Source of the DNA: Haloferula rosea
Lineage (GTDB): Bacteria > Verrucomicrobiota > Verrucomicrobiia > Verrucomicrobiales > Akkermansiaceae
Direction: 5' to 3'
Length of the DNA: 64,000 bases
Assembly (NCBI RefSeq): GCF_016595525.1
Contig: NZ_JAENII010000001.1
Location: 496,001 to 560,000 of the forward strand
Below the pieces are notes generated by a model. That model searched no databases. It was not told the DNA's origin and saw only the letters and a program-made list of their open reading frames with translations. A program made the position numbers and the translations under genes. This document shows positions 1-64,000 of the stretch, piece after piece; positions within the stretch are counted from its first letter, which is position 1, and every line of letters starts with the position of its first letter.

Positions 1-16
1 ATTTCATCACCGAATC

Positions 17-844
17 ATGGGGATTTTCGACAAGCCAAAGCTCCGCAGGAACCGCAGCAAGGACGTCATGCCTGAAGGCCTCTGGACCAAATGTCCGGAG
101 TGCAATGCCATGCTCCACCAACTGGAACTGCGCCAGCATGTCCAGACCTGCCACCACTGCGGGAACCACTTCCTCATGGATTCCCATGATCGCATCGCCC
201 TGGTGGCGGATCCGGGCACCTTCGAGGAAACCGAAAAAGGTCTCATTTCGGCGAACCCCCTCGGGTTTGCCAACTACCCTGAGAAGACCGCGATGCTGCG
301 TGAAAAGACCGGGTTGGACGATGCCGTGGTGACGGGACGTCTCACCATCGGCGGGAAGCCTGCCATGATTGCCGTGATGGACTTCAAGTTCTTCGCCGGT
401 TCGATGGGCTCGGTGGTCGGGGAAAAAATCACGCGTGCGGTGGAAACCGCGATTCAGGAGAAGCGTGGGATGATCATTGTTTCTGCTTCGTCGGGAGCAC
501 GCATGCAGGAGGGGATGCTTTCCCTGATGCAGATGGCGAAGACCTGTGGTGCCCTGGCCCGTCTATCGGAAGCCAAGCTTCCCTACATTTCAGTGCTGAC
601 CCACCCGACGACCGGGGGTGTCACGGCCTCTTTCGCCACCATCGGCGACATCAACATCGCCGAGCCGAAGTGCATGATTGGTTTTGCCGGACCCCGTGTG
701 GTCAAGGAGACGACCCACCAGAACCTTCCTCCCGGATTCCAGACGGCTGAGTTCATGCTCGAGCACGGCCTGATCGATGCCATCGTTCCAAGAACGAAGA
801 TGCGCGAGAAGCTCGGTGCGCTGCTCGGCTACATGATGCCCTGA
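17..844 (+). CDS. accD: acetyl-CoA carboxylase carboxyltransferase subunit beta
   Basis: This is the beta half of the cytosolic carboxyltransferase that moves CO2 from carboxybiotin to acetyl-CoA, the first step of fatty-acid synthesis. The protein has 275 residues. An N-terminal zinc ribbon is visible with cysteines at 26, 29, 45 and 48 (CxxC-x15-CxxC), followed by the crotonase-like carboxyltransferase core with the SSGARMQEG and PTTGGVTASFA segments that bind acetyl-CoA. Length and order match AccD of many bacteria. The ATG lies 17 bases from the window edge, so promoter and any upstream gene are not visible. folC follows after 37 bases in the same direction; an accD-folC neighbourhood is common. 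Nothing is missing from the coding region. Confidence 0.97.
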   Translation: MGIFDKPKLRRNRSKDVMPEGLWTKCPECNAMLHQLELRQHVQTCHHCGNHFLMDSHDRIALVADPGTFEETEKGLISANPLGFANYPEKTAMLREKTGLDDAVVTGRLTIGGKPAMIAVMDFKFFAGSMGSVVGEKITRAVETAIQEKRGMIIVSASSGARMQEGMLSLMQMAKTCGALARLSEAKLPYISVLTHPTTGGVTASFATIGDINIAEPKCMIGFAGPRVVKETTHQNLPPGFQTAEFMLEHGLIDAIVPRTKMREKLGALLGYMMP

Positions 845-881
845 CGGGTGATCATCCTTCCTGCGACCTGTCGTCCGAGCG

Positions 882-2093
882 ATGAACTACCGCGAGTCCA
901 TCGACTGGTTGTTCTCCACCCAGTTGTTCGGCATCAAGCTCGGGCTGGACGGTCCGAAGCGTCTGCTCCGGCAGGCTCTCGCCTATCCATCCCACGGGGT
1001 GAAGGTGGTGCATGTCGCGGGGACCAACGGGAAAGGTAGTACTTGCGCGATGGTCGACTCGGTGGCGAGGGCGGTCGGCATGCGCACCGGCTTGTTCACC
1101 TCACCCCATCTGGTGGACTTCCGTGAGCGCATCCGGGTGTCGGGCGAGGAGATCCCGGAAGAGGCCTGCGCCGAGATGCTCACCGCGCTCCGGAGCTTGT
1201 GTGAATCGCTCGATGCGCATCCGACCTTCTTCGAGATCACGCTGGTACTGGCGATGCAGTGGTTCCGGGAGAGGGAGTGTGAATTGATCGTGCTCGAAAC
1301 CGGGATGGGCGGGCGGCTGGATGCCACCACCGCGGTGCCTGCCGACGTGTGTGGCATCACCCCGATCGGTCTCGATCACACGCAGTGGCTGGGTGAGACC
1401 CTTGAAGAAATCGCGGTCGAGAAGGCGGGAATCATGGTCGAGGGCAAGCCGGTGATTTCTTCACCGCAGGAACCTTCGGTCGAGCGTGTCCTCCGCATGG
1501 AGGCCAACGAGCGCCGTAGTCCGATCCATGTCGTTTCAGAACCCTTGCTCGGGTATTCCCTGGGGATGCCGGGTGAGCATCAGGCGTGGAATGCCGCGCT
1601 GGCCCTCGAGTGTCTGCACGCGTTGGGGATTCCGATGAATTTCGAATCGGTCCAGCACGGGCTGTCGTCGGTGCAATGGCCGGGTCGCTTCGAGGTGATC
1701 GAACTGGATGGGCGTATTGTCGTGTTCGATGGGGCACACAACCCCGCCGCGGCTGAGGTGCTGGCTAAAACGTGGAAGGCCCGTTTCGGGGAACGGCGGG
1801 CCAGCCTGGTCTTCAGCGCTGTGGCAACGAAAGACTTGGCGGGGCTTGGATCCCGGCTGGAACCGCTGGCTCAGGAGATCCACCTGTGCCCGGTCAGTAC
1901 AGAGCGGGCGGTGATGCCGACGGAGTTGTCTGAAGGATTCGCGGGCGATGCCAAGCTCCACGCTTCCGCGCCTGAGGCGTTCTGTGCGGCGATGCAGGGT
2001 GACGGCCCGGTGCTTGTCGCGGGTTCGCTTTTCCTGATCGGTGAGATCAAGGCGATGCTCAGGGGTGACGACTGGCGCAGCACGGAGCAGTAG
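882..2093 (+). CDS. folC: bifunctional folylpolyglutamate/dihydrofolate synthase
   Basis: A Mur-ligase-type enzyme of the folate pathway that joins glutamate to dihydropteroate and extends polyglutamate tails on folates, using ATP. The 403-residue protein carries the P-loop GTNGKGS at residues 47-53, then TSPHLVDFRERI, a folate/metal-binding region typical of FolC, and the ETGMGGRLDATTA and GLDHTQWLG motifs of the central domain. The C-terminal ligase domain includes VVFDGAHNPAA. It starts with ATG 37 bases after accD and is probably co-transcribed with it. Whether the enzyme has both activities or only one cannot be read from the sequence. Confidence 0.95.
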   Translation: MNYRESIDWLFSTQLFGIKLGLDGPKRLLRQALAYPSHGVKVVHVAGTNGKGSTCAMVDSVARAVGMRTGLFTSPHLVDFRERIRVSGEEIPEEACAEMLTALRSLCESLDAHPTFFEITLVLAMQWFRERECELIVLETGMGGRLDATTAVPADVCGITPIGLDHTQWLGETLEEIAVEKAGIMVEGKPVISSPQEPSVERVLRMEANERRSPIHVVSEPLLGYSLGMPGEHQAWNAALALECLHALGIPMNFESVQHGLSSVQWPGRFEVIELDGRIVVFDGAHNPAAAEVLAKTWKARFGERRASLVFSAVATKDLAGLGSRLEPLAQEIHLCPVSTERAVMPTELSEGFAGDAKLHASAPEAFCAAMQGDGPVLVAGSLFLIGEIKAMLRGDDWRSTEQ

Positions 2094-2144
2094 GACTCGA
2101 GATTCTGCCCCTTGACGATCACGGAAGGGGACAGACGGTGGGTC

Positions 2145-2840
2145 ATGAGCGATCCAATACTCGTTGTGGGGGGCAATTCGGGCATGGGCCTGGAAACGGT
2201 CCGACGCCTGAAGGCTGCCGAGGTCCCGATGATGGCAGCTGCCAGAACCCCGGGACCCTTGGAGGAGTTGGGAATACCGACCCAGGCTTTTGATGCCGGG
2301 CAAGGCGTCAATCTTGACCTTCCCGAGCGGCTTTCGGGCTGTGTGTATTTCCCGGGGAGCATCAACCTAAAGCCATTCCATCGTTTCGAACCGGCTGACT
2401 TCCTGAGTGAGATCCAGACGAATTTGATCGGCGCGGTATCAGTGCTTCAGGCGGCAATGCCCTCGCTGAAGGCATCCGAGTCTGCATCCGTCGTGCTGTT
2501 TTCGACGGTGGCGGTGGCGCAGGGAATGCCGTTCCACACCTCCGTGGCGGCAGCGAAGGGGGCCGTGGAGGGTTTCGCGCGGGCACTGGCCGCCGAGTGG
2601 GCGCCTAAGGTCCGAGTGAATGTCATTGCTCCTTCCCTGACGGATACCCCGTTGGCGGGTTCGCTGTTGAGTTCCGATGCCAAGCGGGAGGCATCGGCCA
2701 AAAGACACCCGTCCCAGTCGATCGGAAGCCCGACGGATGTGGCCGCACTGGTGGAGTTCCTGCTTTCCGATGCCTCGAAGTTCATCACGGGTCAGGTGAT
2801 TCGTCCGGACGGTGGGCTTTCTTCCCTGCGCACGTTCTAA
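2145..2840 (+). CDS. SDR-family protein with altered catalytic motif
   Basis: A short-chain dehydrogenase/reductase of 231 residues. The internal ATG at 2145 is chosen because the nucleotide-binding strand (PILVVGGNSGMG) begins right after it; a TTG at 2112 would add 11 unrelated residues. The glycine-rich cofactor loop, a catalytic-type serine (VVLFSTVA) and the NVIAPSLTDTPL segment after strand beta-6 are all present. The usual YxxxK active-site pair reads VAAAK, so the lysine is kept but the tyrosine position is valine. From memory a subgroup of SDRs with HxSVxAAKGAVEG shares this change, so it may be a non-classical or non-catalytic clade. It lies 51 bases after folC in the same direction. 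Substrate is unknown. Confidence 0.85.
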   Translation: MSDPILVVGGNSGMGLETVRRLKAAEVPMMAAARTPGPLEELGIPTQAFDAGQGVNLDLPERLSGCVYFPGSINLKPFHRFEPADFLSEIQTNLIGAVSVLQAAMPSLKASESASVVLFSTVAVAQGMPFHTSVAAAKGAVEGFARALAAEWAPKVRVNVIAPSLTDTPLAGSLLSSDAKREASAKRHPSQSIGSPTDVAALVEFLLSDASKFITGQVIRPDGGLSSLRTF

Positions 2841-2906
2841 CGGGTTCACCACCGTGCGGCGTTTTCCTGCTTGGGACCTCTCGAGGTTTCATGCATCCTG
2901 CCGCGA

Positions 2907-3338
2907 ATGTCGGACAGCCGAGATCCGAAGCCGGTTCCGCTCAAGTTGGTGTCGATGCCGACCCAACTCGGGGATCTATCGGCCATGTCGGCGGCTGAGC
3001 GCGCCGAGCTTGTCGAGCAGGATGCGAAGCGGCGGATCCTCGAGGAGATGATCACCGCCGAGTCGGATGCTCTGCGCAGCTTCTTCTGGGCGGGCGGTTT
3101 CTGGTGCGGCGGGATCTGCGCATCGGTCGGCTCAGCCTTCCTGTTGGACGGCCCCCTGAGTCCAAGGTATGCGAACCCATGGTTCCTGGTCGTGACCTTG
3201 GAGATCCTCGCCGTGGTCGGGGTGATTGCAGCAGCGATTGCGATCTACCCGGCAATCTGGTTCGGCATCAAGTGGCTCAAGGCCATGCGTCGGCGTCGAG
3301 GCTATTTGAATCGGGGAACGCTGTTCGTCAGGAAGTGA
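2907..3338 (+). CDS. hypothetical membrane protein, two TM segments
   Basis: A 143-residue protein of unknown function. The ATG at 2907 is preferred over a TTG at 2871. A polar, charged N-terminal region (1-55, rich in Glu, Lys and Arg) is followed by two hydrophobic helices at about 58-80 and 93-121 and a very basic tail (KAMRRRRGYLNRG) that should face the cytoplasm. It follows the SDR gene by 66 bases on the same strand, so it may belong to the end of the accD-folC-SDR unit. Its last 11 bases overlap the end of the convergent Wzz-like gene. I do not recognise the family. Confidence 0.7.
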   Translation: MSDSRDPKPVPLKLVSMPTQLGDLSAMSAAERAELVEQDAKRRILEEMITAESDALRSFFWAGGFWCGGICASVGSAFLLDGPLSPRYANPWFLVVTLEILAVVGVIAAAIAIYPAIWFGIKWLKAMRRRRGYLNRGTLFVRK

Positions 3339-4167
3339 GCGCAGCGCGTCGGGATGCGCGGCGGTTCAGCAGGGCCATCAGGGGAAGCGCGAGGATGAGG
3401 CCGGCCAGAAGTCCGCATACGGCACCGAGGGCGAGGTTAAGGGGGACCTGCGGAGAGACGGGGATGTGCGGGATGATCGGGCTGCTGTGAACGATGACCG
3501 GCTTCTCGGCGAGACGCTGTTCCATCTGCTGTCCGATTTCCCGGACCTTGAGTTGTTCGAGCAGTCGTTGGGAGGTCTCGAAGTCCGCCCGTGCGTCTGC
3601 GAATCCAAGGGGTTCAGGGGCTCCAACTGAATCTCCGGTCGATTGGAGACGGGTGAGGACTTTGCGCTTTTCCTCGACCGAATCCTCTTGTCGGTGGATC
3701 GCGTCCCGGAGTTCGGCGCGACTGGCTTCGTGTCTCTCGGAGAGCGCCTGCTTCCGCATGTCCGAGTAAGCTTCCACCGTGGTCTCCGTGAGCTTCTTGC
3801 AGAGTTCCGGGTCGGGGAGCCTCGAGCTGACTTGGAGAAGGTCGGTGCCGGTGATGGATTTCACCGAAATGGAGCGTCGGAGTTTGGCGTTCAGCTCGTG
3901 TTGAGGGAGCGCCCAGATTTGGGCGAGGTCGAGCTTCTCGCTGACTCCCCTGAGGACGGTGTCCGAGGTGAGCAGTTCGATCTGTGTGGCGATTCCCCGC
4001 TCAGCGGATTGGTGGGAAGCTGCGGGCACGTATGACTGGATCTGAATGGTGGCGGAGGATTCGTAGAGCTTCGGCTGAATGTAGCTCACCACCCCTCCAC
4101 AGAAGAGGCCCACGAATGGTCCGATCACGACCATGATGAGGAAGATCCACCAATAGCGTTTGAACAT
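3328..4167 (-). CDS. Wzz/GumC-type polysaccharide chain-length protein
   Basis: A polysaccharide co-polymerase-like inner-membrane protein of 279 residues. It has the architecture of the Wzz family: a TM helix near the N-terminus (about 5-30), a periplasmic part that starts with a beta-rich stretch (LYESSATIQIQSYVP) and contains charged helices likely to form a coiled coil (about 130-215), a short proline-rich segment (SSPIIPHIPVSPQVP) and a second TM helix at about 243-268. The proline-rich stretch before TM2 is typical of Wzz. The protein lacks the tyrosine-kinase domain found in longer GumC/Wzc proteins. No glycan genes sit directly next to it, so the polymer it would regulate is unknown. 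The 3' end overlaps the convergent gene by 11 bases. Confidence 0.8.
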   Translation of the reverse strand: MFKRYWWIFLIMVVIGPFVGLFCGGVVSYIQPKLYESSATIQIQSYVPAASHQSAERGIATQIELLTSDTVLRGVSEKLDLAQIWALPQHELNAKLRRSISVKSITGTDLLQVSSRLPDPELCKKLTETTVEAYSDMRKQALSERHEASRAELRDAIHRQEDSVEEKRKVLTRLQSTGDSVGAPEPLGFADARADFETSQRLLEQLKVREIGQQMEQRLAEKPVIVHSSPIIPHIPVSPQVPLNLALGAVCGLLAGLILALPLMALLNRRASRRAALTS

Positions 4168-4307
4168 GGAGTGATCGTGGCATTCTGAGCGACCTGCTGG
4201 CCACTACAACCTGCGTGCTGAATCCCAGAAGGGAGGGAGAGCGAGCTGGTATGCAGGCTGGGGGCAGGGCAGGTGGCTCTATGGGTGGGCGCGGGATGAT
4301 GCGGCAC

Positions 4308-4349
4308 GGAGCGGGACGCTCCGGCGACGGACTTGGAGCAGGATGCTCC
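4308..4349. repeat. two short palindromes in tandem (27-bp period)
   Basis: Two near-identical 15-base inverted repeats, GGAGCGGGACGCTCC (4308-4322) and GGAGCAGGATGCTCC (4335-4349), are spaced 27 bases apart in the gap between proS and the Wzz-like gene. Each can form a small hairpin and the bases after each are also related (GGCGACGG and AGCCACGG). They end 17 bases beyond the proS stop, so they may act in mRNA 3'-end formation or may simply be a dispersed repetitive element. A similar short palindrome, GGAGCAAGGCTCC, occurs at 54312-54324. Confidence 0.6.
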
Positions 4350-4366
4350 AGCCACGGTGATTTGAG

Positions 4367-5875
4367 TCAGTAGCTGCGGCCCCAGAGGGCGCGGGCCTTG
4401 GTTGGCTCGCCGGTGACGAGGCAGGGCGCTTCAGCTTCGTCCTGCTTGTCGAGAGGGAGGCAGCGCACGGTGATCTTGTGTTCTTTGGACAAGACGTCCT
4501 CCTGGTCGGAAGACCCTGCCCAAGGGGTCAGGAGCCAGCCGGGGTTGTCCTGCTCCCAGTGCTTGTGGAAGGCCTCGAGGTCAGCACATTCGGCGATGTT
4601 CTCATCGCGGAAGGAGGTGGCGGCGGAGAGAAGGTTGTCGTGGATGTCCTGGAGGATGTCGGTGACGTTCTGAATGAACTCCTCCTTGTCCACGAAGGCC
4701 TTTTCGTTCGATGCCTGATCGCGGCGTTGGAGGCAGACCTTGCGGCTTTCCAGATCGCGGGGACCGATCTCGATCCGGATCGGAGCACCCTTCTTGACCC
4801 ACTCCCACTTCTTGCCGGGGATGTCGCGCGAATCGACGTGCACGCGCAGCGGTTCGTTGTGGAAACGGTGACCGCGGAGGGTTTCCGCGAGCGCCTCACA
4901 GGCATCCAGTACGGCATCCCTCGTATCCGCCTTCGGGGTGACGGGAATGATGACGATCTGCTGGGTCGCGACGCGTGGTGGACAGACCAGTCCATCGTCG
5001 TCGGAGTGAGCCATGATGAGTGTGCCGATCAGGCGTGTGGAGACGCCCCACGATGTGGTGTGGGCGTGCTCGATCTTGCCCTCACGACCGGTGAAGGAAA
5101 TGTCCTGGGCCTTGGAGAAATTCTGCGCGAGGTAGTGGGAGGTGCCGGCCTGGATGGCCTTCTTGTCCTGGACCATGGCCTCGACGGTCAGTGTCATGTC
5201 GGCGCCGGGGAAGCGCTCGTTCTCGGTCTTCTCGCCGGGGATCACGGGGATGGCGAGGTTGTCGCGAAGGAACTCCTCGTAGAGACGGTGGATCATGCGG
5301 GTCTCCTCGACTGCTTCCTCCTTCGTCTCGTGGGCGGTGTGGCCTTCCTGCCAGAGGAATTCGGCGGTGCGAAGGAAGAGACGCGGGCGCATCTCCCAGC
5401 GCATGACGTTGGCCCACTGGTTGATCAGAAGGGGCAGGTCGCGGTAGGACTGGACCCAGCGGGAGAAGGCGGCACCGATAATGGTTTCGGAAGTTGGCCG
5501 GATGACGTAGGGCTCGGCGAGTTCGCCGGTCGGGATCATCTTGGTCTTGCCGGTTTCCTCGTCCTTGTGTGCTTCAAGCCGGTGGTGCGTGACGACCGCG
5601 CATTCGGTGGCGAATCCTTCCGCGTGCTCCGCTTCCTTTTCCAGGTAGGACAGGGGAATGAGGAGCGGGAAATAGGCGTTCTGCACGCCGGTGCGTTTGA
5701 AGCGCTGGTCGAGTTGCTGCTGGATCTGTTCCCAGATGCCGTAGCCCCATGGCTTGATGACCATGCAGCCGCGTGTCTCCGAGTTCTCGGCGAGGTCGGC
5801 GGCCTTGATGACCTGTTGATACCATTCGGGAAAATCCTCGGAACGGGTCGGCTGGATGGCGGTCTTGGGTGGCAT
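4367..5875 (-). CDS. proS: prolyl-tRNA synthetase, archaeal/eukaryal type
   Basis: Class II aminoacyl-tRNA synthetase charging tRNA-Pro, acting in the cytoplasm. The ATG at 5875 gives 502 residues; a longer frame to 5914 would add 13 residues that fit nothing. The short form lacks the insertion/editing domain of the long bacterial enzyme and ends in a C-terminal extension finishing ALWGRSY, features of the compact (type 3) ProRS of archaea, eukaryotes and some bacteria. Recognisable parts are the start of the catalytic domain (DFPEWYQQVIKAADLAE), motif 2 (RWEMRPRLFLRTAEFLWQEG), and the anticodon-binding domain from about residue 285. The gene stands alone, transcribed away from the Wzz gap. 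A 469-codon open frame on the other strand is a GC-rich shadow. Confidence 0.96.
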   Translation of the reverse strand: MPPKTAIQPTRSEDFPEWYQQVIKAADLAENSETRGCMVIKPWGYGIWEQIQQQLDQRFKRTGVQNAYFPLLIPLSYLEKEAEHAEGFATECAVVTHHRLEAHKDEETGKTKMIPTGELAEPYVIRPTSETIIGAAFSRWVQSYRDLPLLINQWANVMRWEMRPRLFLRTAEFLWQEGHTAHETKEEAVEETRMIHRLYEEFLRDNLAIPVIPGEKTENERFPGADMTLTVEAMVQDKKAIQAGTSHYLAQNFSKAQDISFTGREGKIEHAHTTSWGVSTRLIGTLIMAHSDDDGLVCPPRVATQQIVIIPVTPKADTRDAVLDACEALAETLRGHRFHNEPLRVHVDSRDIPGKKWEWVKKGAPIRIEIGPRDLESRKVCLQRRDQASNEKAFVDKEEFIQNVTDILQDIHDNLLSAATSFRDENIAECADLEAFHKHWEQDNPGWLLTPWAGSSDQEDVLSKEHKITVRCLPLDKQDEAEAPCLVTGEPTKARALWGRSY

Positions 5876-5993
5876 GGGAATGAGTGAAAATGAGGCGGTT
5901 TCTCTGCGCGTCACGCGGATGCGCGGCGCGCGGAGAAGAGACCAGAATCCAGCGCCCTGAGACCAGAGAAAAGAATGACAGGCTGGGTCGACC

Positions 5994-8198
5994 TCAATCG
6001 AGGGTCACGACGCCGGTGGGCGCGCCATGGGGGTCGAGCCGACGCGTGAGGGCGTGGCGGATGGTGTCGGCGGTCCGCTCCACTTGGAAGCTTCGGGGTT
6101 CGCGGTCGTTGACGGTGACCTCGATTTCTTTGTCCAGATCGAGCAAGGAGTCGTGGAGCAGCAAACGGGTGCCGGCGGGCACGTCGCCCTTGAGGGAGAT
6201 TTTCTGCCCATCCATGGTCGCGACCATTCGCTGACCCTTGCTGGCGGTGCCGTCGGGAAGCTCGATCCAGTAGAAGCGGTCGTGGGTGACGTCATCCTGC
6301 AGCCATACGATCTTCTTCGGCCAGGTCCGGCGGGTGAACTTTGCCATCCATGGAACGGACTCGGCGTCCTTGAGTCCCATCCAGTGGGGCATGCCCTTGT
6401 AGATCCGGGACATGTGGATGTAGCCATCCTTGTCGGCGGCGTGCAGCTTCTCGATCTCCGCGGTTTTCGTTGCGGCGAGCTCGTTGCGCTTGTAGGCGCT
6501 GTCGGCACCTCCCATGAAGATGCCGAAGGGAAGGTTGCGCAGGCCATCCAACTTCGACTCGTTCGGGTGTCCAGCCATCATCGAGGCGGCGGCGAAGCGA
6601 TCGGCCATTCGGGGAGCGAGCTGCCACACGCCGTCGCCACCGGCGCTGTAGCCCATGAGGTAGACCTTGTCCGGATTCACTCCACGGAGTGCCACCATGT
6701 TTTCGATGAGTCGGGAGAAGAGGGGGTCGATGTGATCCCGGTGCCAGAGGTTCCAGGTGTCGGTGGGGGCACGGGGGGCGACGTAGATCCCCTCCTTCGG
6801 TTGATAGAGGCGGATCTGATTCTTCCACTGCTGGTCGTTGACCCGCGCGGGTGCGCCGCCGCCGCCATGCATCGAGATCCACAGGCTGCGTCCATCCGAG
6901 GGAGCATCACCGAAGGTCTTCTCGAGCCAGCGCAAGCTGTGGTCGTCGAGGGTGATGGTTTTGGCATCGAGCTCCTTGCGGCGTTCCGGCATTTGCTTGG
7001 CGACCAGCTCCTGATAGATGGAACGGGTGGCGGCTGCGGCCTGCTCTGAGCTTAGAGGTCCGCTGGGGATGGCTTCGATTTCGGGTTCGGCGGGTTTGAG
7101 GTCCTTGACCTGGAAGTCCATGGTGGTCTCGCCGGCTGGAACATCGAAGAGCTGGGATTGAAGCAGGCTGCCATCAATTTCGAAACGGAGCCGATAGGAT
7201 TGGCTGGTCTTGACGGGCAATCTCGGCATGTCGTTGAGGTCCGTGGTCCCGGCCTTGGTCGTGAATTCCTTAAGGATGCTGCCGTCCTGAAGGGTAAGCC
7301 ATCCTTTGGCCGCAATCCGGGATTGGCGGCTCTCATTGGCGAAGAGGCGGACGCCGATCTGATCACCGCCGGTGGGGTTCTGCGCGTATCGCTCGGTGAC
7401 ATTGACGCCTCCGACGCTCTGCGACCTGGGTGCCCAGACCATGGGGAAATGGGTCCCACGGTGTTCCCAGGAAGTGGCGTAGATGGCGTGGAGCGGCTTG
7501 TCAGCATCGGCCTTGGCGGCATCGCCGGTGAACCAGCCGCGGTTGAGTCCCTTGGCATCGTATTCGTCGGCTCCGGTGAAGTGCCATTCGCCCTTGTCGT
7601 AGATCTCGACCCAGGTGTGGTTGCCGCGGCCATTGGTCCACAGCGGAGTGCCTACAGCACGTGCGGGGATGCCCACGGCGCGGCACGCATCAACCAGAAT
7701 GATGGAAAGCCCCGTGCAGGTTGCTTTTCCCTGCTCGATGGATTCCTTGGGGCTCTGGTTCGTGCGTTTGCGCCCGGTGTGGTAGTGGGTCTTGATGAGC
7801 TTGAAGAACTCCTTGTTGAGACGCTGGGCCGCTTCGCTGGCGCTGGTGGCTCCTTGGACAATGGGCGTGGCCTTTTCCAGGAAATCCGCCCGCCACGGGT
7901 CACGAGGTTCATCGAAAACGGCGTAGGGTAGGACGTCGTTCAAAAACACGGCCTCGGGTAGTTCCTTGGCCCACGGGAAACTCGCTTTGGCTTCGAATGC
8001 GAGGTCGAGATTCTCGTTGAGAAAGTCGGCGGTGAGATTTTTCCGATCCTCCTCCTGCATGTGGGCGATGAGGAATTTTGCCGCTCTGGCACCTGAATCA
8101 CCGTGCTTGGCTTCAGAGTGCTCAATGAACTCCAGCAGGGGGGCTGGAAGGGCCTTGGCCAAACCCAAACAGAGGAGAATGAAAGCGAAGAATTTCAT
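5994..8198 (-). CDS. secreted transglutaminase-like/alpha-beta hydrolase fusion
   Basis: A 734-residue exported protein that joins two enzyme folds. A signal peptide (about 1-17) is followed by a transglutaminase-core domain with Cys161 (GKATCTGLS), His194 (GNHTWVEIY) and Asp211. A beta-rich linker region (about 280-370) follows. The C-terminal half is an alpha/beta hydrolase resembling PHB-depolymerase or feruloyl-esterase types: an oxyanion region (SLWISMHGGGG), the nucleophile elbow GYSAGGDG with Ser518, and a plausible catalytic His605 (GMPHWMG). All key residues appear intact. It is downstream of the M14 peptidase by 50 bases on the same strand, so it may be the last gene of a gltA-M14 unit. 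Substrate is not deducible; a role in hydrolysing peptides or esters outside the cytoplasm is an inference. Confidence 0.85.
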   Translation of the reverse strand: MKFFAFILLCLGLAKALPAPLLEFIEHSEAKHGDSGARAAKFLIAHMQEEDRKNLTADFLNENLDLAFEAKASFPWAKELPEAVFLNDVLPYAVFDEPRDPWRADFLEKATPIVQGATSASEAAQRLNKEFFKLIKTHYHTGRKRTNQSPKESIEQGKATCTGLSIILVDACRAVGIPARAVGTPLWTNGRGNHTWVEIYDKGEWHFTGADEYDAKGLNRGWFTGDAAKADADKPLHAIYATSWEHRGTHFPMVWAPRSQSVGGVNVTERYAQNPTGGDQIGVRLFANESRQSRIAAKGWLTLQDGSILKEFTTKAGTTDLNDMPRLPVKTSQSYRLRFEIDGSLLQSQLFDVPAGETTMDFQVKDLKPAEPEIEAIPSGPLSSEQAAAATRSIYQELVAKQMPERRKELDAKTITLDDHSLRWLEKTFGDAPSDGRSLWISMHGGGGAPARVNDQQWKNQIRLYQPKEGIYVAPRAPTDTWNLWHRDHIDPLFSRLIENMVALRGVNPDKVYLMGYSAGGDGVWQLAPRMADRFAAASMMAGHPNESKLDGLRNLPFGIFMGGADSAYKRNELAATKTAEIEKLHAADKDGYIHMSRIYKGMPHWMGLKDAESVPWMAKFTRRTWPKKIVWLQDDVTHDRFYWIELPDGTASKGQRMVATMDGQKISLKGDVPAGTRLLLHDSLLDLDKEIEVTVNDREPRSFQVERTADTIRHALTRRLDPHGAPTGVVTLD

Positions 8199-8248
8199 AT
8201 TGATGGGGCAAGCGACGCAGGCTCCTGAATCGATCTAATCGAAGTTGA

Positions 8249-8977
8249 TCAGGTGCGGGTTGCAGCGCGCACAGCAGCGCAGTGGGCCGCGATCCGGTCT
8301 TCGAGCTTCGCGCTGCTGGGAGTTTCGAAGGTGAAGGAGAGCGGGCAATCGCGCTTGGCGATGTAGATGGCCTCGGGCCAGTGCTCGGGGAAGTCGGCTT
8401 CCGCCTCGTGGTAGATCCAGCCCGGCGAGCGGACCGGGTGGTCATCGATGTCGCAAGCCGGCTCTGGCGGGAACCACGGGCCGACGGCATCAAGGATGGA
8501 GGAGGCTCGGTCGGGGTCGTCCGCGCCCAGATTGATCTCGTAGAAGTAGAAGCCGGTGCTTTCCCAATCCTCGTGGAGGGAGAGGAACATCCGCGGGACG
8601 GGGCGCTGATCGAGCCAGCCGGCGTGGGCCTGGACCTCGGCGGTGATGCGGGACAGGTAGTCGCGATTCAGGTCGTGACCTTCGCCATTTTCCCGGGTGC
8701 CGGCGGCAAGCCCGACTGGATTGACCGCAGGGCAGAGGGTCCACGACGGGCCTGTGTCGAAAAAGCCATCCTTCAGCAATGCCAAGGCGGCGAGGGGGCC
8801 GGCGGGTTCGTCGCCGTGGATTCCCGAGGACAGGTAGAGTGGGTCGCCGTCGCCGGGCGAGCTGAATCCAAGAATCGGGGCGGCGGAGGTTTCCGCGAGG
8901 CTGGTACAAGAAAAACCCCGCTGCTCTGCCTCATCGCGGAATTCGCGGAGAAAGAGGGCGGGGTCGAAGGGGTTCAC
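8249..8977 (-). CDS. M14-family zinc carboxypeptidase/deacylase
   Basis: A 242-residue cytoplasmic-looking metalloenzyme of the M14 / succinylglutamate-desuccinylase-like group. Zinc ligands are visible as His54 and Glu57 (GIHGDEPAG) and His135 (LSLHEDWES). The substrate-binding segment HDLNRDY and a catalytic Glu216 (FTFETPSS) are also in place. No signal peptide is seen. The start is a GTG at 8977, 22 bases after the gltA stop, which suggests co-transcription with citrate synthase. Relatives cleave peptides such as murein tripeptides (MpaA) or acylated amino acids; this copy cannot be assigned more precisely. Confidence 0.85.
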   Translation of the reverse strand: MNPFDPALFLREFRDEAEQRGFSCTSLAETSAAPILGFSSPGDGDPLYLSSGIHGDEPAGPLAALALLKDGFFDTGPSWTLCPAVNPVGLAAGTRENGEGHDLNRDYLSRITAEVQAHAGWLDQRPVPRMFLSLHEDWESTGFYFYEINLGADDPDRASSILDAVGPWFPPEPACDIDDHPVRSPGWIYHEAEADFPEHWPEAIYIAKRDCPLSFTFETPSSAKLEDRIAAHCAAVRAATRT

Positions 8978-8999
8978 AAGCGGAAGGATCCGCCGCGGA

Positions 9000-10130
9000 T
9001 CAGCGGCTTTCGATCGGAGGAACCGGCATCAGTTCAGCGGGACCGGTGTAAAGGGTCAGCGGGCGATAGAGGCGGTTGTTCCGGAGTTGCTCGAGCACTT
9101 GGGCGGTCCAGCCGGAGGTGCGGGCGATGGCGAAGATCGCAGTGAAGAGATCGGTCGGAATGCCAAGCGAGTAGTAAACCGTGGCCGAGTAGAAATCGAC
9201 GTTGGCGTTCAGGCCCTTGCGTTCGCGCATGATTTCGGCGATCCGCTCGGACATCTGGATCCACTTCGGTTCGCCAAGCTCATCGGTGAGTTCGATCGCC
9301 AACTTGCGGAGGTGGGGCGCACGAGGGTCGAGCACCTTGTAGACGCGGTGACCGATGCCCATGATCTTCTCCTTGCGGGAAAGCTTGCCTTCCACGTAAT
9401 CGTCCACCTTGTCGAGCTCTCCGATCTCCTCGAGCATGTGGATCACGCCTTCGTTGGCACCACCATGAAGAGGGCCCTTGAGGGTGCCGATCGCCGCAGT
9501 GACCGCGGAGTACATGTCCGACAGGGTCGCGATCGTGACGCGGGCGGAGAAGGTCGAGGCATTCATGCCATGATCGGCGTGAAGGGTGAGCGCGACGTCG
9601 AGGATCTTGGTGGCTTGTTCCGAGGGCTCTTCCCCGTTGATCAGGTAGAGGAAGTGGGCGGCTTCGCCGAGGTCTTCGCGGATCGGTGGGAGCTCGAGAC
9701 CGTTTCGGAAACGCTGGAAGGCGGCGACGATGACGGGGATCTTCGCCACGATGGAGACCGCGATGGCGGCGTCTTTCTGGAGGTCCGGGTCGCCGATGGC
9801 GACGCGTTCGTCGTAGAGACCGAGCATCGAAACCGCGGTGCGGACGACGTCCATCGGGTTGGCGCCCTTGGGTGCGGTCTTGAGGAAATTGATCACGCCT
9901 TCAGGGAGATTCCGCTGTGAGCGAAGGCGCTTCTTTCCGGCGGTGAGCTCGGTCTGGTTCGGCAGGTGACCGGTGTGGAGCAGGAAAATGATTTCCTCAT
10001 ACGAGCAGTTCTCAACGAGGTCGTCGATGTGGTAGCCCAAATAGCTCAGGCGGCCCTCCTTGCCTTCGACGTTGGAAAGAGCGGATTCGTTGGCGATGAC
10101 ACCTTCAAGGCCTTTTGCGTATGCGGTCAT
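9000..10130 (-). CDS. gltA: citrate synthase
   Basis: Condenses oxaloacetate and acetyl-CoA to citrate at the entry of the TCA cycle. The ATG at 10130 gives 376 residues; the open frame runs on to 10304 but the extra N-terminal residues are not family-like and overlap the tsaB promoter region. Catalytic residues are visible as His222 (PLHGGANEG), His261 (GIGHRVYK) and Asp312 (NVDFYSATVYY). The length fits the shorter dimeric citrate/2-methylcitrate synthase type. It is divergent from tsaB with 127 bases between the starts, and the M14 peptidase follows closely downstream. Confidence 0.95.
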   Translation of the reverse strand: MTAYAKGLEGVIANESALSNVEGKEGRLSYLGYHIDDLVENCSYEEIIFLLHTGHLPNQTELTAGKKRLRSQRNLPEGVINFLKTAPKGANPMDVVRTAVSMLGLYDERVAIGDPDLQKDAAIAVSIVAKIPVIVAAFQRFRNGLELPPIREDLGEAAHFLYLINGEEPSEQATKILDVALTLHADHGMNASTFSARVTIATLSDMYSAVTAAIGTLKGPLHGGANEGVIHMLEEIGELDKVDDYVEGKLSRKEKIMGIGHRVYKVLDPRAPHLRKLAIELTDELGEPKWIQMSERIAEIMRERKGLNANVDFYSATVYYSLGIPTDLFTAIFAIARTSGWTAQVLEQLRNNRLYRPLTLYTGPAELMPVPPIESR

Positions 10131-10257
10131 GACTGAGATTGAGAAGTCTGCCAATTGTCCACGGCAGACGGTGGGAAGAAAGCGAGTCGGCGTAGTCGGT
10201 GCAAGGGAGAATCTGGAAACCTTGCCGGGTGGGCCCCGGCGGGATACAGCTCGCGGC

Positions 10258-10914
10258 GTGCCGACCCTGTTATCCATTGAATCTAGCACGTCGCATGCCT
10301 CCATCGCCCTGATGACGGAGGATGGGGTGATTTATGAAGGCGGATGCGTGAGCGATCGGCATCACAATGCGCTGATTTTCGCTCCTTTGGAGGAAGCCAT
10401 CGAGGCGCTGGGTGACCGCAGGATCGACGAGGTGGTCATTGGCACCGGCCCGGGAAGCTACAGCGGGACGCGCGTCGGTATCGCGACGGGACAAGGGGTG
10501 GCGCTGGTGCATGAATGCCCGGCAATCGGGGTTTCGTCGCTGCTTGCGGCGGGACTGGAGCGGGGAGTTGCCATCGGCGACGCCCGGCGGGGGAGTGGGT
10601 GGACGGCGGTTCTGGCGAGTGGGCAGCTGCCTGACCCTCAAATACTTCCGATTTCCGAGCTGGAATCGGCACTGGAGGACAAGGCGCCTGTTTTCACCTT
10701 CGAGGACCCGGAACGCTTTGTCTTTTCCAAGGAAGTGGCTGTCGACAAGCTCGTGCCCACCGCAAAGCGGCTGGCTCAGGCCTGGCGGTCGCTTTCCGAG
10801 GCCCAGCGCGAAGCGCTTCGAGCGGTCCCTCCGCAGCCGGCCTACCTGAAGCCTCCGCATATCACCGAGGCGAAAAAGGGGCATCCTCTGCTGCGGGGGC
10901 GGAGCAAGGGATAG
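10258..10914 (+). CDS. tsaB: tRNA threonylcarbamoyladenosine biosynthesis protein TsaB
   Basis: Partner of TsaD and TsaE in making the universal t6A37 modification of tRNAs that read ANN codons. The GTG at 10258 begins the protein at PTLLSIESSTSHASIAL, where the ASKHA-fold N-terminus of TsaB should begin, and gives 218 residues, close to the family length. The longer open frame from 10060 runs through the gltA start and is rejected. The diagnostic GTGPGSYSGTRVG loop is at about residues 60-72. The C-terminal end (YLKPPHITEAKKG) resembles the YLRPP tail found in TsaB. It faces the GH-GT2 gene with a 39-base gap. Confidence 0.9.
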   Translation: MPTLLSIESSTSHASIALMTEDGVIYEGGCVSDRHHNALIFAPLEEAIEALGDRRIDEVVIGTGPGSYSGTRVGIATGQGVALVHECPAIGVSSLLAAGLERGVAIGDARRGSGWTAVLASGQLPDPQILPISELESALEDKAPVFTFEDPERFVFSKEVAVDKLVPTAKRLAQAWRSLSEAQREALRAVPPQPAYLKPPHITEAKKGHPLLRGRSKG

Positions 10915-10953
10915 CGGCAATGCCGGCCGATCTTGTCGGTGCTCAGGCAGCGG

Positions 10954-13014
10954 TCAGTCGATGATTTCCGCCTCCTGAAGGAGCGGAAGCCGACGGGCAT
11001 CTCCCCAGACCCGGAAAAGGAGTCGTGCCTGGCCGAGGTCGTGGCGTTCGCAGGCCACGAGGACCCGGGTACCGTCGCGTTCGAGGTCCCACGGGTCGGT
11101 CGAGCCACCCGGCAGCCATCCGGCTTCCAGAAGGTCCTGAAGGGCTTTTTCGCGTCCGGTGGATGACCACATGGCCCACTCCGAGTCGGGCGGAGCAGGC
11201 GGGGTAGGGTGGGTATTGACGGGGCCGGAGAATCGTCCGATGCGGGCCCGCGAGCGGAGGCGGGGAGCCATCCAGGTGATCAGTCTGAGCAGTGCGCGAT
11301 TCCACGGCTGGGCGTGGGCCGAGGCGAGGTCGCGCAGCGGTTGCATGTGCACATTCATCTCCTGATACCCGGCCAGGCCCATCGGGCCGTGGTAGATGGT
11401 GGCCGCCCCGGCGATGCGGACCGGGGCGCCGGTGTAGATCATGCCGTGCCAGCGGGCGTCGCCGGAGGGGGAGAAGCGCGACGGGTGCTTGCGCATCAGC
11501 ATGGCCTCGGCGAGACCGTAGCCGACCTGCTGCTTCAGGTAGGCTCGAAGCGACGGCCGACGGTGGTGCCAGACGAAGGCGGTGGGGGCGAAGCCGATGC
11601 GCTTGCCGGCATCCCGAAGCCGCCAGCAGAAGTCGACGTCGTCCCCTGCGGTGCGGAAATCGGGATCGAAGCCGCCAATTTCGAAGAATGCCGTGCGGGT
11701 GACGGCGAGATTGCAGCCAGGCACGTGCTCGGCTTCCTCATCATCCAGCATCACGTGGCTCGCCGCACCCGGGGCTGCGGCGACGATGGCCTCCGTGGAG
11801 GTCGTGGGCGGAGGAGGCAGATTCGGGCCTCCGGCAGCATCCCATCCGTGGGAAAAGCAAATGCCCAGATCGTGCAGCCAGTCGGGGTCGACTTCGCAGT
11901 CGTCGTCAGTGAAGACGAGGATCTCGCCCGTGGCAGCTTCGGCTCCGGCATTGCGGGCGGCGCTGAGTCCGCTTGGAGGGAGTTGAATGAGCTTGGCCTC
12001 GGGGAAATTTTTTCGGACTCCGTCCGCGGTGCCGTCCGTGGAACCGTCGTCGACCACGATCACCTCTGCCTTGACGTTGCGCAGTTGAGCGATGGAGGCC
12101 AGGCAGTGGCTGATCCGGGGCCAGCCGTTGCGGGTGCAGACGATGACCGAGAAGCGGGGTGTGGAAACTTCCGGGCGGGGATTCCCGAAAGCGGATGCCA
12201 CCGCTGCCAAGGCTGGCTTGGGCTGTCCTTGGCGATCGATCAGCCCGAAGTCCCAGTCGAGGACTTCGGCGCCATTATTCCACCAGCGGTCGCTCCAGGC
12301 ATAGACGGTGAGCCCGGCTGCTCCGAGTTCGCGGCAGGCCGCCACGGCCCACGTCAGGGCGGCGGCTTGTTGCTCGGGGCCACGGCGGCGCGAATCGAGC
12401 CCGAATTCCGACACCAGCACCGGTCGATCCCCGGCGATGTGGTGGAGTCGCTTCAGGTAGGACCGGAAGGCCGGTTCATCCTCGAGGTAGACATTCATCG
12501 CGGTCAGGTCCGCGTTGCCGGGTTCGAGGTATTCGGTGGAGGGATAGTTCGCGTAGGCCCAGATGAGCTCAGGACGGCGGCCGCGGCCGAGATCGATCAG
12601 TTCCTCGAGTGCGGCGAGCACCCGGGTCGGGCCCATCCAGCGAACGAGGTCGGTGGGCACCTCATTGGCGACGAATACTCCCGCGAGCGCCGGGTGGTCT
12701 CCCGTGGTGCGCAGCCCGGCATCGAGCGCTTCCCTCGCCTCATCCAGACCGTCCGCGCGCAGAAAGTCGGTGGACTGATGCCACACCAAGCCCGCGAACA
12801 CCCACAGTCCCGCTTCAGCGGCGGCGTCGAGGAGCTCACGAGGGGGCCACCCGTAGAGTCGCAGGGCGTGGAACCCTGCGTCCCGGATGCGGCGGAAGTC
12901 CTCCGAGAAGTCCCCGGGCCATCCGCCGGGGAACGGGCCGTAGGTGACCATCCTCAGGAACACGCGCTGGTTGCCCGCGCGGAGGAATTTGCCATCGACA
13001 CTCAGCCGCTCCAT
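10954..13014 (-). CDS. clan GH-A glycoside hydrolase fused to family 2 glycosyltransferase
   Basis: A 686-residue protein with two carbohydrate-active domains in one chain. Residues 1-275 look like a TIM-barrel glycoside hydrolase of clan GH-A (GH2/GH5-like): Asn117-Glu118 (FVANEVP) fits the acid/base and Glu203 (VLVSEFGLD) the nucleophile. Residues 287 to about 590 form a GT2 domain with VIVVDDGSTDGT (UDP-binding strand), the metal-binding FTDDDCEVD at 368-376, and a GDDVDFCWRLRDAG segment matching the ED/QxxRW region. A further C-terminal 95 residues are unassigned. There is no signal peptide and no clear TM helix, so both domains seem cytoplasmic. A pairing of breaking and making glycosidic bonds suggests remodelling or transglycosylation of an intracellular glycan, but this is inference. 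A 616-codon shadow frame lies opposite. Confidence 0.85.
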   Translation of the reverse strand: MERLSVDGKFLRAGNQRVFLRMVTYGPFPGGWPGDFSEDFRRIRDAGFHALRLYGWPPRELLDAAAEAGLWVFAGLVWHQSTDFLRADGLDEAREALDAGLRTTGDHPALAGVFVANEVPTDLVRWMGPTRVLAALEELIDLGRGRRPELIWAYANYPSTEYLEPGNADLTAMNVYLEDEPAFRSYLKRLHHIAGDRPVLVSEFGLDSRRRGPEQQAAALTWAVAACRELGAAGLTVYAWSDRWWNNGAEVLDWDFGLIDRQGQPKPALAAVASAFGNPRPEVSTPRFSVIVCTRNGWPRISHCLASIAQLRNVKAEVIVVDDGSTDGTADGVRKNFPEAKLIQLPPSGLSAARNAGAEAATGEILVFTDDDCEVDPDWLHDLGICFSHGWDAAGGPNLPPPPTTSTEAIVAAAPGAASHVMLDDEEAEHVPGCNLAVTRTAFFEIGGFDPDFRTAGDDVDFCWRLRDAGKRIGFAPTAFVWHHRRPSLRAYLKQQVGYGLAEAMLMRKHPSRFSPSGDARWHGMIYTGAPVRIAGAATIYHGPMGLAGYQEMNVHMQPLRDLASAHAQPWNRALLRLITWMAPRLRSRARIGRFSGPVNTHPTPPAPPDSEWAMWSSTGREKALQDLLEAGWLPGGSTDPWDLERDGTRVLVACERHDLGQARLLFRVWGDARRLPLLQEAEIID

Positions 13015-13184
13015 CGGCGGGAGGCTATCGACCGAGTGATGGGTCGGCCAGTCCTTTGAGAGGCAGTCATTTCACACGCCGGTGATTGGAATCGGGAGGC
13101 GATTCTGTTGGGATGGGTCATGCAAACGACGAAAGCGGAAAGCAACAGGTCGGCCGGGTCGACTCAGGAGAAGGAGGCATCCCG

Positions 13185-14162
13185 ATGAAAGCACTCGTAT
13201 TTGATGCCTTCGGTGACCCGAAGACGGTCATTGCCTGCAAGGAACAGCCGAGCCCGCCGCTGGATGCGGATCAGGTGCGGCTCAAGGTGCTGGCATCGCC
13301 AGTCAACCCTGCGGATTTGAATCTCGTCGAGGGAACGTACGGCGTGAAGCCCCCGCTGCCAGCGGTTCCGGGCATCGAAGGATGCGGCGAGGTGATCGAG
13401 AGCCGGAGTCCGGCCTTTGAAACCGGCGACCGCGTCATGCTTCTCCATCGCTCCGGCATGTGGGCCGAGGAGGTGGTCGTGTCGGCTTCATCCTTGTTCA
13501 AGCTGCCGCCTCAGATCGATCCGCTGCAAGCGGCCATGCTCAAGGTGAACCCGGCCACGGCCCTGCGGATGCTCACGGGCTTCCGCACGCTGCCGAAAGG
13601 TTCGTGGGTCGTGCAGAACGCCTCGAATTCGGGAGTCGGCCGCTCGGTGATCCAGGTGGCCAAGGCGCTGGGCCTTCGTACGATCAACCTAGTACGTCGG
13701 GAATCGCTCTTCGAGGAACTCAAGCAGATCGGGGCGGATCATGTGTTGCTGGACGACGCCTCCGCGGTCGATCTCGCCCGCGAGATCGGGGGCGATTCCG
13801 CACCCGCGCTCGCCCTGAATGCCGTGGGGGGAGACAGCGCCCTTCGCTTGATGAACATTCTCGGTTCGGGGGGCGTCCACGTGACCTACGGGGCGATGGG
13901 GCGTCGACCCCTCAAAGTCCCCAATGGGCTCCTCATTTTCAAGGACCTGGAGATCCGGGGATTCTGGCTGACGCGCTGGATCGACAAGGCACCGAGGGAG
14001 GAGCTGGACAACGCCTACGCCTTCCTCGCGCAGGAAGTTGCAGCAGGCAGGTTGGAAGTCCCGGTGGACTCGACCCACGAACTGGGTGATTTCCTCGCGG
14101 CCTTCGATCGTCTCGGCAGCGCCGACCGGAAGGGAAAGGTGTTGTTTGCTCCCGGCATTTGA
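13185..14162 (+). CDS. MDR-family NADPH-dependent 2-enoyl reductase / quinone reductase-like
   Basis: A zinc-independent medium-chain dehydrogenase/reductase of 325 residues. The ATG at 13185 follows a strong ribosome-binding site (AGGAGAAGGAGG) a few bases upstream, which settles the start over the open frame from 13086. The GroES-like N-terminal domain has SPVNPADLNLVEGTYG, very like trans-2-enoyl-CoA reductase (MECR/ETR1). The Rossmann domain has QNASNSGVGRSVIQVAKALG for NADPH. No zinc-ligand cysteine set is seen. Closest role by motif: reduction of enoyl thioesters in fatty-acid synthesis or of an enone; the exact substrate is open. The stop codon overlaps the start of the next gene (TGATG), indicating coupled translation. 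Confidence 0.85.
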   Translation: MKALVFDAFGDPKTVIACKEQPSPPLDADQVRLKVLASPVNPADLNLVEGTYGVKPPLPAVPGIEGCGEVIESRSPAFETGDRVMLLHRSGMWAEEVVVSASSLFKLPPQIDPLQAAMLKVNPATALRMLTGFRTLPKGSWVVQNASNSGVGRSVIQVAKALGLRTINLVRRESLFEELKQIGADHVLLDDASAVDLAREIGGDSAPALALNAVGGDSALRLMNILGSGGVHVTYGAMGRRPLKVPNGLLIFKDLEIRGFWLTRWIDKAPREELDNAYAFLAQEVAAGRLEVPVDSTHELGDFLAAFDRLGSADRKGKVLFAPGI

Positions 14163-14458
14163 TGGAGCTGAAGTTCACACCGGTCCGAGTCGGCCTGCTG
14201 GTCCTGCTCGTGGTCGCCTACGCGATCCATGGCGGTTTTGCGGTGCCCCCGGAAGCACCCCGCCACCTCATGAGGACATGGGTGAGCACCCTGGTTCTCT
14301 TCCTGGCCAGTGCCGTCTCCGCGACGGTGGTGGATCACTGGATCGGCCTGATCGATCGATCCAATCTGCGCTGGTTCTACGTGGTCGTGGGGGTGTGTGG
14401 AATGGTGGGAGCCCTGATCATGCTTCACGTCTTCCGAGAGCGTGTGGCAATGCTGTAG
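14162..14458 (+). CDS. small hypothetical membrane protein, three TM segments
   Basis: A 98-residue protein whose ATG overlaps the TGA of the preceding reductase gene (TGATG), so translation is likely coupled. Hydrophobic helices are visible at about 9-28, 40-57 and 71-90, with charged ends. I do not recognise the family. The TAG stop falls inside the first copy of the 128-bp repeat that follows, so the last codons and the repeat boundary coincide. That could mean the repeat was inserted at the very end of the gene. Confidence 0.75.
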   Translation: MELKFTPVRVGLLVLLVVAYAIHGGFAVPPEAPRHLMRTWVSTLVLFLASAVSATVVDHWIGLIDRSNLRWFYVVVGVCGMVGALIMLHVFRERVAML

Positions 14459-14735
14459 GGAGCGCGGGCAATCCTGCCCGCGGAGCCGCCTGAGGAGGAG
14501 GTGAGGGCTGCTCGGGTGGTTTTTGGGTTTTGCGTTGGCTGTCGGTGCTTCTGCGGGCGGGATCGCCCGCACTCCTTACGCTGTAGGGAGCGCGGGCAAT
14601 CTTGCCCGCGGAGTTGTGTGTGGCGGGGGTGTGGGCTGCTCGGGTGGTGTTTGGGTTTTGCGTTGGCTGCCGAGGCTTCTGCGGGCGGGATCGCCCGCAC
14701 TCCTTACGCTGTGGAGAGCGCCCGCGCTCCTTACG
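14453..14735. repeat. tandem 128-bp palindromic repeat, two units plus a short third
   Basis: Two head-to-tail units of exactly 128 bases (14453-14580 and 14581-14708) are followed by a truncated third (14709-14735). Each unit opens with CTGTAGGGAGCGCGGGCAAT and closes with ATCGCCCGCACTCCTTACG; these ends are imperfect inverted repeats of each other. Each end also contains its own hairpin (GCGGGC-x6-GCCCGC in both forms). The central part, with GGGCTGCTCGGGTGG and TTTGGGTTTTGCGTTGGCTG, is also conserved between units. The structure resembles a REP/BIME or MITE-like non-autonomous element. It encodes no convincing protein. It lies between convergent genes, downstream of both. Confidence 0.85.
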
Positions 14736-14743
14736 GACACGAA

Positions 14744-14774
14744 AAAGCCGGGAGGGGTGGACCCTCCCGGCTTT
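14744..14774 (-). terminator. rho-independent terminator of rpsA
   Basis: A perfect 13-base stem (AAAGCCGGGAGGG / CCCTCCCGGCTTT) with a 5-base loop lies 29 bases after the rpsA stop. On the minus strand it ends in CTTTTTCGTG, giving a U-tract; on the plus strand there are only three T residues. Confidence 0.9.
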
Positions 14775-14802
14775 GTGAATCGTGGCGCTTGCGCGCGGGC
14801 CC

Positions 14803-16527
14803 TTAGCCTTGCTCGTCCTCGTCTTCGGAGGATGGGCTCCACTCTTCGGCAGCAGCTGTCGCGAGATTGAAGGCCTGTTCGAGTCCCACCATCTCGGAGG
14901 ATGGGCGGAGGCTTTCGAACGAAGCGCTTTCCTTCTTGAGCTCCTCTTCCGAGTAGCTGACGGCCTTGATCGAAAGACCGATGCGGCGCTCGACCTTGTC
15001 GACCTTGATCACGCGGGCTTCGATCTCGTCGCCCACCTTGATGACGTCCTTGACCTTCTCCACGTGGTCTTCGCTGAGTTGCGAGATGTGGATGAGGCCG
15101 TCGATGTCGCCGTCGAGGCTGACGAATGCGCCGAAGGACGCGATCTTGGCAACGGTGCCCTTGACCAGGTCGCCGACCTTGAAGCGGTCGTCGATGAGGC
15201 TCCATGGGTCGTCTTCAAGCTGCTTGACGCCCAGCGACACGCGCTGGTTGGCCTTGTCGATGGAAAGCACGATCGCTTCCACTTCGTCGTTCTTCTTGAG
15301 AACCTCGGAAGGGTGGTTGATCTTGCGGGTCCAGGACATGTCCGAGACGTGGACCATGCCGTCGATGCCTTCCTCGAGTTCGACGAATGCGCCGTAAGCG
15401 GTGAGGTTGCGGACAGGGCCCTTGATGGTGGCTCCGATGGGGTAGCGAAGTTCGATTTCGTCCCATGGGTTCGGCTCGAGCTGGCGGACACCGAGGGAGA
15501 TCTTCTGCTCCTCGATGCTGATGCCCAGCACGACCGCTTCGATTTCCTGGTCGATTTCCAGCACGTCGCTCGGGCGAGTGATGCGCTTGACCCAGGAGAG
15601 TTCGGATACGTGGACGAGACCTTCGACACCGCGCTCCAGTTCGACGAATGCGCCGTAGGGAAGAAGCTTGGTGATCTTGCCTTTGACGTTGGTGCCGATC
15701 TGATACTTGCGCTCGATGTCCTCCCAAGGGTTGTCGGTCATCTGCTTCAGGCCGAGGGAGACACGCTCCTTCTCGCGATCCACGTCGAGGATCATGACTT
15801 CGACCGGCTGGCCGATCATGAGCATCTCGGATGGGTGGTTGATGCGGCCCCACGACATGTCGGTGACGTGAAGAAGGCCGTCCATGCCCTGCAGGTCGAC
15901 GAACGCACCGAAGTCGGTGATGTTCTTGACGGCGCCGGTGACCTTGTCGCCGATCTTGACGGTCTGGAGGAAACGCTGGCGGAGTTCGGCGCGCTCGGCC
16001 TCGATGACCTCGCGGCGGGAGAGTACGATGTTCTTCCGGTCGTCGTTGACCTTGACGATCTTGAACTCGTAGATGTTGCCGACGTATTCGGTGAGATCTT
16101 TCGGTGGAATGATGTCCACTTGGGAACCGGGAAGGAATGCTTCGACACCGACGTTGACGGTGAGTCCGCCTTTGACGACTGCCTTGACCTTGCCGCGGAC
16201 GAGACCTCCGTCTTCGTAAACGCGGACGATCTTTTCCCAGTTCTGTTTGTGGGCGGCCTTCTCCTTGGAGAGGACGACCATGCCTTCGTCGTTCTCGAGC
16301 TTCTCGAGGAGGACTTCGACTTCGTCTCCGACTTCGATGTCTTCGTCTTCAAACTCGCTGGCCATGATCGTGCCTTCGGACTTGTAGCCGATGTCCACGA
16401 GGACGACCTGCGGGCGGATCTCGATGATCGTGCCCTTGACGATGGAATTTTCACTGAATTCGCGGAACTTCGAATCGATGAGTTCGCTCAGTTCAGTGTT
16501 GGTGTTTTCAAGCACTGCGGTGCTCAT
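14803..16527 (-). CDS. rpsA: 30S ribosomal protein S1
   Basis: The S1 protein brings mRNAs to the small ribosomal subunit. The 574-residue chain is made of six S1/OB-fold repeats: about 26-88, 106-170, 190-260, 277-347, 364-434 and 450-520. Repeats 3 to 6 have the canonical G-x-(V/I)-K-G...FGAFV...GxxGLxHxS pattern; repeats 1 and 2 are more diverged, as is usual for the ribosome-binding part of S1. It ends with an acidic tail (SSEDEDEQG). The gene is monocistronic with its own terminator. A 584-codon open frame on the opposite strand is a reading-frame shadow of the repeated acidic protein and has no independent support. Confidence 0.97.
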   Translation of the reverse strand: MSTAVLENTNTELSELIDSKFREFSENSIVKGTIIEIRPQVVLVDIGYKSEGTIMASEFEDEDIEVGDEVEVLLEKLENDEGMVVLSKEKAAHKQNWEKIVRVYEDGGLVRGKVKAVVKGGLTVNVGVEAFLPGSQVDIIPPKDLTEYVGNIYEFKIVKVNDDRKNIVLSRREVIEAERAELRQRFLQTVKIGDKVTGAVKNITDFGAFVDLQGMDGLLHVTDMSWGRINHPSEMLMIGQPVEVMILDVDREKERVSLGLKQMTDNPWEDIERKYQIGTNVKGKITKLLPYGAFVELERGVEGLVHVSELSWVKRITRPSDVLEIDQEIEAVVLGISIEEQKISLGVRQLEPNPWDEIELRYPIGATIKGPVRNLTAYGAFVELEEGIDGMVHVSDMSWTRKINHPSEVLKKNDEVEAIVLSIDKANQRVSLGVKQLEDDPWSLIDDRFKVGDLVKGTVAKIASFGAFVSLDGDIDGLIHISQLSEDHVEKVKDVIKVGDEIEARVIKVDKVERRIGLSIKAVSYSEEELKKESASFESLRPSSEMVGLEQAFNLATAAAEEWSPSSEDEDEQG

Positions 16528-16892
16528 AATGGTTGAGGTTAGGTTGGTTTGGTTAATCGCTTGTCCTTCCGAGTTGCCCCGATTTTTCGACTGACACGCT
16601 ACGGGGCTCCGACACGCGCATCAGCTTTAGGAAAGAGAAACGGGCGGCGAAACTAGGGTCTGGGAAGCCCTTGGCAAGGCCAAAAGCCTTTGTTTTCAGG
16701 GCGTTCTGCGGGTGAAATGGACACTGGTTTTCGAAAGGATGGGAGTTTTTACGTGGATTTCTTGCTCGGAGGGGGCGAGTGCGACGATCGTTTCGAGGGT
16801 GGGATTGGGCACCGCGCGGTCAAATTTCTGGGAATGGAAGCTGATTGCTCTTGAGAGAGGCAGGGGAAACACGGTGGCTTAGGCAACTGATC
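16528..16892. other. intergenic region, divergent rpsA / membrane-protein starts
   Basis: About 365 bases without a convincing gene, between the divergent starts of rpsA and a small membrane protein. It should hold the rpsA promoter and 5' leader. On the minus strand TTGCCA and TAGTTT are separated by 16 bases in the 16620-16670 area, a weak match to a sigma-70 promoter that I would not call by eye. No riboswitch or strong hairpin was recognised. Confidence 0.5.
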
Positions 16893-17327
16893 ATGAGGCC
16901 ATTGGAGATTTTGTGTGGAGGTCTGGTGACCGTTTTTCTGCTCTGGGCCTGGGTGGATTCGAGGCTCCACTCGTCGAGTGTGAGTTGGTGGGCTGGAGTG
17001 ACCCGCACGAGCGTCTGGGTGAGCGCCTCAAAAGTGGAGATTGAAGCCCTCGAGTATTCGATCGCTCCGTTTCCTCGACCAAGTGGCTTGGAGTGGACCC
17101 GCGCGCCCGGAACCCGCTTCCGCGGTGGGGTGACATCATGGCTGCCTGCTCTGGGGCGGGATGAGATCGCCGTGCATGTTTCTACCTCGGTCTCTCCGGT
17201 CGCGCAGGGTTTCGTCTACGTGGTGCCGTTCTGGTTGGTCGTGTTGGTTTGGGGACATCTATGGCTGGTGATTTCCTTGATCTGGAGGTGGTGGCAGCGA
17301 AGGCGGATGGAAGAGGTAGCCTCATAG
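16893..17327 (+). CDS. hypothetical membrane protein, two TM segments
   Basis: A 144-residue protein of unknown function. The ATG at 16893 places a hydrophobic helix (LEILCGGLVTVFLLWAWV) right at the N-terminus; a TTG at 16845 would add 16 unrelated residues. The middle section (about 22-105) is polar and beta-like, probably outside the membrane, and a second long hydrophobic helix at about 108-132 ends in a basic tail (RWWQRRRMEE). The next gene begins 40 bases downstream. There is no recognisable motif, so coding status rests on the topology and codon pattern. Confidence 0.6.
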   Translation: MRPLEILCGGLVTVFLLWAWVDSRLHSSSVSWWAGVTRTSVWVSASKVEIEALEYSIAPFPRPSGLEWTRAPGTRFRGGVTSWLPALGRDEIAVHVSTSVSPVAQGFVYVVPFWLVVLVWGHLWLVISLIWRWWQRRRMEEVAS

Positions 17328-17367
17328 GTAGGCTTGGCAGGGCAGCGGGGTCGTGCATGCTGGGACC

Positions 17368-19134
17368 ATGCCGCTCTTGTTAGTGATCCGATATCCCGAG
17401 GAAGGAGAAGGGCTCATGGCGTGGGGGCGCCGGGCGGCGGAGGCGCTGGATGTGCCGATGGAGGTGCTCTGCTGCCGGGACAAGGAGGGAGGATTGGTGT
17501 GGCCGGAATCGGACGAGTTGAAGCCTGACTACATCGGGGAGTTGGGGGAAGGTGAACGGTGGGGCTGGGTGAACATGGATGGCGCGTTGGAGTCGCTGTG
17601 CGAGTATGTTTCACCGGGGAAGGTGAGCTTTCTCCTGATCGGGAAGCACAACTCGGGACGCGGGGCGAACGACTCCCCGGAGCGCCGGCTTTCCCGAGCG
17701 GTGTTTGATCGGGTGTCATGTGCGGTCGGGGTATTGAGGTTGCCGGAAGAGGAGCGGAAGTGGGCGGGAAGAGTCTTGGTGCCCTGTGCGGGCGGGCGGA
17801 ACTCGCGGGTGGCCCTTCGTCTTGCGGAGAAGCTCGGAGGAACGGGCGCGACGGCCTTCCTGGTCGAGCCGGATACGGACGAGGTGTCTCAGGAGGTGGG
17901 TGCGCGGTTGCTGGAGCGCGCCGTGCTCCGAGCAGGAGTCGATCCGGTGGCAGTGACGCGAAAGGTCGCGCTGGGGACCCAGATCTCGGATGAAATTCGC
18001 AAGGAGGCGGAAGGCGGGAACTATGAGCTCCTGCTGATCGGGGCAAGCGGGACGGGCTCGCTGCGTTCGAAGCTGTTCGGCACGGTGCCGGAACGACTTC
18101 TGAAAGGGCCCGGTGGTCTGGCCATCGGAGTGGTCCGCGCGGCCTTGCCGAAGGGTCAGCAGGTCCGTGAAGCAGTGGGGCGGGTCCTCAGACTTTCCGT
18201 GCCGCAGCTGGAGCGGGAGGAGCGCATCGTCTTGGTCGACGAGGTGGAAGGGAAGGCGAGATGGACCTTCGACTTCGCGGCACTCATGATCCTCGCCACT
18301 ACGATCGCGGCCTTCGGCCTGCTGGCCGACTCGGGCGCGGTAGTGATCGGAGCGATGCTGGTGGCCCCCTTGATGACGCCGCTGATCGGCGGGGGGCTCG
18401 CGGTGGTGCAGGGGAACTGGCCTCTGTGGCGGCGCAGCCAGAAAGCGGTGCTGCTGGGGTTCTTTTCGGCGCTGGTGATCGGATTGCTGATCGGTTGGGG
18501 TGCCCGCGGGCTGGGATTCGGGCTGACCGGTGAATTGGCGGCGCGGGGGGAGCCGACGCTTCTCGATCTGGGCATCGCGTTCGTTTCCGGCATCGCGGCG
18601 TCGTACTGCCTGGCTCGTCCCAAGCTCAGCGGAGCGCTCGCCGGCGTAGCCATCGCGGCGGCCTTGGTGCCTCCGATCGCCACCGTTGGGATCTGCCTTT
18701 CGCTGGGCGAAACGGATACCTCCCGCGGGGCCGGCCTGCTGTTTGGGACCAACGTGGTCGCGATCGTCCTTGGGTCAGCGGTGAATTTCTATCTGGCGGG
18801 CATCCGCGGCAAAGCGGCCAGCGGTGTGTGGGCCCGGCGCTTGGTGATCATTCTTGCGCTGGTCTGCGCCGGGATCTCGGTTCCGCTGACGTCGGTGCTG
18901 GTGGGGAAGGTCACCGCGCCACGTTTGCTGGAACGCAGCTTTGGAGAAGTCGCCCGGGATGGTGGATACCGACTGCTGAAACTGAGACGCTCGCATTCCA
19001 AAGGTGAGCTGCTGATCGAACTGGATCTCGCCGGTCCCGCTCCACCGGATCAGAGCATGCTGCAGGAGCTTCGCAAGACGGCGGGGCAGGGGGTTCGACT
19101 CAGGGTCAGAACACTGCTTGAGACAGAGCTCTGA
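17368..19134 (+). CDS. DUF389 membrane protein with N-terminal USP-like domains
   Basis: A 588-residue protein. The ATG at 17368 is preferred to a GTG at 17353. The first 255 or so residues resemble two universal-stress-protein-like alpha/beta domains: a degenerate one (MPLLLVIRYPEEGEG), then a second starting RVLVPCAGGRNSRVALRLA with LLLIGASGTGSLRSKLFGTV resembling the USP nucleotide loop G-x2-G-x9-G. From about 295 it becomes a polytopic membrane domain with DSGAVVIGAMLVAPLMTPLIG, the hallmark of the DUF389 (TIGR00341-like) family, with roughly six TM helices. A soluble C-terminal tail of about 75 residues follows. Function of DUF389 is unknown; the USP fusion suggests nucleotide- or stress-dependent control of a membrane process. 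Confidence 0.85.
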   Translation: MPLLLVIRYPEEGEGLMAWGRRAAEALDVPMEVLCCRDKEGGLVWPESDELKPDYIGELGEGERWGWVNMDGALESLCEYVSPGKVSFLLIGKHNSGRGANDSPERRLSRAVFDRVSCAVGVLRLPEEERKWAGRVLVPCAGGRNSRVALRLAEKLGGTGATAFLVEPDTDEVSQEVGARLLERAVLRAGVDPVAVTRKVALGTQISDEIRKEAEGGNYELLLIGASGTGSLRSKLFGTVPERLLKGPGGLAIGVVRAALPKGQQVREAVGRVLRLSVPQLEREERIVLVDEVEGKARWTFDFAALMILATTIAAFGLLADSGAVVIGAMLVAPLMTPLIGGGLAVVQGNWPLWRRSQKAVLLGFFSALVIGLLIGWGARGLGFGLTGELAARGEPTLLDLGIAFVSGIAASYCLARPKLSGALAGVAIAAALVPPIATVGICLSLGETDTSRGAGLLFGTNVVAIVLGSAVNFYLAGIRGKAASGVWARRLVIILALVCAGISVPLTSVLVGKVTAPRLLERSFGEVARDGGYRLLKLRRSHSKGELLIELDLAGPAPPDQSMLQELRKTAGQGVRLRVRTLLETEL

Positions 19135-19257
19135 ATCCCGGATTCAGCGGAGTACGATCCCCGCTACCACGGGTGTTCCACGCCAAGTAGTTTAGGAAAA
19201 TTGATCATTGACGATTCTGTAAATCTAAGGGTATTTGTTCCTCAAAGAATACTCCCC

Positions 19258-19818
19258 ATGATCATTCCTTCCAGTTTGCAACCCTTGCCGACGGTTCCTG
19301 TTTCCGATGATGAGGCCGCGGCGAAGGCCATGGAGTCGGAAGCATTTGTCAGCGACCGGTCCGTCCGCCAGCTTTTGGTCGGTCCTCTTTCGCTGGAGCA
19401 CGAGCCCACCGTCATCCGGTCGAATCCGGATGATTTCGTCGGGCGCGTGGAGTCCCCCTTCATTTCACTGGCGGGACGCGAAGAATGCGCGGATGCCCCT
19501 GCCAAAGCGTTCGCGCCGAGTGGGCCCCATCCCGCCTTGGCAGCGCCGCGTCGCGCCGCGCCGCCGGTGCCCCGTAGCATGGTGGAGAATGGATTTGGCC
19601 GGCATGGCCGCAGCGAGCGTCGGCTCGTGATCGGCATGGGAGTGGCCGCCGTGACCTTGGTTGTGGCCGCCGTATTCTCCGGATTCGTGCCGATCGAGGT
19701 GAAGGCCAAGCAGCCGGTCCCTGCCGTGGAGGTGACTCCGAGCGAGGTGACTCCGGTGGTGGCACCTACTTACCAGGACGCCTTGGCGTTTTCGGTCGAG
19801 GAAGTTGCCATGCCCTGA
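19258..19818 (+). CDS. hypothetical single-pass membrane protein
   Basis: A 186-residue protein with no recognised domain. The ATG at 19258 is favoured over an upstream in-frame ATT/TTG region that is AT-rich and looks non-coding. The first 120 residues are polar and become Ala/Pro-rich (APRRAAPPVPRS), a single TM helix lies at about 123-143, and a short Val/Pro-rich tail follows. This cytoplasmic-domain, one-helix, extracytoplasmic-tail layout resembles anti-sigma or division-associated anchors, but no sequence motif supports that. purU starts 39 bases later on the same strand. Confidence 0.6.
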   Translation: MIIPSSLQPLPTVPVSDDEAAAKAMESEAFVSDRSVRQLLVGPLSLEHEPTVIRSNPDDFVGRVESPFISLAGREECADAPAKAFAPSGPHPALAAPRRAAPPVPRSMVENGFGRHGRSERRLVIGMGVAAVTLVVAAVFSGFVPIEVKAKQPVPAVEVTPSEVTPVVAPTYQDALAFSVEEVAMP

Positions 19819-19857
19819 GCTTGCCCGGGCCGTGTCGCCGTGGTCTAACCAGTCCGC

Positions 19858-20718
19858 ATGACTCGTCCAGGCCTCATTCTCAAGCTTAGTTGTCCGGACC
19901 AACCCGGGATTGTTGCCAAGGTTTCCGGCTATGTGGCTGGCTACGCGGCGAACTTGATCGAGTTCGCCCAGTTCACCGACAAGCAGAACGGTCGTTTTTT
20001 CGCGCGTCTCGAGATCGAGACCGGCGGATTGCAGGTGGACGTGGATGATTTCATCGAAGGCTTCGGGACCCTGGGCCGAGCTCTCCGAGCGGATTGGCAT
20101 TTCCGGCGGCTTCCCTACAAGATGCGCACGGCGGTGCTGGTCACCAAGACCGACCACTGTCTGAACGAGGTACTCTGGCGGACCCAACTGGGTGAGCTGC
20201 CGATTGAGATCACCTCTGTGATCGGCAACCGTGAGGATTGTCGAACGATTGCAGAGAATGCCGGACTGCCGTTCCATTTCATCGAGATGGACGGCGATCA
20301 GAAGGCGGCGGGTTTCGACCGCATCCGGAGTATCCTGCGTGAGGAAGAGGTCGAGCTGACGGTGCTTGCGCGTTTCATGCAGATCCTGCCCGATGATTTC
20401 TGTGCCGAGTTCGGCGGTCGGATCATCAACATCCACCACAGCTTTCTACCCGCCTTCATCGGTGCCAACCCATACCGCCAGGCGTATGAGCGGGGGGTGA
20501 AGTTGATCGGGGCGACCTGTCACTACGTCACCGCCGATCTCGACGCGGGACCGATCATCGAGCAGGAGGTCGAGCGGGTTCAGCATTTCCACACGCCGCA
20601 GGATCTCGTCCGACTGGGGCGCGACTGCGAGCGTAGTGCCTTGGCGCGAGGGATCCGCTACCACGTCCACGACCGGACGATCATCGATGATCACCGGGCG
20701 ATCGTGTTTCCGGACTGA
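19858..20718 (+). CDS. purU: formyltetrahydrofolate deformylase
   Basis: Hydrolyses 10-formyltetrahydrofolate to formate and tetrahydrofolate, balancing the one-carbon pool and supplying formate for purine synthesis. The 286-residue protein has an N-terminal ACT domain (about 1-85, LKLSCPDQPGIVAKVSGYVA) and a C-terminal formyltransferase domain. The catalytic triad of the family is visible as Asn191, His193 (NIHHSFLPAF) and Asp229 (TADLDAGPI). Length and domain order match PurU. The end overlaps the convergent GNAT gene by 38 bases. Confidence 0.95.
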   Translation: MTRPGLILKLSCPDQPGIVAKVSGYVAGYAANLIEFAQFTDKQNGRFFARLEIETGGLQVDVDDFIEGFGTLGRALRADWHFRRLPYKMRTAVLVTKTDHCLNEVLWRTQLGELPIEITSVIGNREDCRTIAENAGLPFHFIEMDGDQKAAGFDRIRSILREEEVELTVLARFMQILPDDFCAEFGGRIINIHHSFLPAFIGANPYRQAYERGVKLIGATCHYVTADLDAGPIIEQEVERVQHFHTPQDLVRLGRDCERSALARGIRYHVHDRTIIDDHRAIVFPD

Positions 20719-21178
20719 TCGATCGGATCATCATGCGATGGGGGATGCCGACTTCCTCGAAAGGTTCGCCGACGGGGTGGAACCCGCACTTTTCGTAGAA
20801 GCCGAGCACCGGAGCCCGGGCGTGGAGGGTCACCTCGTGAATGTGGTCTTGGCGAAGAATCTGCAGCACCCGGCTGAGGAGTAGGCGGCCGAGACCACGG
20901 TTTTCCACGTCGGGCTCGATCCACATTTGCCTCAGGCGGGATCGTGCTGCCGTCTCCGGCCTGGCGATCACCCCGCCACAGATGCTGCCATTGCTTGAGA
21001 TGACGAAATGGCGGTCCGAGTTCTCGCTCGCGGTGTCTTCCTCAGTCAGTCTCAGGCCCAGTGGTTGCCGGAGAATGCGGTCGCGGAAGCCCATGACCAC
21101 GCGGTAGCAGGGGCTGTCGTAGTCGATCTCCCTGACTTCGATGGTGGAAGGGGGCGGGTCCTGACGGGTGGAGCTCAA
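20681..21178 (-). CDS. GNAT-family N-acetyltransferase
   Basis: A predicted acetyl-CoA-dependent acyltransferase of up to 165 residues. The acetyl-CoA-binding motif is visible in QMWIEPDVENRGLGRLLLSRV (V motif strand plus RGxGxxL loop, ENRGLGRLL) and the C-terminal LHARAPVLGFYEKCGFHPVG is the usual GNAT helix-strand with the FYEKxGF signature. The start used is TTG at 21178; no good ribosome-binding site confirms it, so the first few residues are uncertain. It converges on purU with a 38-base overlap. The substrate is unknown. Confidence 0.85.
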   Translation of the reverse strand: MSSTRQDPPPSTIEVREIDYDSPCYRVVMGFRDRILRQPLGLRLTEEDTASENSDRHFVISSNGSICGGVIARPETAARSRLRQMWIEPDVENRGLGRLLLSRVLQILRQDHIHEVTLHARAPVLGFYEKCGFHPVGEPFEEVGIPHRMMIRSISPETRSPGDHR

Positions 21179-21256
21179 GATTCATCGAACTTGTCCGAAA
21201 TCGAGGGCTTTACAAGGGGCGGAATGCTGGTAAGAACTGCGCCCCGCTTCGGCGGG

Positions 21257-21301
21257 AACGGAGAGATGGCTGAATACGCAAGTCGCATTCGGCGGCTCTC
21301 C
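21257..21301 (+). repeat. tRNA-Ser 5'-end fragment (truncated copy)
   Basis: The 17 bases AACGGAGAGATGGCTGA (21257-21273) are identical to the start of the intact tRNA-Ser gene and its three upstream bases (21382-21398), 125 bases downstream. After that the sequences part. The fragment can close on itself: GGAGAG (21260-21265) pairs with CTCTCC (21296-21301) and GAAT/ATTC plus CG/CG form an inner hairpin. It looks like a deleted tRNA or a mini-tRNA-like relic, not a functional tRNA. Confidence 0.65.
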
Positions 21302-21384
21302 ACAAAGTCGCAAAGCGCTGTTTGGTATGGTCTGACGAAAGGAAGACAATCCGGGAACCGGACGAAAACATCGCGGAGTGCAAC

Positions 21385-21476
21385 GGAGAGATGGCTGAGT
21401 CCGGTCGAAGGCACTCGACTCGAAATCGAGCGTAGGTTTGCGCCTACCGTGGGTTCGAATCCCACTCTCTCCGCCA
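21385..21476 (+). tRNA. tRNA-Ser(CGA)
   Basis: A complete class II tRNA. The acceptor stem pairs GGAGAGA with TCTCTCC, followed by discriminator G (21473) and an encoded CCA (21474-21476). The D-arm region TGGCTGAGTCCGGTCGAAGGCA, the anticodon stem CTCGA/TCGAG with loop CTCGAAA (anticodon CGA, reading UCG), the long variable arm CGTAGGTTTGCGCCTACC and the T-arm GTGGGTTCGAATCCCAC are all visible. The long variable arm and CGA anticodon define tRNA-Ser. It is followed immediately by a strong terminator hairpin. Truncated copies of its 5' and 3' ends lie on either side. Confidence 0.97.
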
Positions 21477-21510
21477 GCGCCCCTGCCCAGCTTGTCTGGG
21501 CAGGGGCGCT
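21476..21510 (+). terminator. terminator hairpin after tRNA-Ser
   Basis: A perfect 15-base-pair stem, AGCGCCCCTGCCCAG / CTGGGCAGGGGCGCT, with a 5-base loop starts at the last base of the encoded CCA. The downstream run is GACGTTTTGG, a weak U-tract, so it may act as terminator and as a 3' processing boundary. Confidence 0.8.
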
Positions 21511-21643
21511 GACGTTTTGGAGTGGGTGGAGAACGCTGCAGAGCGAAAGCGAATCGGTTTTGAGGGCAGCAGCGGTCATTGACTGCGATTCACCGTAGCG
21601 AGCGGGGCGAGCATCATTGGATTGGGTGGAGCGGAGTGCAGGC

Positions 21644-21669
21644 AATCCCACTCTCTCCTCCAGCACCCC
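21644..21669 (+). repeat. tRNA-Ser 3'-end fragment (second copy)
   Basis: Bases 21644-21669 match the 3' end of the tRNA-Ser gene and what follows it (21458-21483) at 24 of 26 positions: AATCCCACTCTCTCC is identical, then T for G, CCAGC, A for G, CCCC. The copy includes the acceptor 3' strand and CCA. No D-, anticodon- or T-arm is recognisable upstream of it. This is the pattern left by site-specific integration into a tRNA 3' end, or by decay of a tandem tRNA. Confidence 0.65.
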
Positions 21670-21876
21670 GATGCAGTGTGATTGGAGGCAGCGACGATGG
21701 CATCTTTGCCCCCCGCCTGCCGGGAGCGTGCTGAGCGCAGCGATGCAGGGGTCCGGATCGTCCGGATCGGATTCCGCGTGATCCGCGTGTCCCGTTGATG
21801 CTGCGATCCGCCTCGCTAGCTGCCGTGTCGGACGATCGAATCAATGGGGTGACAGGGGGCTGACAGGCGCGGAGTT

Positions 21877-23529
21877 TCAGCGCCTGAATTCCAGCACCTG
21901 TCGGTCGGCGAGGAGGCGGGTACGGAGCTTGTCGTAGTCGACGTTCTGGACCTTGACCTTGTCCTCGATGGCGATGCTTGCCGCGGTGCCGGCACTCTGG
22001 CCGAGGATCATGAAGACAGGTTCCATGCGGACGGATCCGTAGGCAACGTGGGAACAGGACGCGGCGACGGGGACGAGCAGGTTGGTGCACTCGTTTTCCT
22101 TGGGGACGATCGCATCATAGGTAATCTGGTAGGGAGGCACCTTGACGCCGACATCACCCTCGTTGTGCACGTGGCCTTCGGGCGAGATGTAGCGCTGCAC
22201 GTTGTGGGAGTCGATGCCGTAGGAACCCATGCCGATGGACTTCGGGTTCTGCGGGTTGCCGATCAGGTCGTGCTCGGTGATCACGTGCTTGCCGACCATG
22301 CGCCGTGCCTCCCGGATGTAGAGTTGGTGAGACCAGTTGCCGTTGTCGGTGAATTCGTCCTTCGGCAGTCCCCATTCCCTCATGGCTTGTTGGAGTTCCT
22401 TGGGAACCCGCGGGTCGTTGCAGATGAAGTAGAGCATACCGAGTTGGTAGGTCTTGTGCTCCTGGATGATCTCCTTGCGCCGTTCGTAGCTGGCTTCGGG
22501 GTAGTCCCAGTTCATGCCGATGTTGTCGAAGCTGAACGGGCCGTGGTTGTTGGTGTCGGTCTTGTTGTTGGGAACCGGGTCGAACTTGTGAAAGACATGC
22601 ATGGGATCCATCTTTTCAAAGATCCGCAGGAGCAGTTCATACTGGGTCGGATCGTAGCCATCCGGCTTGGGGAAGGGGATGCGGTTGGAGGGTTCATTGG
22701 TCAGGCACATGCGGAAGCAGTAGGCCTGCACCCGCTTGTCACCGGAGCCGTATTCGCCGGGAGGATCGGTTGAGATTCTTTCAAGGACTCCGCTTTCCGG
22801 ATCGCCGGGAGTCTTGTAGGGAGAGATTTCCAAGCCCTTGAAGTGGTGCTGGTGGTGGAAGACCCCGGTCTGGACGCCGTTCCATTTCTCTCCGTAGGTG
22901 CTGTTGGCTTCGCGACCGACATGGTAGCTGACTCCTGCGGCGGCAAGCAGGTCACCTTCGTAGGTGGCGTCGATGAAGATCTCTGCCTTGAAGGTTTTAC
23001 CGCTCAGCATGGTGATGGATTCGATGCGTCCATCGACCATCGAGACGCCTTGTTCCCGATCGAGCCATTCGTCCCGGAATACCGGAATCTTGTTCTCGCG
23101 GATGAAGTCATCGAAGACCGATTGTGCGACACTGGGCTCGAAGGACCACATGGCATCCTTCGTAGTCATGCGCATGCCGAGCTTCTTTTTCAGGAAGTCG
23201 GCTTCGGTCTCATGCTTCCAAGCCTCAGGCTTGCGGTAGGCGTTGAAAACACGCTGGTAGAACTCTCGTGAGAGTCCACCGATCACCTTTTTGTTGCCGG
23301 TGTCGGTGAAGCCCAGTCCCCCTCCGGAGAGTCCACCGAGATGCTTGTCGGGGCCGACGATGACCACCGAGCGGTCCATCTTGCTGGCTTGGACGGCAGC
23401 GGTGACGGCAGCGGAGGTTCCTCCATAAATCACGATGTCGTAGTCGTGGGGTGGTTCCTCGGCGAAGGCCGGGACCGTGATGCTCAGCATGCAGGTGAGT
23501 CGCGCCAGGATGGTGATAAGTGTCTTCAA
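21877..23529 (-). CDS. secreted FAD-dependent oxidoreductase (FAD_oxidored family)
   Basis: A 550-residue protein with a predicted signal peptide (about 1-23, ending PAFAEE). The Rossmann FAD-binding motif DIVIYGGTSAAVTAAVQASK follows directly, then LGGLSGGGLGFTDTGN and ATYEGDLLAAAGVSYHVGRE, both typical of the FAD_oxidored family common in Planctomycetes, Verrucomicrobia and Bacteroidetes. The C-terminal end again contacts FAD (EPVFMILGQSAGTAASIA). Such proteins are often near polysaccharide-utilisation genes and some are annotated as xanthan-lyase-associated, but the substrate is unknown. The start is a TTG at 23529, chosen because it opens directly into the signal peptide. Confidence 0.88.
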   Translation of the reverse strand: MKTLITILARLTCMLSITVPAFAEEPPHDYDIVIYGGTSAAVTAAVQASKMDRSVVIVGPDKHLGGLSGGGLGFTDTGNKKVIGGLSREFYQRVFNAYRKPEAWKHETEADFLKKKLGMRMTTKDAMWSFEPSVAQSVFDDFIRENKIPVFRDEWLDREQGVSMVDGRIESITMLSGKTFKAEIFIDATYEGDLLAAAGVSYHVGREANSTYGEKWNGVQTGVFHHQHHFKGLEISPYKTPGDPESGVLERISTDPPGEYGSGDKRVQAYCFRMCLTNEPSNRIPFPKPDGYDPTQYELLLRIFEKMDPMHVFHKFDPVPNNKTDTNNHGPFSFDNIGMNWDYPEASYERRKEIIQEHKTYQLGMLYFICNDPRVPKELQQAMREWGLPKDEFTDNGNWSHQLYIREARRMVGKHVITEHDLIGNPQNPKSIGMGSYGIDSHNVQRYISPEGHVHNEGDVGVKVPPYQITYDAIVPKENECTNLLVPVAASCSHVAYGSVRMEPVFMILGQSAGTAASIAIEDKVKVQNVDYDKLRTRLLADRQVLEFRR

Positions 23530-23662
23530 GATGGTGTAGGGGGTCTTCGGGTGGATGGGTGGAGGCGGATCGGGTCTAGGAAACGCACATGGTGCTGCGA
23601 AGATTTCCCGGTAGCGGGGGAAATCAGGTTACACGGGTGAGCAGGTGCCGGGAGGCGGATGC

Positions 23663-24175
23663 TCAGCGATCGAGTTGCTTGAGCAAGTCGCCCAGCTTCG
23701 AACCGATCGAGTCGGTATTCTCTTCCGCTTCAGCCGCCTCTTCGGGAGTGGCTGGAGTGAGGGCGGCTTGTTGCCAGGCCTCGATGAGCTTTTTCAGCTC
23801 GGGAATGGATGCCGCCTTGGTGAACCGTTGGGCCTTTGCCTCGGCGAGCCTCTGGGCAGCGAGCGAGAGTTCGAGTGAGTTTCCGCCTTGGGCGGCCTTT
23901 CGGTAGCCTTCGGTGGCTTCAGCTTCCGCAAGATTAACCGCGGCCATGTCGGGGTGTTCTGCCAGTGCCTTACCAAGTTTTGCGTAGGCGGCCTTCTCCG
24001 CGGGACTCGGCTCGCGCGTTTTCTCGCGTTGCTCGATTTCCTTCACCCTCTCCATCTGTTTTCTGGCTTCCTCCGCCTGTCCGCGGCGATGGTCGGTGTA
24101 TTCCCACGACAAGTCGGCCTGCGCGGGGGCAAGACCAAGAAGCGCGAGGGTCAGAAGACATCGGGGCCAGATCAC
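23663..24175 (-). CDS. hypothetical secreted helical protein
   Basis: A 170-residue protein beginning with a short signal peptide (LLTLALLGLAPAQA, cleavage near residue 21). The remainder is strongly charged and alanine/glutamate-rich with long predicted helices (about 30-110), followed by a short Glu-rich stretch and a basic end. No known domain is visible. Translation would start at a GTG (24175). The GH128-like gene ends 63 bases upstream in the same direction, so the two may be co-transcribed. Confidence 0.6.
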   Translation of the reverse strand: MIWPRCLLTLALLGLAPAQADLSWEYTDHRRGQAEEARKQMERVKEIEQREKTREPSPAEKAAYAKLGKALAEHPDMAAVNLAEAEATEGYRKAAQGGNSLELSLAAQRLAEAKAQRFTKAASIPELKKLIEAWQQAALTPATPEEAAEAEENTDSIGSKLGDLLKQLDR

Positions 24176-24238
24176 GAGTGTGCCATACCTCCTGATGATC
24201 AGGATATCAAGAATGAAGCCCAGATGGGGGGCGGGCGT

Positions 24239-25072
24239 TCAGAAATCGCGGTAGAACTCGCCCAATCGGGTGAGTTTTCCCGAAGGGTCGAAAAGGGCAC
24301 TGGTGCCCAGTGCGTTGTTGTTCTGGCCCGCGGGGAACCAGGCGTAGCGTTCGATGAAGTCGAGTTGCTCGAGCCGTGGCAGCACCTTCTCCATGAACTT
24401 GAGCACGGCTCCCGGACGGTGGCGATTCTGCTCGGGGGACTTCGCATCCCAATCCCCGACGGCGAACTCGGTGATCCAGATCGGTTTTCCATACATCTTG
24501 TGGATGTTGTGGAGTCGCTTGATCAGCGCGTCGGGATTGGCTCCGCCGTAGGAGTGAACGCAGACGAAATCGACGCGAAGCTTGCGTTGTTTCGCGGCGG
24601 CCATGAAGCCTTTCATCCAATCATTGTCGGGATGGACGCAACCGGGGCTGCCAAGACGAAGACCGGTCTTCATGAGTAGTGGCCACGCCTTGAGGGCTTT
24701 TTCGAGCTTCATGTTGGCCTGGCTCTTCTGGTCAGGCTCATTGAATCCCAGAAGGGTGTCGATCCCGGCGGCCTTGGCTGCCGCACCCGCCTTGGCGATG
24801 GATTCATCGTTCCCCCAGTAGCCCCAGATCATGGGAATGAAGTCGACTCCCTTCGGGATGCCTTGTGGGATGTTCGATCCCCATGAGTAGAACCAGTGGG
24901 CCTTGACGGCTTCGAGGCGCTGAGCCCAATGCTTCGACTTGGTGGTGATGCACAGGCCCTTCTTTCTCGAGCCCGATCTGGAGGTCGGGGCTGCCTCGAG
25001 GCGGGGGCAGAGCGCTCCCGCGGCCGCAACAGACCCGAGGCGGAGCATGTCCCTACGATTCCAATCAGTCAC
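24239..25072 (-). CDS. GH128-like secreted glycoside hydrolase
   Basis: A 277-residue enzyme with a Tat-like leader (RRDMLRLGSVAAAGAL) that resembles a lipoprotein or Tat signal. The core is the Glyco_hydro_cc/GH128 fold: Glu112 in LLGFNEPD is the expected acid/base and Glu202 in PIWITEFAVGDWD the nucleophile, with FVCVHSYGGANPD between them. GH128 enzymes act on beta-1,3-glucans such as laminarin. It starts with GTG at 25072 and lies opposite the MMPL transporter, with 113 bases between the two starts. No carbohydrate-binding module is present. Confidence 0.85.
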   Translation of the reverse strand: MTDWNRRDMLRLGSVAAAGALCPRLEAAPTSRSGSRKKGLCITTKSKHWAQRLEAVKAHWFYSWGSNIPQGIPKGVDFIPMIWGYWGNDESIAKAGAAAKAAGIDTLLGFNEPDQKSQANMKLEKALKAWPLLMKTGLRLGSPGCVHPDNDWMKGFMAAAKQRKLRVDFVCVHSYGGANPDALIKRLHNIHKMYGKPIWITEFAVGDWDAKSPEQNRHRPGAVLKFMEKVLPRLEQLDFIERYAWFPAGQNNNALGTSALFDPSGKLTRLGEFYRDF

Positions 25073-25185
25073 GGGGGTGATTTAGCACGCTTGCGGGGTT
25101 CACCAACCAAAATGGATGCGGGAGGTGTGAGATTGGGTGAATTTCGTGCTTGGACGGTCGGGGGGTCTTCGCCGCTACTTCACGC

Positions 25186-27546
25186 ATGCGGAAATGGTGG
25201 CAGCTGGGTGTTTTGCTGATCCTCGTATTGGTGTCGGCGTGGGGCCTGGGTCGGATTCGTTTCGATACCGACCCTCTGGCGGTCCTTCCGGATCAATTGC
25301 CCGAGGTGAAGGGGCTGAAGGCTTTTCAGGAGGGATTCTCGAGGGACGAGGAATTGATCATCCTGCTGGAGGGGGAAGAGGATCTGCCTGTCCGGGCGGA
25401 GGAACTCACGCAGTTGCTTCTCGATGCGGAAGTCAGTGAGTCGGTCCGGTGGCAACCGCGTTGGCGAGAGGACCCGGAGGGGCTTGCGGAGTTGTTTGCC
25501 TGGCTATGGCTGAATGCCGAGCCGGAGGAGGTCGAGGCGCTGCGTGCAAGACTGGATGGGGAAGAGCTGGAGGCCACCTTGGAGGACGCCTTGGAGCGGG
25601 TGGCGACCTCGATGGACGGAGGATCGATGATGCTTTCGGCCCATGACCCGTTGGGCTTGCTTGACCATCCGGCACTTGTCCAATTCTTCTCGGCGGCAGA
25701 GGAAGCAGGCGACGGATTCGGGAACCCCGATGGCACTGCGCACTTGTTGTTGGTGGATGCTCCGGGCCCCTTGCCGGGTTATCAGGAGGCGGAGGCCTGG
25801 TTGCAGCGGATCCGGCAGGTGACCGAGCCGTGGGCGCGGGAGCATGACATCAAGGTGTCGTTCACGGGAGATCCGGCATTCGAGGCGGAGATCGGTGGAG
25901 CGATGCAGCGCGACATGAGCAGCACCATCGGGATTACTTCCGCTTTGATCGGGTTGCTGTTCCTGTTGATGCAGCGCCGGGTGCCGCTGTTGATCGGGCT
26001 GACGCTGGTGCTCGGCCTGGTGTTCGTCACCGCGATGGGGTTGGCGGGGTGGATCTACGGTGAGCTTAGTATCATGGCGGCCGGATTTGCCGCCATCCTG
26101 ATCGGGCTGGCGGTCGACTACGGGGTCTTGATTTGTCAGGAAGGCAAGGTGGCCGGGCACGACGTGGGGTCGATCCGAGGAGCAACCGCCCGTTCCATCG
26201 TGGCGGCGGCCGTGACGACGGCGGCGGTGTTCCTCGCCTTGAACCTGAGCGGTCTGCCGGGGATTGCCCAACTCGGGACGGTGGTGGCGCTTGGGGTGCT
26301 TGCCGGAGCGGCCTTCATGCTGGTGATTTATGTGCCTTGGGTTTCCCGATGCGGGGCGGGGCGGGAACAGGTCGGGCACAAGAGGGCGCCGATCCCGGCG
26401 CGGCGCGGTGCGGTCCTGATCACGGTGGGTCTGGCGGTGGGGGGGAGTCTCGTGTTGGTGTTCGGGGGGCTTCCCGGAGTGGCGTTCGACCGGAGCCTTC
26501 TACGGCCGAAGAACAGCGCTGCCATGGCGGGATTCGAGAGAATTCAGGAGGTGTTTCCAGCGTGGGGTGACCCTGCCTTGAAGCTGCTGATCGAGGGTGG
26601 ACAGGGAATGGGCGAAAGGCTCGATGCACTGGAGGCACGGCTGCAAAGTCTGCAGGCAGAGCGACCGGACTTTGAGATCCGCTACCAATTGCCCCGGGGG
26701 TGGTGGCCGTCGACCGAGCACCTGCAGGGGAATCGGGCGGCGATTGAAGCTCTGGCTGCCGATGCTCCGCGGCTTTTGGGGGCGGCCGATGAGTTCGGTT
26801 TTTCCAACGAAGGTCTGGCATTGGATCGAAGCATCCTGGAGGCCTTGCCTGAGGTTGTCGACTTGCCGATTGGGACCCTGCCAGCCAGTCCGGCGGCGGC
26901 TGAGTTTCTGCGCGGGGTGATTTCCTCGTCCGAGACTGAACCGGCACTCCTGGGGAGTATCGAGGTGGAGGGGCTGGATGATCTCGGGGCTGAGGGTTTC
27001 GAGCCATTGCGGGCCCTGAGCGGTGAGGGGGTTCAGTTGGCGGGCTGGGCCTTGCTGAAGCCGGCGGTCCTGCCTCTGGTAAAGCGGGACATGACCCACG
27101 TGTTTCTGCCGATGGTGGGGTTGATGCTGGTGATGCTGACACTCGTGTTCCGCAACATCCGCGATGTGGCGACCGCCATGCTGGCGATGGGACTGAGTGG
27201 TGTGCTGCTGCTGGCCGCGATGAAGGTACTAGGCCTGCAGTGGAATTTCCTGAACATCGCGGCGACGCCGTTGCTTCTTGGGACCGGGTTGGACTACATG
27301 ATTCACATCCTGCTGGCGCTCCGTCGCACCGGTGGAGACATCAAGGCGGTGTGGAATGGTACCGGTAAGGCGGTGCTTTTCTGCGGATGTTCCACGGCGA
27401 TTGGCTTCGGATCGCTCGCCTTTGCATCGATCGATGCCTTGGCCAGTCTGGGGAAGGTGGCGGTTGTCGGGATTCTCATCTCAATGCTGGTTTCGGTGAT
27501 CCTGGTTCCTGGCGTCCGGGCCCGCCGGCGTCCTTTGGCGGGATGA
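25186..27546 (+). CDS. MMPL/RND-superfamily transporter
   Basis: A 786-residue inner-membrane protein. The ATG at 25186 puts the first TM helix (QLGVLLILVLVSAWGLG) at the N-terminus, followed by FDTDPLAVLPDQLPE, a pattern typical of MMPL proteins. Two repeats of one TM helix, a large extracytoplasmic loop (about 35-240 and 440-620) and five TM helices are seen. AVDYGVLICQEG and GLDYMIHILLALRR carry the charged residues in TM4-equivalent positions thought to relay protons. Relatives export lipids, hopanoids or siderophores in proton antiport. It stands alone, divergent from GH128. Confidence 0.9.
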   Translation: MRKWWQLGVLLILVLVSAWGLGRIRFDTDPLAVLPDQLPEVKGLKAFQEGFSRDEELIILLEGEEDLPVRAEELTQLLLDAEVSESVRWQPRWREDPEGLAELFAWLWLNAEPEEVEALRARLDGEELEATLEDALERVATSMDGGSMMLSAHDPLGLLDHPALVQFFSAAEEAGDGFGNPDGTAHLLLVDAPGPLPGYQEAEAWLQRIRQVTEPWAREHDIKVSFTGDPAFEAEIGGAMQRDMSSTIGITSALIGLLFLLMQRRVPLLIGLTLVLGLVFVTAMGLAGWIYGELSIMAAGFAAILIGLAVDYGVLICQEGKVAGHDVGSIRGATARSIVAAAVTTAAVFLALNLSGLPGIAQLGTVVALGVLAGAAFMLVIYVPWVSRCGAGREQVGHKRAPIPARRGAVLITVGLAVGGSLVLVFGGLPGVAFDRSLLRPKNSAAMAGFERIQEVFPAWGDPALKLLIEGGQGMGERLDALEARLQSLQAERPDFEIRYQLPRGWWPSTEHLQGNRAAIEALAADAPRLLGAADEFGFSNEGLALDRSILEALPEVVDLPIGTLPASPAAAEFLRGVISSSETEPALLGSIEVEGLDDLGAEGFEPLRALSGEGVQLAGWALLKPAVLPLVKRDMTHVFLPMVGLMLVMLTLVFRNIRDVATAMLAMGLSGVLLLAAMKVLGLQWNFLNIAATPLLLGTGLDYMIHILLALRRTGGDIKAVWNGTGKAVLFCGCSTAIGFGSLAFASIDALASLGKVAVVGILISMLVSVILVPGVRARRRPLAG

Positions 27547-27651
27547 CGACCGGGTGCCGAAGCCGAAGGGGGATCTCAGGGCTGTGCGTCCGCGGGCATC
27601 CACGGCGGTCTCCGATGCCCTTTTGGAAGAGGCTCCCATCAGGGCACGAAA

Positions 27652-27677
27652 AAACCGGAGCGTTTCGGCTCCGGTTT
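27652..27677. terminator. bidirectional terminator
   Basis: A 10-base stem, AAACCGGAGC / GCTCCGGTTT, with a 6-base loop lies between the converging MMPL and small secreted-protein genes. On the minus strand it continues as TTTTTTCGTGCCC and on the plus strand as TTTCTTTTG, so it could stop both transcripts. Confidence 0.85.
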
Positions 27678-27712
27678 CTTTTGAAAGGGAATGAGGTGCC
27701 TGCGACCCCGTG

Positions 27713-28312
27713 TCAGTTCGGTGCGGGGATGGGACCGGAACCAAGTGTTGGACCCCGGTCCTGATCTTCCGGCACGAATGGTCGGCGGAAGTCGGTGCGC
27801 GTGGATGGCGGAGGGTTGATCACCGGTGGCACCCATGGCACGACGATGATAGGCACATCGAGAGGATCGGGTGGTGCGATCGCGGCCGGCTTCACTTCGA
27901 GTCCCTTGCCCTTGGCGCTTTTCGAACTGCGGGCGGCGGTGCCGGCACCGGGTTCAAGGCGTGCCATGACTTCCTGGACGCGGAGAAGGGAATCGGGGGC
28001 CGTTGCGATGGCGCACTGGGCAATCAGACGCATGTGCTCTGGTGCGGCGCGCACGGCGGTTTCCACCACGTAGCCGACGATGGCGTCGTCGCAATCGGTT
28101 CCGAGGATGGCGGCCTTGACGACCTCGCAGGCGTAGTCCGGATGATTGGTGACTTCCTTGTCGACAAGTCGGAGAAGTTCGATCGGATCGGCGGCGGCGC
28201 GTTCGGCAGTGGCTTTGGTGCGCGCAATGACCTGCTCGGAACTGTCTTCGGCGAGCGCGGGCGCTGCGAAGATGCCGGTCGCAAGGAGGGAAATCGCAAG
28301 GATGCGGTTCAT
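27713..28312 (-). CDS. hypothetical secreted protein
   Basis: A 199-residue exported protein. A clear signal peptide (MNRILAISLLATGIFAAPALA) is followed by a helical segment of about 100 residues with three cysteines (YACEVVKAA, GTDCDDAIVG, AQCAIATAP) and an acidic/hydrophobic pattern. The last 60 residues are proline-rich and probably disordered. I do not recognise the family. The ATG and signal peptide support the start, and a strong terminator follows the gene. Confidence 0.7.
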   Translation of the reverse strand: MNRILAISLLATGIFAAPALAEDSSEQVIARTKATAERAAADPIELLRLVDKEVTNHPDYACEVVKAAILGTDCDDAIVGYVVETAVRAAPEHMRLIAQCAIATAPDSLLRVQEVMARLEPGAGTAARSSKSAKGKGLEVKPAAIAPPDPLDVPIIVVPWVPPVINPPPSTRTDFRRPFVPEDQDRGPTLGSGPIPAPN

Positions 28313-28638
28313 GGATTCGAGGATGGGGTGAGGGGCCCTGCAGTGATGCCGGTTAGCAAAACTGCGGAACTACCGGGAAATCTAGGGCTTTCGTGGGTCG
28401 ATGAAAAGCATGAAATCCGGAGGGGTGAGCAAAGGCGGAAGCGGGAGCTTACGATCGGGAACAGGGAACGGGGCATGGGCGAACTCGGGAAAGCCCAGCG
28501 CCCCCGTTCGGATTGCGGTCTCCATGGGGCTCTGCAGCGTCAGCACCGTTGAAGGTCAATAATTGCTTAAGATTTGGAGGTCTTGGTAGTCTCTAAATGT
28601 GTTATAAAAGACTCTTGCTCAATGAGTTAGAGGGGTGA
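28313..28638. other. AT-richer intergenic region with possible promoter
   Basis: About 325 bases between divergent genes with no convincing ORF. The right part is clearly AT-richer than its surroundings. TATAAA at 28603-28608 could serve as a -10 element for the two small membrane-protein genes downstream, but no good -35 element is found at the right distance (TCTTGG, 16 bases upstream, is a poor match). Confidence 0.4.
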
Positions 28639-29043
28639 ATGGTCTTATTTATGGTCCCGTTCCCCCCCATGATGCTGGCCTCCATTGATGCCATGCGCCC
28701 GGTCTTCCTGATGGTCGTAGGGCTGTCGCTTTTATTGGTGGCGTGGCGTCTGACCCGACGCTGCAGCGGCTGGTCCGCCCGCATGCTAATGGGCGGGGCG
28801 CTGCTTCTGGCATTCGGCTATGGTCTCGTGCTTCCTCTCTATGCAGCGGAAGTGATCGTTCCCTTCAGGAATCTGGCCTTCTACCCCCATGCAGATCCCG
28901 CTTTGACCCTTGGTTGGCATGTTTCGAAGTTGTTCGCCATGAACGGCGGCTGGCTGCTGTTCGGCATGGGACTCGCGCTTTACTCCGGGTTGTTTGAAAG
29001 CGCCCCTGCCAGAAAAACCCAAACCGTTTCAGCTCACCCATGA
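28639..29043 (+). CDS. small hypothetical membrane protein
   Basis: A 134-residue protein with three or four predicted TM helices (about 18-34, 48-70 and 95-120) and few charged residues outside them. The start at 28639 follows GAGGGGTGA; later ATGs at codons 5, 11 or 12 are possible. It overlaps the next gene by four bases (ATGA), which means coupled translation. I do not recognise the family. Confidence 0.65.
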   Translation: MVLFMVPFPPMMLASIDAMRPVFLMVVGLSLLLVAWRLTRRCSGWSARMLMGGALLLAFGYGLVLPLYAAEVIVPFRNLAFYPHADPALTLGWHVSKLFAMNGGWLLFGMGLALYSGLFESAPARKTQTVSAHP

Positions 29044-29387
29044 ACATCCTCTTTGAAATTGTCATCCAGCAGGGGTTCATCCTCGACCTGTTCGGGGTAA
29101 TCGGACTTGGACTTGTCGGGCTCGGGGCTCTCCGCCTTTCTCGTCGGATGGACAGCCGAAGCGCTGCCTGCATGACCTGGGGTGCCTTGTCCATGCTTTC
29201 AGGGCGGATTGGCATTCTCCTGTATGTTCACCTTACCACAGCAGCCCAGCGAGCCGAGTGGGACGTCTGGATGCTCTCGCTCGCTCGCAATGTGCCTGTG
29301 GGTCTGCTCACGCTCGGACTTGGAGCCATTGCCTATGGCTTCTGGAGCCACGAGAAAGAAGTGGGCGAGTGGGCGGAGCTGCGTTGA
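29040..29387 (+). CDS. small hypothetical membrane protein
   Basis: A 115-residue protein whose ATG overlaps the stop of the preceding gene (ATGA). It has three predicted TM helices (about 10-33, 43-63 and 80-102) and a charged C-terminus. It resembles the preceding protein in topology, with the same short basic stretch after a hydrophobic segment (LRLSRRMDSR versus WRLTRRCSGW) and a MTWGALSML / MLMGGALLL segment, so the two may be diverged duplicates. Function unknown. Confidence 0.65.
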   Translation: MNILFEIVIQQGFILDLFGVIGLGLVGLGALRLSRRMDSRSAACMTWGALSMLSGRIGILLYVHLTTAAQRAEWDVWMLSLARNVPVGLLTLGLGAIAYGFWSHEKEVGEWAELR

Positions 29388-29626
29388 ACGCCAGGGCGGG
29401 GCTGCCGATTTCAGGTTGGGTCCCGCATTCTCCGTGTGAGATCCGGATTGGCCGCCGCCGGTCTTGACGACTCCGGCGTTCGGCCTGTTTTGACATCTCG
29501 GGTTCCTGGTTTTGGTGGTTCCTGCGGGGATCACCGTGAGCTGTCATCGCAGCCCAAGTATGCCGACTTAGCCCCTCGGATTGCTCAAGGGGCGGTTGCT
29601 TGAAAGGTGAGAGTCCGCGGTCGGAC

Positions 29627-30280
29627 TCAGCGGGCTTGCGCATTGCGCAGGCGAGCCGCCATTTCGGCTGCCCAGTCTTCCACCATGGCCTTGACGGCGA
29701 CCCAGTCAGTCATCGGGGTGATGTTGTTCCGCTTCTGGCCACGGCGTTGATCACTCATGGCGGCGAGGCGTTTGCCGGTCTCACCATCGAGCGCTTCTCC
29801 TTCGAAGGAGATGGAGGAGATGAATGGAGCTGCGGATCCCACGGCACCACGGAGGGGGGCTTTCGGGTCGCTGTAGGTGGTGGTGACGGGGTTGGTCGGC
29901 GTGGACCCCTGAACGATATCGGTCAAGGCAGTGCGGATGCGGATGGTGCGTGGGCCGGGCGTCCCCACGATCCTCAGCTGCTTGCCGTATTCGCTGCGCA
30001 GCGCTTTGATGACGTAGGATGAGAGTTGCTCCGCGATCCGTGGGTCGTGCTTGTCGACATCGATGATGGTGGTGGGTGCTTCGATGTAGATGCTGTCGTA
30101 GTCGGTGAGATCGAGACCCGGAGCAGTGTAGACCGCGTAAGAGTTCGTGGTGTCGAACCCACCGCCAAGTTGTCCGAAATTGCTCAGGAAACCCGACGGG
30201 GAGGAGCCCGAAGAGCAAGAGGAAGCCAGCAGGGTGAGACCGGTTGCGGCGAGAAGTCCGGCGAGGGTGGGAAGCTTCAT
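29627..30280 (-). CDS. DUF3313-like lipoprotein
   Basis: A 217-residue outer-surface or periplasmic lipoprotein. The ATG at 30280 gives a standard lipoprotein signal peptide with lipobox LLASSC (Cys at about residue 22). The body has LDLTDYDSIYIEAPTTII and RTIRIRTALTDIVQGS, resembling DUF3313, in which secreted lipoproteins of unknown role have a beta-rich domain. The last 40 residues are basic and helical. A hairpin overlaps the stop codon (GAGTCCG/CGGACTC, 29612-29629). The gene is divergent from the coiled-coil protein gene with 186 bases between starts. Confidence 0.75.
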   Translation of the reverse strand: MKLPTLAGLLAATGLTLLASSCSSGSSPSGFLSNFGQLGGGFDTTNSYAVYTAPGLDLTDYDSIYIEAPTTIIDVDKHDPRIAEQLSSYVIKALRSEYGKQLRIVGTPGPRTIRIRTALTDIVQGSTPTNPVTTTYSDPKAPLRGAVGSAAPFISSISFEGEALDGETGKRLAAMSDQRRGQKRNNITPMTDWVAVKAMVEDWAAEMAARLRNAQAR

Positions 30281-30466
30281 GGTGGTAGGTGGGTGTTGGT
30301 GACCTTTTGAGCTGGAGATCGGGATGATTTCCATCCTGCTGCTTGTCTCATTTGCTCCGAATCCGGTCAAGAGTGGGAGAGGGGAATGGGTGGCGCCAGC
30401 TCAGGTTCCTGAAGGTCGAGATGTGGGTTTGCCATCCGGAGTTCCCGATGTTAGGCAAGCTCAACC

Positions 30467-31471
30467 ATGAAGATGCTTTGCACCCTAGGATGGCTTGGAT
30501 CTGGAATCCTCGCCCTGGCCCAAACCGAGACTTCAACCGAGGAGATCGATCTCCCGGCGCGTCGTCAATCGGTGGAAATCATGAAGGAACACATCGAGAT
30601 GCGGGAAGCGCGGCTCGAGGAAGTGGTGGAGGATCTCAAGCAGCGGGGTGACGGCATCGATAAACGGATCGGGCGGGTCGTGGACTCCCTTGTGAAGCTG
30701 AAGGATTCCGAAAGTTCGAAGACCCGGATTTCCATGCTCAAGAGTGAGGCCGCCCACGATCTGATGAAGATGATCGAGACGTATCAGGCCGAGCGTCGGC
30801 GTCTGGTCGAGCAGGCGAAGAAGGATCCCGATGCACCTCTGGAATCGCTTGCCGCCTTGGTGAAGAAGATCGACGAGCGCATCGAGACCCGCGCGGCTCA
30901 GGTGGTGAAGTTGGTGGAATCGATCCCCGGTGCCAAGGACGTCAAGAAGTACGAATCCGCGGGAGGGGGCTACTACGGCAATGGTTGGGGTTGGCGCAAC
31001 GAGCGCATCAGCGATACTTGGCGCCAGAACCGTCGTGACGGGGTGCAGTCGAAGAAGGCGCGGGATGAAGCACGCCAGGCACTTGAAAGTTCGATTTCTG
31101 ACTTGGAACGTCGCCGTGACGCGGCTGCGGCGCAGTTGAAACGCAACGACCTGACGGAGGTGGAGCGGGAGATCCAGAAGTTCGAGCTGGAACACGTTCA
31201 GAGTCTGCTCGGGATCCGTCACAAGCAACTCGTTGAGGTGAGTCGCCCGGCCAAGGCCCCGGCTGAAGCGGCGTCGAAGGACGAAGCGGACAGCATGAAG
31301 GGCCTGTTCGAAGATGCGGTGACGCACCTGAGCTCTGACTTCAACGACACCTTGCGCCTCTACCGCCAAGCTCTGGCTGAAAATGAGAAACTGCATGCCC
31401 TCCGACTGAATCTGGCAGCCCGTGAAAAGTGGTTGGCCGAGAATGATCCGGACTGGAAGGGCGGCGAATAA
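30467..31471 (+). CDS. hypothetical exported coiled-coil protein
   Basis: A 334-residue protein with a signal peptide (about 1-18, GILALAQ) and a highly charged, almost entirely helical body. Heptad-like patterns run at about 38-150 and 185-260, interrupted by a glycine/tyrosine/tryptophan-rich turn ([17 protein letters not shown], about 165-181). The profile suggests an extended periplasmic helical protein. No known domain is recognised. hisF begins about 70 bases downstream on the same strand. Confidence 0.7.
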
Positions 31472-31542
31472 GTGAACGCCAGCTTGTTCATCCGGAGATT
31501 CCCGGGGTGGACAATTGTGGCTGGCGCCGCTTTGCTCCCCGC

Positions 31543-32307
31543 GTGCTGGCCAAACGCATCATTCCCTGCCTTGACGTCACGGACGGTCGTGTCGTTAAGG
31601 GTGTCAATTTCGTTGATCTCGTCGATGCCGGGGATCCGGTGGAGTGCGCGATCGCCTACAACGAGCAGCAGGCGGACGAACTCGTCTTTCTCGATATCAC
31701 CGCGTCGTCCGATGATCGGGCGACGATGGTCGATGTTGTCCGCCGGACCGCCGAACACTGTTTCATCCCCCTGACCGTGGGCGGGGGGATCCGCAGTGTG
31801 GAAAACATGCGGGAGATGCTTCTCGCCGGCGCGGACAAGGTGGGAGTGAACACGTCTGCCGTCAAAGAGCCGTCACTGGTCGATGCCGGAGCCAAGGCAT
31901 TTGGCAGCCAATGCATCGTGGTGGCGATCGATGCGAAGCGTGAGGGCCCGGGAAAGTGGGGGGTTTACACTCATGGTGGGCGCACTCCGGTCGGTCTCGA
32001 CGCGCTGGAGTGGGCGAAGGAGGTCTGGAACCGCGGAGCCGGGGAGATCCTGCTCACGAGCATGGACTCCGATGGGACTCAGGCGGGGTATGACTGTGAG
32101 CTGACGGCGGCCATTTCCGAAGCCGTCGGGATCCCGGTCATCGCCAGTGGGGGCGCGGGGAATCTGGATCACATGGTGGAAGTCATGGAGAAGGGGAAGG
32201 CGGACGCGGTGCTTGCGGCGAGTATCTTCCACTTCGGGACCCATACGGTGGGGGAAGCGAAGGCATACTTCTCCGAGCGCGGGATTCCGGTCCGACCGGT
32301 GCTTTGA
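31543..32307 (+). CDS. hisF: imidazole glycerol phosphate synthase, cyclase subunit
   Basis: HisF is the (beta/alpha)8-barrel subunit that uses ammonia from HisH to make imidazole glycerol phosphate and AICAR in histidine synthesis. The GTG at 31543 gives [15 protein letters not shown] directly after the initiator, the standard HisF N-terminus; the open frame extends upstream to 31507 but those residues do not match. The 254-residue length is typical. Catalytic Asp11 (CLDV) and Asp (VVAIDAKRE, about 130) are present, and the phosphate loops GGGIRS and GGAGN are intact. The next gene begins 3 bases after the stop. hisH and hisA are not in the window. Confidence 0.95.
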
Positions 32308-32310
32308 TTC

Positions 32311-33087
32311 ATGAAACGCTCCTGTTTCGGGTCCCTGGTCCTGTCGGCGGCGCTTGCCGCCGGAGCCGGCTGGGCATTTCGAGGCGATCTGGAGCGTGCC
32401 TGGAAGAAGGTGGGCAAGCCCATCCTGGTGATTGGCGAGCTGAAGCCCGAGCCGGATCCGGAGCGCTACACGGTTCTGAAGGAGGAAGCGGAGCGTTGGC
32501 GGCTGGAGTTTTCCAAGCGCTACCGGGAAGCGCGGACCGATGCCGCCCGGAAGGTGGTGATCGGGGATGCCCGCGTGTTTCTGGAAACGGTACTACCCGA
32601 CATGATGTCCTGCTGGCTGGGAACGCCGTGGGACTTCAATGGCACGAGCGAAACGCCGGGAGAGGGAAACATTGCCTGCGGTTACTTCGTGGCCACCTTG
32701 CTCCGTGACGCCGGTTTCCGGGTGCACCGTTACCGACTCGCCCGTCAGCCATCCCAGAACATCCTGAGGACCTTCCTGCCGTCCTCTGAGCTCTCACTCA
32801 GGGTCGGCATACCTTATCCTGAGTATGCGAATGAGTTGAGGCAGATGGAGCCGGGAATCCGAATCGTCGGCCTGGATACCCACGTCGGGTTCATTGTCGG
32901 CCGGGCCGGGGCCTTCCGTTTCGTGCATTCATCGGGTTCGGAACCCTGGTGTGTGGTGGATGAATCCGAGGAGGATGCCACCGTTCTCGAGAGGTCGAAT
33001 TACCGCGTTCAGGGCTCCTTGACCGCCAACCCAGCGGTGATTCGGAAGTGGCTGCTGGGGGAGAAATTCCCGGTGCACGGCCACTGA
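32311..33087 (+). CDS. secreted protein, possible papain-fold (NlpC/P60- or CHAP-like) hydrolase
   Basis: A 258-residue exported protein with a signal peptide-like N-terminus (about 1-22). The second half shows the order of a papain-type cysteine hydrolase: Cys in GNIACGYFVATLLRDAGF (helix with a cysteine followed by F/YV, like NlpC/P60), His in LDTHVGFIVGR (strand), and FVHSSG near the third catalytic position. This is a fold-level inference; conventional NlpC motifs are not exact. It begins three bases after hisF, so it is probably in the same transcript. A likely cell-envelope peptide hydrolase. Confidence 0.6.
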   Translation: MKRSCFGSLVLSAALAAGAGWAFRGDLERAWKKVGKPILVIGELKPEPDPERYTVLKEEAERWRLEFSKRYREARTDAARKVVIGDARVFLETVLPDMMSCWLGTPWDFNGTSETPGEGNIACGYFVATLLRDAGFRVHRYRLARQPSQNILRTFLPSSELSLRVGIPYPEYANELRQMEPGIRIVGLDTHVGFIVGRAGAFRFVHSSGSEPWCVVDESEEDATVLERSNYRVQGSLTANPAVIRKWLLGEKFPVHGH

Positions 33088-33105
33088 GTCATCCAGCCAC
33101 GAAAA

Positions 33106-33133
33106 AGGGCCACCCGGTATTCCGGGTGGCCCT
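33106..33133 (-). terminator. rho-independent terminator of the large repeat-protein gene
   Basis: A perfect 12-base stem, AGGGCCACCCGG / CCGGGTGGCCCT, with a 4-base loop. On the minus strand it is followed by TTTTTCGTGG, so it terminates the giant gene; on the plus strand it comes after the papain-fold gene but lacks a U-tract. Confidence 0.9.
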
Positions 33134-33158
33134 GTGAGAATCAGCTTTCTACGAGTGC

Positions 33159-36100
33159 TCAGGGTGCCTGATTCACGAGGCGAGCGAATCCGGTCGATCC
33201 GGTGAACAGCACCCGAGGAATCGTGACTTCCACGCGATCGACCCCTGGCTCGAAGCCGTCGGTCGTTGTGTTGATGGTGACACCACCCACACCCGCTTCA
33301 GCCTCGGTCCATCCGACGAGGTTGTCGCCGTATTCAACGTAGACGTCTTCACCTGCCGAGTCCTGAGTCTGGCGGAAGGTGAACACCATGTTGGTGGCGT
33401 CGACGGTAGCAGTCGGCAGGAGGTTGTTGGAGTCCGTGCCGTTCGGATCACCACCGATCACGAACTCGATGCCGTTGTCCACGCCATCTCCGTCGGAGTC
33501 GACGTCACGACCGGCACCTGCGATACCGTTGGTGGTTTCCCATGCCAGGTATTCGTCGCCGCCCGTGTATTCGAGCACCAGGTCATTGCCGCTCACGACA
33601 AGCTCCCATGTTCCGGATCCCGAGGTGAAGGCAGTGTCATCGACCACCACAATCAGTGGATCGAAGTTGGTGATGCCATTCGTTGTCGAGATCAGCGTGA
33701 AGCTTGCATTGCCCTCGCTGAAGTTCGCCAAGGTGTCCTCGGTAATGACTACGGAGAAGCGGTTGAGGCTGGTCGACTGGAAGTCGACGGAATCCGCAAC
33801 GATGGTGTCATAGCCGACTCCAGCAGCTCCGGTCCAATCCGAGATCTCCCACGCGTAGTTGGAGGCTGGAACAAACGTGAGTGCGCCGGTGGCGGTCAGT
33901 GTGCCGGCCGAAGCGCCAGGCGAGACGGTGCCCGCGATGAACGAGCTGCCATCCAGTGTTCCGTTGCCCGAGAGCGTCTGGGTTGCGGAGATGGCGTAGC
34001 CGCTGACGGCAGTGACATCGAAGGTTGCTCCGGAGGCCACGTCGATGACGGGCGAATCCGAGTGCGACCCGGTCGGAGCCAGAGCGAAGGTCCCTTCCGT
34101 GATGAGCAGGTTGCCCGAATGGGTGTTCGTCGCCGATGAGAGGAGACGTCCGGGACCATTCTTGATCAGCTGATTGTCACCCGTGATGGCTCCGGTCATG
34201 AGGAAGTCGGTATCAGGATCATTCACGGTGATCACTGAATTGCCCTCTCCGGTGAAGTAGCGACAGGAAATCTCCGAAGATGTCGCTGCGTCTTCAACGA
34301 TGATGTCGGTTCCACCAAAGCCGCGTGCCTGAATCTGGCTATCGCTTCCCGGGAAGTTCTCGATCGTGCCTCCGTTCATCGTGATGTCCCGGACGTAGGT
34401 TCCGCTGCGGACCTGGAAGGTTCCGCCGTTGAGAGTCATGTCGACGTTCGGATCATACCTGCCTCCATACGAGTGGGAGTTCCAGTTGACCACGGTCGCA
34501 CCGGCTTCAACGGTCATCATACCAGTGCCCTGCGACGGGTTCTGATACCAACCGCCACCTGTCAGCAAGACGGTTCCGGAGTTCACCGTGAGGCCACCCG
34601 TGTTCGAGTTGCGGCCTGCCAGGGTGAGGGTGCCGGTTCCGTTGTATTCCATCCCGCCTGAGCCGCTGATGGTACCTCCGCCGATGGTGGAGACGGTGTA
34701 GTCGTTGCTTCCCACCATCTGCAGCAACCCATCGTTGACGATGATGTTGTTGTTCACCGCGCCGTCAGGGAGGTTGAGGATCAGCGTGTCGTCGTTGGTG
34801 ATGGTGCTGCTCGTGGAGATCGAACCGCTGGTGCCATCACCAATTTGGAGGGTGCCGGAGCTGACAACGGTCTCACCCGTGTAGGTGTTGTCGTTGGTCA
34901 GGATGGTGGTTCCACCTCCGGCGATGGTCAGATTCGCTGATCCACCGATGCCATCGCCCGAGAGGGTGAAGGTGTCCGTGTTGTTGTTGAACAGGACGTC
35001 GGCGGGAGTGATTGGACCGACCAAAGTCAGGTTGGTGTTCCCCGAGCCATCAACGAAGCCGACTTGGTCGAAATCGTAGTAGTTTGAGGCGTTCAGATCG
35101 CTGTCCGTTTCCCAGTTGCCTGTGGAATTGACGTCCCAGACACCGTCCACGCTGCCAGTCCACGTGATGGAATCCACCGAGTCCACCGAGACGTAGATGG
35201 TGGTGTCGAGTGGGTCCGCCACGGTCCCATCCACGAGGCTTACAGCGTAGTGTGGGTTGGGCAGGGGATCGAGCGAGAGCGCTCCGAAGCCGGCGCCCTG
35301 AATGGTTCCGGTGTATTGGATGATCGGGAAGGTGTCTCCAATGAACAGCTGCCCGGTTGGGATCGCGGTCACTGTGTTGCCGCCGACGGTCAAACCGTCA
35401 GCCGCGTTGACCGTCAGTGTTTCGGGTGCCGCGAAGCTCAAGCGGAAGACCGATTCGGAACCGGCCTGGAGGTCGAGGGTTTCGACGGTTCCTGTTCCTG
35501 TCGTTTGTGGAGTGCCAACCCCGATGGCACCACCCGAAGCGATGGTCACTGGCGAGGCACCTGTACCGGTGGCACCGTTCACATAGAGCGTGCCGCCGTT
35601 GACGGCGGTGTTTCCGGCGTAGGTGCCGGTTCCCGAGAGCACCAGGTTTCCGCTGTCGACGGAGAGTCCACCGGCTCCGGAAAGCGCACCACTCAGTGTG
35701 ATCGTATGAGCACCTGCTTGGAAGCTGGTGTCTCCGTTGGTGCCGGTAAACTGGATGGGAAGGCTCGTGGACCAGTCGCTGGACCAGTCATAGCCCGGCT
35801 CGGCGGAGGAAGAGGTCGTGCCGACGACCCCGCCACCGAACTCGATCGCGTAGTTGGCTCCACCGTTGCGGATGCCCCATTGGCCGACGTTCAGGGTTCC
35901 CCCCGTGAGGGAGAGCACGTGTGAACCCGCAGCTCCGGTGCTGCCACGACCGTCGAGCACGAGCGAGGTGGCGTTCAGTGTTCCGCCGCTGATGGCGAGG
36001 CTTCCTTCACCATCGATTCCGAGGAACACGTTGGCTTGGCCTTCGTTGGTCGGGCTGGTCACGGTGTCCGGCAAGCTGAGGCTGCCGCCCGAGATGTTGA

Positions 36101-38612
36101 TGCTCGAGGTCGATCCACCCCAGTGGCCGATGCGGACATCGTTCTCAACACGCACATCGCCAGCGGTGAGGTTGGAGGTGTGTGGCTGACTGCCATTCTG
36201 ACCCAGCTCCCAGTCTTCCAGCAGCATGAGGCCGCCGGCTCCGTTGCCGAGATTGATATTGGTGGTGCCGGTGCCGAGGTCGAGTCCACCATTGCTTCCA
36301 CCGTTGGTGGATCCGTCGGCGATCACGGAGCTTGAATTGAAGTTTACGGTCGAGGCTCCTTGGACCCGGATCGGGCCGCCAGTGGCGGTCAGGTCGCCAT
36401 TGAAGGTTACCGTGCCGGAGGCGGCGAGGACACTGCCGTCAAGGGTGGTATCACCGTTCACGACGAGAGAGCCACCATCCGAATGGGTGAGGCGTCCGGT
36501 TCCCACGATGTCGGACTCCACGGTCGTCGTGAACCCGGTCCAAGTGTGGAAGCCGGAATCACCGCCGTTGAGGGTAATCCCGCGGTTTGCCGAGATGGTG
36601 AGGTCGCCGCCGGCGCCTGCCGTTCCGCCTTGGATGCGTCCACCTCCTTGAAGGATGATGGAATCGGCCGTGGGCGATGCGGGTGTGTCACCAATGGAGG
36701 TCTCGTCGGCAAGGCGAAGTCGCCCTGAGGAGACCGTGGTCTGACCGGTGTAGCCGCTGTTGGATGTCGACTCGATGACGAGGAATCCAGTGCCGGTCTT
36801 CTCAAGATTGAAGGCTCCGGAAAGCGCGCCCGAGAGCGTTCCGACCGCGCCAGCCCAAGTGGTGAGACGGCTGTCACTTTGGAGGGTGACATCGCCGGCG
36901 ACGCTTGCCCCGGTCTCAAATCGGATGGCTCCGAGTTGTCCTGCGCCTTCGGTCGTTCCATTCCCATTGATCAGGACGTTGTTGGCAAGGGCTCCGCCCG
37001 TGACCCAGAGTTGTCCGCCAGAGAGTACGGTGATGTCGCCTGAGCCCAGGCGGTCGCCACCTGAGGAGTTGGCAGCGACACGAGCACCGTCGATGGTCAC
37101 GGCACCGGTGAATCCCGAGAGGTCACCGCCAGCCGTGATGGATGGATCCGAAGATCCAGCACCGAGGAAGCTCAGGTCGCCGGCGCCCGTGAAGGAAATC
37201 GTTGAAGTGAAGCCTCCACCTGCGTTGGACAGGACCACGTCACCACCTGCGATGTCCACCGTGCCGTTCATGCCCGGGCTGCCTCCGAGGAGCGTGAGTG
37301 TTCCCGTGCCGGTTTTTACGACATTGCCATCGCCGGAGAAATTCCCTGCGTAAGTGCTGTCCAGATTGGAAGTCCCAATGGTGAGCGTGGCTGCGGAGTC
37401 AATGTTGGTTTCTCCTCCACCAGCGATCTGATTCCAGTCCTGATCGGCCAGTAGAAGCGTGATGCCTCCGACGTTGACCGTGCCGGTGATGGTATTGGTC
37501 GCGTTGCCCAGAGTCACCGTGCCTGAGGTTGTGAGGTCGCCGGCAGTGATCTGCGAATTGACAGTCAGGCCGAAGTCGTCGCTCCGAAGCAGCCCGAGGC
37601 CACCGCTGAGGTCGAGGATGCCGCTATCCAAGGTGATTTCACCTTGTTGGACCCATACGGCGTCGGCCACTTGGGTTCCATTGAGGGTGATGGTGTGAAT
37701 GTTCACGCCATCCGTTCCTGCGGAGAAGACGGCGGCGTCACCGGGATTCCACGCCACGGTGGCAAGCTCACCGTTGGCATCGGACGTCCAGAAGGAATCG
37801 GTTCCCCAAGTGCCATCAAGGGTTCCGTCAGCGGTGTCGCCCGAACCCGTGGTGAGGCCATTGGCATCCCAGTAGGCCAGAGTGCCTGCATAGGCGTTGA
37901 CGATCTGAAGACCTGCAATCGGGTTGCGGCCAACCGTTCCACGGTCACCCGCGATGGTGAGGACGGGAGCACTGGCGATCTTCAGGAAGTTGCTTCCTTC
38001 CACCAGGGCATCCGCATCCGTCCAGTTCTGACCGGAGAAGCTGGTGTTGTAACCGACGGCCAATGCGGTCTGCGAGCCGTCCCACGTGTAGAAAGACCCG
38101 TCGATGCTGACGGGGTTGTAGGCGGCAGGATCGCCTTGGTCCGATGAACGGATGGCATACACATCCGAGAGGAGGAACTGACTGTTGTTGAGGGTGACCG
38201 ACCAGCCGGCTCCGCCGTCGTCGAGATAACCCTTCAGGAGGTTGGCATTCTCCGAGGTGCCGGTAGCAGCGCCTGCTCCCGAGAAGTAGGTGTTGTTGGA
38301 ACTCCAATCGATCGAGAGTCCGGGCACCACGGCACCGGTCTCGTCGACAATGGTTCCTGCGGCCAGAGTGCCGGTTGCGCCACTGGCGTTGTTCCAGAAC
38401 TCTCCGGAAATCGGGATCGCGCCTGCCGGGTTGGCGGCGGCGGCGGTATCAACCGCCCGCTGGTCGGAAGCCAAGTTCACGCTGATGGTTTGAGCGTTCA
38501 GGCTGCCAATCGTTGCGACGGCGGCAATGCAGGCCGCCGGGCAGTAGGTGAACCCCGTTTGGAGGGCAGAGCGTAGGAGGGTATCTCTTAGGTTGTTTTT
38601 TGGAGCAGTCAT
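33159..38612 (-). CDS. giant autotransporter-associated beta-strand repeat protein
   Basis: An exported protein of about 1,817 residues. The ATG at 38612 precedes a signal peptide-like stretch (LLRSALQTGFTYCPAACIAAVATIGSLNAQ) and the open frame before it has no support. The body is low in charge, rich in Gly, Thr, Asn and Ser and built of parallel-beta-helix repeats of the passenger-associated type, such as NTYTGETVVSSGTLQIG and NSGYTGQTTVSSGRLRL. A C-terminal module follows: DVDSDGDGVDNGIEF, then LVGWTEAEAG and the ending STGFARLVNQAP. No beta-barrel translocator is visible, so it is not a classical type V autotransporter by itself. It probably serves in adhesion or surface structure. Signal peptide, a block at about 36440-36780 and the C-terminus are shared with the gene at 43009. 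Confidence 0.88.
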   Translation of the reverse strand: MTAPKNNLRDTLLRSALQTGFTYCPAACIAAVATIGSLNAQTISVNLASDQRAVDTAAAANPAGAIPISGEFWNNASGATGTLAAGTIVDETGAVVPGLSIDWSSNNTYFSGAGAATGTSENANLLKGYLDDGGAGWSVTLNNSQFLLSDVYAIRSSDQGDPAAYNPVSIDGSFYTWDGSQTALAVGYNTSFSGQNWTDADALVEGSNFLKIASAPVLTIAGDRGTVGRNPIAGLQIVNAYAGTLAYWDANGLTTGSGDTADGTLDGTWGTDSFWTSDANGELATVAWNPGDAAVFSAGTDGVNIHTITLNGTQVADAVWVQQGEITLDSGILDLSGGLGLLRSDDFGLTVNSQITAGDLTTSGTVTLGNATNTITGTVNVGGITLLLADQDWNQIAGGGETNIDSAATLTIGTSNLDSTYAGNFSGDGNVVKTGTGTLTLLGGSPGMNGTVDIAGGDVVLSNAGGGFTSTISFTGAGDLSFLGAGSSDPSITAGGDLSGFTGAVTIDGARVAANSSGGDRLGSGDITVLSGGQLWVTGGALANNVLINGNGTTEGAGQLGAIRFETGASVAGDVTLQSDSRLTTWAGAVGTLSGALSGAFNLEKTGTGFLVIESTSNSGYTGQTTVSSGRLRLADETSIGDTPASPTADSIILQGGGRIQGGTAGAGGDLTISANRGITLNGGDSGFHTWTGFTTTVESDIVGTGRLTHSDGGSLVVNGDTTLDGSVLAASGTVTFNGDLTATGGPIRVQGASTVNFNSSSVIADGSTNGGSNGGLDLGTGTTNINLGNGAGGLMLLEDWELGQNGSQPHTSNLTAGDVRVENDVRIGHWGGSTSSINISGGSLSLPDTVTSPTNEGQANVFLGIDGEGSLAISGGTLNATSLVLDGRGSTGAAGSHVLSLTGGTLNVGQWGIRNGGANYAIEFGGGVVGTTSSSAEPGYDWSSDWSTSLPIQFTGTNGDTSFQAGAHTITLSGALSGAGGLSVDSGNLVLSGTGTYAGNTAVNGGTLYVNGATGTGASPVTIASGGAIGVGTPQTTGTGTVETLDLQAGSESVFRLSFAAPETLTVNAADGLTVGGNTVTAIPTGQLFIGDTFPIIQYTGTIQGAGFGALSLDPLPNPHYAVSLVDGTVADPLDTTIYVSVDSVDSITWTGSVDGVWDVNSTGNWETDSDLNASNYYDFDQVGFVDGSGNTNLTLVGPITPADVLFNNNTDTFTLSGDGIGGSANLTIAGGGTTILTNDNTYTGETVVSSGTLQIGDGTSGSISTSSTITNDDTLILNLPDGAVNNNIIVNDGLLQMVGSNDYTVSTIGGGTISGSGGMEYNGTGTLTLAGRNSNTGGLTVNSGTVLLTGGGWYQNPSQGTGMMTVEAGATVVNWNSHSYGGRYDPNVDMTLNGGTFQVRSGTYVRDITMNGGTIENFPGSDSQIQARGFGGTDIIVEDAATSSEISCRYFTGEGNSVITVNDPDTDFLMTGAITGDNQLIKNGPGRLLSSATNTHSGNLLITEGTFALAPTGSHSDSPVIDVASGATFDVTAVSGYAISATQTLSGNGTLDGSSFIAGTVSPGASAGTLTATGALTFVPASNYAWEISDWTGAAGVGYDTIVADSVDFQSTSLNRFSVVITEDTLANFSEGNASFTLISTTNGITNFDPLIVVVDDTAFTSGSGTWELVVSGNDLVLEYTGGDEYLAWETTNGIAGAGRDVDSDGDGVDNGIEFVIGGDPNGTDSNNLLPTATVDATNMVFTFRQTQDSAGEDVYVEYGDNLVGWTEAEAGVGGVTINTTTDGFEPGVDRVEVTIPRVLFTGSTGFARLVNQAP

Positions 38613-39205
38613 AATGGAATCGTTATCATCCAGACGCATTCCCTCTGCGGGTGACAAGAAGATTCCTTTATCGTTAGAAAAATGAGCTAAGAGACCATTT
38701 GAATGAGAGGTGTAGAGACACTTGGGCCAATGGTGGGCCGGTTCTGCTGCCAGAGAAGCGTGATCTTATTGCATTAAGAGCTTATAATGAGTGTCTTACG
38801 CAAAGAAGCGTAGCCAAAGATGTTCTTGAGTAGATGGGTTTCCATCCCATCCGCTCATCCTAGTTGGTTTGCGGAAAATAAAGTAAAGACTCAAAAAAAC
38901 ATACATTTAGAGCCTCTTTGAGCTCTTTTGAACATCGAATTCAGACGATTTTGTCACTTTCTCATGAGTTTAGCTGGAACGATGTCCATTCTTGGCCGGT
39001 AGAGAGGTCACCAGTCGCCTTGAAAAGGATGGGTTCGTTGAGATCGGTGGCTTGTGCCCAATTATTTCGGATCTCTTGAGCTTAGGCAGATTTTAGTCGC
39101 TCCAGGTTCGCGATGAGTTTCATGGGGTGGACCCGCTGAAACGAAAGCGACCCGGTCCAACAGGAACGGGTCGCTTCGGATGTTAGAGGGCTGAAGGGGG
39201 AACGC
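38613..39205. other. AT-rich intergenic region upstream of the giant gene
   Basis: About 590 bases, clearly lower in GC than the surrounding genes, between the giant gene start and the FG-GAP gene end. No open frame of credible length or composition was found on either strand. It should contain the giant gene's promoter (minus strand) and a long leader. Stretches such as AAATGAGCTAAG and ATTGCATTAAGAGCTTATAATGAG are promoter-like in composition but no -35/-10 pair at a proper distance was clear. The right end holds the terminator of the FG-GAP gene. Confidence 0.5.
39145..39176 (-). terminator. putative terminator of FG-GAP gene
   Basis: A 10-base stem, AAGCGACCCG / CGGGTCGCTT, with a 12-base loop begins 30 bases after the FG-GAP gene stop. 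On the minus strand the run is TTTCGTTTCAG, a short U-tract, so activity is likely but less certain than for the other terminators. Confidence 0.7.
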
Positions 39206-40762
39206 CTACTTTTTGGAGCCACGCGCCAGCGCCTTGATCCCAGCTTTCCTGATGGCCCTCGCTTCCGCAGCCGAAATCAGGTCAGCGCCTTCAAGGTCCT
39301 TGATGAGGTCGACGAAGCGTGTGACGAAGCGACCCTGGTTGCCCAGCTCTTCCGGAGTTGGAAGGGAGTCGAAGCGATCCGTGAGTGTGATACCATTCTC
39401 GTCGAGGCGGTTTTCAACTCCGGTATCGCTTCCAAACAGCTCGATGGTGGGCGTGGTGTTGGAGTTCGGATTCGCATCTTCGGAATCCGGAACTCCGTCA
39501 CCATCGGAATCAACGACGAGATCAACCTTCCAGAACTGAGCGCTTCCGTAGCCGCCGGTTTGTGTGTCAGCGAGTCTTGGTTCCCCAACCACGAAGCCCA
39601 GTCCGGGGAGGATGGACAGTGATTTGCCCAGATAGGTGAAAGGTGAGTCTGACTGAACATCCAGTAGAAGACTGCCGTCCTCTCCGGAAATCATACGGAA
39701 GCCGCCGAAGAATCCGGCTGGGCCGACCTTGAAGCCAGGGGAACCGATGAGCCAATCCGTGAAGCCGTCCCCATCATCGTCGATTCCGCCCCCGACGACG
39801 ATCGGCTGGGCGAAGGGGTGATTGGGAATACTCAGGTCATGGACGATGGATAGGTCAGTTCCCGAGACGACGAAGCAGGTGCCTCCCGATGAGGAGCCGA
39901 CCATCAGGTCGGGCAGGCCGTCGTTATTAGAATCGTCGACGGCTGCGAGTGTGGCCCCCAAACCGTTGTTCAAGCTGTTGCCCGACAGGTTTGCGATCCG
40001 GGTTTGGTCGCTGCTGCCGAAGAGAGCTACCTGACCCACGGGAGCTCCGTCCGGTCTGGAGCCGGGAGCGCCGACGGCAAGATCAGGCTTCGAGTCACCA
40101 TCGATGTCTCCAAGGGGCGCGATCGCCACGCCGAAGGATGCGGTGGGTTCGGTCGATGAGACGGACCACAGTTGGAAGCCGGTTGCCCCGGAAATCACTT
40201 CGACCCGGCCTTGTCCTGGGGCCCCAACGAAGAGGTCGTCGATCCCATCTCCATCCTGATCGCCTGCTGGCGCAAGAGCGCTGCCGAACTGGGAAAAGCC
40301 ACTCCCGGTGACTTGGAGAATCAAAGAGCCATCTGCACCCGAGTAGATCCAAACGGATCCCGAGTAGAACTGACCATAGGGAGCTCCCACGGCGAGGTCC
40401 GTGATGCCGTCTCCGTCTGCATCGAGTGAAGCCAGAGAGGCTCCGAAGAATTGGGATTGGCTGGCCTCTCCGCCGAATTCATCAAGGATCTGCCCGTCGG
40501 CACCACTGATGATGTAAGCGGCTCCCGAGCTGAAGAATCCGTCGGCGGTCAATTGGGGATCGGAGACGGCGAAATCATCCGTGCCGTCGTCATTCCAATC
40601 TCCGACGGCGGCGAAGGCCGAGCCTAGAGCGAAGTTGTCGTTGGCGGCAGCGAGAGTGAAATCAAGTTCTGCAGCGTGTAGGGCAATGAGGCAGGGAGAG
40701 CCGGCGATCAGCCCGAAGGCTTGCCGGGTACTCCGCCAGTTGGGGTGGTATGGCGGTTTCAT
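39206..40762 (-). CDS. secreted FG-GAP/integrin-alpha-like repeat protein
   Basis: A 518-residue exported protein, signal peptide about 1-30. It consists of about seven FG-GAP beta-propeller repeats, each with a calcium-binding Dx(D/N)xDG loop and a D-x-x-V-G-x-P end: DWNDDGTDDFAVS, DADGDGITDLAVGAP, DQDGDGIDDLFVGAP, DIDGDSKPDLAVGAP, DSNNDGLPDLMVG, DDDGDGFTDWLIGSP. The C-terminus carries a thrombospondin type-3-like stretch (DSDGDGVPDSEDANPNS) and a basic helical tail (ARAIRKAGIKALARGSKK) that may anchor the protein. The role is likely ligand or surface binding. Confidence 0.88.
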   Translation of the reverse strand: MKPPYHPNWRSTRQAFGLIAGSPCLIALHAAELDFTLAAANDNFALGSAFAAVGDWNDDGTDDFAVSDPQLTADGFFSSGAAYIISGADGQILDEFGGEASQSQFFGASLASLDADGDGITDLAVGAPYGQFYSGSVWIYSGADGSLILQVTGSGFSQFGSALAPAGDQDGDGIDDLFVGAPGQGRVEVISGATGFQLWSVSSTEPTASFGVAIAPLGDIDGDSKPDLAVGAPGSRPDGAPVGQVALFGSSDQTRIANLSGNSLNNGLGATLAAVDDSNNDGLPDLMVGSSSGGTCFVVSGTDLSIVHDLSIPNHPFAQPIVVGGGIDDDGDGFTDWLIGSPGFKVGPAGFFGGFRMISGEDGSLLLDVQSDSPFTYLGKSLSILPGLGFVVGEPRLADTQTGGYGSAQFWKVDLVVDSDGDGVPDSEDANPNSNTTPTIELFGSDTGVENRLDENGITLTDRFDSLPTPEELGNQGRFVTRFVDLIKDLEGADLISAAEARAIRKAGIKALARGSKK

Positions 40763-40863
40763 GGTGGTAAGGGTGAAATACCATGGTCGCCATGAAAGCT
40801 AACTGATGTCAATAATCAGTCTAACCGTTAAGTTATGTTAAGTAATCGCCTGAGAGCCACCAG

Positions 40864-41160
40864 TCAATCCAGTAGAGCAACGGCGATTTCGAGCCACTCT
40901 TGATGGAGATCCGCATCTTGGGCTGGGGCAGGCTTGGACGCTCGGGCATACCAGTAGCAGGCATTGCCGTAGTCACCTTCCTTACGATGCAGCCAGGCAT
41001 GGATCCAGGCGCCGGCCGGGTCCGGCAGGTTTTGGCACTGATCGTGGGCGTCGTGCCAGCGTCCGGCGCGAGCCAGCCACAAGCATCGGCCAGTGGCATC
41101 GAGTTCTGTGGGCGGTTGGGCGTCGGATGTCGCGGACTCGGCAAGCTGTTGGGCAGTCAT
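40864..41160 (-). CDS. small conserved-looking hypothetical protein
   Basis: A 98-residue soluble protein. The ATG at 41160 gives MTAQQLAESATSDAQ; an alternative ATG at 41214 would add 18 residues and make the start overlap the divergent gene's start by two bases. The core GRCLWLARAGRWHDAHDQCQ, WIHAWLHRKEGDYGNACYWY and the C-terminal EWLEIAVALLD recall a short helical family (AWLHRKEGD-x-NAxYWY) I have seen in many bacteria, without known function. No partner is visible. Confidence 0.65.
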   Translation of the reverse strand: MTAQQLAESATSDAQPPTELDATGRCLWLARAGRWHDAHDQCQNLPDPAGAWIHAWLHRKEGDYGNACYWYARASKPAPAQDADLHQEWLEIAVALLD

Positions 41161-41212
41161 GATGGATAAATCTCTGGCAAATTCGGTGGGTGGAGCTTTC
41201 TTAGGGGCTGTC

Positions 41213-42019
41213 ATGAGAACGATTCTTCCCCTGCTTCTGATCGCGTCCGCGCCAATGATGGCCGATACCCTTCCTCAACTCAACGAGAAGCCTTGGGTCG
41301 GCTGGTATGCGGGCTCCGAGAACCGCGGATTCCATTTTGGAGTCAAGATGGATGGCGTCGGTGAGTTGATGCCGGTCACCAACAAGGGAGTCATTGGCAG
41401 TCCCAGGGAGTGGATCTCGTTCACTCCGGTCATCGAGGAGATCCTGCCAAGTGGACGAGTGGTGACCAAGCAGGTGGCCGAGGACGGCTGGGAAGCACTC
41501 ACCGAGTCCACGGACGATGCCGAGAAGATCTCGTATCGCGGCACGGTGACGGGTGGCGCCAAGTTCGAGGTCCATTTCGAGATGGGTAAGGGTGAGATCC
41601 TGGGTGGAGGGAAGTTGCTGGAGAAGGGGGATCTCACCGAGAACCCGATCCGCTTTGCATTGCGGGTCAAGATTCCCAATGTCTACCACCACGACCGGGA
41701 TGAGGACAAACTGGAGAAGAAGGCCGAGGGCGACAAAATCCAGATCGTGCGGGCTGATAAAAAGAAGCTGAAGTTCGATGCCTGGGAGCCGGTATGGGCC
41801 GAGAAGGATGATGTCAGTGGTCCCGGAGTCCAGTCGGCGCGGATTGATCTCGAAGGTTATGATGGTGCCAAGGTGGAACTGGATGCAGGGGACAAAGGGC
41901 TTTTTGAGATGTGGAATGGCTCCCTTCGTCCGCTCTACAAGGGTATCACCTTCGGGTGGAAACCGGATCCAGCCAAGGATCCCGATGGCAAGGGACGCTT
42001 TGTGGTCTCGTTCAAGTGA
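41213..42019 (+). CDS. hypothetical secreted protein
   Basis: A 268-residue exported protein. The ATG at 41213 is followed by a signal peptide (LLLIASAPMMADT); the longer frame to 41093 runs antisense through the neighbouring gene and is rejected. The mature part is beta-rich, with many Lys/Asp/Glu residues and a DDAEKISYRGTVTGG-type alternation suggesting a sandwich fold. I do not recognise the family. Transcription is divergent from the small protein gene; the MYG1-like gene begins 42 bases downstream and may be in the same transcript. Confidence 0.7.
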   Translation: MRTILPLLLIASAPMMADTLPQLNEKPWVGWYAGSENRGFHFGVKMDGVGELMPVTNKGVIGSPREWISFTPVIEEILPSGRVVTKQVAEDGWEALTESTDDAEKISYRGTVTGGAKFEVHFEMGKGEILGGGKLLEKGDLTENPIRFALRVKIPNVYHHDRDEDKLEKKAEGDKIQIVRADKKKLKFDAWEPVWAEKDDVSGPGVQSARIDLEGYDGAKVELDAGDKGLFEMWNGSLRPLYKGITFGWKPDPAKDPDGKGRFVVSFK

Positions 42020-42061
42020 CCGGGGTTGCGTCCTCGTGGAGGCGCACTAGTCTCCGCCTCC

Positions 42062-42916
42062 ATGTCGATTCATCAGATCCTCACTCATCCGGGCGGCGCT
42101 CATAAGGACGAGTTCCTCGCGTGCTGTGTCCTTGCAGCCGTGCACGGCTGCACCATCGTCCGTCGGGAGCCGACTCAGGCGGATCTTGACGACCTGTCGA
42201 CCGCGGTCGTTGACGTTGGCGGGGAGCATGATCCGTCGAGGGCGAACTTCGATCACCATCAGTTCCCCCGGGATCATGAGCCCGTCTGTGCGCTGAGTCT
42301 GGTGCTGATGGATCTCGGCATCTACGAGGATGCTCGTAGTTTTTGCGATTGGTTGGAGACGGCCGAGCGATTCGATGTGACAGGTCCGAACTCGACCGCC
42401 AAATGGCTCGGGGTGGAGCGCGATGCCCTGGCTCGGTTGGTTTCACCGATCGACATCACCCTGCTGCGTCGGTTCGCGATGGTTTCCCAAGTGAAGGCAG
42501 GCGACCCGCTTTACGAAGTGATGCGGTGGGTGGGTGAAGACCTGTTGGAGTTCATCAAATCCCTGCGTCAACGTCTGGCCTTCGTGGCGGAGCACGCCGA
42601 GGTCTGGGAGGTGGATGGGCTGAAAGTGCTGTTCATGCCGCGGACCGATCCGATGCCGGAGGAGGCATCGGCCGGGCTGGGTCGCTACATCGAGTCCCTG
42701 GGGCTGGAAAAGGAAGTGGCAGGCATGGTCTATCCTGATCGACGCGGTGCGGGCTACGGCCTTTCACGTTTCAATGACGATGCCCGGTTTGACTTCACCC
42801 GGATTGAAGGGGAAGAGGATGTTCATTTCGCCCACGCGCGTGGTTTCGTGGCGAAGTCTTCGGCCGATCAGGTCGAACGGCTCAAGGAGTTGCTGAAAAT
42901 TGCCCGTGTGGTGTGA
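42062..42916 (+). CDS. MYG1/UPF0160-like metal-dependent hydrolase
   Basis: A 284-residue protein of the MYG1 family, from the ATG at 42062. The N-terminal motif THPGGAHKDEFLACCVLAA (the H-x-x-x-H-x-D-E pattern of this family) and VVDVGGEHDPSRANFDHHQ provide the DHH-type metal ligands. MYG1 family members are predicted phosphoesterases or nucleases; human MYG1 is reported as a 3'-5' RNA exonuclease. This copy lacks a visible signal or mitochondrial-type leader and should be cytoplasmic. It may be co-transcribed with the secreted protein before it. Confidence 0.85.
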   Translation: MSIHQILTHPGGAHKDEFLACCVLAAVHGCTIVRREPTQADLDDLSTAVVDVGGEHDPSRANFDHHQFPRDHEPVCALSLVLMDLGIYEDARSFCDWLETAERFDVTGPNSTAKWLGVERDALARLVSPIDITLLRRFAMVSQVKAGDPLYEVMRWVGEDLLEFIKSLRQRLAFVAEHAEVWEVDGLKVLFMPRTDPMPEEASAGLGRYIESLGLEKEVAGMVYPDRRGAGYGLSRFNDDARFDFTRIEGEEDVHFAHARGFVAKSSADQVERLKELLKIARVV

Positions 42917-42956
42917 GGATTCCGTGGGGGGCTCTTTGAATCTCCCGGCACAAAAA

Positions 42957-42985
42957 AGGGCCGCCCGGTCAAACCGGACGGCCCT
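42957..42985 (-). terminator. terminator of the second giant repeat-protein gene
   Basis: A 12-base stem, AGGGCCGCCCGG / CCGGACGGCCCT, with one mismatch and a 5-base loop, followed on the minus strand by TTTTTTGTG. It lies 24 bases after the giant gene's stop and also sits downstream of the MYG1-like gene. Confidence 0.9.
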
Positions 42986-43008
42986 GGGAATTAAGTATTA
43001 ACGATTCC

Positions 43009-46000
43009 TCATGGGGCCGGAGCTTCGTTCACCAAGCGTGCGAAGCCGGTTTCCCCACCTCCGAACAAGGCGCGTGGGATGGTAACCTCCACCCTATCCA
43101 CACCTGGTGCGAAGCCGTCTGTGGTCGTCGCGATCGTGACGGGATTTGGGCCTACTGGTTCGCCCGCCTCTGCCTCGGTCCAGCCCGTGAGGTTGGTGCC
43201 GTATTCGACGAACACATCTTCGCCCGCAGAGTCCTGAGTCTGACGGAAGGTGAATACCAGATCGGTGGCGTCTACCACGACCGTCGGAAGGAGGCTGTTG
43301 GAGTCAGCTCCGTTTGGATCACCGCCAATGACGAACTCGATGCCGTTCTCAACACCATCGCCATCCGAGTCGACGTCACGACCTGCACCTGCGATGCCAT
43401 TCGCCGTTTCCCACAGGTCGTAAGGAGTTCCCACGGCTCCGGTGGTCACATCGAGGACGCCGGTTCCGGTGAATCGGGAGTCGTCGATGTTGGCGGCTCC
43501 TGATCCAGTGGCTCCCCACGTGCCAGCAGCTTGGAGGACACCGTCGAAGAACAACGCGTTGATCGTATCGCTGGCGCCATGAGCCAGGTCGATGACTCCC
43601 GTGGTGTTGATGTTGACGTCCGCACCGTCATCCAGATCCGGGAAGCTGAGGCTCAGGACGCCATCGCTCACCGTGGTGGAGCCTTGGTAGTCGAGGAGGC
43701 CGTTCAGTGTCAGGGTGCCTGTGCCACTCTTTACGAGGGCGAGGTTGCCTTCATTGACTCCGGGCCCACCGATGAACCCTTCAAAGGTCCGACCTCCACC
43801 GTTGTAGTTTACGATGAGGGTCGATTCGCTGGCAGCGCCACCGATGATGCTGCTTCCGATGTTGCCATTGTGGCCACCGATGTCTGCGACGGTTTCGCTG
43901 AAACCATTGAGCACGAGGGTCGAGGACGTGCCGCCATCGCCGAGAATGAGTCCGGCCGTGTCAGCAATCCTTTCGTCCGCACCGAGGATGAGTGAACCAT
44001 CAATGATCCAAATTCCTTCAGCGGAGGTGCTGGCACCGTTGAGGAGGATGGATCCTGCCCCGGACTTCCAGAAGTTCACCTGGATGCCTCCGCGCTCCAC
44101 GCTACCGTTACCAGAAATCACACTATCGATGATGAGATCACCCGTGGCGGTATTTGCGCCAGCCGCAACGATCGAGCGATAGCCGAAGCCGCCGCTGTTG
44201 ATGTTGACATCACTCGGGATCACCGAGCCAGAGGCATCGGGATTGACGTTCAGATGGACGCTGTTGATATCGAAGCCTGAGAGGGTGGCGCTACCGCCTC
44301 CGAACGTCCGGATCGTCGTTGGGGCGGTGGTCAGCTTCAGGCCACCGTTGCGCTGGAAGTTGAGGTTCCTTCCACTACCGAGATAGAGGCCTGACGTCGA
44401 GGCAACGCCACTGCCCTCAATGGTCATCCCGTGGTCGTATGCAGACGTCCTGGAGTAATCCATTTCCAGAATGGCACCAGGTTTGATGGTGTAATCAGAG
44501 TTGCCTGTCTTACCATTCATGCGGAGTGTCCCCTCTTCCACGGTAATGCCGCCTGTCCAGGTTCCTCCGGACGAGACCATCAGGCCTTCGCCGCTTTTGG
44601 TGATGCTACCATCACCCACCACAGGACTGGTCACATTGACGGTCTCACCAAGCGGGATATTGAAGCCGCCGCCACCGGGAGCAGTTGTGGTGATCCCTCG
44701 GTTGGCGATATCGAAGTCGAATGACCCGATTGTCTTGATGATGCCACCGTTGAAGGAGATTTGGTCAGCAGTTGCAACGCCGGGAATGGGTCCGAAGACA
44801 TCGACTCCGTCGACCTCAAGGATGCCACCGTTGATGGCTGTCTTGCCGGTGTAGGTGTTCGTTCCGGTGATGGTTTGTGTCCCTGCTCCGACTTTGGTCA
44901 ACGCAAGGACGCCACCTGCGTTCTCAAGCAACCCAGAGAAGTTTCCATCTGCGTCACCTGCACCGATGGAAAGCACGGCCGTGCCTCCGCCGGGTGAGTT
45001 GGTATTGATGGTTCCGCTACCACTCAGCGCTCCTACCGTTTCACTAGCTGTAGAGAGACGCAGGAAGGCGCCAGAGGAGATGGTTACATTGGAGGTGTCA
45101 GGAATCCTGTCACCGGCACCTGCAACGGTGCCGAGTTGGAGTCCTCCAGGACCCGTCGTGGAGATCGTTAGATCACCCACCCAGAGGGCGGGTGAGGTTT
45201 GGAAGATTGTGCGGCCAGCACCGGTGACGGTCACATCGCCTGTTCCCGTGATGTTGTCGTAGTCCGTCCGGTCGGAGGCGTTCGAGTCAAGAATCACGTC
45301 GCCTTCGAGCGTGATGTTCGAGAATCTGTTGTTGTTTCCACTTCCGGTCACGCTGGCTTGGCTACCCAAGGTCGCGGTGCCGGTTCCCTCACCAGAGATA
45401 ACCACGGGGGTGCCGAAGTTGATCCGGTTGGTGTCGAGATAGAGGGCAACGTCGGAAGCTCCCGTGTTGCTGTCGCCCAAGGTGATGGTTCCCGCTCCCA
45501 ATGCGCCAGCTTGGCGAACAAGAATGCTGCCTTCGCTGATCACCGATCCGCCGGTGTAGGTGTTGGGTGCATCCATCGCCAGTACCGAGCTTCCCGTTTT
45601 CAGCAGGCTGCCCAAACCGGAGATGAAGTTGCCTGCACTTCCGGTGATCGAATAAGTTGCGGAGTCGGTATCCACAACCATGGAGCCCGGTTGAAGCTCG
45701 CCGACCAAGGTAATGGCTGGATTGGCCCCTGAGTCGTCAAAGGTGACAAGGTCTTGGTCGTAGAATGTATTCGCACCGCCGTTCAGCCAGTTGACCGAGG
45801 AATTTTGATCCCAAGTGCCATCGGTGCCACCTGTCCAGGTGAGATCTTCGTTGGTGATCGTCAGCAGTACCCGGGAGTTTCCTACATCGTCTGAGAAGAC
45901 GGCGCCCCGGTAGCCTGCTCCTCCTGGGAAGCTGAGCTGGGTCGTGGGGTCTCCGGTCAATGTTCCGTAGTTGAAGACCGGAACAGTCGGGTTGACTCCG

Positions 46001-48159
46001 ATCAATGCGTCAGTGAGTTCGACTGTGGTGGTTCCGATCAGTTCGACGTTGCCAGCTGCGCTGGGTCCACCGGTCGCCGGGATTTGGAGGGTGGTTCCTG
46101 TACTTCCTCCTCCCAGTGTGAGATCTCCTCCAATCGTCCCGTCACCGGCAAAGGCTCCAAGGTCGGTTGCTTCAATCGAGCCGCCGAACCCTCCATCCAA
46201 CTGGAGGGTGCCGCCGAACACCGAAAGCACACTTGTCGAACTGCCGCTTGCTCCGCTGAGGACTGTGGTTCCCGTTCCATCTTTGAAGAGATCGGCATCG
46301 CCCGTGAGAGTGGCCTCGATGTTCTGGGTTCCATTCGTAAAGAATGTGAATCCGCCGCCGCCAGCTGTGCTGATCAGGTCGATCGTTCCATCTCCCGTGA
46401 TATTTCCGATGATGTCGACGAAGTAGCCGTCCACATCGAATGTGGAGGTTGTGGCGGTCTGGGTCGTCATCCTGCCGGCCCAGTCACTGTCGTCCAATGC
46501 CGTGATCGTCCCACCTCCAAGATCCAGGACCTTGTTTGAGGCTGCCGAGATACCGCTGGCTCCAATTCCCAGATTACCGCCGTTGAGACTGTAGACGGCG
46601 GTGTTGTTGCGGCCGCTGTTGAAGTCGAGGCCGAGAATTAGGTGATCACCTCCGCTTTGAACAAAGGTCACATCGTTCGAATCCCAACCGAATTTCAGCT
46701 CGGCGTCAGGGGAGTTGATCGTGCCACCCGAAAGGTTGAAGGCACTTGTCGCTCCGCCGTTGCCCCAGTGACCCATCACGTAGGAAGAATTTTGATTCGA
46801 GTTGTTGAGCGTTCCTGTGATGTTCAGGGTGCCGCCTGTTTGATTGATCGTCGACTGGGCACCGCTCGAGTCGGCACTGACGAAGCGTGAGGTGCTGATG
46901 TTGGCACCCGTTCCGATGTTCAAAACTGAAGTCCCGTTTCGTACCCTGGTGGTGGTGATGCTCGAAGCGGCGGACCGGACGTCGAGAATGCCACCTTCCG
47001 CGCGCAACTCACCGGTCACATTGATGTCCCCGTTGAGGATCACCGTACCTCCGTTCGTTTTGGAGAGGCTACCCGGACCGACGATGGGTGATTCGACGGT
47101 GGTCGTCGAACCGGTGATGGTGTGGAAACCACTGTTGCCACTGCTGATCGTGATTCCACGGTTCGCTGAGATGGTGAGATCGCCTCCTCCTGCCGAAGTG
47201 CCTCCCTGAAGTTTGGATCCGTTTTTCAGGATGATGGAGTCTGCGGTGGCCACCGCGGGGGTGTCGCCAATCGAGGTTTCGTCAGCGAGGCGGAGGAATC
47301 CGCCCCCGACGATCACACTACCGGTGAAACCACTGTTTGCAGTGGACTCAATGTTCAGCACGCCGCCATCGGTCTTGGTCAGATCGCCGGCGCCAGAGAG
47401 TGAGCCAGTGAGGGTGGAGTCAACGCTGCCATAGACGCGGTAGTAGCCGGTCGTTGCGACTTCAAGATCACGGGTCAGCGTGAGTGCCCGATTCGGGTCA
47501 AGCAGGCCGCCGCCATCGAGTACGATCTTGTTGGCCGCATTGCCGAATGAGTCGTCATTTGTCCACGCCACAAGGCCGGCAGTGATGGTGAGGTCGCCGG
47601 AGAAAGTGTTCGTGCCAGCCAGGTCGATCTCGGAGTTGGAACCGCCACCTGAATCGGCGAGTGAACCGTGCGACGCGATGGTCAGGCCTCCCGTTCCGAT
47701 CAGCGCGGAAGAGATTACCACGTTCCGGTTACTCGCTGCACCCAGTGCGGAGCTGTCAATGGTATCTGCACCTATGTCGATGGTGCCGCCCGCGAGGGTG
47801 ACGGTGTTGCCCGCTTCCTCGATGGTGATTCCGGCGGGATCGACGGCGGTTGTTACTGTGGCGGTGAAGTTGGTGCCGTCTGTCCCTGCCGAGAAAACAG
47901 CAGTCTCCGAGTCGGTCCAACCTGTAGTGGCGATGTCACCCGCGGCGGCGGTTGACCAGTTTGTACCCGTGTCCCAGTCGGCCGAAGCATTTCCTGATCC
48001 TGGTGTAAGATCGTTGGTGTCCCAATAGAGGGGGGCCGCCGAGGCGGTATTGACCACAGCTACAGCTGCGAGGGCACAGGCCGCTGGGCAGTAGCTAAAG
48101 CTGGTATGAAGTGCGGAGCGCAAGAGGCAACTGCGCTGGAAGTTTTGGTCTCTTTTCAT
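43009..48159 (-). CDS. second giant autotransporter-associated beta-strand repeat protein
   Basis: A 1,716-residue exported protein, the paralogue of the gene at 33159. The ATG at 48159 is followed by the signal region LLRSALHTSFSYCPAACALAAVAVV, with the same unusual LLRSAL-x-T-x-F-x-YCPAAC core. Repeats such as NTYTGGSVISEGSILV and NTYTGKTAINGGILEV build a long beta-helix. The C-terminus DVDSDGDGVENGIEFVIGG...WTEAEAG...TGFARLVNEAP is nearly the same as in the first protein. The block at about 47040-47350 (LRLADETSIGDTPA...GDLTISANRGITI) also matches it closely. Like its paralogue it has no visible beta-barrel, so export beyond the inner membrane and surface attachment remain unknown. Confidence 0.88.
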   Translation of the reverse strand: MKRDQNFQRSCLLRSALHTSFSYCPAACALAAVAVVNTASAAPLYWDTNDLTPGSGNASADWDTGTNWSTAAAGDIATTGWTDSETAVFSAGTDGTNFTATVTTAVDPAGITIEEAGNTVTLAGGTIDIGADTIDSSALGAASNRNVVISSALIGTGGLTIASHGSLADSGGGSNSEIDLAGTNTFSGDLTITAGLVAWTNDDSFGNAANKIVLDGGGLLDPNRALTLTRDLEVATTGYYRVYGSVDSTLTGSLSGAGDLTKTDGGVLNIESTANSGFTGSVIVGGGFLRLADETSIGDTPAVATADSIILKNGSKLQGGTSAGGGDLTISANRGITISSGNSGFHTITGSTTTVESPIVGPGSLSKTNGGTVILNGDINVTGELRAEGGILDVRSAASSITTTRVRNGTSVLNIGTGANISTSRFVSADSSGAQSTINQTGGTLNITGTLNNSNQNSSYVMGHWGNGGATSAFNLSGGTINSPDAELKFGWDSNDVTFVQSGGDHLILGLDFNSGRNNTAVYSLNGGNLGIGASGISAASNKVLDLGGGTITALDDSDWAGRMTTQTATTSTFDVDGYFVDIIGNITGDGTIDLISTAGGGGFTFFTNGTQNIEATLTGDADLFKDGTGTTVLSGASGSSTSVLSVFGGTLQLDGGFGGSIEATDLGAFAGDGTIGGDLTLGGGSTGTTLQIPATGGPSAAGNVELIGTTTVELTDALIGVNPTVPVFNYGTLTGDPTTQLSFPGGAGYRGAVFSDDVGNSRVLLTITNEDLTWTGGTDGTWDQNSSVNWLNGGANTFYDQDLVTFDDSGANPAITLVGELQPGSMVVDTDSATYSITGSAGNFISGLGSLLKTGSSVLAMDAPNTYTGGSVISEGSILVRQAGALGAGTITLGDSNTGASDVALYLDTNRINFGTPVVISGEGTGTATLGSQASVTGSGNNNRFSNITLEGDVILDSNASDRTDYDNITGTGDVTVTGAGRTIFQTSPALWVGDLTISTTGPGGLQLGTVAGAGDRIPDTSNVTISSGAFLRLSTASETVGALSGSGTINTNSPGGGTAVLSIGAGDADGNFSGLLENAGGVLALTKVGAGTQTITGTNTYTGKTAINGGILEVDGVDVFGPIPGVATADQISFNGGIIKTIGSFDFDIANRGITTTAPGGGGFNIPLGETVNVTSPVVGDGSITKSGEGLMVSSGGTWTGGITVEEGTLRMNGKTGNSDYTIKPGAILEMDYSRTSAYDHGMTIEGSGVASTSGLYLGSGRNLNFQRNGGLKLTTAPTTIRTFGGGSATLSGFDINSVHLNVNPDASGSVIPSDVNINSGGFGYRSIVAAGANTATGDLIIDSVISGNGSVERGGIQVNFWKSGAGSILLNGASTSAEGIWIIDGSLILGADERIADTAGLILGDGGTSSTLVLNGFSETVADIGGHNGNIGSSIIGGAASESTLIVNYNGGGRTFEGFIGGPGVNEGNLALVKSGTGTLTLNGLLDYQGSTTVSDGVLSLSFPDLDDGADVNINTTGVIDLAHGASDTINALFFDGVLQAAGTWGATGSGAANIDDSRFTGTGVLDVTTGAVGTPYDLWETANGIAGAGRDVDSDGDGVENGIEFVIGGDPNGADSNSLLPTVVVDATDLVFTFRQTQDSAGEDVFVEYGTNLTGWTEAEAGEPVGPNPVTIATTTDGFAPGVDRVEVTIPRALFGGGETGFARLVNEAPAP

Positions 48160-48419
48160 GCAGATTAACGATGTTGAGGTTGGGCGAAGAGGGTTCTGGA
48201 TGATGTCTTTCAGATTGGGGAGATGTCGACAATAAAGGATTCAAGCTTACAAAAAGAGCATATGTGACATAATGGATGTCGCCAGCATGCAAAAACGCCT
48301 CCAATCGGCCTATGCATCCCCAATGGAGACACCGTTGACCACATTCTAGGTCCAGCAAGGGCTTTGATCTGGCGGGGCGTAAGCAGCCCGTGATCGTCGA
48401 ACGCTGGGGTTCCTACGAG
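48160..48419. other. promoter region of the second giant gene
   Basis: About 260 bases with an AT-rich centre (ACAAAAAGAGCATATGTGACATAATGG on the plus strand) between the giant gene start and the small secreted protein. It should contain the giant gene's promoter on the minus strand. No pair of -35 and -10 elements at a typical distance was unambiguous. Confidence 0.4.
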
Positions 48420-48920
48420 TCACTCTTCCTTTTTGGCGTCCTCGCGTCGGAAGGACTGGACGATGGCGAGGCAGGCGTCCTTGGTCTTCTCGTCGAGTGG
48501 CAGGGCGATGGTGGCTTGGAAGCGGACGAGGTCCTTGCGGCCATCGATGAAGACGGCGACGATGCCGAGTTGGCCCTCTTCGGGAATGAGAGTCACGAAG
48601 CGGGCATCACAACCGTCGAGCTTCCCGGGTGAGGCGGTGCCTTCGCCCTTGAAGCCGATGGCCTTGGCCATGGCTTGGGCAGAACTCTTGGCAATGGCAT
48701 CGAGGTCGGGGGATCGGCCTTCCGGGATGGCGTCGGTATTGATCGAAATGATCGTGCCTTTGTCCGGGCTTTCGCGAGCGAAGTCAGCCTTGGGGGTGGG
48801 GGACTTGGCCTTGACCCACTTGGCGGGGAACTCGAAGGAGTAACGTCCGTCAGCGCATTTGACCCGCTCATCGGCATGGCAGGACATGATCAGGGCGAGC
48901 GAGATGAACAGCGCTTTCAT
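48420..48920 (-). CDS. small secreted hypothetical protein (possible PsbP/DcrB-like fold)
   Basis: A 166-residue exported protein with a signal peptide ending near MSCHADE (Cys15 could be a lipidation site only if the lipobox is degenerate). The mature part has FEFPAKWVKAKSP, alternating strands, then IAKSSAQAMAKAIGFKG and DGCDARFVTL, and AVFIDGRKDLVRFQATI, a pattern reminiscent of PsbP/DcrB/Mog1-type proteins. This is a fold guess. It stands between the giant gene and the nitronate-monooxygenase-like gene. Confidence 0.6.
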   Translation of the reverse strand: MKALFISLALIMSCHADERVKCADGRYSFEFPAKWVKAKSPTPKADFARESPDKGTIISINTDAIPEGRSPDLDAIAKSSAQAMAKAIGFKGEGTASPGKLDGCDARFVTLIPEEGQLGIVAVFIDGRKDLVRFQATIALPLDEKTKDACLAIVQSFRREDAKKEE

Positions 48921-49068
48921 GCCTCCATCAGATAGGCTGGAGGGGTGGGAAGGTCGAGTATAACCGGATGAGCAGGGTGCCGGGTCGGCTCAAGACGGCT
49001 TGATGAGTCTCAAACCGAAAGCAGAGAGCGAGTTCGGTCGGTTCGGTGGCTTCGGGTAGGAGGCGGAT

Positions 49069-50541
49069 TCAAGCATGGCACGGAGAGCAGGAGGCTGAGG
49101 TGACGGACCCGTCCAACAGGTGGTCGACCAGGGCCTTTGCGGTGTAGCTGTCGCCCTGGTCCGGGAGCAGGTCGCGGATGCTTTCGAGGTCGTCGCCGAG
49201 GGTGATCAGTGCGGGTTCGGTGGGTTGACCGGAGCGCTCCTGACCGAGCCCGATGGTGGCCCCCAGCGAGTTGCACAGGCATTTCGCACCGATGGAGCGC
49301 TGGCGGTCTCCGCCTTTGGCGACGTAGGAATCCACTGGCTCACCCGAGCAGCGAAAGCCGATGCTTCCATCAGGCTTCGCGAAGGGTTCGCGGAGCACTC
49401 CGATGTCACAAACGCGTTCCCGGGATTGGTAGATCGGGTCTTCCGAAAGGGTTTCCGGTACGGAGGCGACCTTGAAGGGGAAGCCGGTGGGGGAGGCGGA
49501 CGGGTCGGTGAAGATCTCCAGCTCGTCGGTACGGATGGCATCGATGATTTTCGACTTGAGCGATGGAGTGAATCCGGATTCCGCGCTCAGGGCGAAGGCG
49601 GTGCCGACTTGGATTCCGGCAGCTCCGAGTGCCTGGGCTTCGCGAAGTTTGCCGGCCCGACCGAAGCCGCCAGCGAGCCAGAATGGCAGGCCGATCTTGC
49701 GGAATGCGGAGGTGTCGATGGCATCGCGCGGGCCATAGATCGGTTCGCCGGATTCCGAGAGCGAGATGCCACCTCGAGGAGGAGCGTTGTGACCTCCGGC
49801 TTCTGGGAATTCGACGACGAATCCATCGACCACGCCGGATGCCTTTCGGTGCAGGGTTTTGGCGAGCACGGCGGAGGAGACCACGGCGAGGAAGGCCGGA
49901 CGCTTAAGGGTGGGATCCGTGATTCCGCAGACATCGAGTGGGTCGAATGACAGGGTGACGGGTTCGGTCGCGCCAGTGACGTCGATCCGCATTTCCGCGG
50001 GCTGGTTGGCGGAGAGGAGGTCGAGCAGACCGGGGATCTGGCGAGGAATGCCGGCACCCATGAGGACGTAGTCGACCTTGGCGAGGATGGCTCCGTAGAG
50101 GAGTGGCAAGGTCGGGATCTGGCTCTTCTCCAGCAGGTTGATGCCGACGCTTCCGGGATGTCCCTCCTTCGCCAGCCAAACCGTGACGAAGCTGGCGAGG
50201 ACGGAGTATTCCAGTGAAGCTCTGGAAGGGGGCAGGGCGGACATGGGCACGGGCCGGAAGGGGGCGCCCTCCGGCTTGCCGCCGTCGATGAAGTAACGTT
50301 TCAGGAAGCGCTCGGTGAGGGCCGGATTGGGAAAGGCTGCGAGGGCACGTCGGACGTGTCCGCCCGGGTCTCCAAGCTGAAGGGTTCGGGCGACGACGAC
50401 ATCGATCATGGTGCCGGACACCACGCCCAGTTGCCCGATGGACGAGACGGCTTTGGCGAGTTGCCAGCTTGAGACGCCGACGCCCATCCCTCCCTGGATG
50501 ATTTCTGGTAGTGAGGTGGCCGGTGGTAGGTGTGAGCTCAT
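49069..50541 (-). CDS. nitronate monooxygenase / 2-nitropropane dioxygenase-like FMN enzyme
   Basis: A 490-residue TIM-barrel flavoenzyme of the NPD family. IIQGGMGVGVSSWQLAKAV at the N-terminus is the usual FMN-binding start, EFPEAGGHNAPPRGG holds the substrate-region histidine of the family, and WLAGGFGRAGKLREAQALGAAGIQVGTAFALS contains the phosphate-binding GGF/GGI loop. It is longer than common NMO enzymes by an insertion and a C-terminal extension of about 110 residues with several cysteines (CLCNSLG, SASCSPCHA). Family members oxidise alkyl nitronates, a sign of nitro-compound or nitrite-related metabolism, or serve in fatty-acid-synthase-type reactions (PfaD). It is downstream of NnrS on the same strand, 191 bases apart. 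Confidence 0.82.
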   Translation of the reverse strand: MSSHLPPATSLPEIIQGGMGVGVSSWQLAKAVSSIGQLGVVSGTMIDVVVARTLQLGDPGGHVRRALAAFPNPALTERFLKRYFIDGGKPEGAPFRPVPMSALPPSRASLEYSVLASFVTVWLAKEGHPGSVGINLLEKSQIPTLPLLYGAILAKVDYVLMGAGIPRQIPGLLDLLSANQPAEMRIDVTGATEPVTLSFDPLDVCGITDPTLKRPAFLAVVSSAVLAKTLHRKASGVVDGFVVEFPEAGGHNAPPRGGISLSESGEPIYGPRDAIDTSAFRKIGLPFWLAGGFGRAGKLREAQALGAAGIQVGTAFALSAESGFTPSLKSKIIDAIRTDELEIFTDPSASPTGFPFKVASVPETLSEDPIYQSRERVCDIGVLREPFAKPDGSIGFRCSGEPVDSYVAKGGDRQRSIGAKCLCNSLGATIGLGQERSGQPTEPALITLGDDLESIRDLLPDQGDSYTAKALVDHLLDGSVTSASCSPCHA

Positions 50542-50732
50542 GATGTTTTCAGATGGTCGTGGGGTAGGAGAAGACAGTCGGTGCCTCTGAGGCGGCGGGA
50601 TGAAATGAAGATTCTAGAAGAGGCTTGAGATCTCGCAGGAGAAAGGGGGGCGTTCTGCAGGCTCTTGTAGATGGATGCCCCGTTTCATCGACGAGTTGAT
50701 GAAGGGTCGGTTGGCACCGGAACCTGGTTGGT

Positions 50733-51965
50733 TCATGAGGTCTGCCGTCTGAGGGCGGCGCGGCGACGGCGCGGGCACTGGCTCTTGATCTCGCCTTCCT
50801 TGTAGACCGGGAGGCGAGCCTCACGGCGGAGCTTCCATGCCCAGAATGCGAGAATGACGACCCACAGCAGGGCGGCATAGATGAAGTGGGTGACCCTGAC
50901 CTTCGGCACGAAGTCCGAGGTCAGGCGGGTGGCGGCCGTGAAGAGGATCAGAACCCAAACTCCGTGAAACCACTTCAGGGGAGAGGAGAGTCGGTCGTGG
51001 CGGCTGTTGTGCCCGAGCGTGACGCGGGTGGCGACGGCGAGCATCAGCAGGCCAAGGCTGCCGATGAACATGAGGTGCAGCGAGCCGATGCGTAGTGGCG
51101 GGAAGATCATGGCAAGAATCCAACCCCCGAGTGCCGAGGGCAGGACCCAGCGCAGGGCCAGACCGAGGCCGTTGACTTTCCCCCACGAGACGAGTCCGGG
51201 GACCGAACGGGTGAGGTGGACGGCGACCACGACGCAGCGGAGCGCCATGCCGGTGCGGCCGCCGACCCAGGCTTCCAGCGCGAAGCTGGCGAGGAAGAGC
51301 ACGCCGGCGATGGTGGACTCGATGAAGGGGCGCATCCACCCGACCGGCATGTTCAGGCTGTCGTCGAAGGCGTGCAGTGACTTGCGTCCGAAGAAGCGCG
51401 GCAGGAGGTAGGGGGCCACTCCGAGGATGGGCAGCCAAAGGAAGCCTTGGAAATAGAGCAACCTCCAGAAGGTCCGCCACGGCATCGAATAGCTCAGGTA
51501 GCCTTCCATGCTCAGGGCGAAGCCGGAAAGCATGGCTCCGGTCAGCCCGAGCACGGCCAGCGGCAGTCCGGGTGGTGGCATGTCCTTGCGACCGACGAAA
51601 ACCCGGAAGAGCAGGCTTTTGAGAATGCCGAGAAGCCAGAAGCCGGTCATCAGGTCGGCCATGGCGATGCGGTTGAATGCCAGGCTGGTCATGACGACCA
51701 GTGCCATGACGACATGGAGGATGATTTCAAACCGGCACCAAGGATCCGAGCCCAGCAGTCGGGGGCCGGCGGTGCCGAGGAATCCGGCGACGAAGCAACC
51801 GCCGAAGCCGATGACCATCCACCGGGCATGGGCTTCGAGCGGGTAGATGGTGGTCCATTCGGCGAAGTACGCCGGCCATAGGAGGACGCCGACCGCCGAT
51901 GCCAGGATGCCCAGCGGAAAGAACACGCGGAACGGTTCTTCAGCGATCTGGTTGAGACGGTTCAT
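50733..51965 (-). CDS. NnrS family heme-copper membrane protein
   Basis: A 410-residue polytopic membrane protein with about 12 TM helices, matching NnrS, which protects cells from nitric oxide damage and is usually regulated with nitrite/NO reductases. EEPFRVFFPLGILASAVGV, MEGYLSYSMPWRTFWR-type loops and several conserved-position histidines (EAHARWMVIGFGG, RSVPGLVSWG with VAVHLTR before it, GSLHLMFIGSLG, VTLGHNSR) are visible. The C-terminal tail is very basic (CPRRRRAALRRQTS). Its ATG lies 24 bases from the stop of the upstream radical SAM gene, so it is in the same operon. Confidence 0.85.
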   Translation of the reverse strand: MNRLNQIAEEPFRVFFPLGILASAVGVLLWPAYFAEWTTIYPLEAHARWMVIGFGGCFVAGFLGTAGPRLLGSDPWCRFEIILHVVMALVVMTSLAFNRIAMADLMTGFWLLGILKSLLFRVFVGRKDMPPPGLPLAVLGLTGAMLSGFALSMEGYLSYSMPWRTFWRLLYFQGFLWLPILGVAPYLLPRFFGRKSLHAFDDSLNMPVGWMRPFIESTIAGVLFLASFALEAWVGGRTGMALRCVVVAVHLTRSVPGLVSWGKVNGLGLALRWVLPSALGGWILAMIFPPLRIGSLHLMFIGSLGLLMLAVATRVTLGHNSRHDRLSSPLKWFHGVWVLILFTAATRLTSDFVPKVRVTHFIYAALLWVVILAFWAWKLRREARLPVYKEGEIKSQCPRRRRAALRRQTS

Positions 51966-51989
51966 GGCATGGGGCAGGCGATCCGGACC

Positions 51990-53201
51990 TCAGCATACGG
52001 CATGCGCCCCGATCTCCTCCGTGGTCAGGTAGCAGGCCGGGTCGCTGCCCCAGAGGTGACCATTGGCGAAGGCGGCGCGGGTGCGGAACCCACCGCCGCA
52101 GGTGGCGAACCACTGGCATCCGCCGCATGGCCCCTGCATTTTCTCCTGACGTTCCGAAGCGCTCAGGGCACCGACGGAGCGGATTTCGGAGAGGATCTTC
52201 GCGGACATGGGATTGCCTTCCTCCCAGATGGTGGAGAAGGGGATCTGCTTGACGTTGCCGAGCTGGACATCCTGCCAGAACTGGTCGGGATGCACGTTGC
52301 CCTGGGTATCGATGTTCGAGACGGCGCGACCGGAACTGTTCGCTCCGCCACCATTCCAGTTCAGGAGCTGGCGTGCCTGCTCGAGATTCGGGTGGTTTTC
52401 CCGCTCCATCCGCGTCAGCAGGTAGGCTCCGTCCGCTGGTTGGGTGACGGTCAGGACCTCGCGGTTGATGCCGCGGTCGTGCCAGTGTTCGACCCGCTTG
52501 ATCAGGGTGTCGATGGCGTGGCGGGACTCGGCGGGATCGAGCACCTGGAGTTCGCTGCCACGGCCGGCGGGGACGAGGTGATAGAAGCAGGTCCGTTTGA
52601 TTTCCTTTTCTTCGATGAAGTCGAGGATGCGATCGAGGTTGGCGACATTGTGCCGGGTCAGGGTCATGCGCAGGCCGGTCTTCTGGTCGACCTCGTGACA
52701 GTGCTTGAATCCACGCACGGCGGAATCGAAGGCACCCTGCTTGCCGCGGAATTCATCGTGGATGGCGCCGATGCCATCGAGGGAGATTCCGACGTAGGCC
52801 ACGTTGGCTTCCTTAAGGCGAGCGGCCTTCTCCGGCGTGATGAGCGTGCCATTGGTGGAGATGGTCAGTTTCAGGCCTTTGGAGGAAGCCAGGTCGACGA
52901 GGTCGAAGAAACGGGGGTGGATCATCGGTTCACCCCCGGAGAGCAGCAGCGAAGGCACCTGGTATTCGGCCAGATCCTGGACCACGGCTTGCATCTGCTC
53001 CCAGTTGAGTTCTCCGGGGTACTGCTGGGCCATCGAGTCCGAGTAGCAGTGGACACAGCGAAGGTTGCAGGTCCGGGTGATGTTCCAGACGACGATGGGC
53101 TTGCGCACGCGTGAGTTGGAAGCGGCTGCCTTGCCGTGGCCGTAGCGCAGGTCGTCGGCAGGTTGGGCTTCTCCGGTCCAGAGTCGGGTCAGATTGATCA
53201 T
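51990..53201 (-). CDS. AhbC/NirJ-like radical SAM/SPASM protein
   Basis: A 403-residue radical SAM enzyme. The ATG at 53201 starts INLTRLWTG and overlaps the upstream stop by four bases (ATGA). The [4Fe-4S]-SAM motif CNLRCVHCY has Cys45, 49 and 52. Segments strongly like AhbC (12,18-didecarboxysiroheme deacetylase) and NirJ (heme d1 synthesis) include CFYHLVPAGRGSEL, LTVTQPADGAYLL, ANSSGRAVSNID, NVHPDQFW and CYLTTEEIG. The C-terminal SPASM-type cysteine cluster is CGGCQWFATCGGG...DPAC. AhbC/D and NirJ all act on siroheme-derived tetrapyrroles. The evidence points to heme or heme d1 synthesis but does not settle which. Confidence 0.82.
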   Translation of the reverse strand: MINLTRLWTGEAQPADDLRYGHGKAAASNSRVRKPIVVWNITRTCNLRCVHCYSDSMAQQYPGELNWEQMQAVVQDLAEYQVPSLLLSGGEPMIHPRFFDLVDLASSKGLKLTISTNGTLITPEKAARLKEANVAYVGISLDGIGAIHDEFRGKQGAFDSAVRGFKHCHEVDQKTGLRMTLTRHNVANLDRILDFIEEKEIKRTCFYHLVPAGRGSELQVLDPAESRHAIDTLIKRVEHWHDRGINREVLTVTQPADGAYLLTRMERENHPNLEQARQLLNWNGGGANSSGRAVSNIDTQGNVHPDQFWQDVQLGNVKQIPFSTIWEEGNPMSAKILSEIRSVGALSASERQEKMQGPCGGCQWFATCGGGFRTRAAFANGHLWGSDPACYLTTEEIGAHAVC

Positions 53202-54274
53202 GAATTGAGCATTGCAGGTTCGTAGGAGCAGGATGGATCCGCTGCGAAGGCGTCGCCCGTCATGCCGTAGGCACGGGAACGCGAGCCACCACAGATCTTG
53301 CGGAACTCGCAGCGGCCGCATTTGCCGCCGAGGGCATCGGAGTCACGCAGGCTGACGAAGAGCGGATGGTTGCGGTAGATCCATGCGGGGTGGTGCTCGC
53401 GCACGGTCCCGCATTCGAAAGGAAGAAAGCCGGATGGACTGACCACGCCGGTGTGGGAAATGAACATCACGCCGCGTCCATCACGGATGCCGAGGGGCGA
53501 GCGCATGCCCTGACGTCCCTTGTTGCCGCCCTTTCCACGCTGCGCGAGCACGCGGCGGAAGTGGTGGCCTTCGGTGGTCTTGATGGCGAAAGGTGCGTTG
53601 CCGACGAGGTCGGCCATTTCCGCGAAGATCCGCTCGAGGTCATCGGCTGCCGGGACGTCTGCGGCGCCGGCACGACCGGTGGGGACGAGGATGAAGACAC
53701 TCCACATCTCGGGCTTGAGTTCGAACATGAGGTCGCGGAAGGCGTGGAACTCGTGGAGGTTCGAAGCGGCCAGGGTGGTGTTGATCTGTACTGACAGGCC
53801 GGCGTCGTGCGCCATGTGGACGGCCTTGATCGTGCGGTCGAAGGTGTGCGGGACGCCGCGGAAACGGTCGTGGGTTTCGGCGGTGGCTCCGTCGAGGCTC
53901 AATGAGATGCGCTTGATGCCGGCATCGTGGATACTAGAGAAATCGTAGTTTACGAGTCTCTGGGTGCCGGATGGGCTGAGGCCGACCCGCATGCCTGCGT
54001 CGCTGGCACGGCGTCCGATTTCCAGCACATCCTTGCGCATCAGCGGGTCGCCACCTGTGAGGATGAGCATGGGTGGGGCGAGTTCGGCGAGTTGATCCAC
54101 CAGCTTGAAAGCCTCGTCGTGGTTCAGTTCGCGTGGGTCGCGCCGGGGTTGGGCTTCAGCGCGGCAGTGCTGGCAGGCGAGGGCGCAAGCCCTGGTGATC
54201 TCCCAGAAGACCAGAAATGGGCGTGCCGCAAACGGGTCCTTGTCGGCGGTGGAGTTCTGGAAAGGGGCGACCAT
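53198..54274 (-). CDS. AhbD-like radical SAM/SPASM protein (TIGR04053-like)
   Basis: A 358-residue radical SAM enzyme, first gene of the cluster (ATG at 54274). The cluster-binding motif CALACQHCRAEAQ has Cys30, 34 and 37, with LVFWEITRACALAC close to the LVAWETTRSCNLACRHCRAEA start of AhbD. MLILTGGDPLMRKD, RISLSLDGATAETHDRFRG, ILVPTGRAG, and SPASM cysteines in CGRCEFRKICGGSRSRAYGMTGDAFAADPSC are present. AhbD makes heme from Fe-coproporphyrin III. From memory this protein is closest to the group called TIGR04053, often near NirJ-like genes. The product is a tetrapyrrole-modifying enzyme by inference; the exact reaction is open. Confidence 0.8.
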   Translation of the reverse strand: MVAPFQNSTADKDPFAARPFLVFWEITRACALACQHCRAEAQPRRDPRELNHDEAFKLVDQLAELAPPMLILTGGDPLMRKDVLEIGRRASDAGMRVGLSPSGTQRLVNYDFSSIHDAGIKRISLSLDGATAETHDRFRGVPHTFDRTIKAVHMAHDAGLSVQINTTLAASNLHEFHAFRDLMFELKPEMWSVFILVPTGRAGAADVPAADDLERIFAEMADLVGNAPFAIKTTEGHHFRRVLAQRGKGGNKGRQGMRSPLGIRDGRGVMFISHTGVVSPSGFLPFECGTVREHHPAWIYRNHPLFVSLRDSDALGGKCGRCEFRKICGGSRSRAYGMTGDAFAADPSCSYEPAMLNS

Positions 54275-54677
54275 GGCTTGGTGATGAGTTGACCGGAGTA
54301 AACGCCGGGTAGGAGCAAGGCTCCACGCCGCAAGCGAGACTCACTCCGCGTATTCTGCTTTGGATTCTGGCGGGAGTCTTCAGCTCGGATGCGAGGCGAC
54401 GAGGCGCCGGTCCAAGCCTTGTTTTCCCTGACGGATCAACGGAATCCGGTTCCCCGGTGCAGTCGGGAGGAGCGTGGCCAACGGTATGAATAATGCAAGA
54501 ACAAAAGGTCTGTAATTCAGTAAATAAGCACGCGTTGACTTCGGTGGGTGGTGAGTGAAGGAGTGGGGGGGCGGGTCCTAGGCGGGTGATAGGTCCGAGG
54601 CGGGTGATCCGGCCACGAAAAAGCGCCCGCTCCTGGGTGGAGGCGGGCGCTTTTGAAAGGTGGGAACCTGAGGGGGA
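54275..54677. other. intergenic region upstream of the radical SAM operon and downstream of tsf
   Basis: About 400 bases without a credible gene. It should hold the promoter of the minus-strand radical SAM-NnrS operon. GGAGCAAGGCTCC at 54312-54324 is a small palindrome related to those at 4308-4349. An AT-rich stretch lies at about 54485-54535. A half-site for an FNR/NnrR-type regulator, TTGAT (minus strand, 54435-54439), has no good second half. The right end contains the tsf terminator. Confidence 0.5.
54619..54654 (-). terminator. rho-independent terminator of tsf
   Basis: A 12-base stem, AAAAGCGCCCGC / GCGGGCGCTTTT, with a 12-base partially pairable loop. On the minus strand it reads out as GCTTTTTCGTGGCC, a five-T tract. 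It starts 23 bases after the tsf stop. Confidence 0.9.
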
Positions 54678-55544
54678 TTACTCGCCGAGTCCGAAGCGGA
54701 CGAAGCGGCGGATTTCCAGTTCGTCGCCGACGGTCTTGCCGGTGGTGGCGACGAGGCCCTTGATCTTCTGGTCGGGGTCCTTGACGAAGGCTTGCTCGAG
54801 CAGGCAGTTCTCGGAGAAGAACTTGCCGATCTTGCCGAGGATGATCTTTTCGATGATCTCGGCAGGCTTGCCTTCGTTGTTGAGCTGGGCACGGAAGACG
54901 TCCTTCTCGGCCTCGACGAGGTCGGAGGAGATGTCTTCGCTGGAAAGTCCCTTCGGTGCGGCTGCTGCGATGTGGAGGGTGATGTCCTTCACGAGCTCTT
55001 GGAACTCTTCCTTGGCGGCGGTTTCGCCTTGCTTGGCTCCGACTTCGACGAGGACGCCGACCTTGCCGCCCATGTGGATGTAGTGGGCGATGGTGCCGCT
55101 GCCTTCGAGTTCGAAGCGCTCGAACTTGCGGAGTTGGATGTTCTCGCCCAGTTCGATGACCTTGGCCTTCACGAACTCGTCGATGGTGCCCTCGCCCTTG
55201 CTGACCTTGAGCGCTTCCTCGAGATTCGAGGCGTCGCTGGCTGCGAGGGTGTCGGCGATTTCGTCGACGAAGGCGACAAAGGTCTCGTTGCGCGACACGA
55301 AGTCGGTCTCGCAGTTGACTTCGACGAGGATGCCGGACTTGCCGTCATCGGAGAGGCGGGCGGCGATGATGCCTTCGGAGGCTTCGCGGTCGGCCTTGCC
55401 TGCGGCTTTCGAAATGCCCTTCTCGCGGAGCCAGGTCACAGCGGCCTCAAGGTCGCCGGCGGTCTCGGTGAGGGCCTTCTTGCAGTCCATCATGCCCGCG
55501 TTGGTCTTATCGCGGAGTTCTTTGACGAGTGATGCGGTGATCAT
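54678..55544 (-). CDS. tsf: elongation factor Ts
   Basis: Guanine-nucleotide exchange factor that recycles EF-Tu-GDP to EF-Tu-GTP. The ATG at 55544 gives 288 residues beginning ITASLVKELRDKTNAGMMDCKKAL, the standard EF-Ts N-terminal UBA-like domain; the open frame to 55580 adds 12 residues that do not match. VEVNCETDFVSRNE is the EF-Ts signature in the core. VKDITLHIAAAAPKGL and the C-terminal EIRRFVRFGLGE complete the protein. It lies 98 bases after rpsB in the usual rpsB-tsf order, and has a strong terminator. Confidence 0.97.
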   Translation of the reverse strand: MITASLVKELRDKTNAGMMDCKKALTETAGDLEAAVTWLREKGISKAAGKADREASEGIIAARLSDDGKSGILVEVNCETDFVSRNETFVAFVDEIADTLAASDASNLEEALKVSKGEGTIDEFVKAKVIELGENIQLRKFERFELEGSGTIAHYIHMGGKVGVLVEVGAKQGETAAKEEFQELVKDITLHIAAAAPKGLSSEDISSDLVEAEKDVFRAQLNNEGKPAEIIEKIILGKIGKFFSENCLLEQAFVKDPDQKIKGLVATTGKTVGDELEIRRFVRFGLGE

Positions 55545-55642
55545 GGTGTGATGTAATCGTTGGATGGTTCGGAGCGGCACGGATCGTGAAGGGGGAGCCC
55601 TTCGAGATCAGTGCCTGCTCGGGTGACGTTTCCGTGAGTTCC

Positions 55643-56326
55643 TCAGCCCTTCTTGCCGACGACGATGGCGTCGACGAGGTTCTGGAGGATGATGCGGATC
55701 GAGCGAACGGAGTCGTCGTTGCCCGGGATCGGGTAATCGACCACGCCAGGGTCGGCATTGGAGTCGACAATGGCGATGATCGGGATGTTCAGGCGGCGGG
55801 CTTCGGCGACGGCGATGGACTCGCGTGCGGAGTCGACGATCACCAGTGCGTCGGGAAGGCCGTCCATGTTGCGGATGCCTTCGAGGTTGCGGCGCAGCTT
55901 GTTCTTCTCACGAGTCAGTGCGGCGAACTCCTTCTTGGAGATCATCTTGAACTCAGGCGACTTTTCGAGGCCTTCGAGCCACTTGAGGCGCTCGATGGAC
56001 TTCTTGACGGTCGACATGTTGGTCAGCATGCCACCGAGCCAGCGGTGATTGACGTAGAATTGCTTGGTTGCCTCAGCGGACTGCTGGACGGCTTCCTGGG
56101 CCTGGCGCTTGCAGCCGACGAAGAGGATCTTCTTGCCCTTGGTGGCGAGGCCGGAGAGGTAGTCGGAGGCCTTGTCGAGGCACTTGACGGTCTGGTCCAG
56201 GTTGATGATGTAGATCCCACCCTTGTCCTTCATCAGGTAGGGCTTCATTTTGGGATTCCACTTCTTGGTCTGGTGGCCGTAGTGGACGCCGGCGTCCACC
56301 ATTTCGTTGATGAGTTCGTTAATCAT
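55643..56326 (-). CDS. rpsB: 30S ribosomal protein S2
   Basis: Ribosomal protein S2, 227 residues, first gene of the rpsB-tsf operon. [49 protein letters not shown] and [24 protein letters not shown] are classical S2 blocks. The protein is a little shorter than the E. coli protein at both ends. The leader (56327-56460) may hold an autoregulatory S2-binding element, but I could not pick out a hairpin that is convincing. Confidence 0.97.
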
Positions 56327-56540
56327 GTTCTTGGTCCCGCCTTGATTCAGGTCGGGCGATTTTGGGAAACCCGCCGCATGGATCGGTCCCTCCGGTTTCC
56401 CGTTGTCGTAGCGGCAGCGAAAGAAGGGACGCGCGGGATAGGGGGTGGGGCCTGGATTGGCAAGGGAAAAGGCGACCGATGCCAGGGATGGTCGGGTCCG
56501 GAGCGGGGGAGATCGGCGGATTTCGCTACCGTGGAATGTC

Positions 56541-58676
56541 CTACTGGTCGGGGAGCTGGGTGAGGTCGTCGCGGACCTGGGAGACCTGGGCGATCAGATC
56601 GGGGTCAAGCTGGTCGGGGCTGGAAGCGGGGTCGAAACGTCGTGCCTGATGGAGGCGGATGGCGCTTTCCAGTGGGATGGGGTCGGGAAGGAGGGGGATG
56701 AGCTGGCGCAGCCAGCGGGTGATGGGGGTGCCGGGAGGGCGGGGGCCGATGTGGGGGGTGGCGAGGGGTTCGAGGTCGCTGAGGGCGGTGGTTTCGACCT
56801 TGCGGCGGTATGGGGTGGTGGTGCGTTCTTCTTCGAGCCGCTTCTTCGAACGCCAGAGCCTTCTGGCGACGAGGAGGGCGCCGAAGACCAGCGGCAGGAC
56901 CATGAGGAGGATGGCCATGGCCATGTTGCCGGGCTGGGTCCGCCAGACGAGGAGGTCGTCACGGAACATCTGAAGCCGGTCGAGCCAGGGCTGCCATGCG
57001 GCCACCCGAGGGGTTTCACGGCCGGTCCAGTCGGCTGGGGTGAGATCGACATCGACCCACTTCCCTCGCGCGGCGTCCCATGCGAGTGCCCAGGCGTGGG
57101 CGTGGGTTCCACGGAGGAAGGCGACGCCGGACTTCGGATCGCGCTCGGCAACGCTGAAGCCGGTGGCGTATCGGGTCGGCACGCCACATTCGCGGAGGAT
57201 GAAGGCGGTGGCGGTGGCGAAGTACTCGCAGTGGCCGCGTTTGGTCTGATTGAGGAAGATGGTGACGAAGGCGGCGCGGCCGTTGTCGGTGCGGGGGCGC
57301 GGTTGTTCGAGGTAGCGGGTGTAGGTGAAGTGGTCGTTGAAGTGCTGGCGCAGGACCCGGATTCGCTCTTCAAAGGGAAGATCGCGCAGGCCGAGCCGAT
57401 CGACGAACTCGGCAATGGCCTCGGCTTCGTTGGTGGGGATGCGCAGGTCGGGGTCGACCCGGTCGGGGTTGCGGGGGTCCTCCCATGGTGGGCGGGCGGT
57501 GGTCATGGGGTCGGCCCAGCGGACGACGGTATCGGTGACCGGGTGTTTCGGGTCGAGCCGGAGGGTGCCGAAGGGGTTGATTTCGAGCTGCTGGCTCTCC
57601 TGCACGATGCTGGCGGCATTGGCGGGGATGGGAAGGAGGCCCTTCCTCGGGTGGGAGCCGCGCAGGGTGAAGTAGGGCAGGGATGGATGGGTGGCGGCCG
57701 CGGGGTCGAGGAAGGTGTTGTCCTCCGCGAGAGCGGTGATGCGGTATTCAATCTCATCGGCACCGACCGAGGGAAGATCCTCGAACATGCCGGTGGTGCG
57801 GACGGCGTCTTCGTCCCTCGGATCGACGGGGAGTACGGTGCTCCAGTAGGTGTTCAGGTAGGTGTTGTAGGCTGCGACGCGGACGAGGCGTGGCAGGTCA
57901 CCGTGGCCGGGGATGAGGCGCCATTGGATTGCGGGAGACTGCTTGATCTCCCTCAATTCGCCGATGGAGGTGCGGGTCTGGCGTGCCCAGTCGAGCGAGC
58001 CGTATTGATAGTTGCCGAGGACGAAGCGCTGGTAGGCGTAGTTCAGTGCCTTTTCCCCGCCGAGGCCGCCGATGGTGGCGAGGGTGATCATGACGAGGGC
58101 GCCGATCGGGGCGAGCCGCTGTTTCCATGAGAACGAGCGGTGGAAGGCCCAGATGATCAGAATGAGGGCGGCCGGGAAGAAAATGACCGAGCGGGCGTGA
58201 TCGCCGAGTGCCGAAGCCACCAGGGTGACGGTCAGGTAGACGTAGCCGAAGTTGAAACGGACGTCGCGGAAGGGCAGGCCGTATTTCTCACAATGGGCCT
58301 TCCGTCGTCTGAGGAACTGCGAGAAATTCGTGAGTGAGATGCTACGGTGGATGCCGTAGCTCTGCACGAACTGGAGCGGGAGGATGATGACCGGTAACCA
58401 GACGACCGTCTTCGGCAGTGCGGAAATGACGGATGAATTCATCCAGATGATCGCCCCGGAAAAGAGGAGGAGGACGAGCGAGGTCCGCCAGGCGCGTTGG
58501 CTGGCGAGGTCGCTGAATTCCCAGCGGATTCTCGTCCAGTGGGATGCCTCGACGATGATGGCGGTGATCAGACCGATCAAGGGATGATCCGAAATACCGC
58601 CCCACAGCATCAGCGCCACCCCGAGCAGGAGGCGGGGTGGTGCGGTGGGTTCGCGGGGTGATGAGATGGATCTCAT
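56541..58676 (-). CDS. TgpA-type membrane transglutaminase-like protein
   Basis: A 711-residue membrane protein of the DUF3488/TgpA family. The N-terminal region has about six TM helices (15-205), followed by a periplasmic part with a transglutaminase core containing Cys483 ([12 protein letters not shown]), His527 ([11 protein letters not shown]) and Asp544 (VDVDLTPAD), the expected triad. One more TM helix lies near 575-590 and a cytoplasmic tail finishes the protein. The gene is 5 bases after the DUF58 gene and in the same direction, forming a DUF58-TgpA pair that is usually accompanied by a MoxR ATPase. No MoxR gene is visible on the window side. Confidence 0.88.
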
Positions 58677-58681
58677 GGCGG

Positions 58682-60064
58682 TCAGAGCCGGGGTGGGAGG
58701 CGCAGGAGGTCGGCTGCGAGGTGGGAGCTGCGCACGAAGTGAACGCGAGGTGGGCGGGATTCCGGGATTTCGCGGCAGACGACGACGGCGCCGATTTCGA
58801 CGCCGGCGCTGCTGATGGCGTTGAGGAGTTGGGCGCGTTCGGGAGACCAGCCGGCGATGACGGCGAGGCAGCCGGCCAGGTCTTCGGTGTGGCGGAGCAC
58901 GAGGCGCTTGAGGGATTCGAATTCGGGGGTGGGCGAGGCTTCGACGCCGGCAAGGACCTCGAGGAGGGTGTCCGAGCGCCCGGTGCCGCGGCCAGCGGTG
59001 ACGACCTGCTCGCGACCGGAGATGAACATCAGGTCGATGAGCGATTCCTGGGTGTCGATCGAGGAAACGAAAGAAGCCGCCACCGAGACGGCGTCTTCGA
59101 AGAGATCCTCGTCGAGTGCCTCCGGGAAGGTGTCGAGGATGAGGCCGTGGCGGGGGAAGAAAGTGTCCTCGAACTCCTTGACGATGGGTTTTCCGGTGCG
59201 CGCCCAGCTTTTCCAGTCGATCAGTCGGAGTGGGTCGCCGGGTTGGTAGTCGCGCAGGCTGACGAACTCACCGGACGGTCCGGTGTTGCGTGATGCGGCG
59301 TCGCCGCCGGGCTGAAACCGTGCGCTTCCGGGGAGTTCGAAACCCGGGAGTCGGAACCGTTGCGGGAGGACCGCCAGCGTGGCCGCCCGGTTCGAGACGA
59401 CGGTGCAGCGCTGGAACAGGCCGAGTGGGTCGGGCAGGAGGACGCGGAGGTCGTCGAGACGGATCAGGCCACGTCGTCGTGGCATGAGTTCGGCGGTGAG
59501 GGTTTGTTCTCCGTCGCGCTCGAGCGTAACGGGTTGGTCGGAGGGGGTGGCTTCAAAGAGGAGGCGGCGCTCGCAGAGCCAGTTCCAGCAGTAGTAGGCA
59601 AAGGTGCGGTCGAAGGCGTTGCGCTTCTCGCTACCGGGTTCGACGCTTTGCATGAAGAGCTCGCGGCTTGGACGAGGGTCGGGCGGGGTCTCGATCAGCC
59701 AGGCATTCCTCAGCTTCCGTTTCCCTTGGTTCTTCAGGTGGTAGCGGAGCCGCACCCTTTCGCCGGCGGTGGCGTGTTGCGGAAGGTCGCGCTGCACTTC
59801 GAGCTTGGCTCGGCGTAGCGGCAACCAGAGCAGGGAGATCACGCCGAGTGTGAAGGCGAAGGAGAGCAGGCGGAAGATCGGGTCGGAGGCCTGACCACCC
59901 GCCAGGCAGGTCAGCACGATCCCGATGAGCAGAAGTCCGATGCCGGCCGGTCGGAGTCGCCTGCGCAGGAAGAAATTCCACGCGGCCCCGGAGTGGTAGA
60001 AGCGGTGGACGGCCCTGCGGAGGCGAAGGGCGGGTGCCGTGACGTTGGTTGCGGATTCCGACAA
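58682..60064 (-). CDS. DUF58 protein
   Basis: A 460-residue protein with two TM helices near the N-terminus (about 40-80) and the DUF58 signature EFVSLRDYQPGDPLRLIDWKSWARTGKPIVKEF at about 268-300, followed by a von Willebrand A-like domain (PRHGLILDTFPEALDEDLFEDAV...). DUF58 proteins act with MoxR AAA+ ATPases and TgpA-type transglutaminases, but the shared function is not well known. The start is a TTG at 60064; no ATG is close. The TgpA-like gene begins 5 bases downstream. Confidence 0.87.
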   Translation of the reverse strand: MSESATNVTAPALRLRRAVHRFYHSGAAWNFFLRRRLRPAGIGLLLIGIVLTCLAGGQASDPIFRLLSFAFTLGVISLLWLPLRRAKLEVQRDLPQHATAGERVRLRYHLKNQGKRKLRNAWLIETPPDPRPSRELFMQSVEPGSEKRNAFDRTFAYYCWNWLCERRLLFEATPSDQPVTLERDGEQTLTAELMPRRRGLIRLDDLRVLLPDPLGLFQRCTVVSNRAATLAVLPQRFRLPGFELPGSARFQPGGDAASRNTGPSGEFVSLRDYQPGDPLRLIDWKSWARTGKPIVKEFEDTFFPRHGLILDTFPEALDEDLFEDAVSVAASFVSSIDTQESLIDLMFISGREQVVTAGRGTGRSDTLLEVLAGVEASPTPEFESLKRLVLRHTEDLAGCLAVIAGWSPERAQLLNAISSAGVEIGAVVVCREIPESRPPRVHFVRSSHLAADLLRLPPRL

Positions 60065-60165
60065 GGTGGGGGAAGTCTAGAGTCGGGATGCGGGGGGTGC
60101 CAGCAAAGACGATCATGGGGCGTCGATGGGTTGCCATCGGCGTGGAAGCTTGGTAGCCGAACGGA

Positions 60166-60696
60166 GTGAGTGAGCCGCACGATGAGTCTGAGCATGCCCT
60201 GGATGGGCGGGTGCTGGCGGCGCAGTGTCGGGAGCTTCTGCTGGCGCTCCGTCTGCGGAAGCTGGCGGGTCGACTCAGGGTGGGCTGGAACCCCAGACTG
60301 CGGTCGACGGCCGGGCGTGCCTGGCTTGAAGACTCGTGGATCGAGCTGAATCCGCTGCTGGTCAAGCATGGTGAGAAGGAGGTCAGGCTTACGCTTCTGC
60401 ATGAATTGGCCCATCTGGTGGCCCATGAGAGGCATGGTCGGCGGATCGCACCGCATGGCCCTGAATGGCAGAAGGCGTGCGCGGATCTTGGGATCCCCGG
60501 AGCGCCGGTGACCCATCGGCTGGACCTCCCGAGGAGGAAGGTGGTGCGGCGCTACTACTACGAGTGTCCGAGCTGTGGCGCGGGCATGAGGCGGGTGCGG
60601 CGGATGAAGCGCGAGGCTGCCTGCCTGGCGTGTTGCCGACGGCACTCCGATGGCCGGTTCGATCGTCGTTTCGTGATGGTCGAGAAGCAGGCGTGA
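60166..60696 (+). CDS. SprT-like zinc metalloprotease
   Basis: A 176-residue SprT/Spartan-type protein. HELAHLVAHERHG (His79-Glu80-x-x-His83) gives the HExxH zinc-binding motif, a third histidine (His97, IAPHGPEWQ) is in the usual place, and a C-terminal zinc ribbon has Cys134, 137 (CPSC), 153 and 156 (CLACC). The start is a GTG at 60166, divergent from DUF58 by 101 bases. Related proteins handle DNA-protein crosslinks in eukaryotes; in bacteria the role is unclear. Confidence 0.85.
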   Translation: MSEPHDESEHALDGRVLAAQCRELLLALRLRKLAGRLRVGWNPRLRSTAGRAWLEDSWIELNPLLVKHGEKEVRLTLLHELAHLVAHERHGRRIAPHGPEWQKACADLGIPGAPVTHRLDLPRRKVVRRYYYECPSCGAGMRRVRRMKREAACLACCRRHSDGRFDRRFVMVEKQA

Positions 60697-60701
60697 GCGT
60701 G

Positions 60702-60732
60702 CTAGTGCAGTCCGCCAAGCAGACTGCACTAG
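60702..60732. other. perfect hairpin overlapping the sulfatase stop
   Basis: An 11-base-pair perfect stem, CTAGTGCAGTC / GACTGCACTAG, with a 9-base loop lies between the convergent SprT-like and sulfatase genes; its right arm includes the sulfatase stop codon. There is no U-tract on either side, so it may be a rho-dependent or processing-associated 3' end for both. Confidence 0.6.
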
Positions 60733-63700
60733 GGCTGGTTCGTGGGCCTGAGGTCGACCCGGACGCGAAGGAACCGGCGGACCGGGGTGGCGGTGCCAGC
60801 TTCGAATTTCACCGTCTCGGTGCACGGGAGTGGTCCGGGCTCATCCTCATCAGGGATGGCTTCGAAGGAGGTCCATCCGAGGAGGTCTTCGGATTGCTCG
60901 AAGGTGTAGTCGACTCCCTGGCACTGGTCGTCGGGCTTCGAGAAGGTCAGGTAGGCGGTGTCATCCTCGATCGAGAGTTGGGGAAGCGGGGCGCTCGATG
61001 TGACATGTGGATTTCCAACGAAGGCGTATTCAAGCAGTCGGGGCAGGCCATCGTTGTCATCGTCGGCATTCCAGTCGACCACCGCATCGCCGAAGTAGCG
61101 GGCGTGCCACGCTGCGGGTGCCTGATCCCGGTCGTTGGCTTGATCGGTGATGTCGGGTCCGCTGAGGGCGCTGGAGTAGATCCGGAGCTCGTCGATGAGG
61201 CCTTCGAAGTAGCGGTTCTGGTCGTCCACCCCGATGGCGAGGGCATTGTCGAGGTTGGTGGTGATGGGTTCGGGGGTGGAGCCACCCGGGGTTTCGAGGT
61301 TGCCGTCGACGTAGAGCAGGCAGTCGGTGACATCCGAGCCGCCGGTGGGGAATACGAGGGCCACATGGTGCCATTGGTTGTCGCGCAGGTCCGTCGATCC
61401 TCGCAGGTAGCCGCCCTTCACTTCAACGCGGAGTGTGCCAATTCCTGCGGCGGCATTCTCGAGTCGGAAGTGCCACTTGCCCCCGTTGGCGCCGGTGTTC
61501 GACCCCCATGAGACGAGGGAGCCGAGGGTTGGAGAACTGGAGGCGTCCGGCACCTTGATCCATGCGGTGACGGTGCGGGGTGTGGAGCCGAGCGGTGGGG
61601 TGTAGATGGCGGGATTGACCGGGATGAAGTCATCGACTCCATCGAAGGCGAGGGCGAGGCCGTTCGGGCTGTCGTTCCAGGCTGGCCCGGGGCCGGAATT
61701 TGCCTGGGCTCCCAGTGCGGTCCCTCCGGCATCGTGCACGACGGTTCCCTGGCCCTCATTGAAGGGGACCCAGAGGTTGGAAATGGGGAAAACGAGGGTG
61801 ACGGTGACCCGTGCGGTGGTGGTGAATTGCCCGTCGGTGAGTGTGTATTCGAACTGGTCGGTGCCGGCATACCCGGCTGCAGGGGTGTAGCGGACCTGGT
61901 TGTTCTCGATGGCGGTGGTGCCGGAGGTGGGGGCGGCGACGGCTGTGATGGAAAGCGGGTTGGGGAGGCCGTCATCGATGTCATTGGCGAGGACATCGAT
62001 GAGGATGCTCGATCCGACGGCGGTGGTGGCGTCATCGTCGATGCCGATGGGTTCCGGATCGGGTGTGCCCTCGATGAACAGGGCGGAGGCCGGGAGTTCC
62101 TCGGCGGTGGTGCCGGGGCCGCTCCAGGTGATGTCGAGCTGGGGTGTCACTCCGCTACGGTTTCTGTAGTAGATCCGGTAGGGGTGCATGCCGGCTTCGA
62201 GCAGCACGGTTCCTGTGGTGACGGAGCCGTCGTGCTTGAAGTCGTCGTCGAGGACCATGATGTCGTGGATCCTGAGGAATGCGCCGGAGTCCGACTGCAC
62301 GCTGAAGGTCCAGGTGCCCGTGGTGGGAATCGAGATGTAGCCGGTGTAGAGGAGGCCGTTTTCCATGGGGCCCGCGGGGAGGTCGGCGAGGTCCGGGGAG
62401 GCGGATGTTCCGTTGCCGAGCTCGGCCTCAGTGGTGAACTCGGGGATCCACGGCCAGAAGCCGCTGTAGGACTTCCACTCGACTCCGTTGACGACGGCCC
62501 CGGGTGTCACCGGTGGGACGGGGGTGCTGTCCATGTAGGGGCGGGAGGCCGATGAGTCGGGCTGGCGGATCCGCAGGACGCGGTCCTTCATCCGCTGTTG
62601 GAGTTCGACGAAGTAGGTTTCCTGTCCGGCGGGTGGGTTGATGGCCAGATTGTTGGATTCAGTGGGGTCCGCGGTGAGGCGGGTATCGTAGATCTCGAAG
62701 TCGGTGTCAGCGGTTGCGGGGTTGCTGCGGATGCCCTTGTAGTCGTCGACGAAGATGACCTGGGACTGGGTGCGTGCTGTTCCTCCGTGATTGGTGAAAT
62801 CGGAGTAGGTGGGGGTGCTGCCGCCGGTGGTGTATTCGATGTAGGTGGTGGTGGGCTTCTGACTGCCGGTTCCGGTGAGGGTCGGGGTCAGGTCCACGCC
62901 GTCGGTGCGGGCGGGAGGGGTGAGGCCGGCGACGGTGCTCAGCGTGGCGAGCCAATCGTGCAACTGGGCGGGCATTTCATTGGTCGATCCGGCGGGGATG
63001 GTGCCTGGCCAGCAGACCAGAGTCGGCTGGCGGATGCCGCCTTCCCAGCAGTCGCGTTTGATGCCCTCGAAGGGTCCGTAGGACTGGAACGAGCTCGGTT
63101 GGTAGTTCACGCCGGCGATGTAGGATTCGCTGTGAGGACCGTTGTCCGCGGAGAAGACGATGAGGGTTTCATCTTCGATGCCGAGGTCGGCGAGGGTCTT
63201 GCGGAGGTCTCCCACGCAGTCGTCCATGCGGCGGATGAGGGTGGCCTGGCGTTTCTCCACATCGGTCCAGGATTCTCCGGCGTAGTCGGGGTGGATGTAG
63301 GAGTCCTCGGTGCCGATCGCGGTGTTGATGATGCCGCTTTCGATGCCGGTCCACTGCAGGCCACCCGAGATGCCGAAGCCCGAGTCGTCGTCGTCGTCGG
63401 AGGGGTTTCTGCCGGGGAACTCGACGGTGGGGAGTTGCAGGGCTGCGTGGGGGGTGTCGTAGGCGAGGAGGATGAAGAAGGGTTCGTTGTCACCATCGCC
63501 GTGTTCATCGATGATCATCTGCTTGGCCTTCGCCGTGAAGAGGTCGGGGGTGAAGCACTTGTCGAGGGCTGACGCCATTTCCATCTCTCCGTCGTAGAGC
63601 TCCTTCTTGCTGCGATGGGACGCGGAGTTGCCGAGTGGCCATTCGTAGTCCGGGTAGTGGACGTGGCCGTCCGCATGGCGGACGTAGCCGAAGAACTCAT

Positions 63701-64000
63701 TGAAGCCCCGCTTGGTGGGGTAGGCAGGCCATGCGACGGGGTTTCCACCGCCGCCCTGAAGTCCGTACTTGCCGACGAGGGCGGTCCGGTAGCCGGCGGT
63801 GCGCAGGGTGGTGGCGAGGGTGTGGTTGTTCTCGAGGGCCTTGTCGAACTGGTTGTCCCGGATGTTGGCGTGGCCCTGGTGCATGCCGGTGAAAAGCGAG
63901 CCGCGGGAGGGTGCGCAGACGGGAGCGGGGCAGTAGTGGCGATCGAGAATCAGCCCTTGATTCGCCATCGCATCGAGGAAGGGGGTCTTGTGCTTCTTGC
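60729..64000 (-). CDS. secreted multidomain sulfatase, 5' end beyond window
   Basis: The open frame continues past the right edge; upstream of the internal ATG at 63968 it still reads KKHKTPFLDA, the usual TP-x-LD segment of sulfatases, so the true start is outside. The visible part is about 1,090 residues. The formylglycine motif CAPSRGSLFTG is intact and AYDTPHAALQLP and VFSADNGPHSES supply other active-site residues. After the sulfatase core (to about 440) come a PA14-like domain (about 480-620), an Ig-like/cadherin-type domain (DVLANDIDDG...), a LamG/concanavalin-type domain (about 735-920), and a C-terminal module WNADDDNDGLPRLLEYAF...DLLGWTSFEA...RRFLRVRVDL. It probably desulfates a sulfated polysaccharide outside the cell. 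Confidence 0.9.
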   Translation of the reverse strand, partial: KKHKTPFLDAMANQGLILDRHYCPAPVCAPSRGSLFTGMHQGHANIRDNQFDKALENNHTLATTLRTAGYRTALVGKYGLQGGGGNPVAWPAYPTKRGFNEFFGYVRHADGHVHYPDYEWPLGNSASHRSKKELYDGEMEMASALDKCFTPDLFTAKAKQMIIDEHGDGDNEPFFILLAYDTPHAALQLPTVEFPGRNPSDDDDDSGFGISGGLQWTGIESGIINTAIGTEDSYIHPDYAGESWTDVEKRQATLIRRMDDCVGDLRKTLADLGIEDETLIVFSADNGPHSESYIAGVNYQPSSFQSYGPFEGIKRDCWEGGIRQPTLVCWPGTIPAGSTNEMPAQLHDWLATLSTVAGLTPPARTDGVDLTPTLTGTGSQKPTTTYIEYTTGGSTPTYSDFTNHGGTARTQSQVIFVDDYKGIRSNPATADTDFEIYDTRLTADPTESNNLAINPPAGQETYFVELQQRMKDRVLRIRQPDSSASRPYMDSTPVPPVTPGAVVNGVEWKSYSGFWPWIPEFTTEAELGNGTSASPDLADLPAGPMENGLLYTGYISIPTTGTWTFSVQSDSGAFLRIHDIMVLDDDFKHDGSVTTGTVLLEAGMHPYRIYYRNRSGVTPQLDITWSGPGTTAEELPASALFIEGTPDPEPIGIDDDATTAVGSSILIDVLANDIDDGLPNPLSITAVAAPTSGTTAIENNQVRYTPAAGYAGTDQFEYTLTDGQFTTTARVTVTLVFPISNLWVPFNEGQGTVVHDAGGTALGAQANSGPGPAWNDSPNGLALAFDGVDDFIPVNPAIYTPPLGSTPRTVTAWIKVPDASSSPTLGSLVSWGSNTGANGGKWHFRLENAAAGIGTLRVEVKGGYLRGSTDLRDNQWHHVALVFPTGGSDVTDCLLYVDGNLETPGGSTPEPITTNLDNALAIGVDDQNRYFEGLIDELRIYSSALSGPDITDQANDRDQAPAAWHARYFGDAVVDWNADDDNDGLPRLLEYAFVGNPHVTSSAPLPQLSIEDDTAYLTFSKPDDQCQGVDYTFEQSEDLLGWTSFEAIPDEDEPGPLPCTETVKFEAGTATPVRRFLRVRVDLRPTNQP

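Follow-up and report, generated by a model that had tools for sequence, protein, structure and literature searches.

The minus strand of the window (the whole 64,000-nucleotide stretch that was analysed) carries at positions 10954-13014 an open reading frame, with ATG as its start codon, for a protein of 686 aa and about 75 kDa. In this chain, a predicted clan GH-A glycoside hydrolase half is followed by a GT2 glycosyltransferase half and a C-terminal tail:

10954..13014, minus strand: fused GH-A/GT2 coding sequence, 686 aa (open reading frame, Pfam, AlphaFold2 model; relatives 41-65% identical)
12172..13014, minus strand: GH-A (GH157/GH2-like) TIM-barrel domain, residues 1-281 (phmmer, profile, AlphaFold2 model, fold matches)
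12661..12666, minus strand: N117-E118, predicted acid/base motif (identical in 121/121 sequences)
12406..12408, minus strand: E203, predicted nucleophile (identical in 121/121; aligned with the Glu mutated to Ala in PDB 9g4n)
11356..12171, minus strand: GT2 glycosyltransferase domain, residues 282-553 (Pfam PF00535; MftF-like)
11899..11907, minus strand: D370-D371-D372, predicted metal/nucleotide-sugar motif (D370 and D372 in 121/121, D371 in 116/121)
11638..11643, minus strand: D458-D459 in GDDVDFCWR, predicted catalytic-base motif (each in 120/121, the remaining one being X)
10957..11355, minus strand: C-terminal tail, residues 554-686, a helix and a small alpha/beta domain (AlphaFold2 model, hydropathy, fold search)

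AlphaFold2 modelled the whole fusion confidently as a single unit (pLDDT 92.8, pTM 0.92). For the fold of the tail, the matches were too weak to interpret, led by a MoaD-related protein (Z 8.6) and followed by KA1-like domains (Z ~7). A chance reading frame was rejected, since the full fusion is kept in most of 57 related genomes. We also rejected as a gene the opposite-strand frame at 11209-13059, which looks like a shadow, as the third-position GC bias fits the minus-strand gene; a phage or plasmid origin was discarded because searches with the fusion gave no match. The gene stands alone at its locus, tsaB being convergent with it at a distance of 39 bp and an oxidoreductase gene divergent from it, and its nearest neighbours (tsaB, citrate synthase and a quinone oxidoreductase-like gene) are unrelated to glycans. 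Elsewhere in the window, at 5994-8198, a 734-aa protein reads as a transglutaminase-like domain with an alpha/beta-hydrolase after it and had no NCBIfam match.

Both active sites had been described as intact from the letters alone, and the motifs N117-E118, E203, VVDDGS, FTDDD and GDDVDFCWR were indeed all present as listed. Furthermore, an alignment of the window protein with 120 relatives (121 sequences) confirmed that neither site is replaced, the GH residues being identical in 121/121 and the GT aspartates in 116-121 of 121. The model, the fold matches and the alignments together gave a (beta/alpha)8 barrel in which strand 4 is followed by Asn-Glu and strand 7 by Glu, by which we assign the GH half as a predicted retaining clan GH-A barrel. 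Loss of catalytic activity is known for some GH folds, and the barrel could be a carbohydrate-binding or structural module beside a GT2 domain that alone is catalytic; this is very unlikely, however, since N117, E118, N174, E203 and W244 are invariant in all 121 sequences and Y176 is always Y or F, as catalysis, and not mere binding, would require.

No Pfam model scored above its cut-off for the window GH half. In phmmer, it matched the GH157 enzyme LaGH157 (structure 9fz9) at E=2.4e-7, and a profile of 38 GH halves reached the same protein at E=2.8e-24, followed by GH2 glucuronidases/galacturonidases, GH158 (2e-9) and GH72. The barrel of the model superimposed on LaGH157 with Z 30.5 (285 residues aligned, 2.3 A), and E203 aligned with the Glu mutated in PDB 9g4n, the E224A mutant. 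Both sequence and fold similarity to a GH157 member are thus significant, and the nearest solved relative of the GH half is GH157, a beta-1,3-glucanase, followed by GH2. The identity of only ~19% nevertheless suggests that the GH half is a separate family or a deep branch relative to GH157, and the beta-1,3-glucan specificity of GH157 is therefore not transferable to it. Among the 38 GH halves, Pfam Glyco_hydro_2_C was matched in 17 and Glyco_hydro_72, a glucanosyltransferase family, in 16. Since the relatives thus include GH72 glucanosyltransferases besides the GH157/GH2 hydrolases, the GH-A domain, first described as "breaking", may equally be a transglycosylase or a hydrolase.

The GT half was assigned through Pfam, NCBIfam and Foldseek, as the structure-match (VIA) list for the full model was filled by the GH barrel. 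PF00535 matched residues 289-383 (E=1.6e-25, 90.4 bits against a curated cut-off of 23.3), and the acidic GT2 motifs are conserved (D323, D370-D372, D458-D459 and H483, with D323 and the D motifs in 116-121/121). MftF and EpsD are the models nearest to this half. The top NCBIfam model was MftF (TIGR03965), for which the window GT half scored 172.3 bits, below the cut-off of 280 and thus outside the equivalog, and the same model matched all 29 GT halves scanned. MftF glycosylates mycofactocin with up to nine beta-1,4-glucose residues (PMC7491314).

The tail divides the relatives into two forms, whose membrane segments were judged by Kyte-Doolittle alone. In the short form (88 loci and the window), the tail is mostly ~140-180 residues and never contains a hydrophobic segment; in the long form (32 loci), the same region extends to ~236-290 residues and bears one to four of them. 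R587, R591, R621 and D643 in the tail domain are common to both forms. The window protein itself is not expected to have a transmembrane segment, because its best 19-residue hydropathy value is only 1.19, and the soluble architecture proposed for it is thus upheld. As a family norm, this does not hold: the long form was found in several phyla, and most relatives outside the window's family are of this longer type with C-terminal membrane helices, so that solubility is probably a derived trait of one clade. When the core common to both forms was placed in a tree, the short form fell on one side of a single branch (SH-aLRT 92), with the long row L031 at its base. The short soluble form is thus one clade, which probably arose by a single loss of the membrane part; as the root of the tree is not fixed, this loss is an inference. 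Two genomes from the window's family, G002 and G024, contain both forms.

The fusion is real, conserved and widespread. Both halves were present in all 120 relatives examined. Some match was found in 53 of the 57 related genomes, usually as one copy per genome and mostly as the full fusion over residues 1 to ~550+ at 41-65% identity, and in none of the 57 did the GH subfamily occur apart from the GT. The strong GH matches (E<1e-80) all lay within fusions, the next ones dropped to 1e-15 and resembled ordinary GH-A enzymes, and a weaker GH piece in G005 was a fusion cut by the contig end. In a phylum-wide draw, the fusion occurred in 9 of 145 genomes, a sample heavy in one genus of the window's family (g3) from whose genomes it is entirely absent. 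The gene is thus common within the window's order and scattered elsewhere. Scanning the genomes of 84,980 species for conserved motifs returned at least 572 candidate relatives, which need not all be fusions, the scan motifs sitting in the GT half; the labels Verrucomicrobiota, Myxococcota, Binatota and Thermodesulfobacteriota occur among the 80 candidates kept. A plasmid search with a long-form query gave matches in the GT half only, several of them annotated MftF. Four environmental MAGs titled Akkermansia muciniphila (L046, L050, L053, L064) carry the gene, but the tree groups them with differently named family members, and their titles may be mislabelled. We found no description of this fusion architecture in the open-access literature searched.

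The two forms differ in their neighbourhoods. Of the 36 long-form loci with room to tell, 11, from several phyla, have a half-size ABC exporter downstream in the same orientation, in ten cases 5-120 bp away, whereas none was found next to the short form (0/61 loci); the long forms of G002 and G024 also have the exporter. The closest NCBIfam matches of this exporter, among them MsbA and glucan exporters (NF010178, chvA), all scored below cut-off. GalE-type epimerases accompany two exporter-bearing loci, and other loci have a 400-aa protein with almost no annotation or one that is YdjC-like. Long-form neighbours of ~400 aa share a GHDVYYLEDTG-like motif (L112:8811-9989, L116:8305-9528 and 9577-10788, L125:11825-12997, L119:6776-8002); this family is almost without Pfam matches, with one weak Glyco_trans_1_2, and is probably a glycosyltransferase. 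Where both forms coexist, a protein of ~720 aa precedes the long-form/exporter pair (L039:7810-9978, L040:7660-9861), the one in L039 matching CBM9-like and DUF5916 models, and is possibly an outer-membrane partner of the pair.

Another possibility is that the GT2 domain, like MftF, glycosylates a small molecule or lipid headgroup from which the GH removes or edits the sugar, with no polysaccharide product. MftF, which puts a short beta-1,4-glucose chain on a cofactor, is the best NCBIfam model for the window GT half and matches all 29 GT sequences scanned, and the short form is soluble, as would suit such a role. However, the MftF cut-off was not reached, genes for cofactor biosynthesis were not among the neighbours seen, and a glycan or glycolipid would better suit the exporters found beside the long form; we thus consider this reading unlikely.

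The commonest and most conserved neighbour of the short form is queA (48/88 short loci), which often lies less than 100 bp downstream on the same strand, and was found within 2.5 kb in 12 of 18 genomes of the genus, 7 of 12 of the family and 2 of 17 of the order. The linkage, in same or divergent orientation, spans many genera (e.g. L011, L014, L041, L062), and queA also adjoins the long form in L127, from the window's class but outside its order. The enzyme might accordingly glycosylate the tRNA base queuosine, but this is most improbable: queA is on a different contig in the window's own genome, the long form of other phyla adjoins ABC exporters instead, a GH-A domain would have no obvious role there, and housekeeping-region synteny can account for the linkage, which may be either functional or conserved synteny.

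We propose instead that the fusion is a cytosolic glycan synthase/remodeller, in which the GT2 would build a beta-linked chain and its own GH-A domain would trim or relink it, a proposal in which confidence and doubt weigh about equally. No membrane helix separates the halves, so the GH and the GT should act on the same membrane side; together with the MftF-like GT and the beta-glycan-type GH, this leads us to favour a synthase that builds and then relinks (or trims) its chain. The first suggestion, of two domains remodelling a single glycan, is plausible because the fusion is conserved and obligate and an exporter adjoins the long form. In its favour are also the two catalytic residue sets, intact across the 120 relatives, and the kinship of the GH half with beta-glucan enzymes (GH157, GH158, GH72). 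Against it stand the missing exporter beside the short form (0/61), the small-molecule, non-polymer substrate of MftF and its unreached cut-off (172/280 bits), the non-transferable GH157 specificity (~19% identity) and window neighbours unrelated to glycans.

In the proposed mechanism, the inverting, metal- and nucleotide-sugar-dependent GT2 would lengthen a beta-linked oligosaccharide from a donor that is most likely a UDP-hexose, such as UDP-glucose. The retaining GH-A domain would then work on this chain by E203/E118 double displacement, either cyclising/branching or trimming it. In the long relatives, whose hydrophobic tail and exporter linkage are observed, the C-terminal helices would anchor the machine and the neighbouring ABC exporter would remove the product; in the window's clade, with its soluble short form, the anchor would have been lost and the product would be used in the cytosol or passed on. 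From the domain and locus data, we infer a shared substrate, a glucan, transglycosylation and export. The GH domain could also be a plain hydrolase that trims or releases the GT-made chains without transglycosylation, a variant of the synthase/remodeller and not exclusive of it. Hydrolases are indeed its closest relatives of solved structure (GH157 and the GH2 glucuronidases), but fusing a synthase to a purely hydrolytic enzyme inside the cell would waste part of its work, and the relatives also include GH72-type transglycosylases; we consider this variant rather unlikely.

A bolder version of the synthase/remodeller, which we advance tentatively and think rather improbable in full, is an undescribed glycan-synthase family that combines an unclassified GH-A transglycosylase with a GT2, both facing the cytosol. 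It would be near-universal in the order, accompanied by a dedicated ABC exporter in other phyla, and fully soluble in one clade, whose product would be a cytosolic oligosaccharide, possibly a cyclic or branched one. If true, this would be a compact build-and-relink glycan synthase with both active sites in one soluble chain of 686 residues, the short form being far easier to express and solve than the membrane cyclic glucan synthases. It would also point to a GH-A family that is unclassified and invariably comes with a GT, and would assign a function for the first time to a conserved gene, usually present in one copy, that most of the order studied has in common.

GH17 belongs to clan GH-A, and the product of CGS is exported by a ChvA/NdvA-type ABC transporter, to which the exporter beside the long form is similar. 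The GH17-GT2 "orphan" cyclic beta-glucan synthases of pseudomonads, such as P. aeruginosa NdvB (PA1163; PMC10237404), likewise have an N-terminal GH barrel and a GT2, with a proposed build-then-relink mechanism as suggested here for the fusion. In NdvB, however, the GH17 is periplasmic and transmembrane helices separate it from the cytosolic GT2 (PMC10237404), whereas the window protein has neither arrangement: its GH157/GH2-like half adjoins the GT without a helix between, and the chain is soluble. In CGS (PMC11842490), too, a single chain combines GT2 elongation with a transglycosylase, but the enzyme is ~300 kDa and its transglycosylase and GH94 domains are of other kinds, in contrast to the ~75 kDa window protein of 686 aa, which has a GH-A barrel, no GH94 match in Pfam and no transmembrane segment. 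LaGH157 of Labilibaculum antarcticum (PDB 9fz9/9g4n/9g5g), whose structures include complexes with laminari-oligosaccharides and for whose entry 9fz9 no paper was found in the open-access literature, is the closest solved structure to the GH half and has the same catalytic residues in the alignment; it matches this half alone at ~19% identity, its 537-residue chain being far too short to include the GT domain of the fusion in addition. MftF (470 aa; TIGR03965; PMC7491314) is the closest curated family to the GT half, over ~250 residues, but is without a GH domain of this type, and the window protein scores 172 of the required 280 bits. The fusion is thus a variant of the known GT-GH fusion synthases, built from different families.
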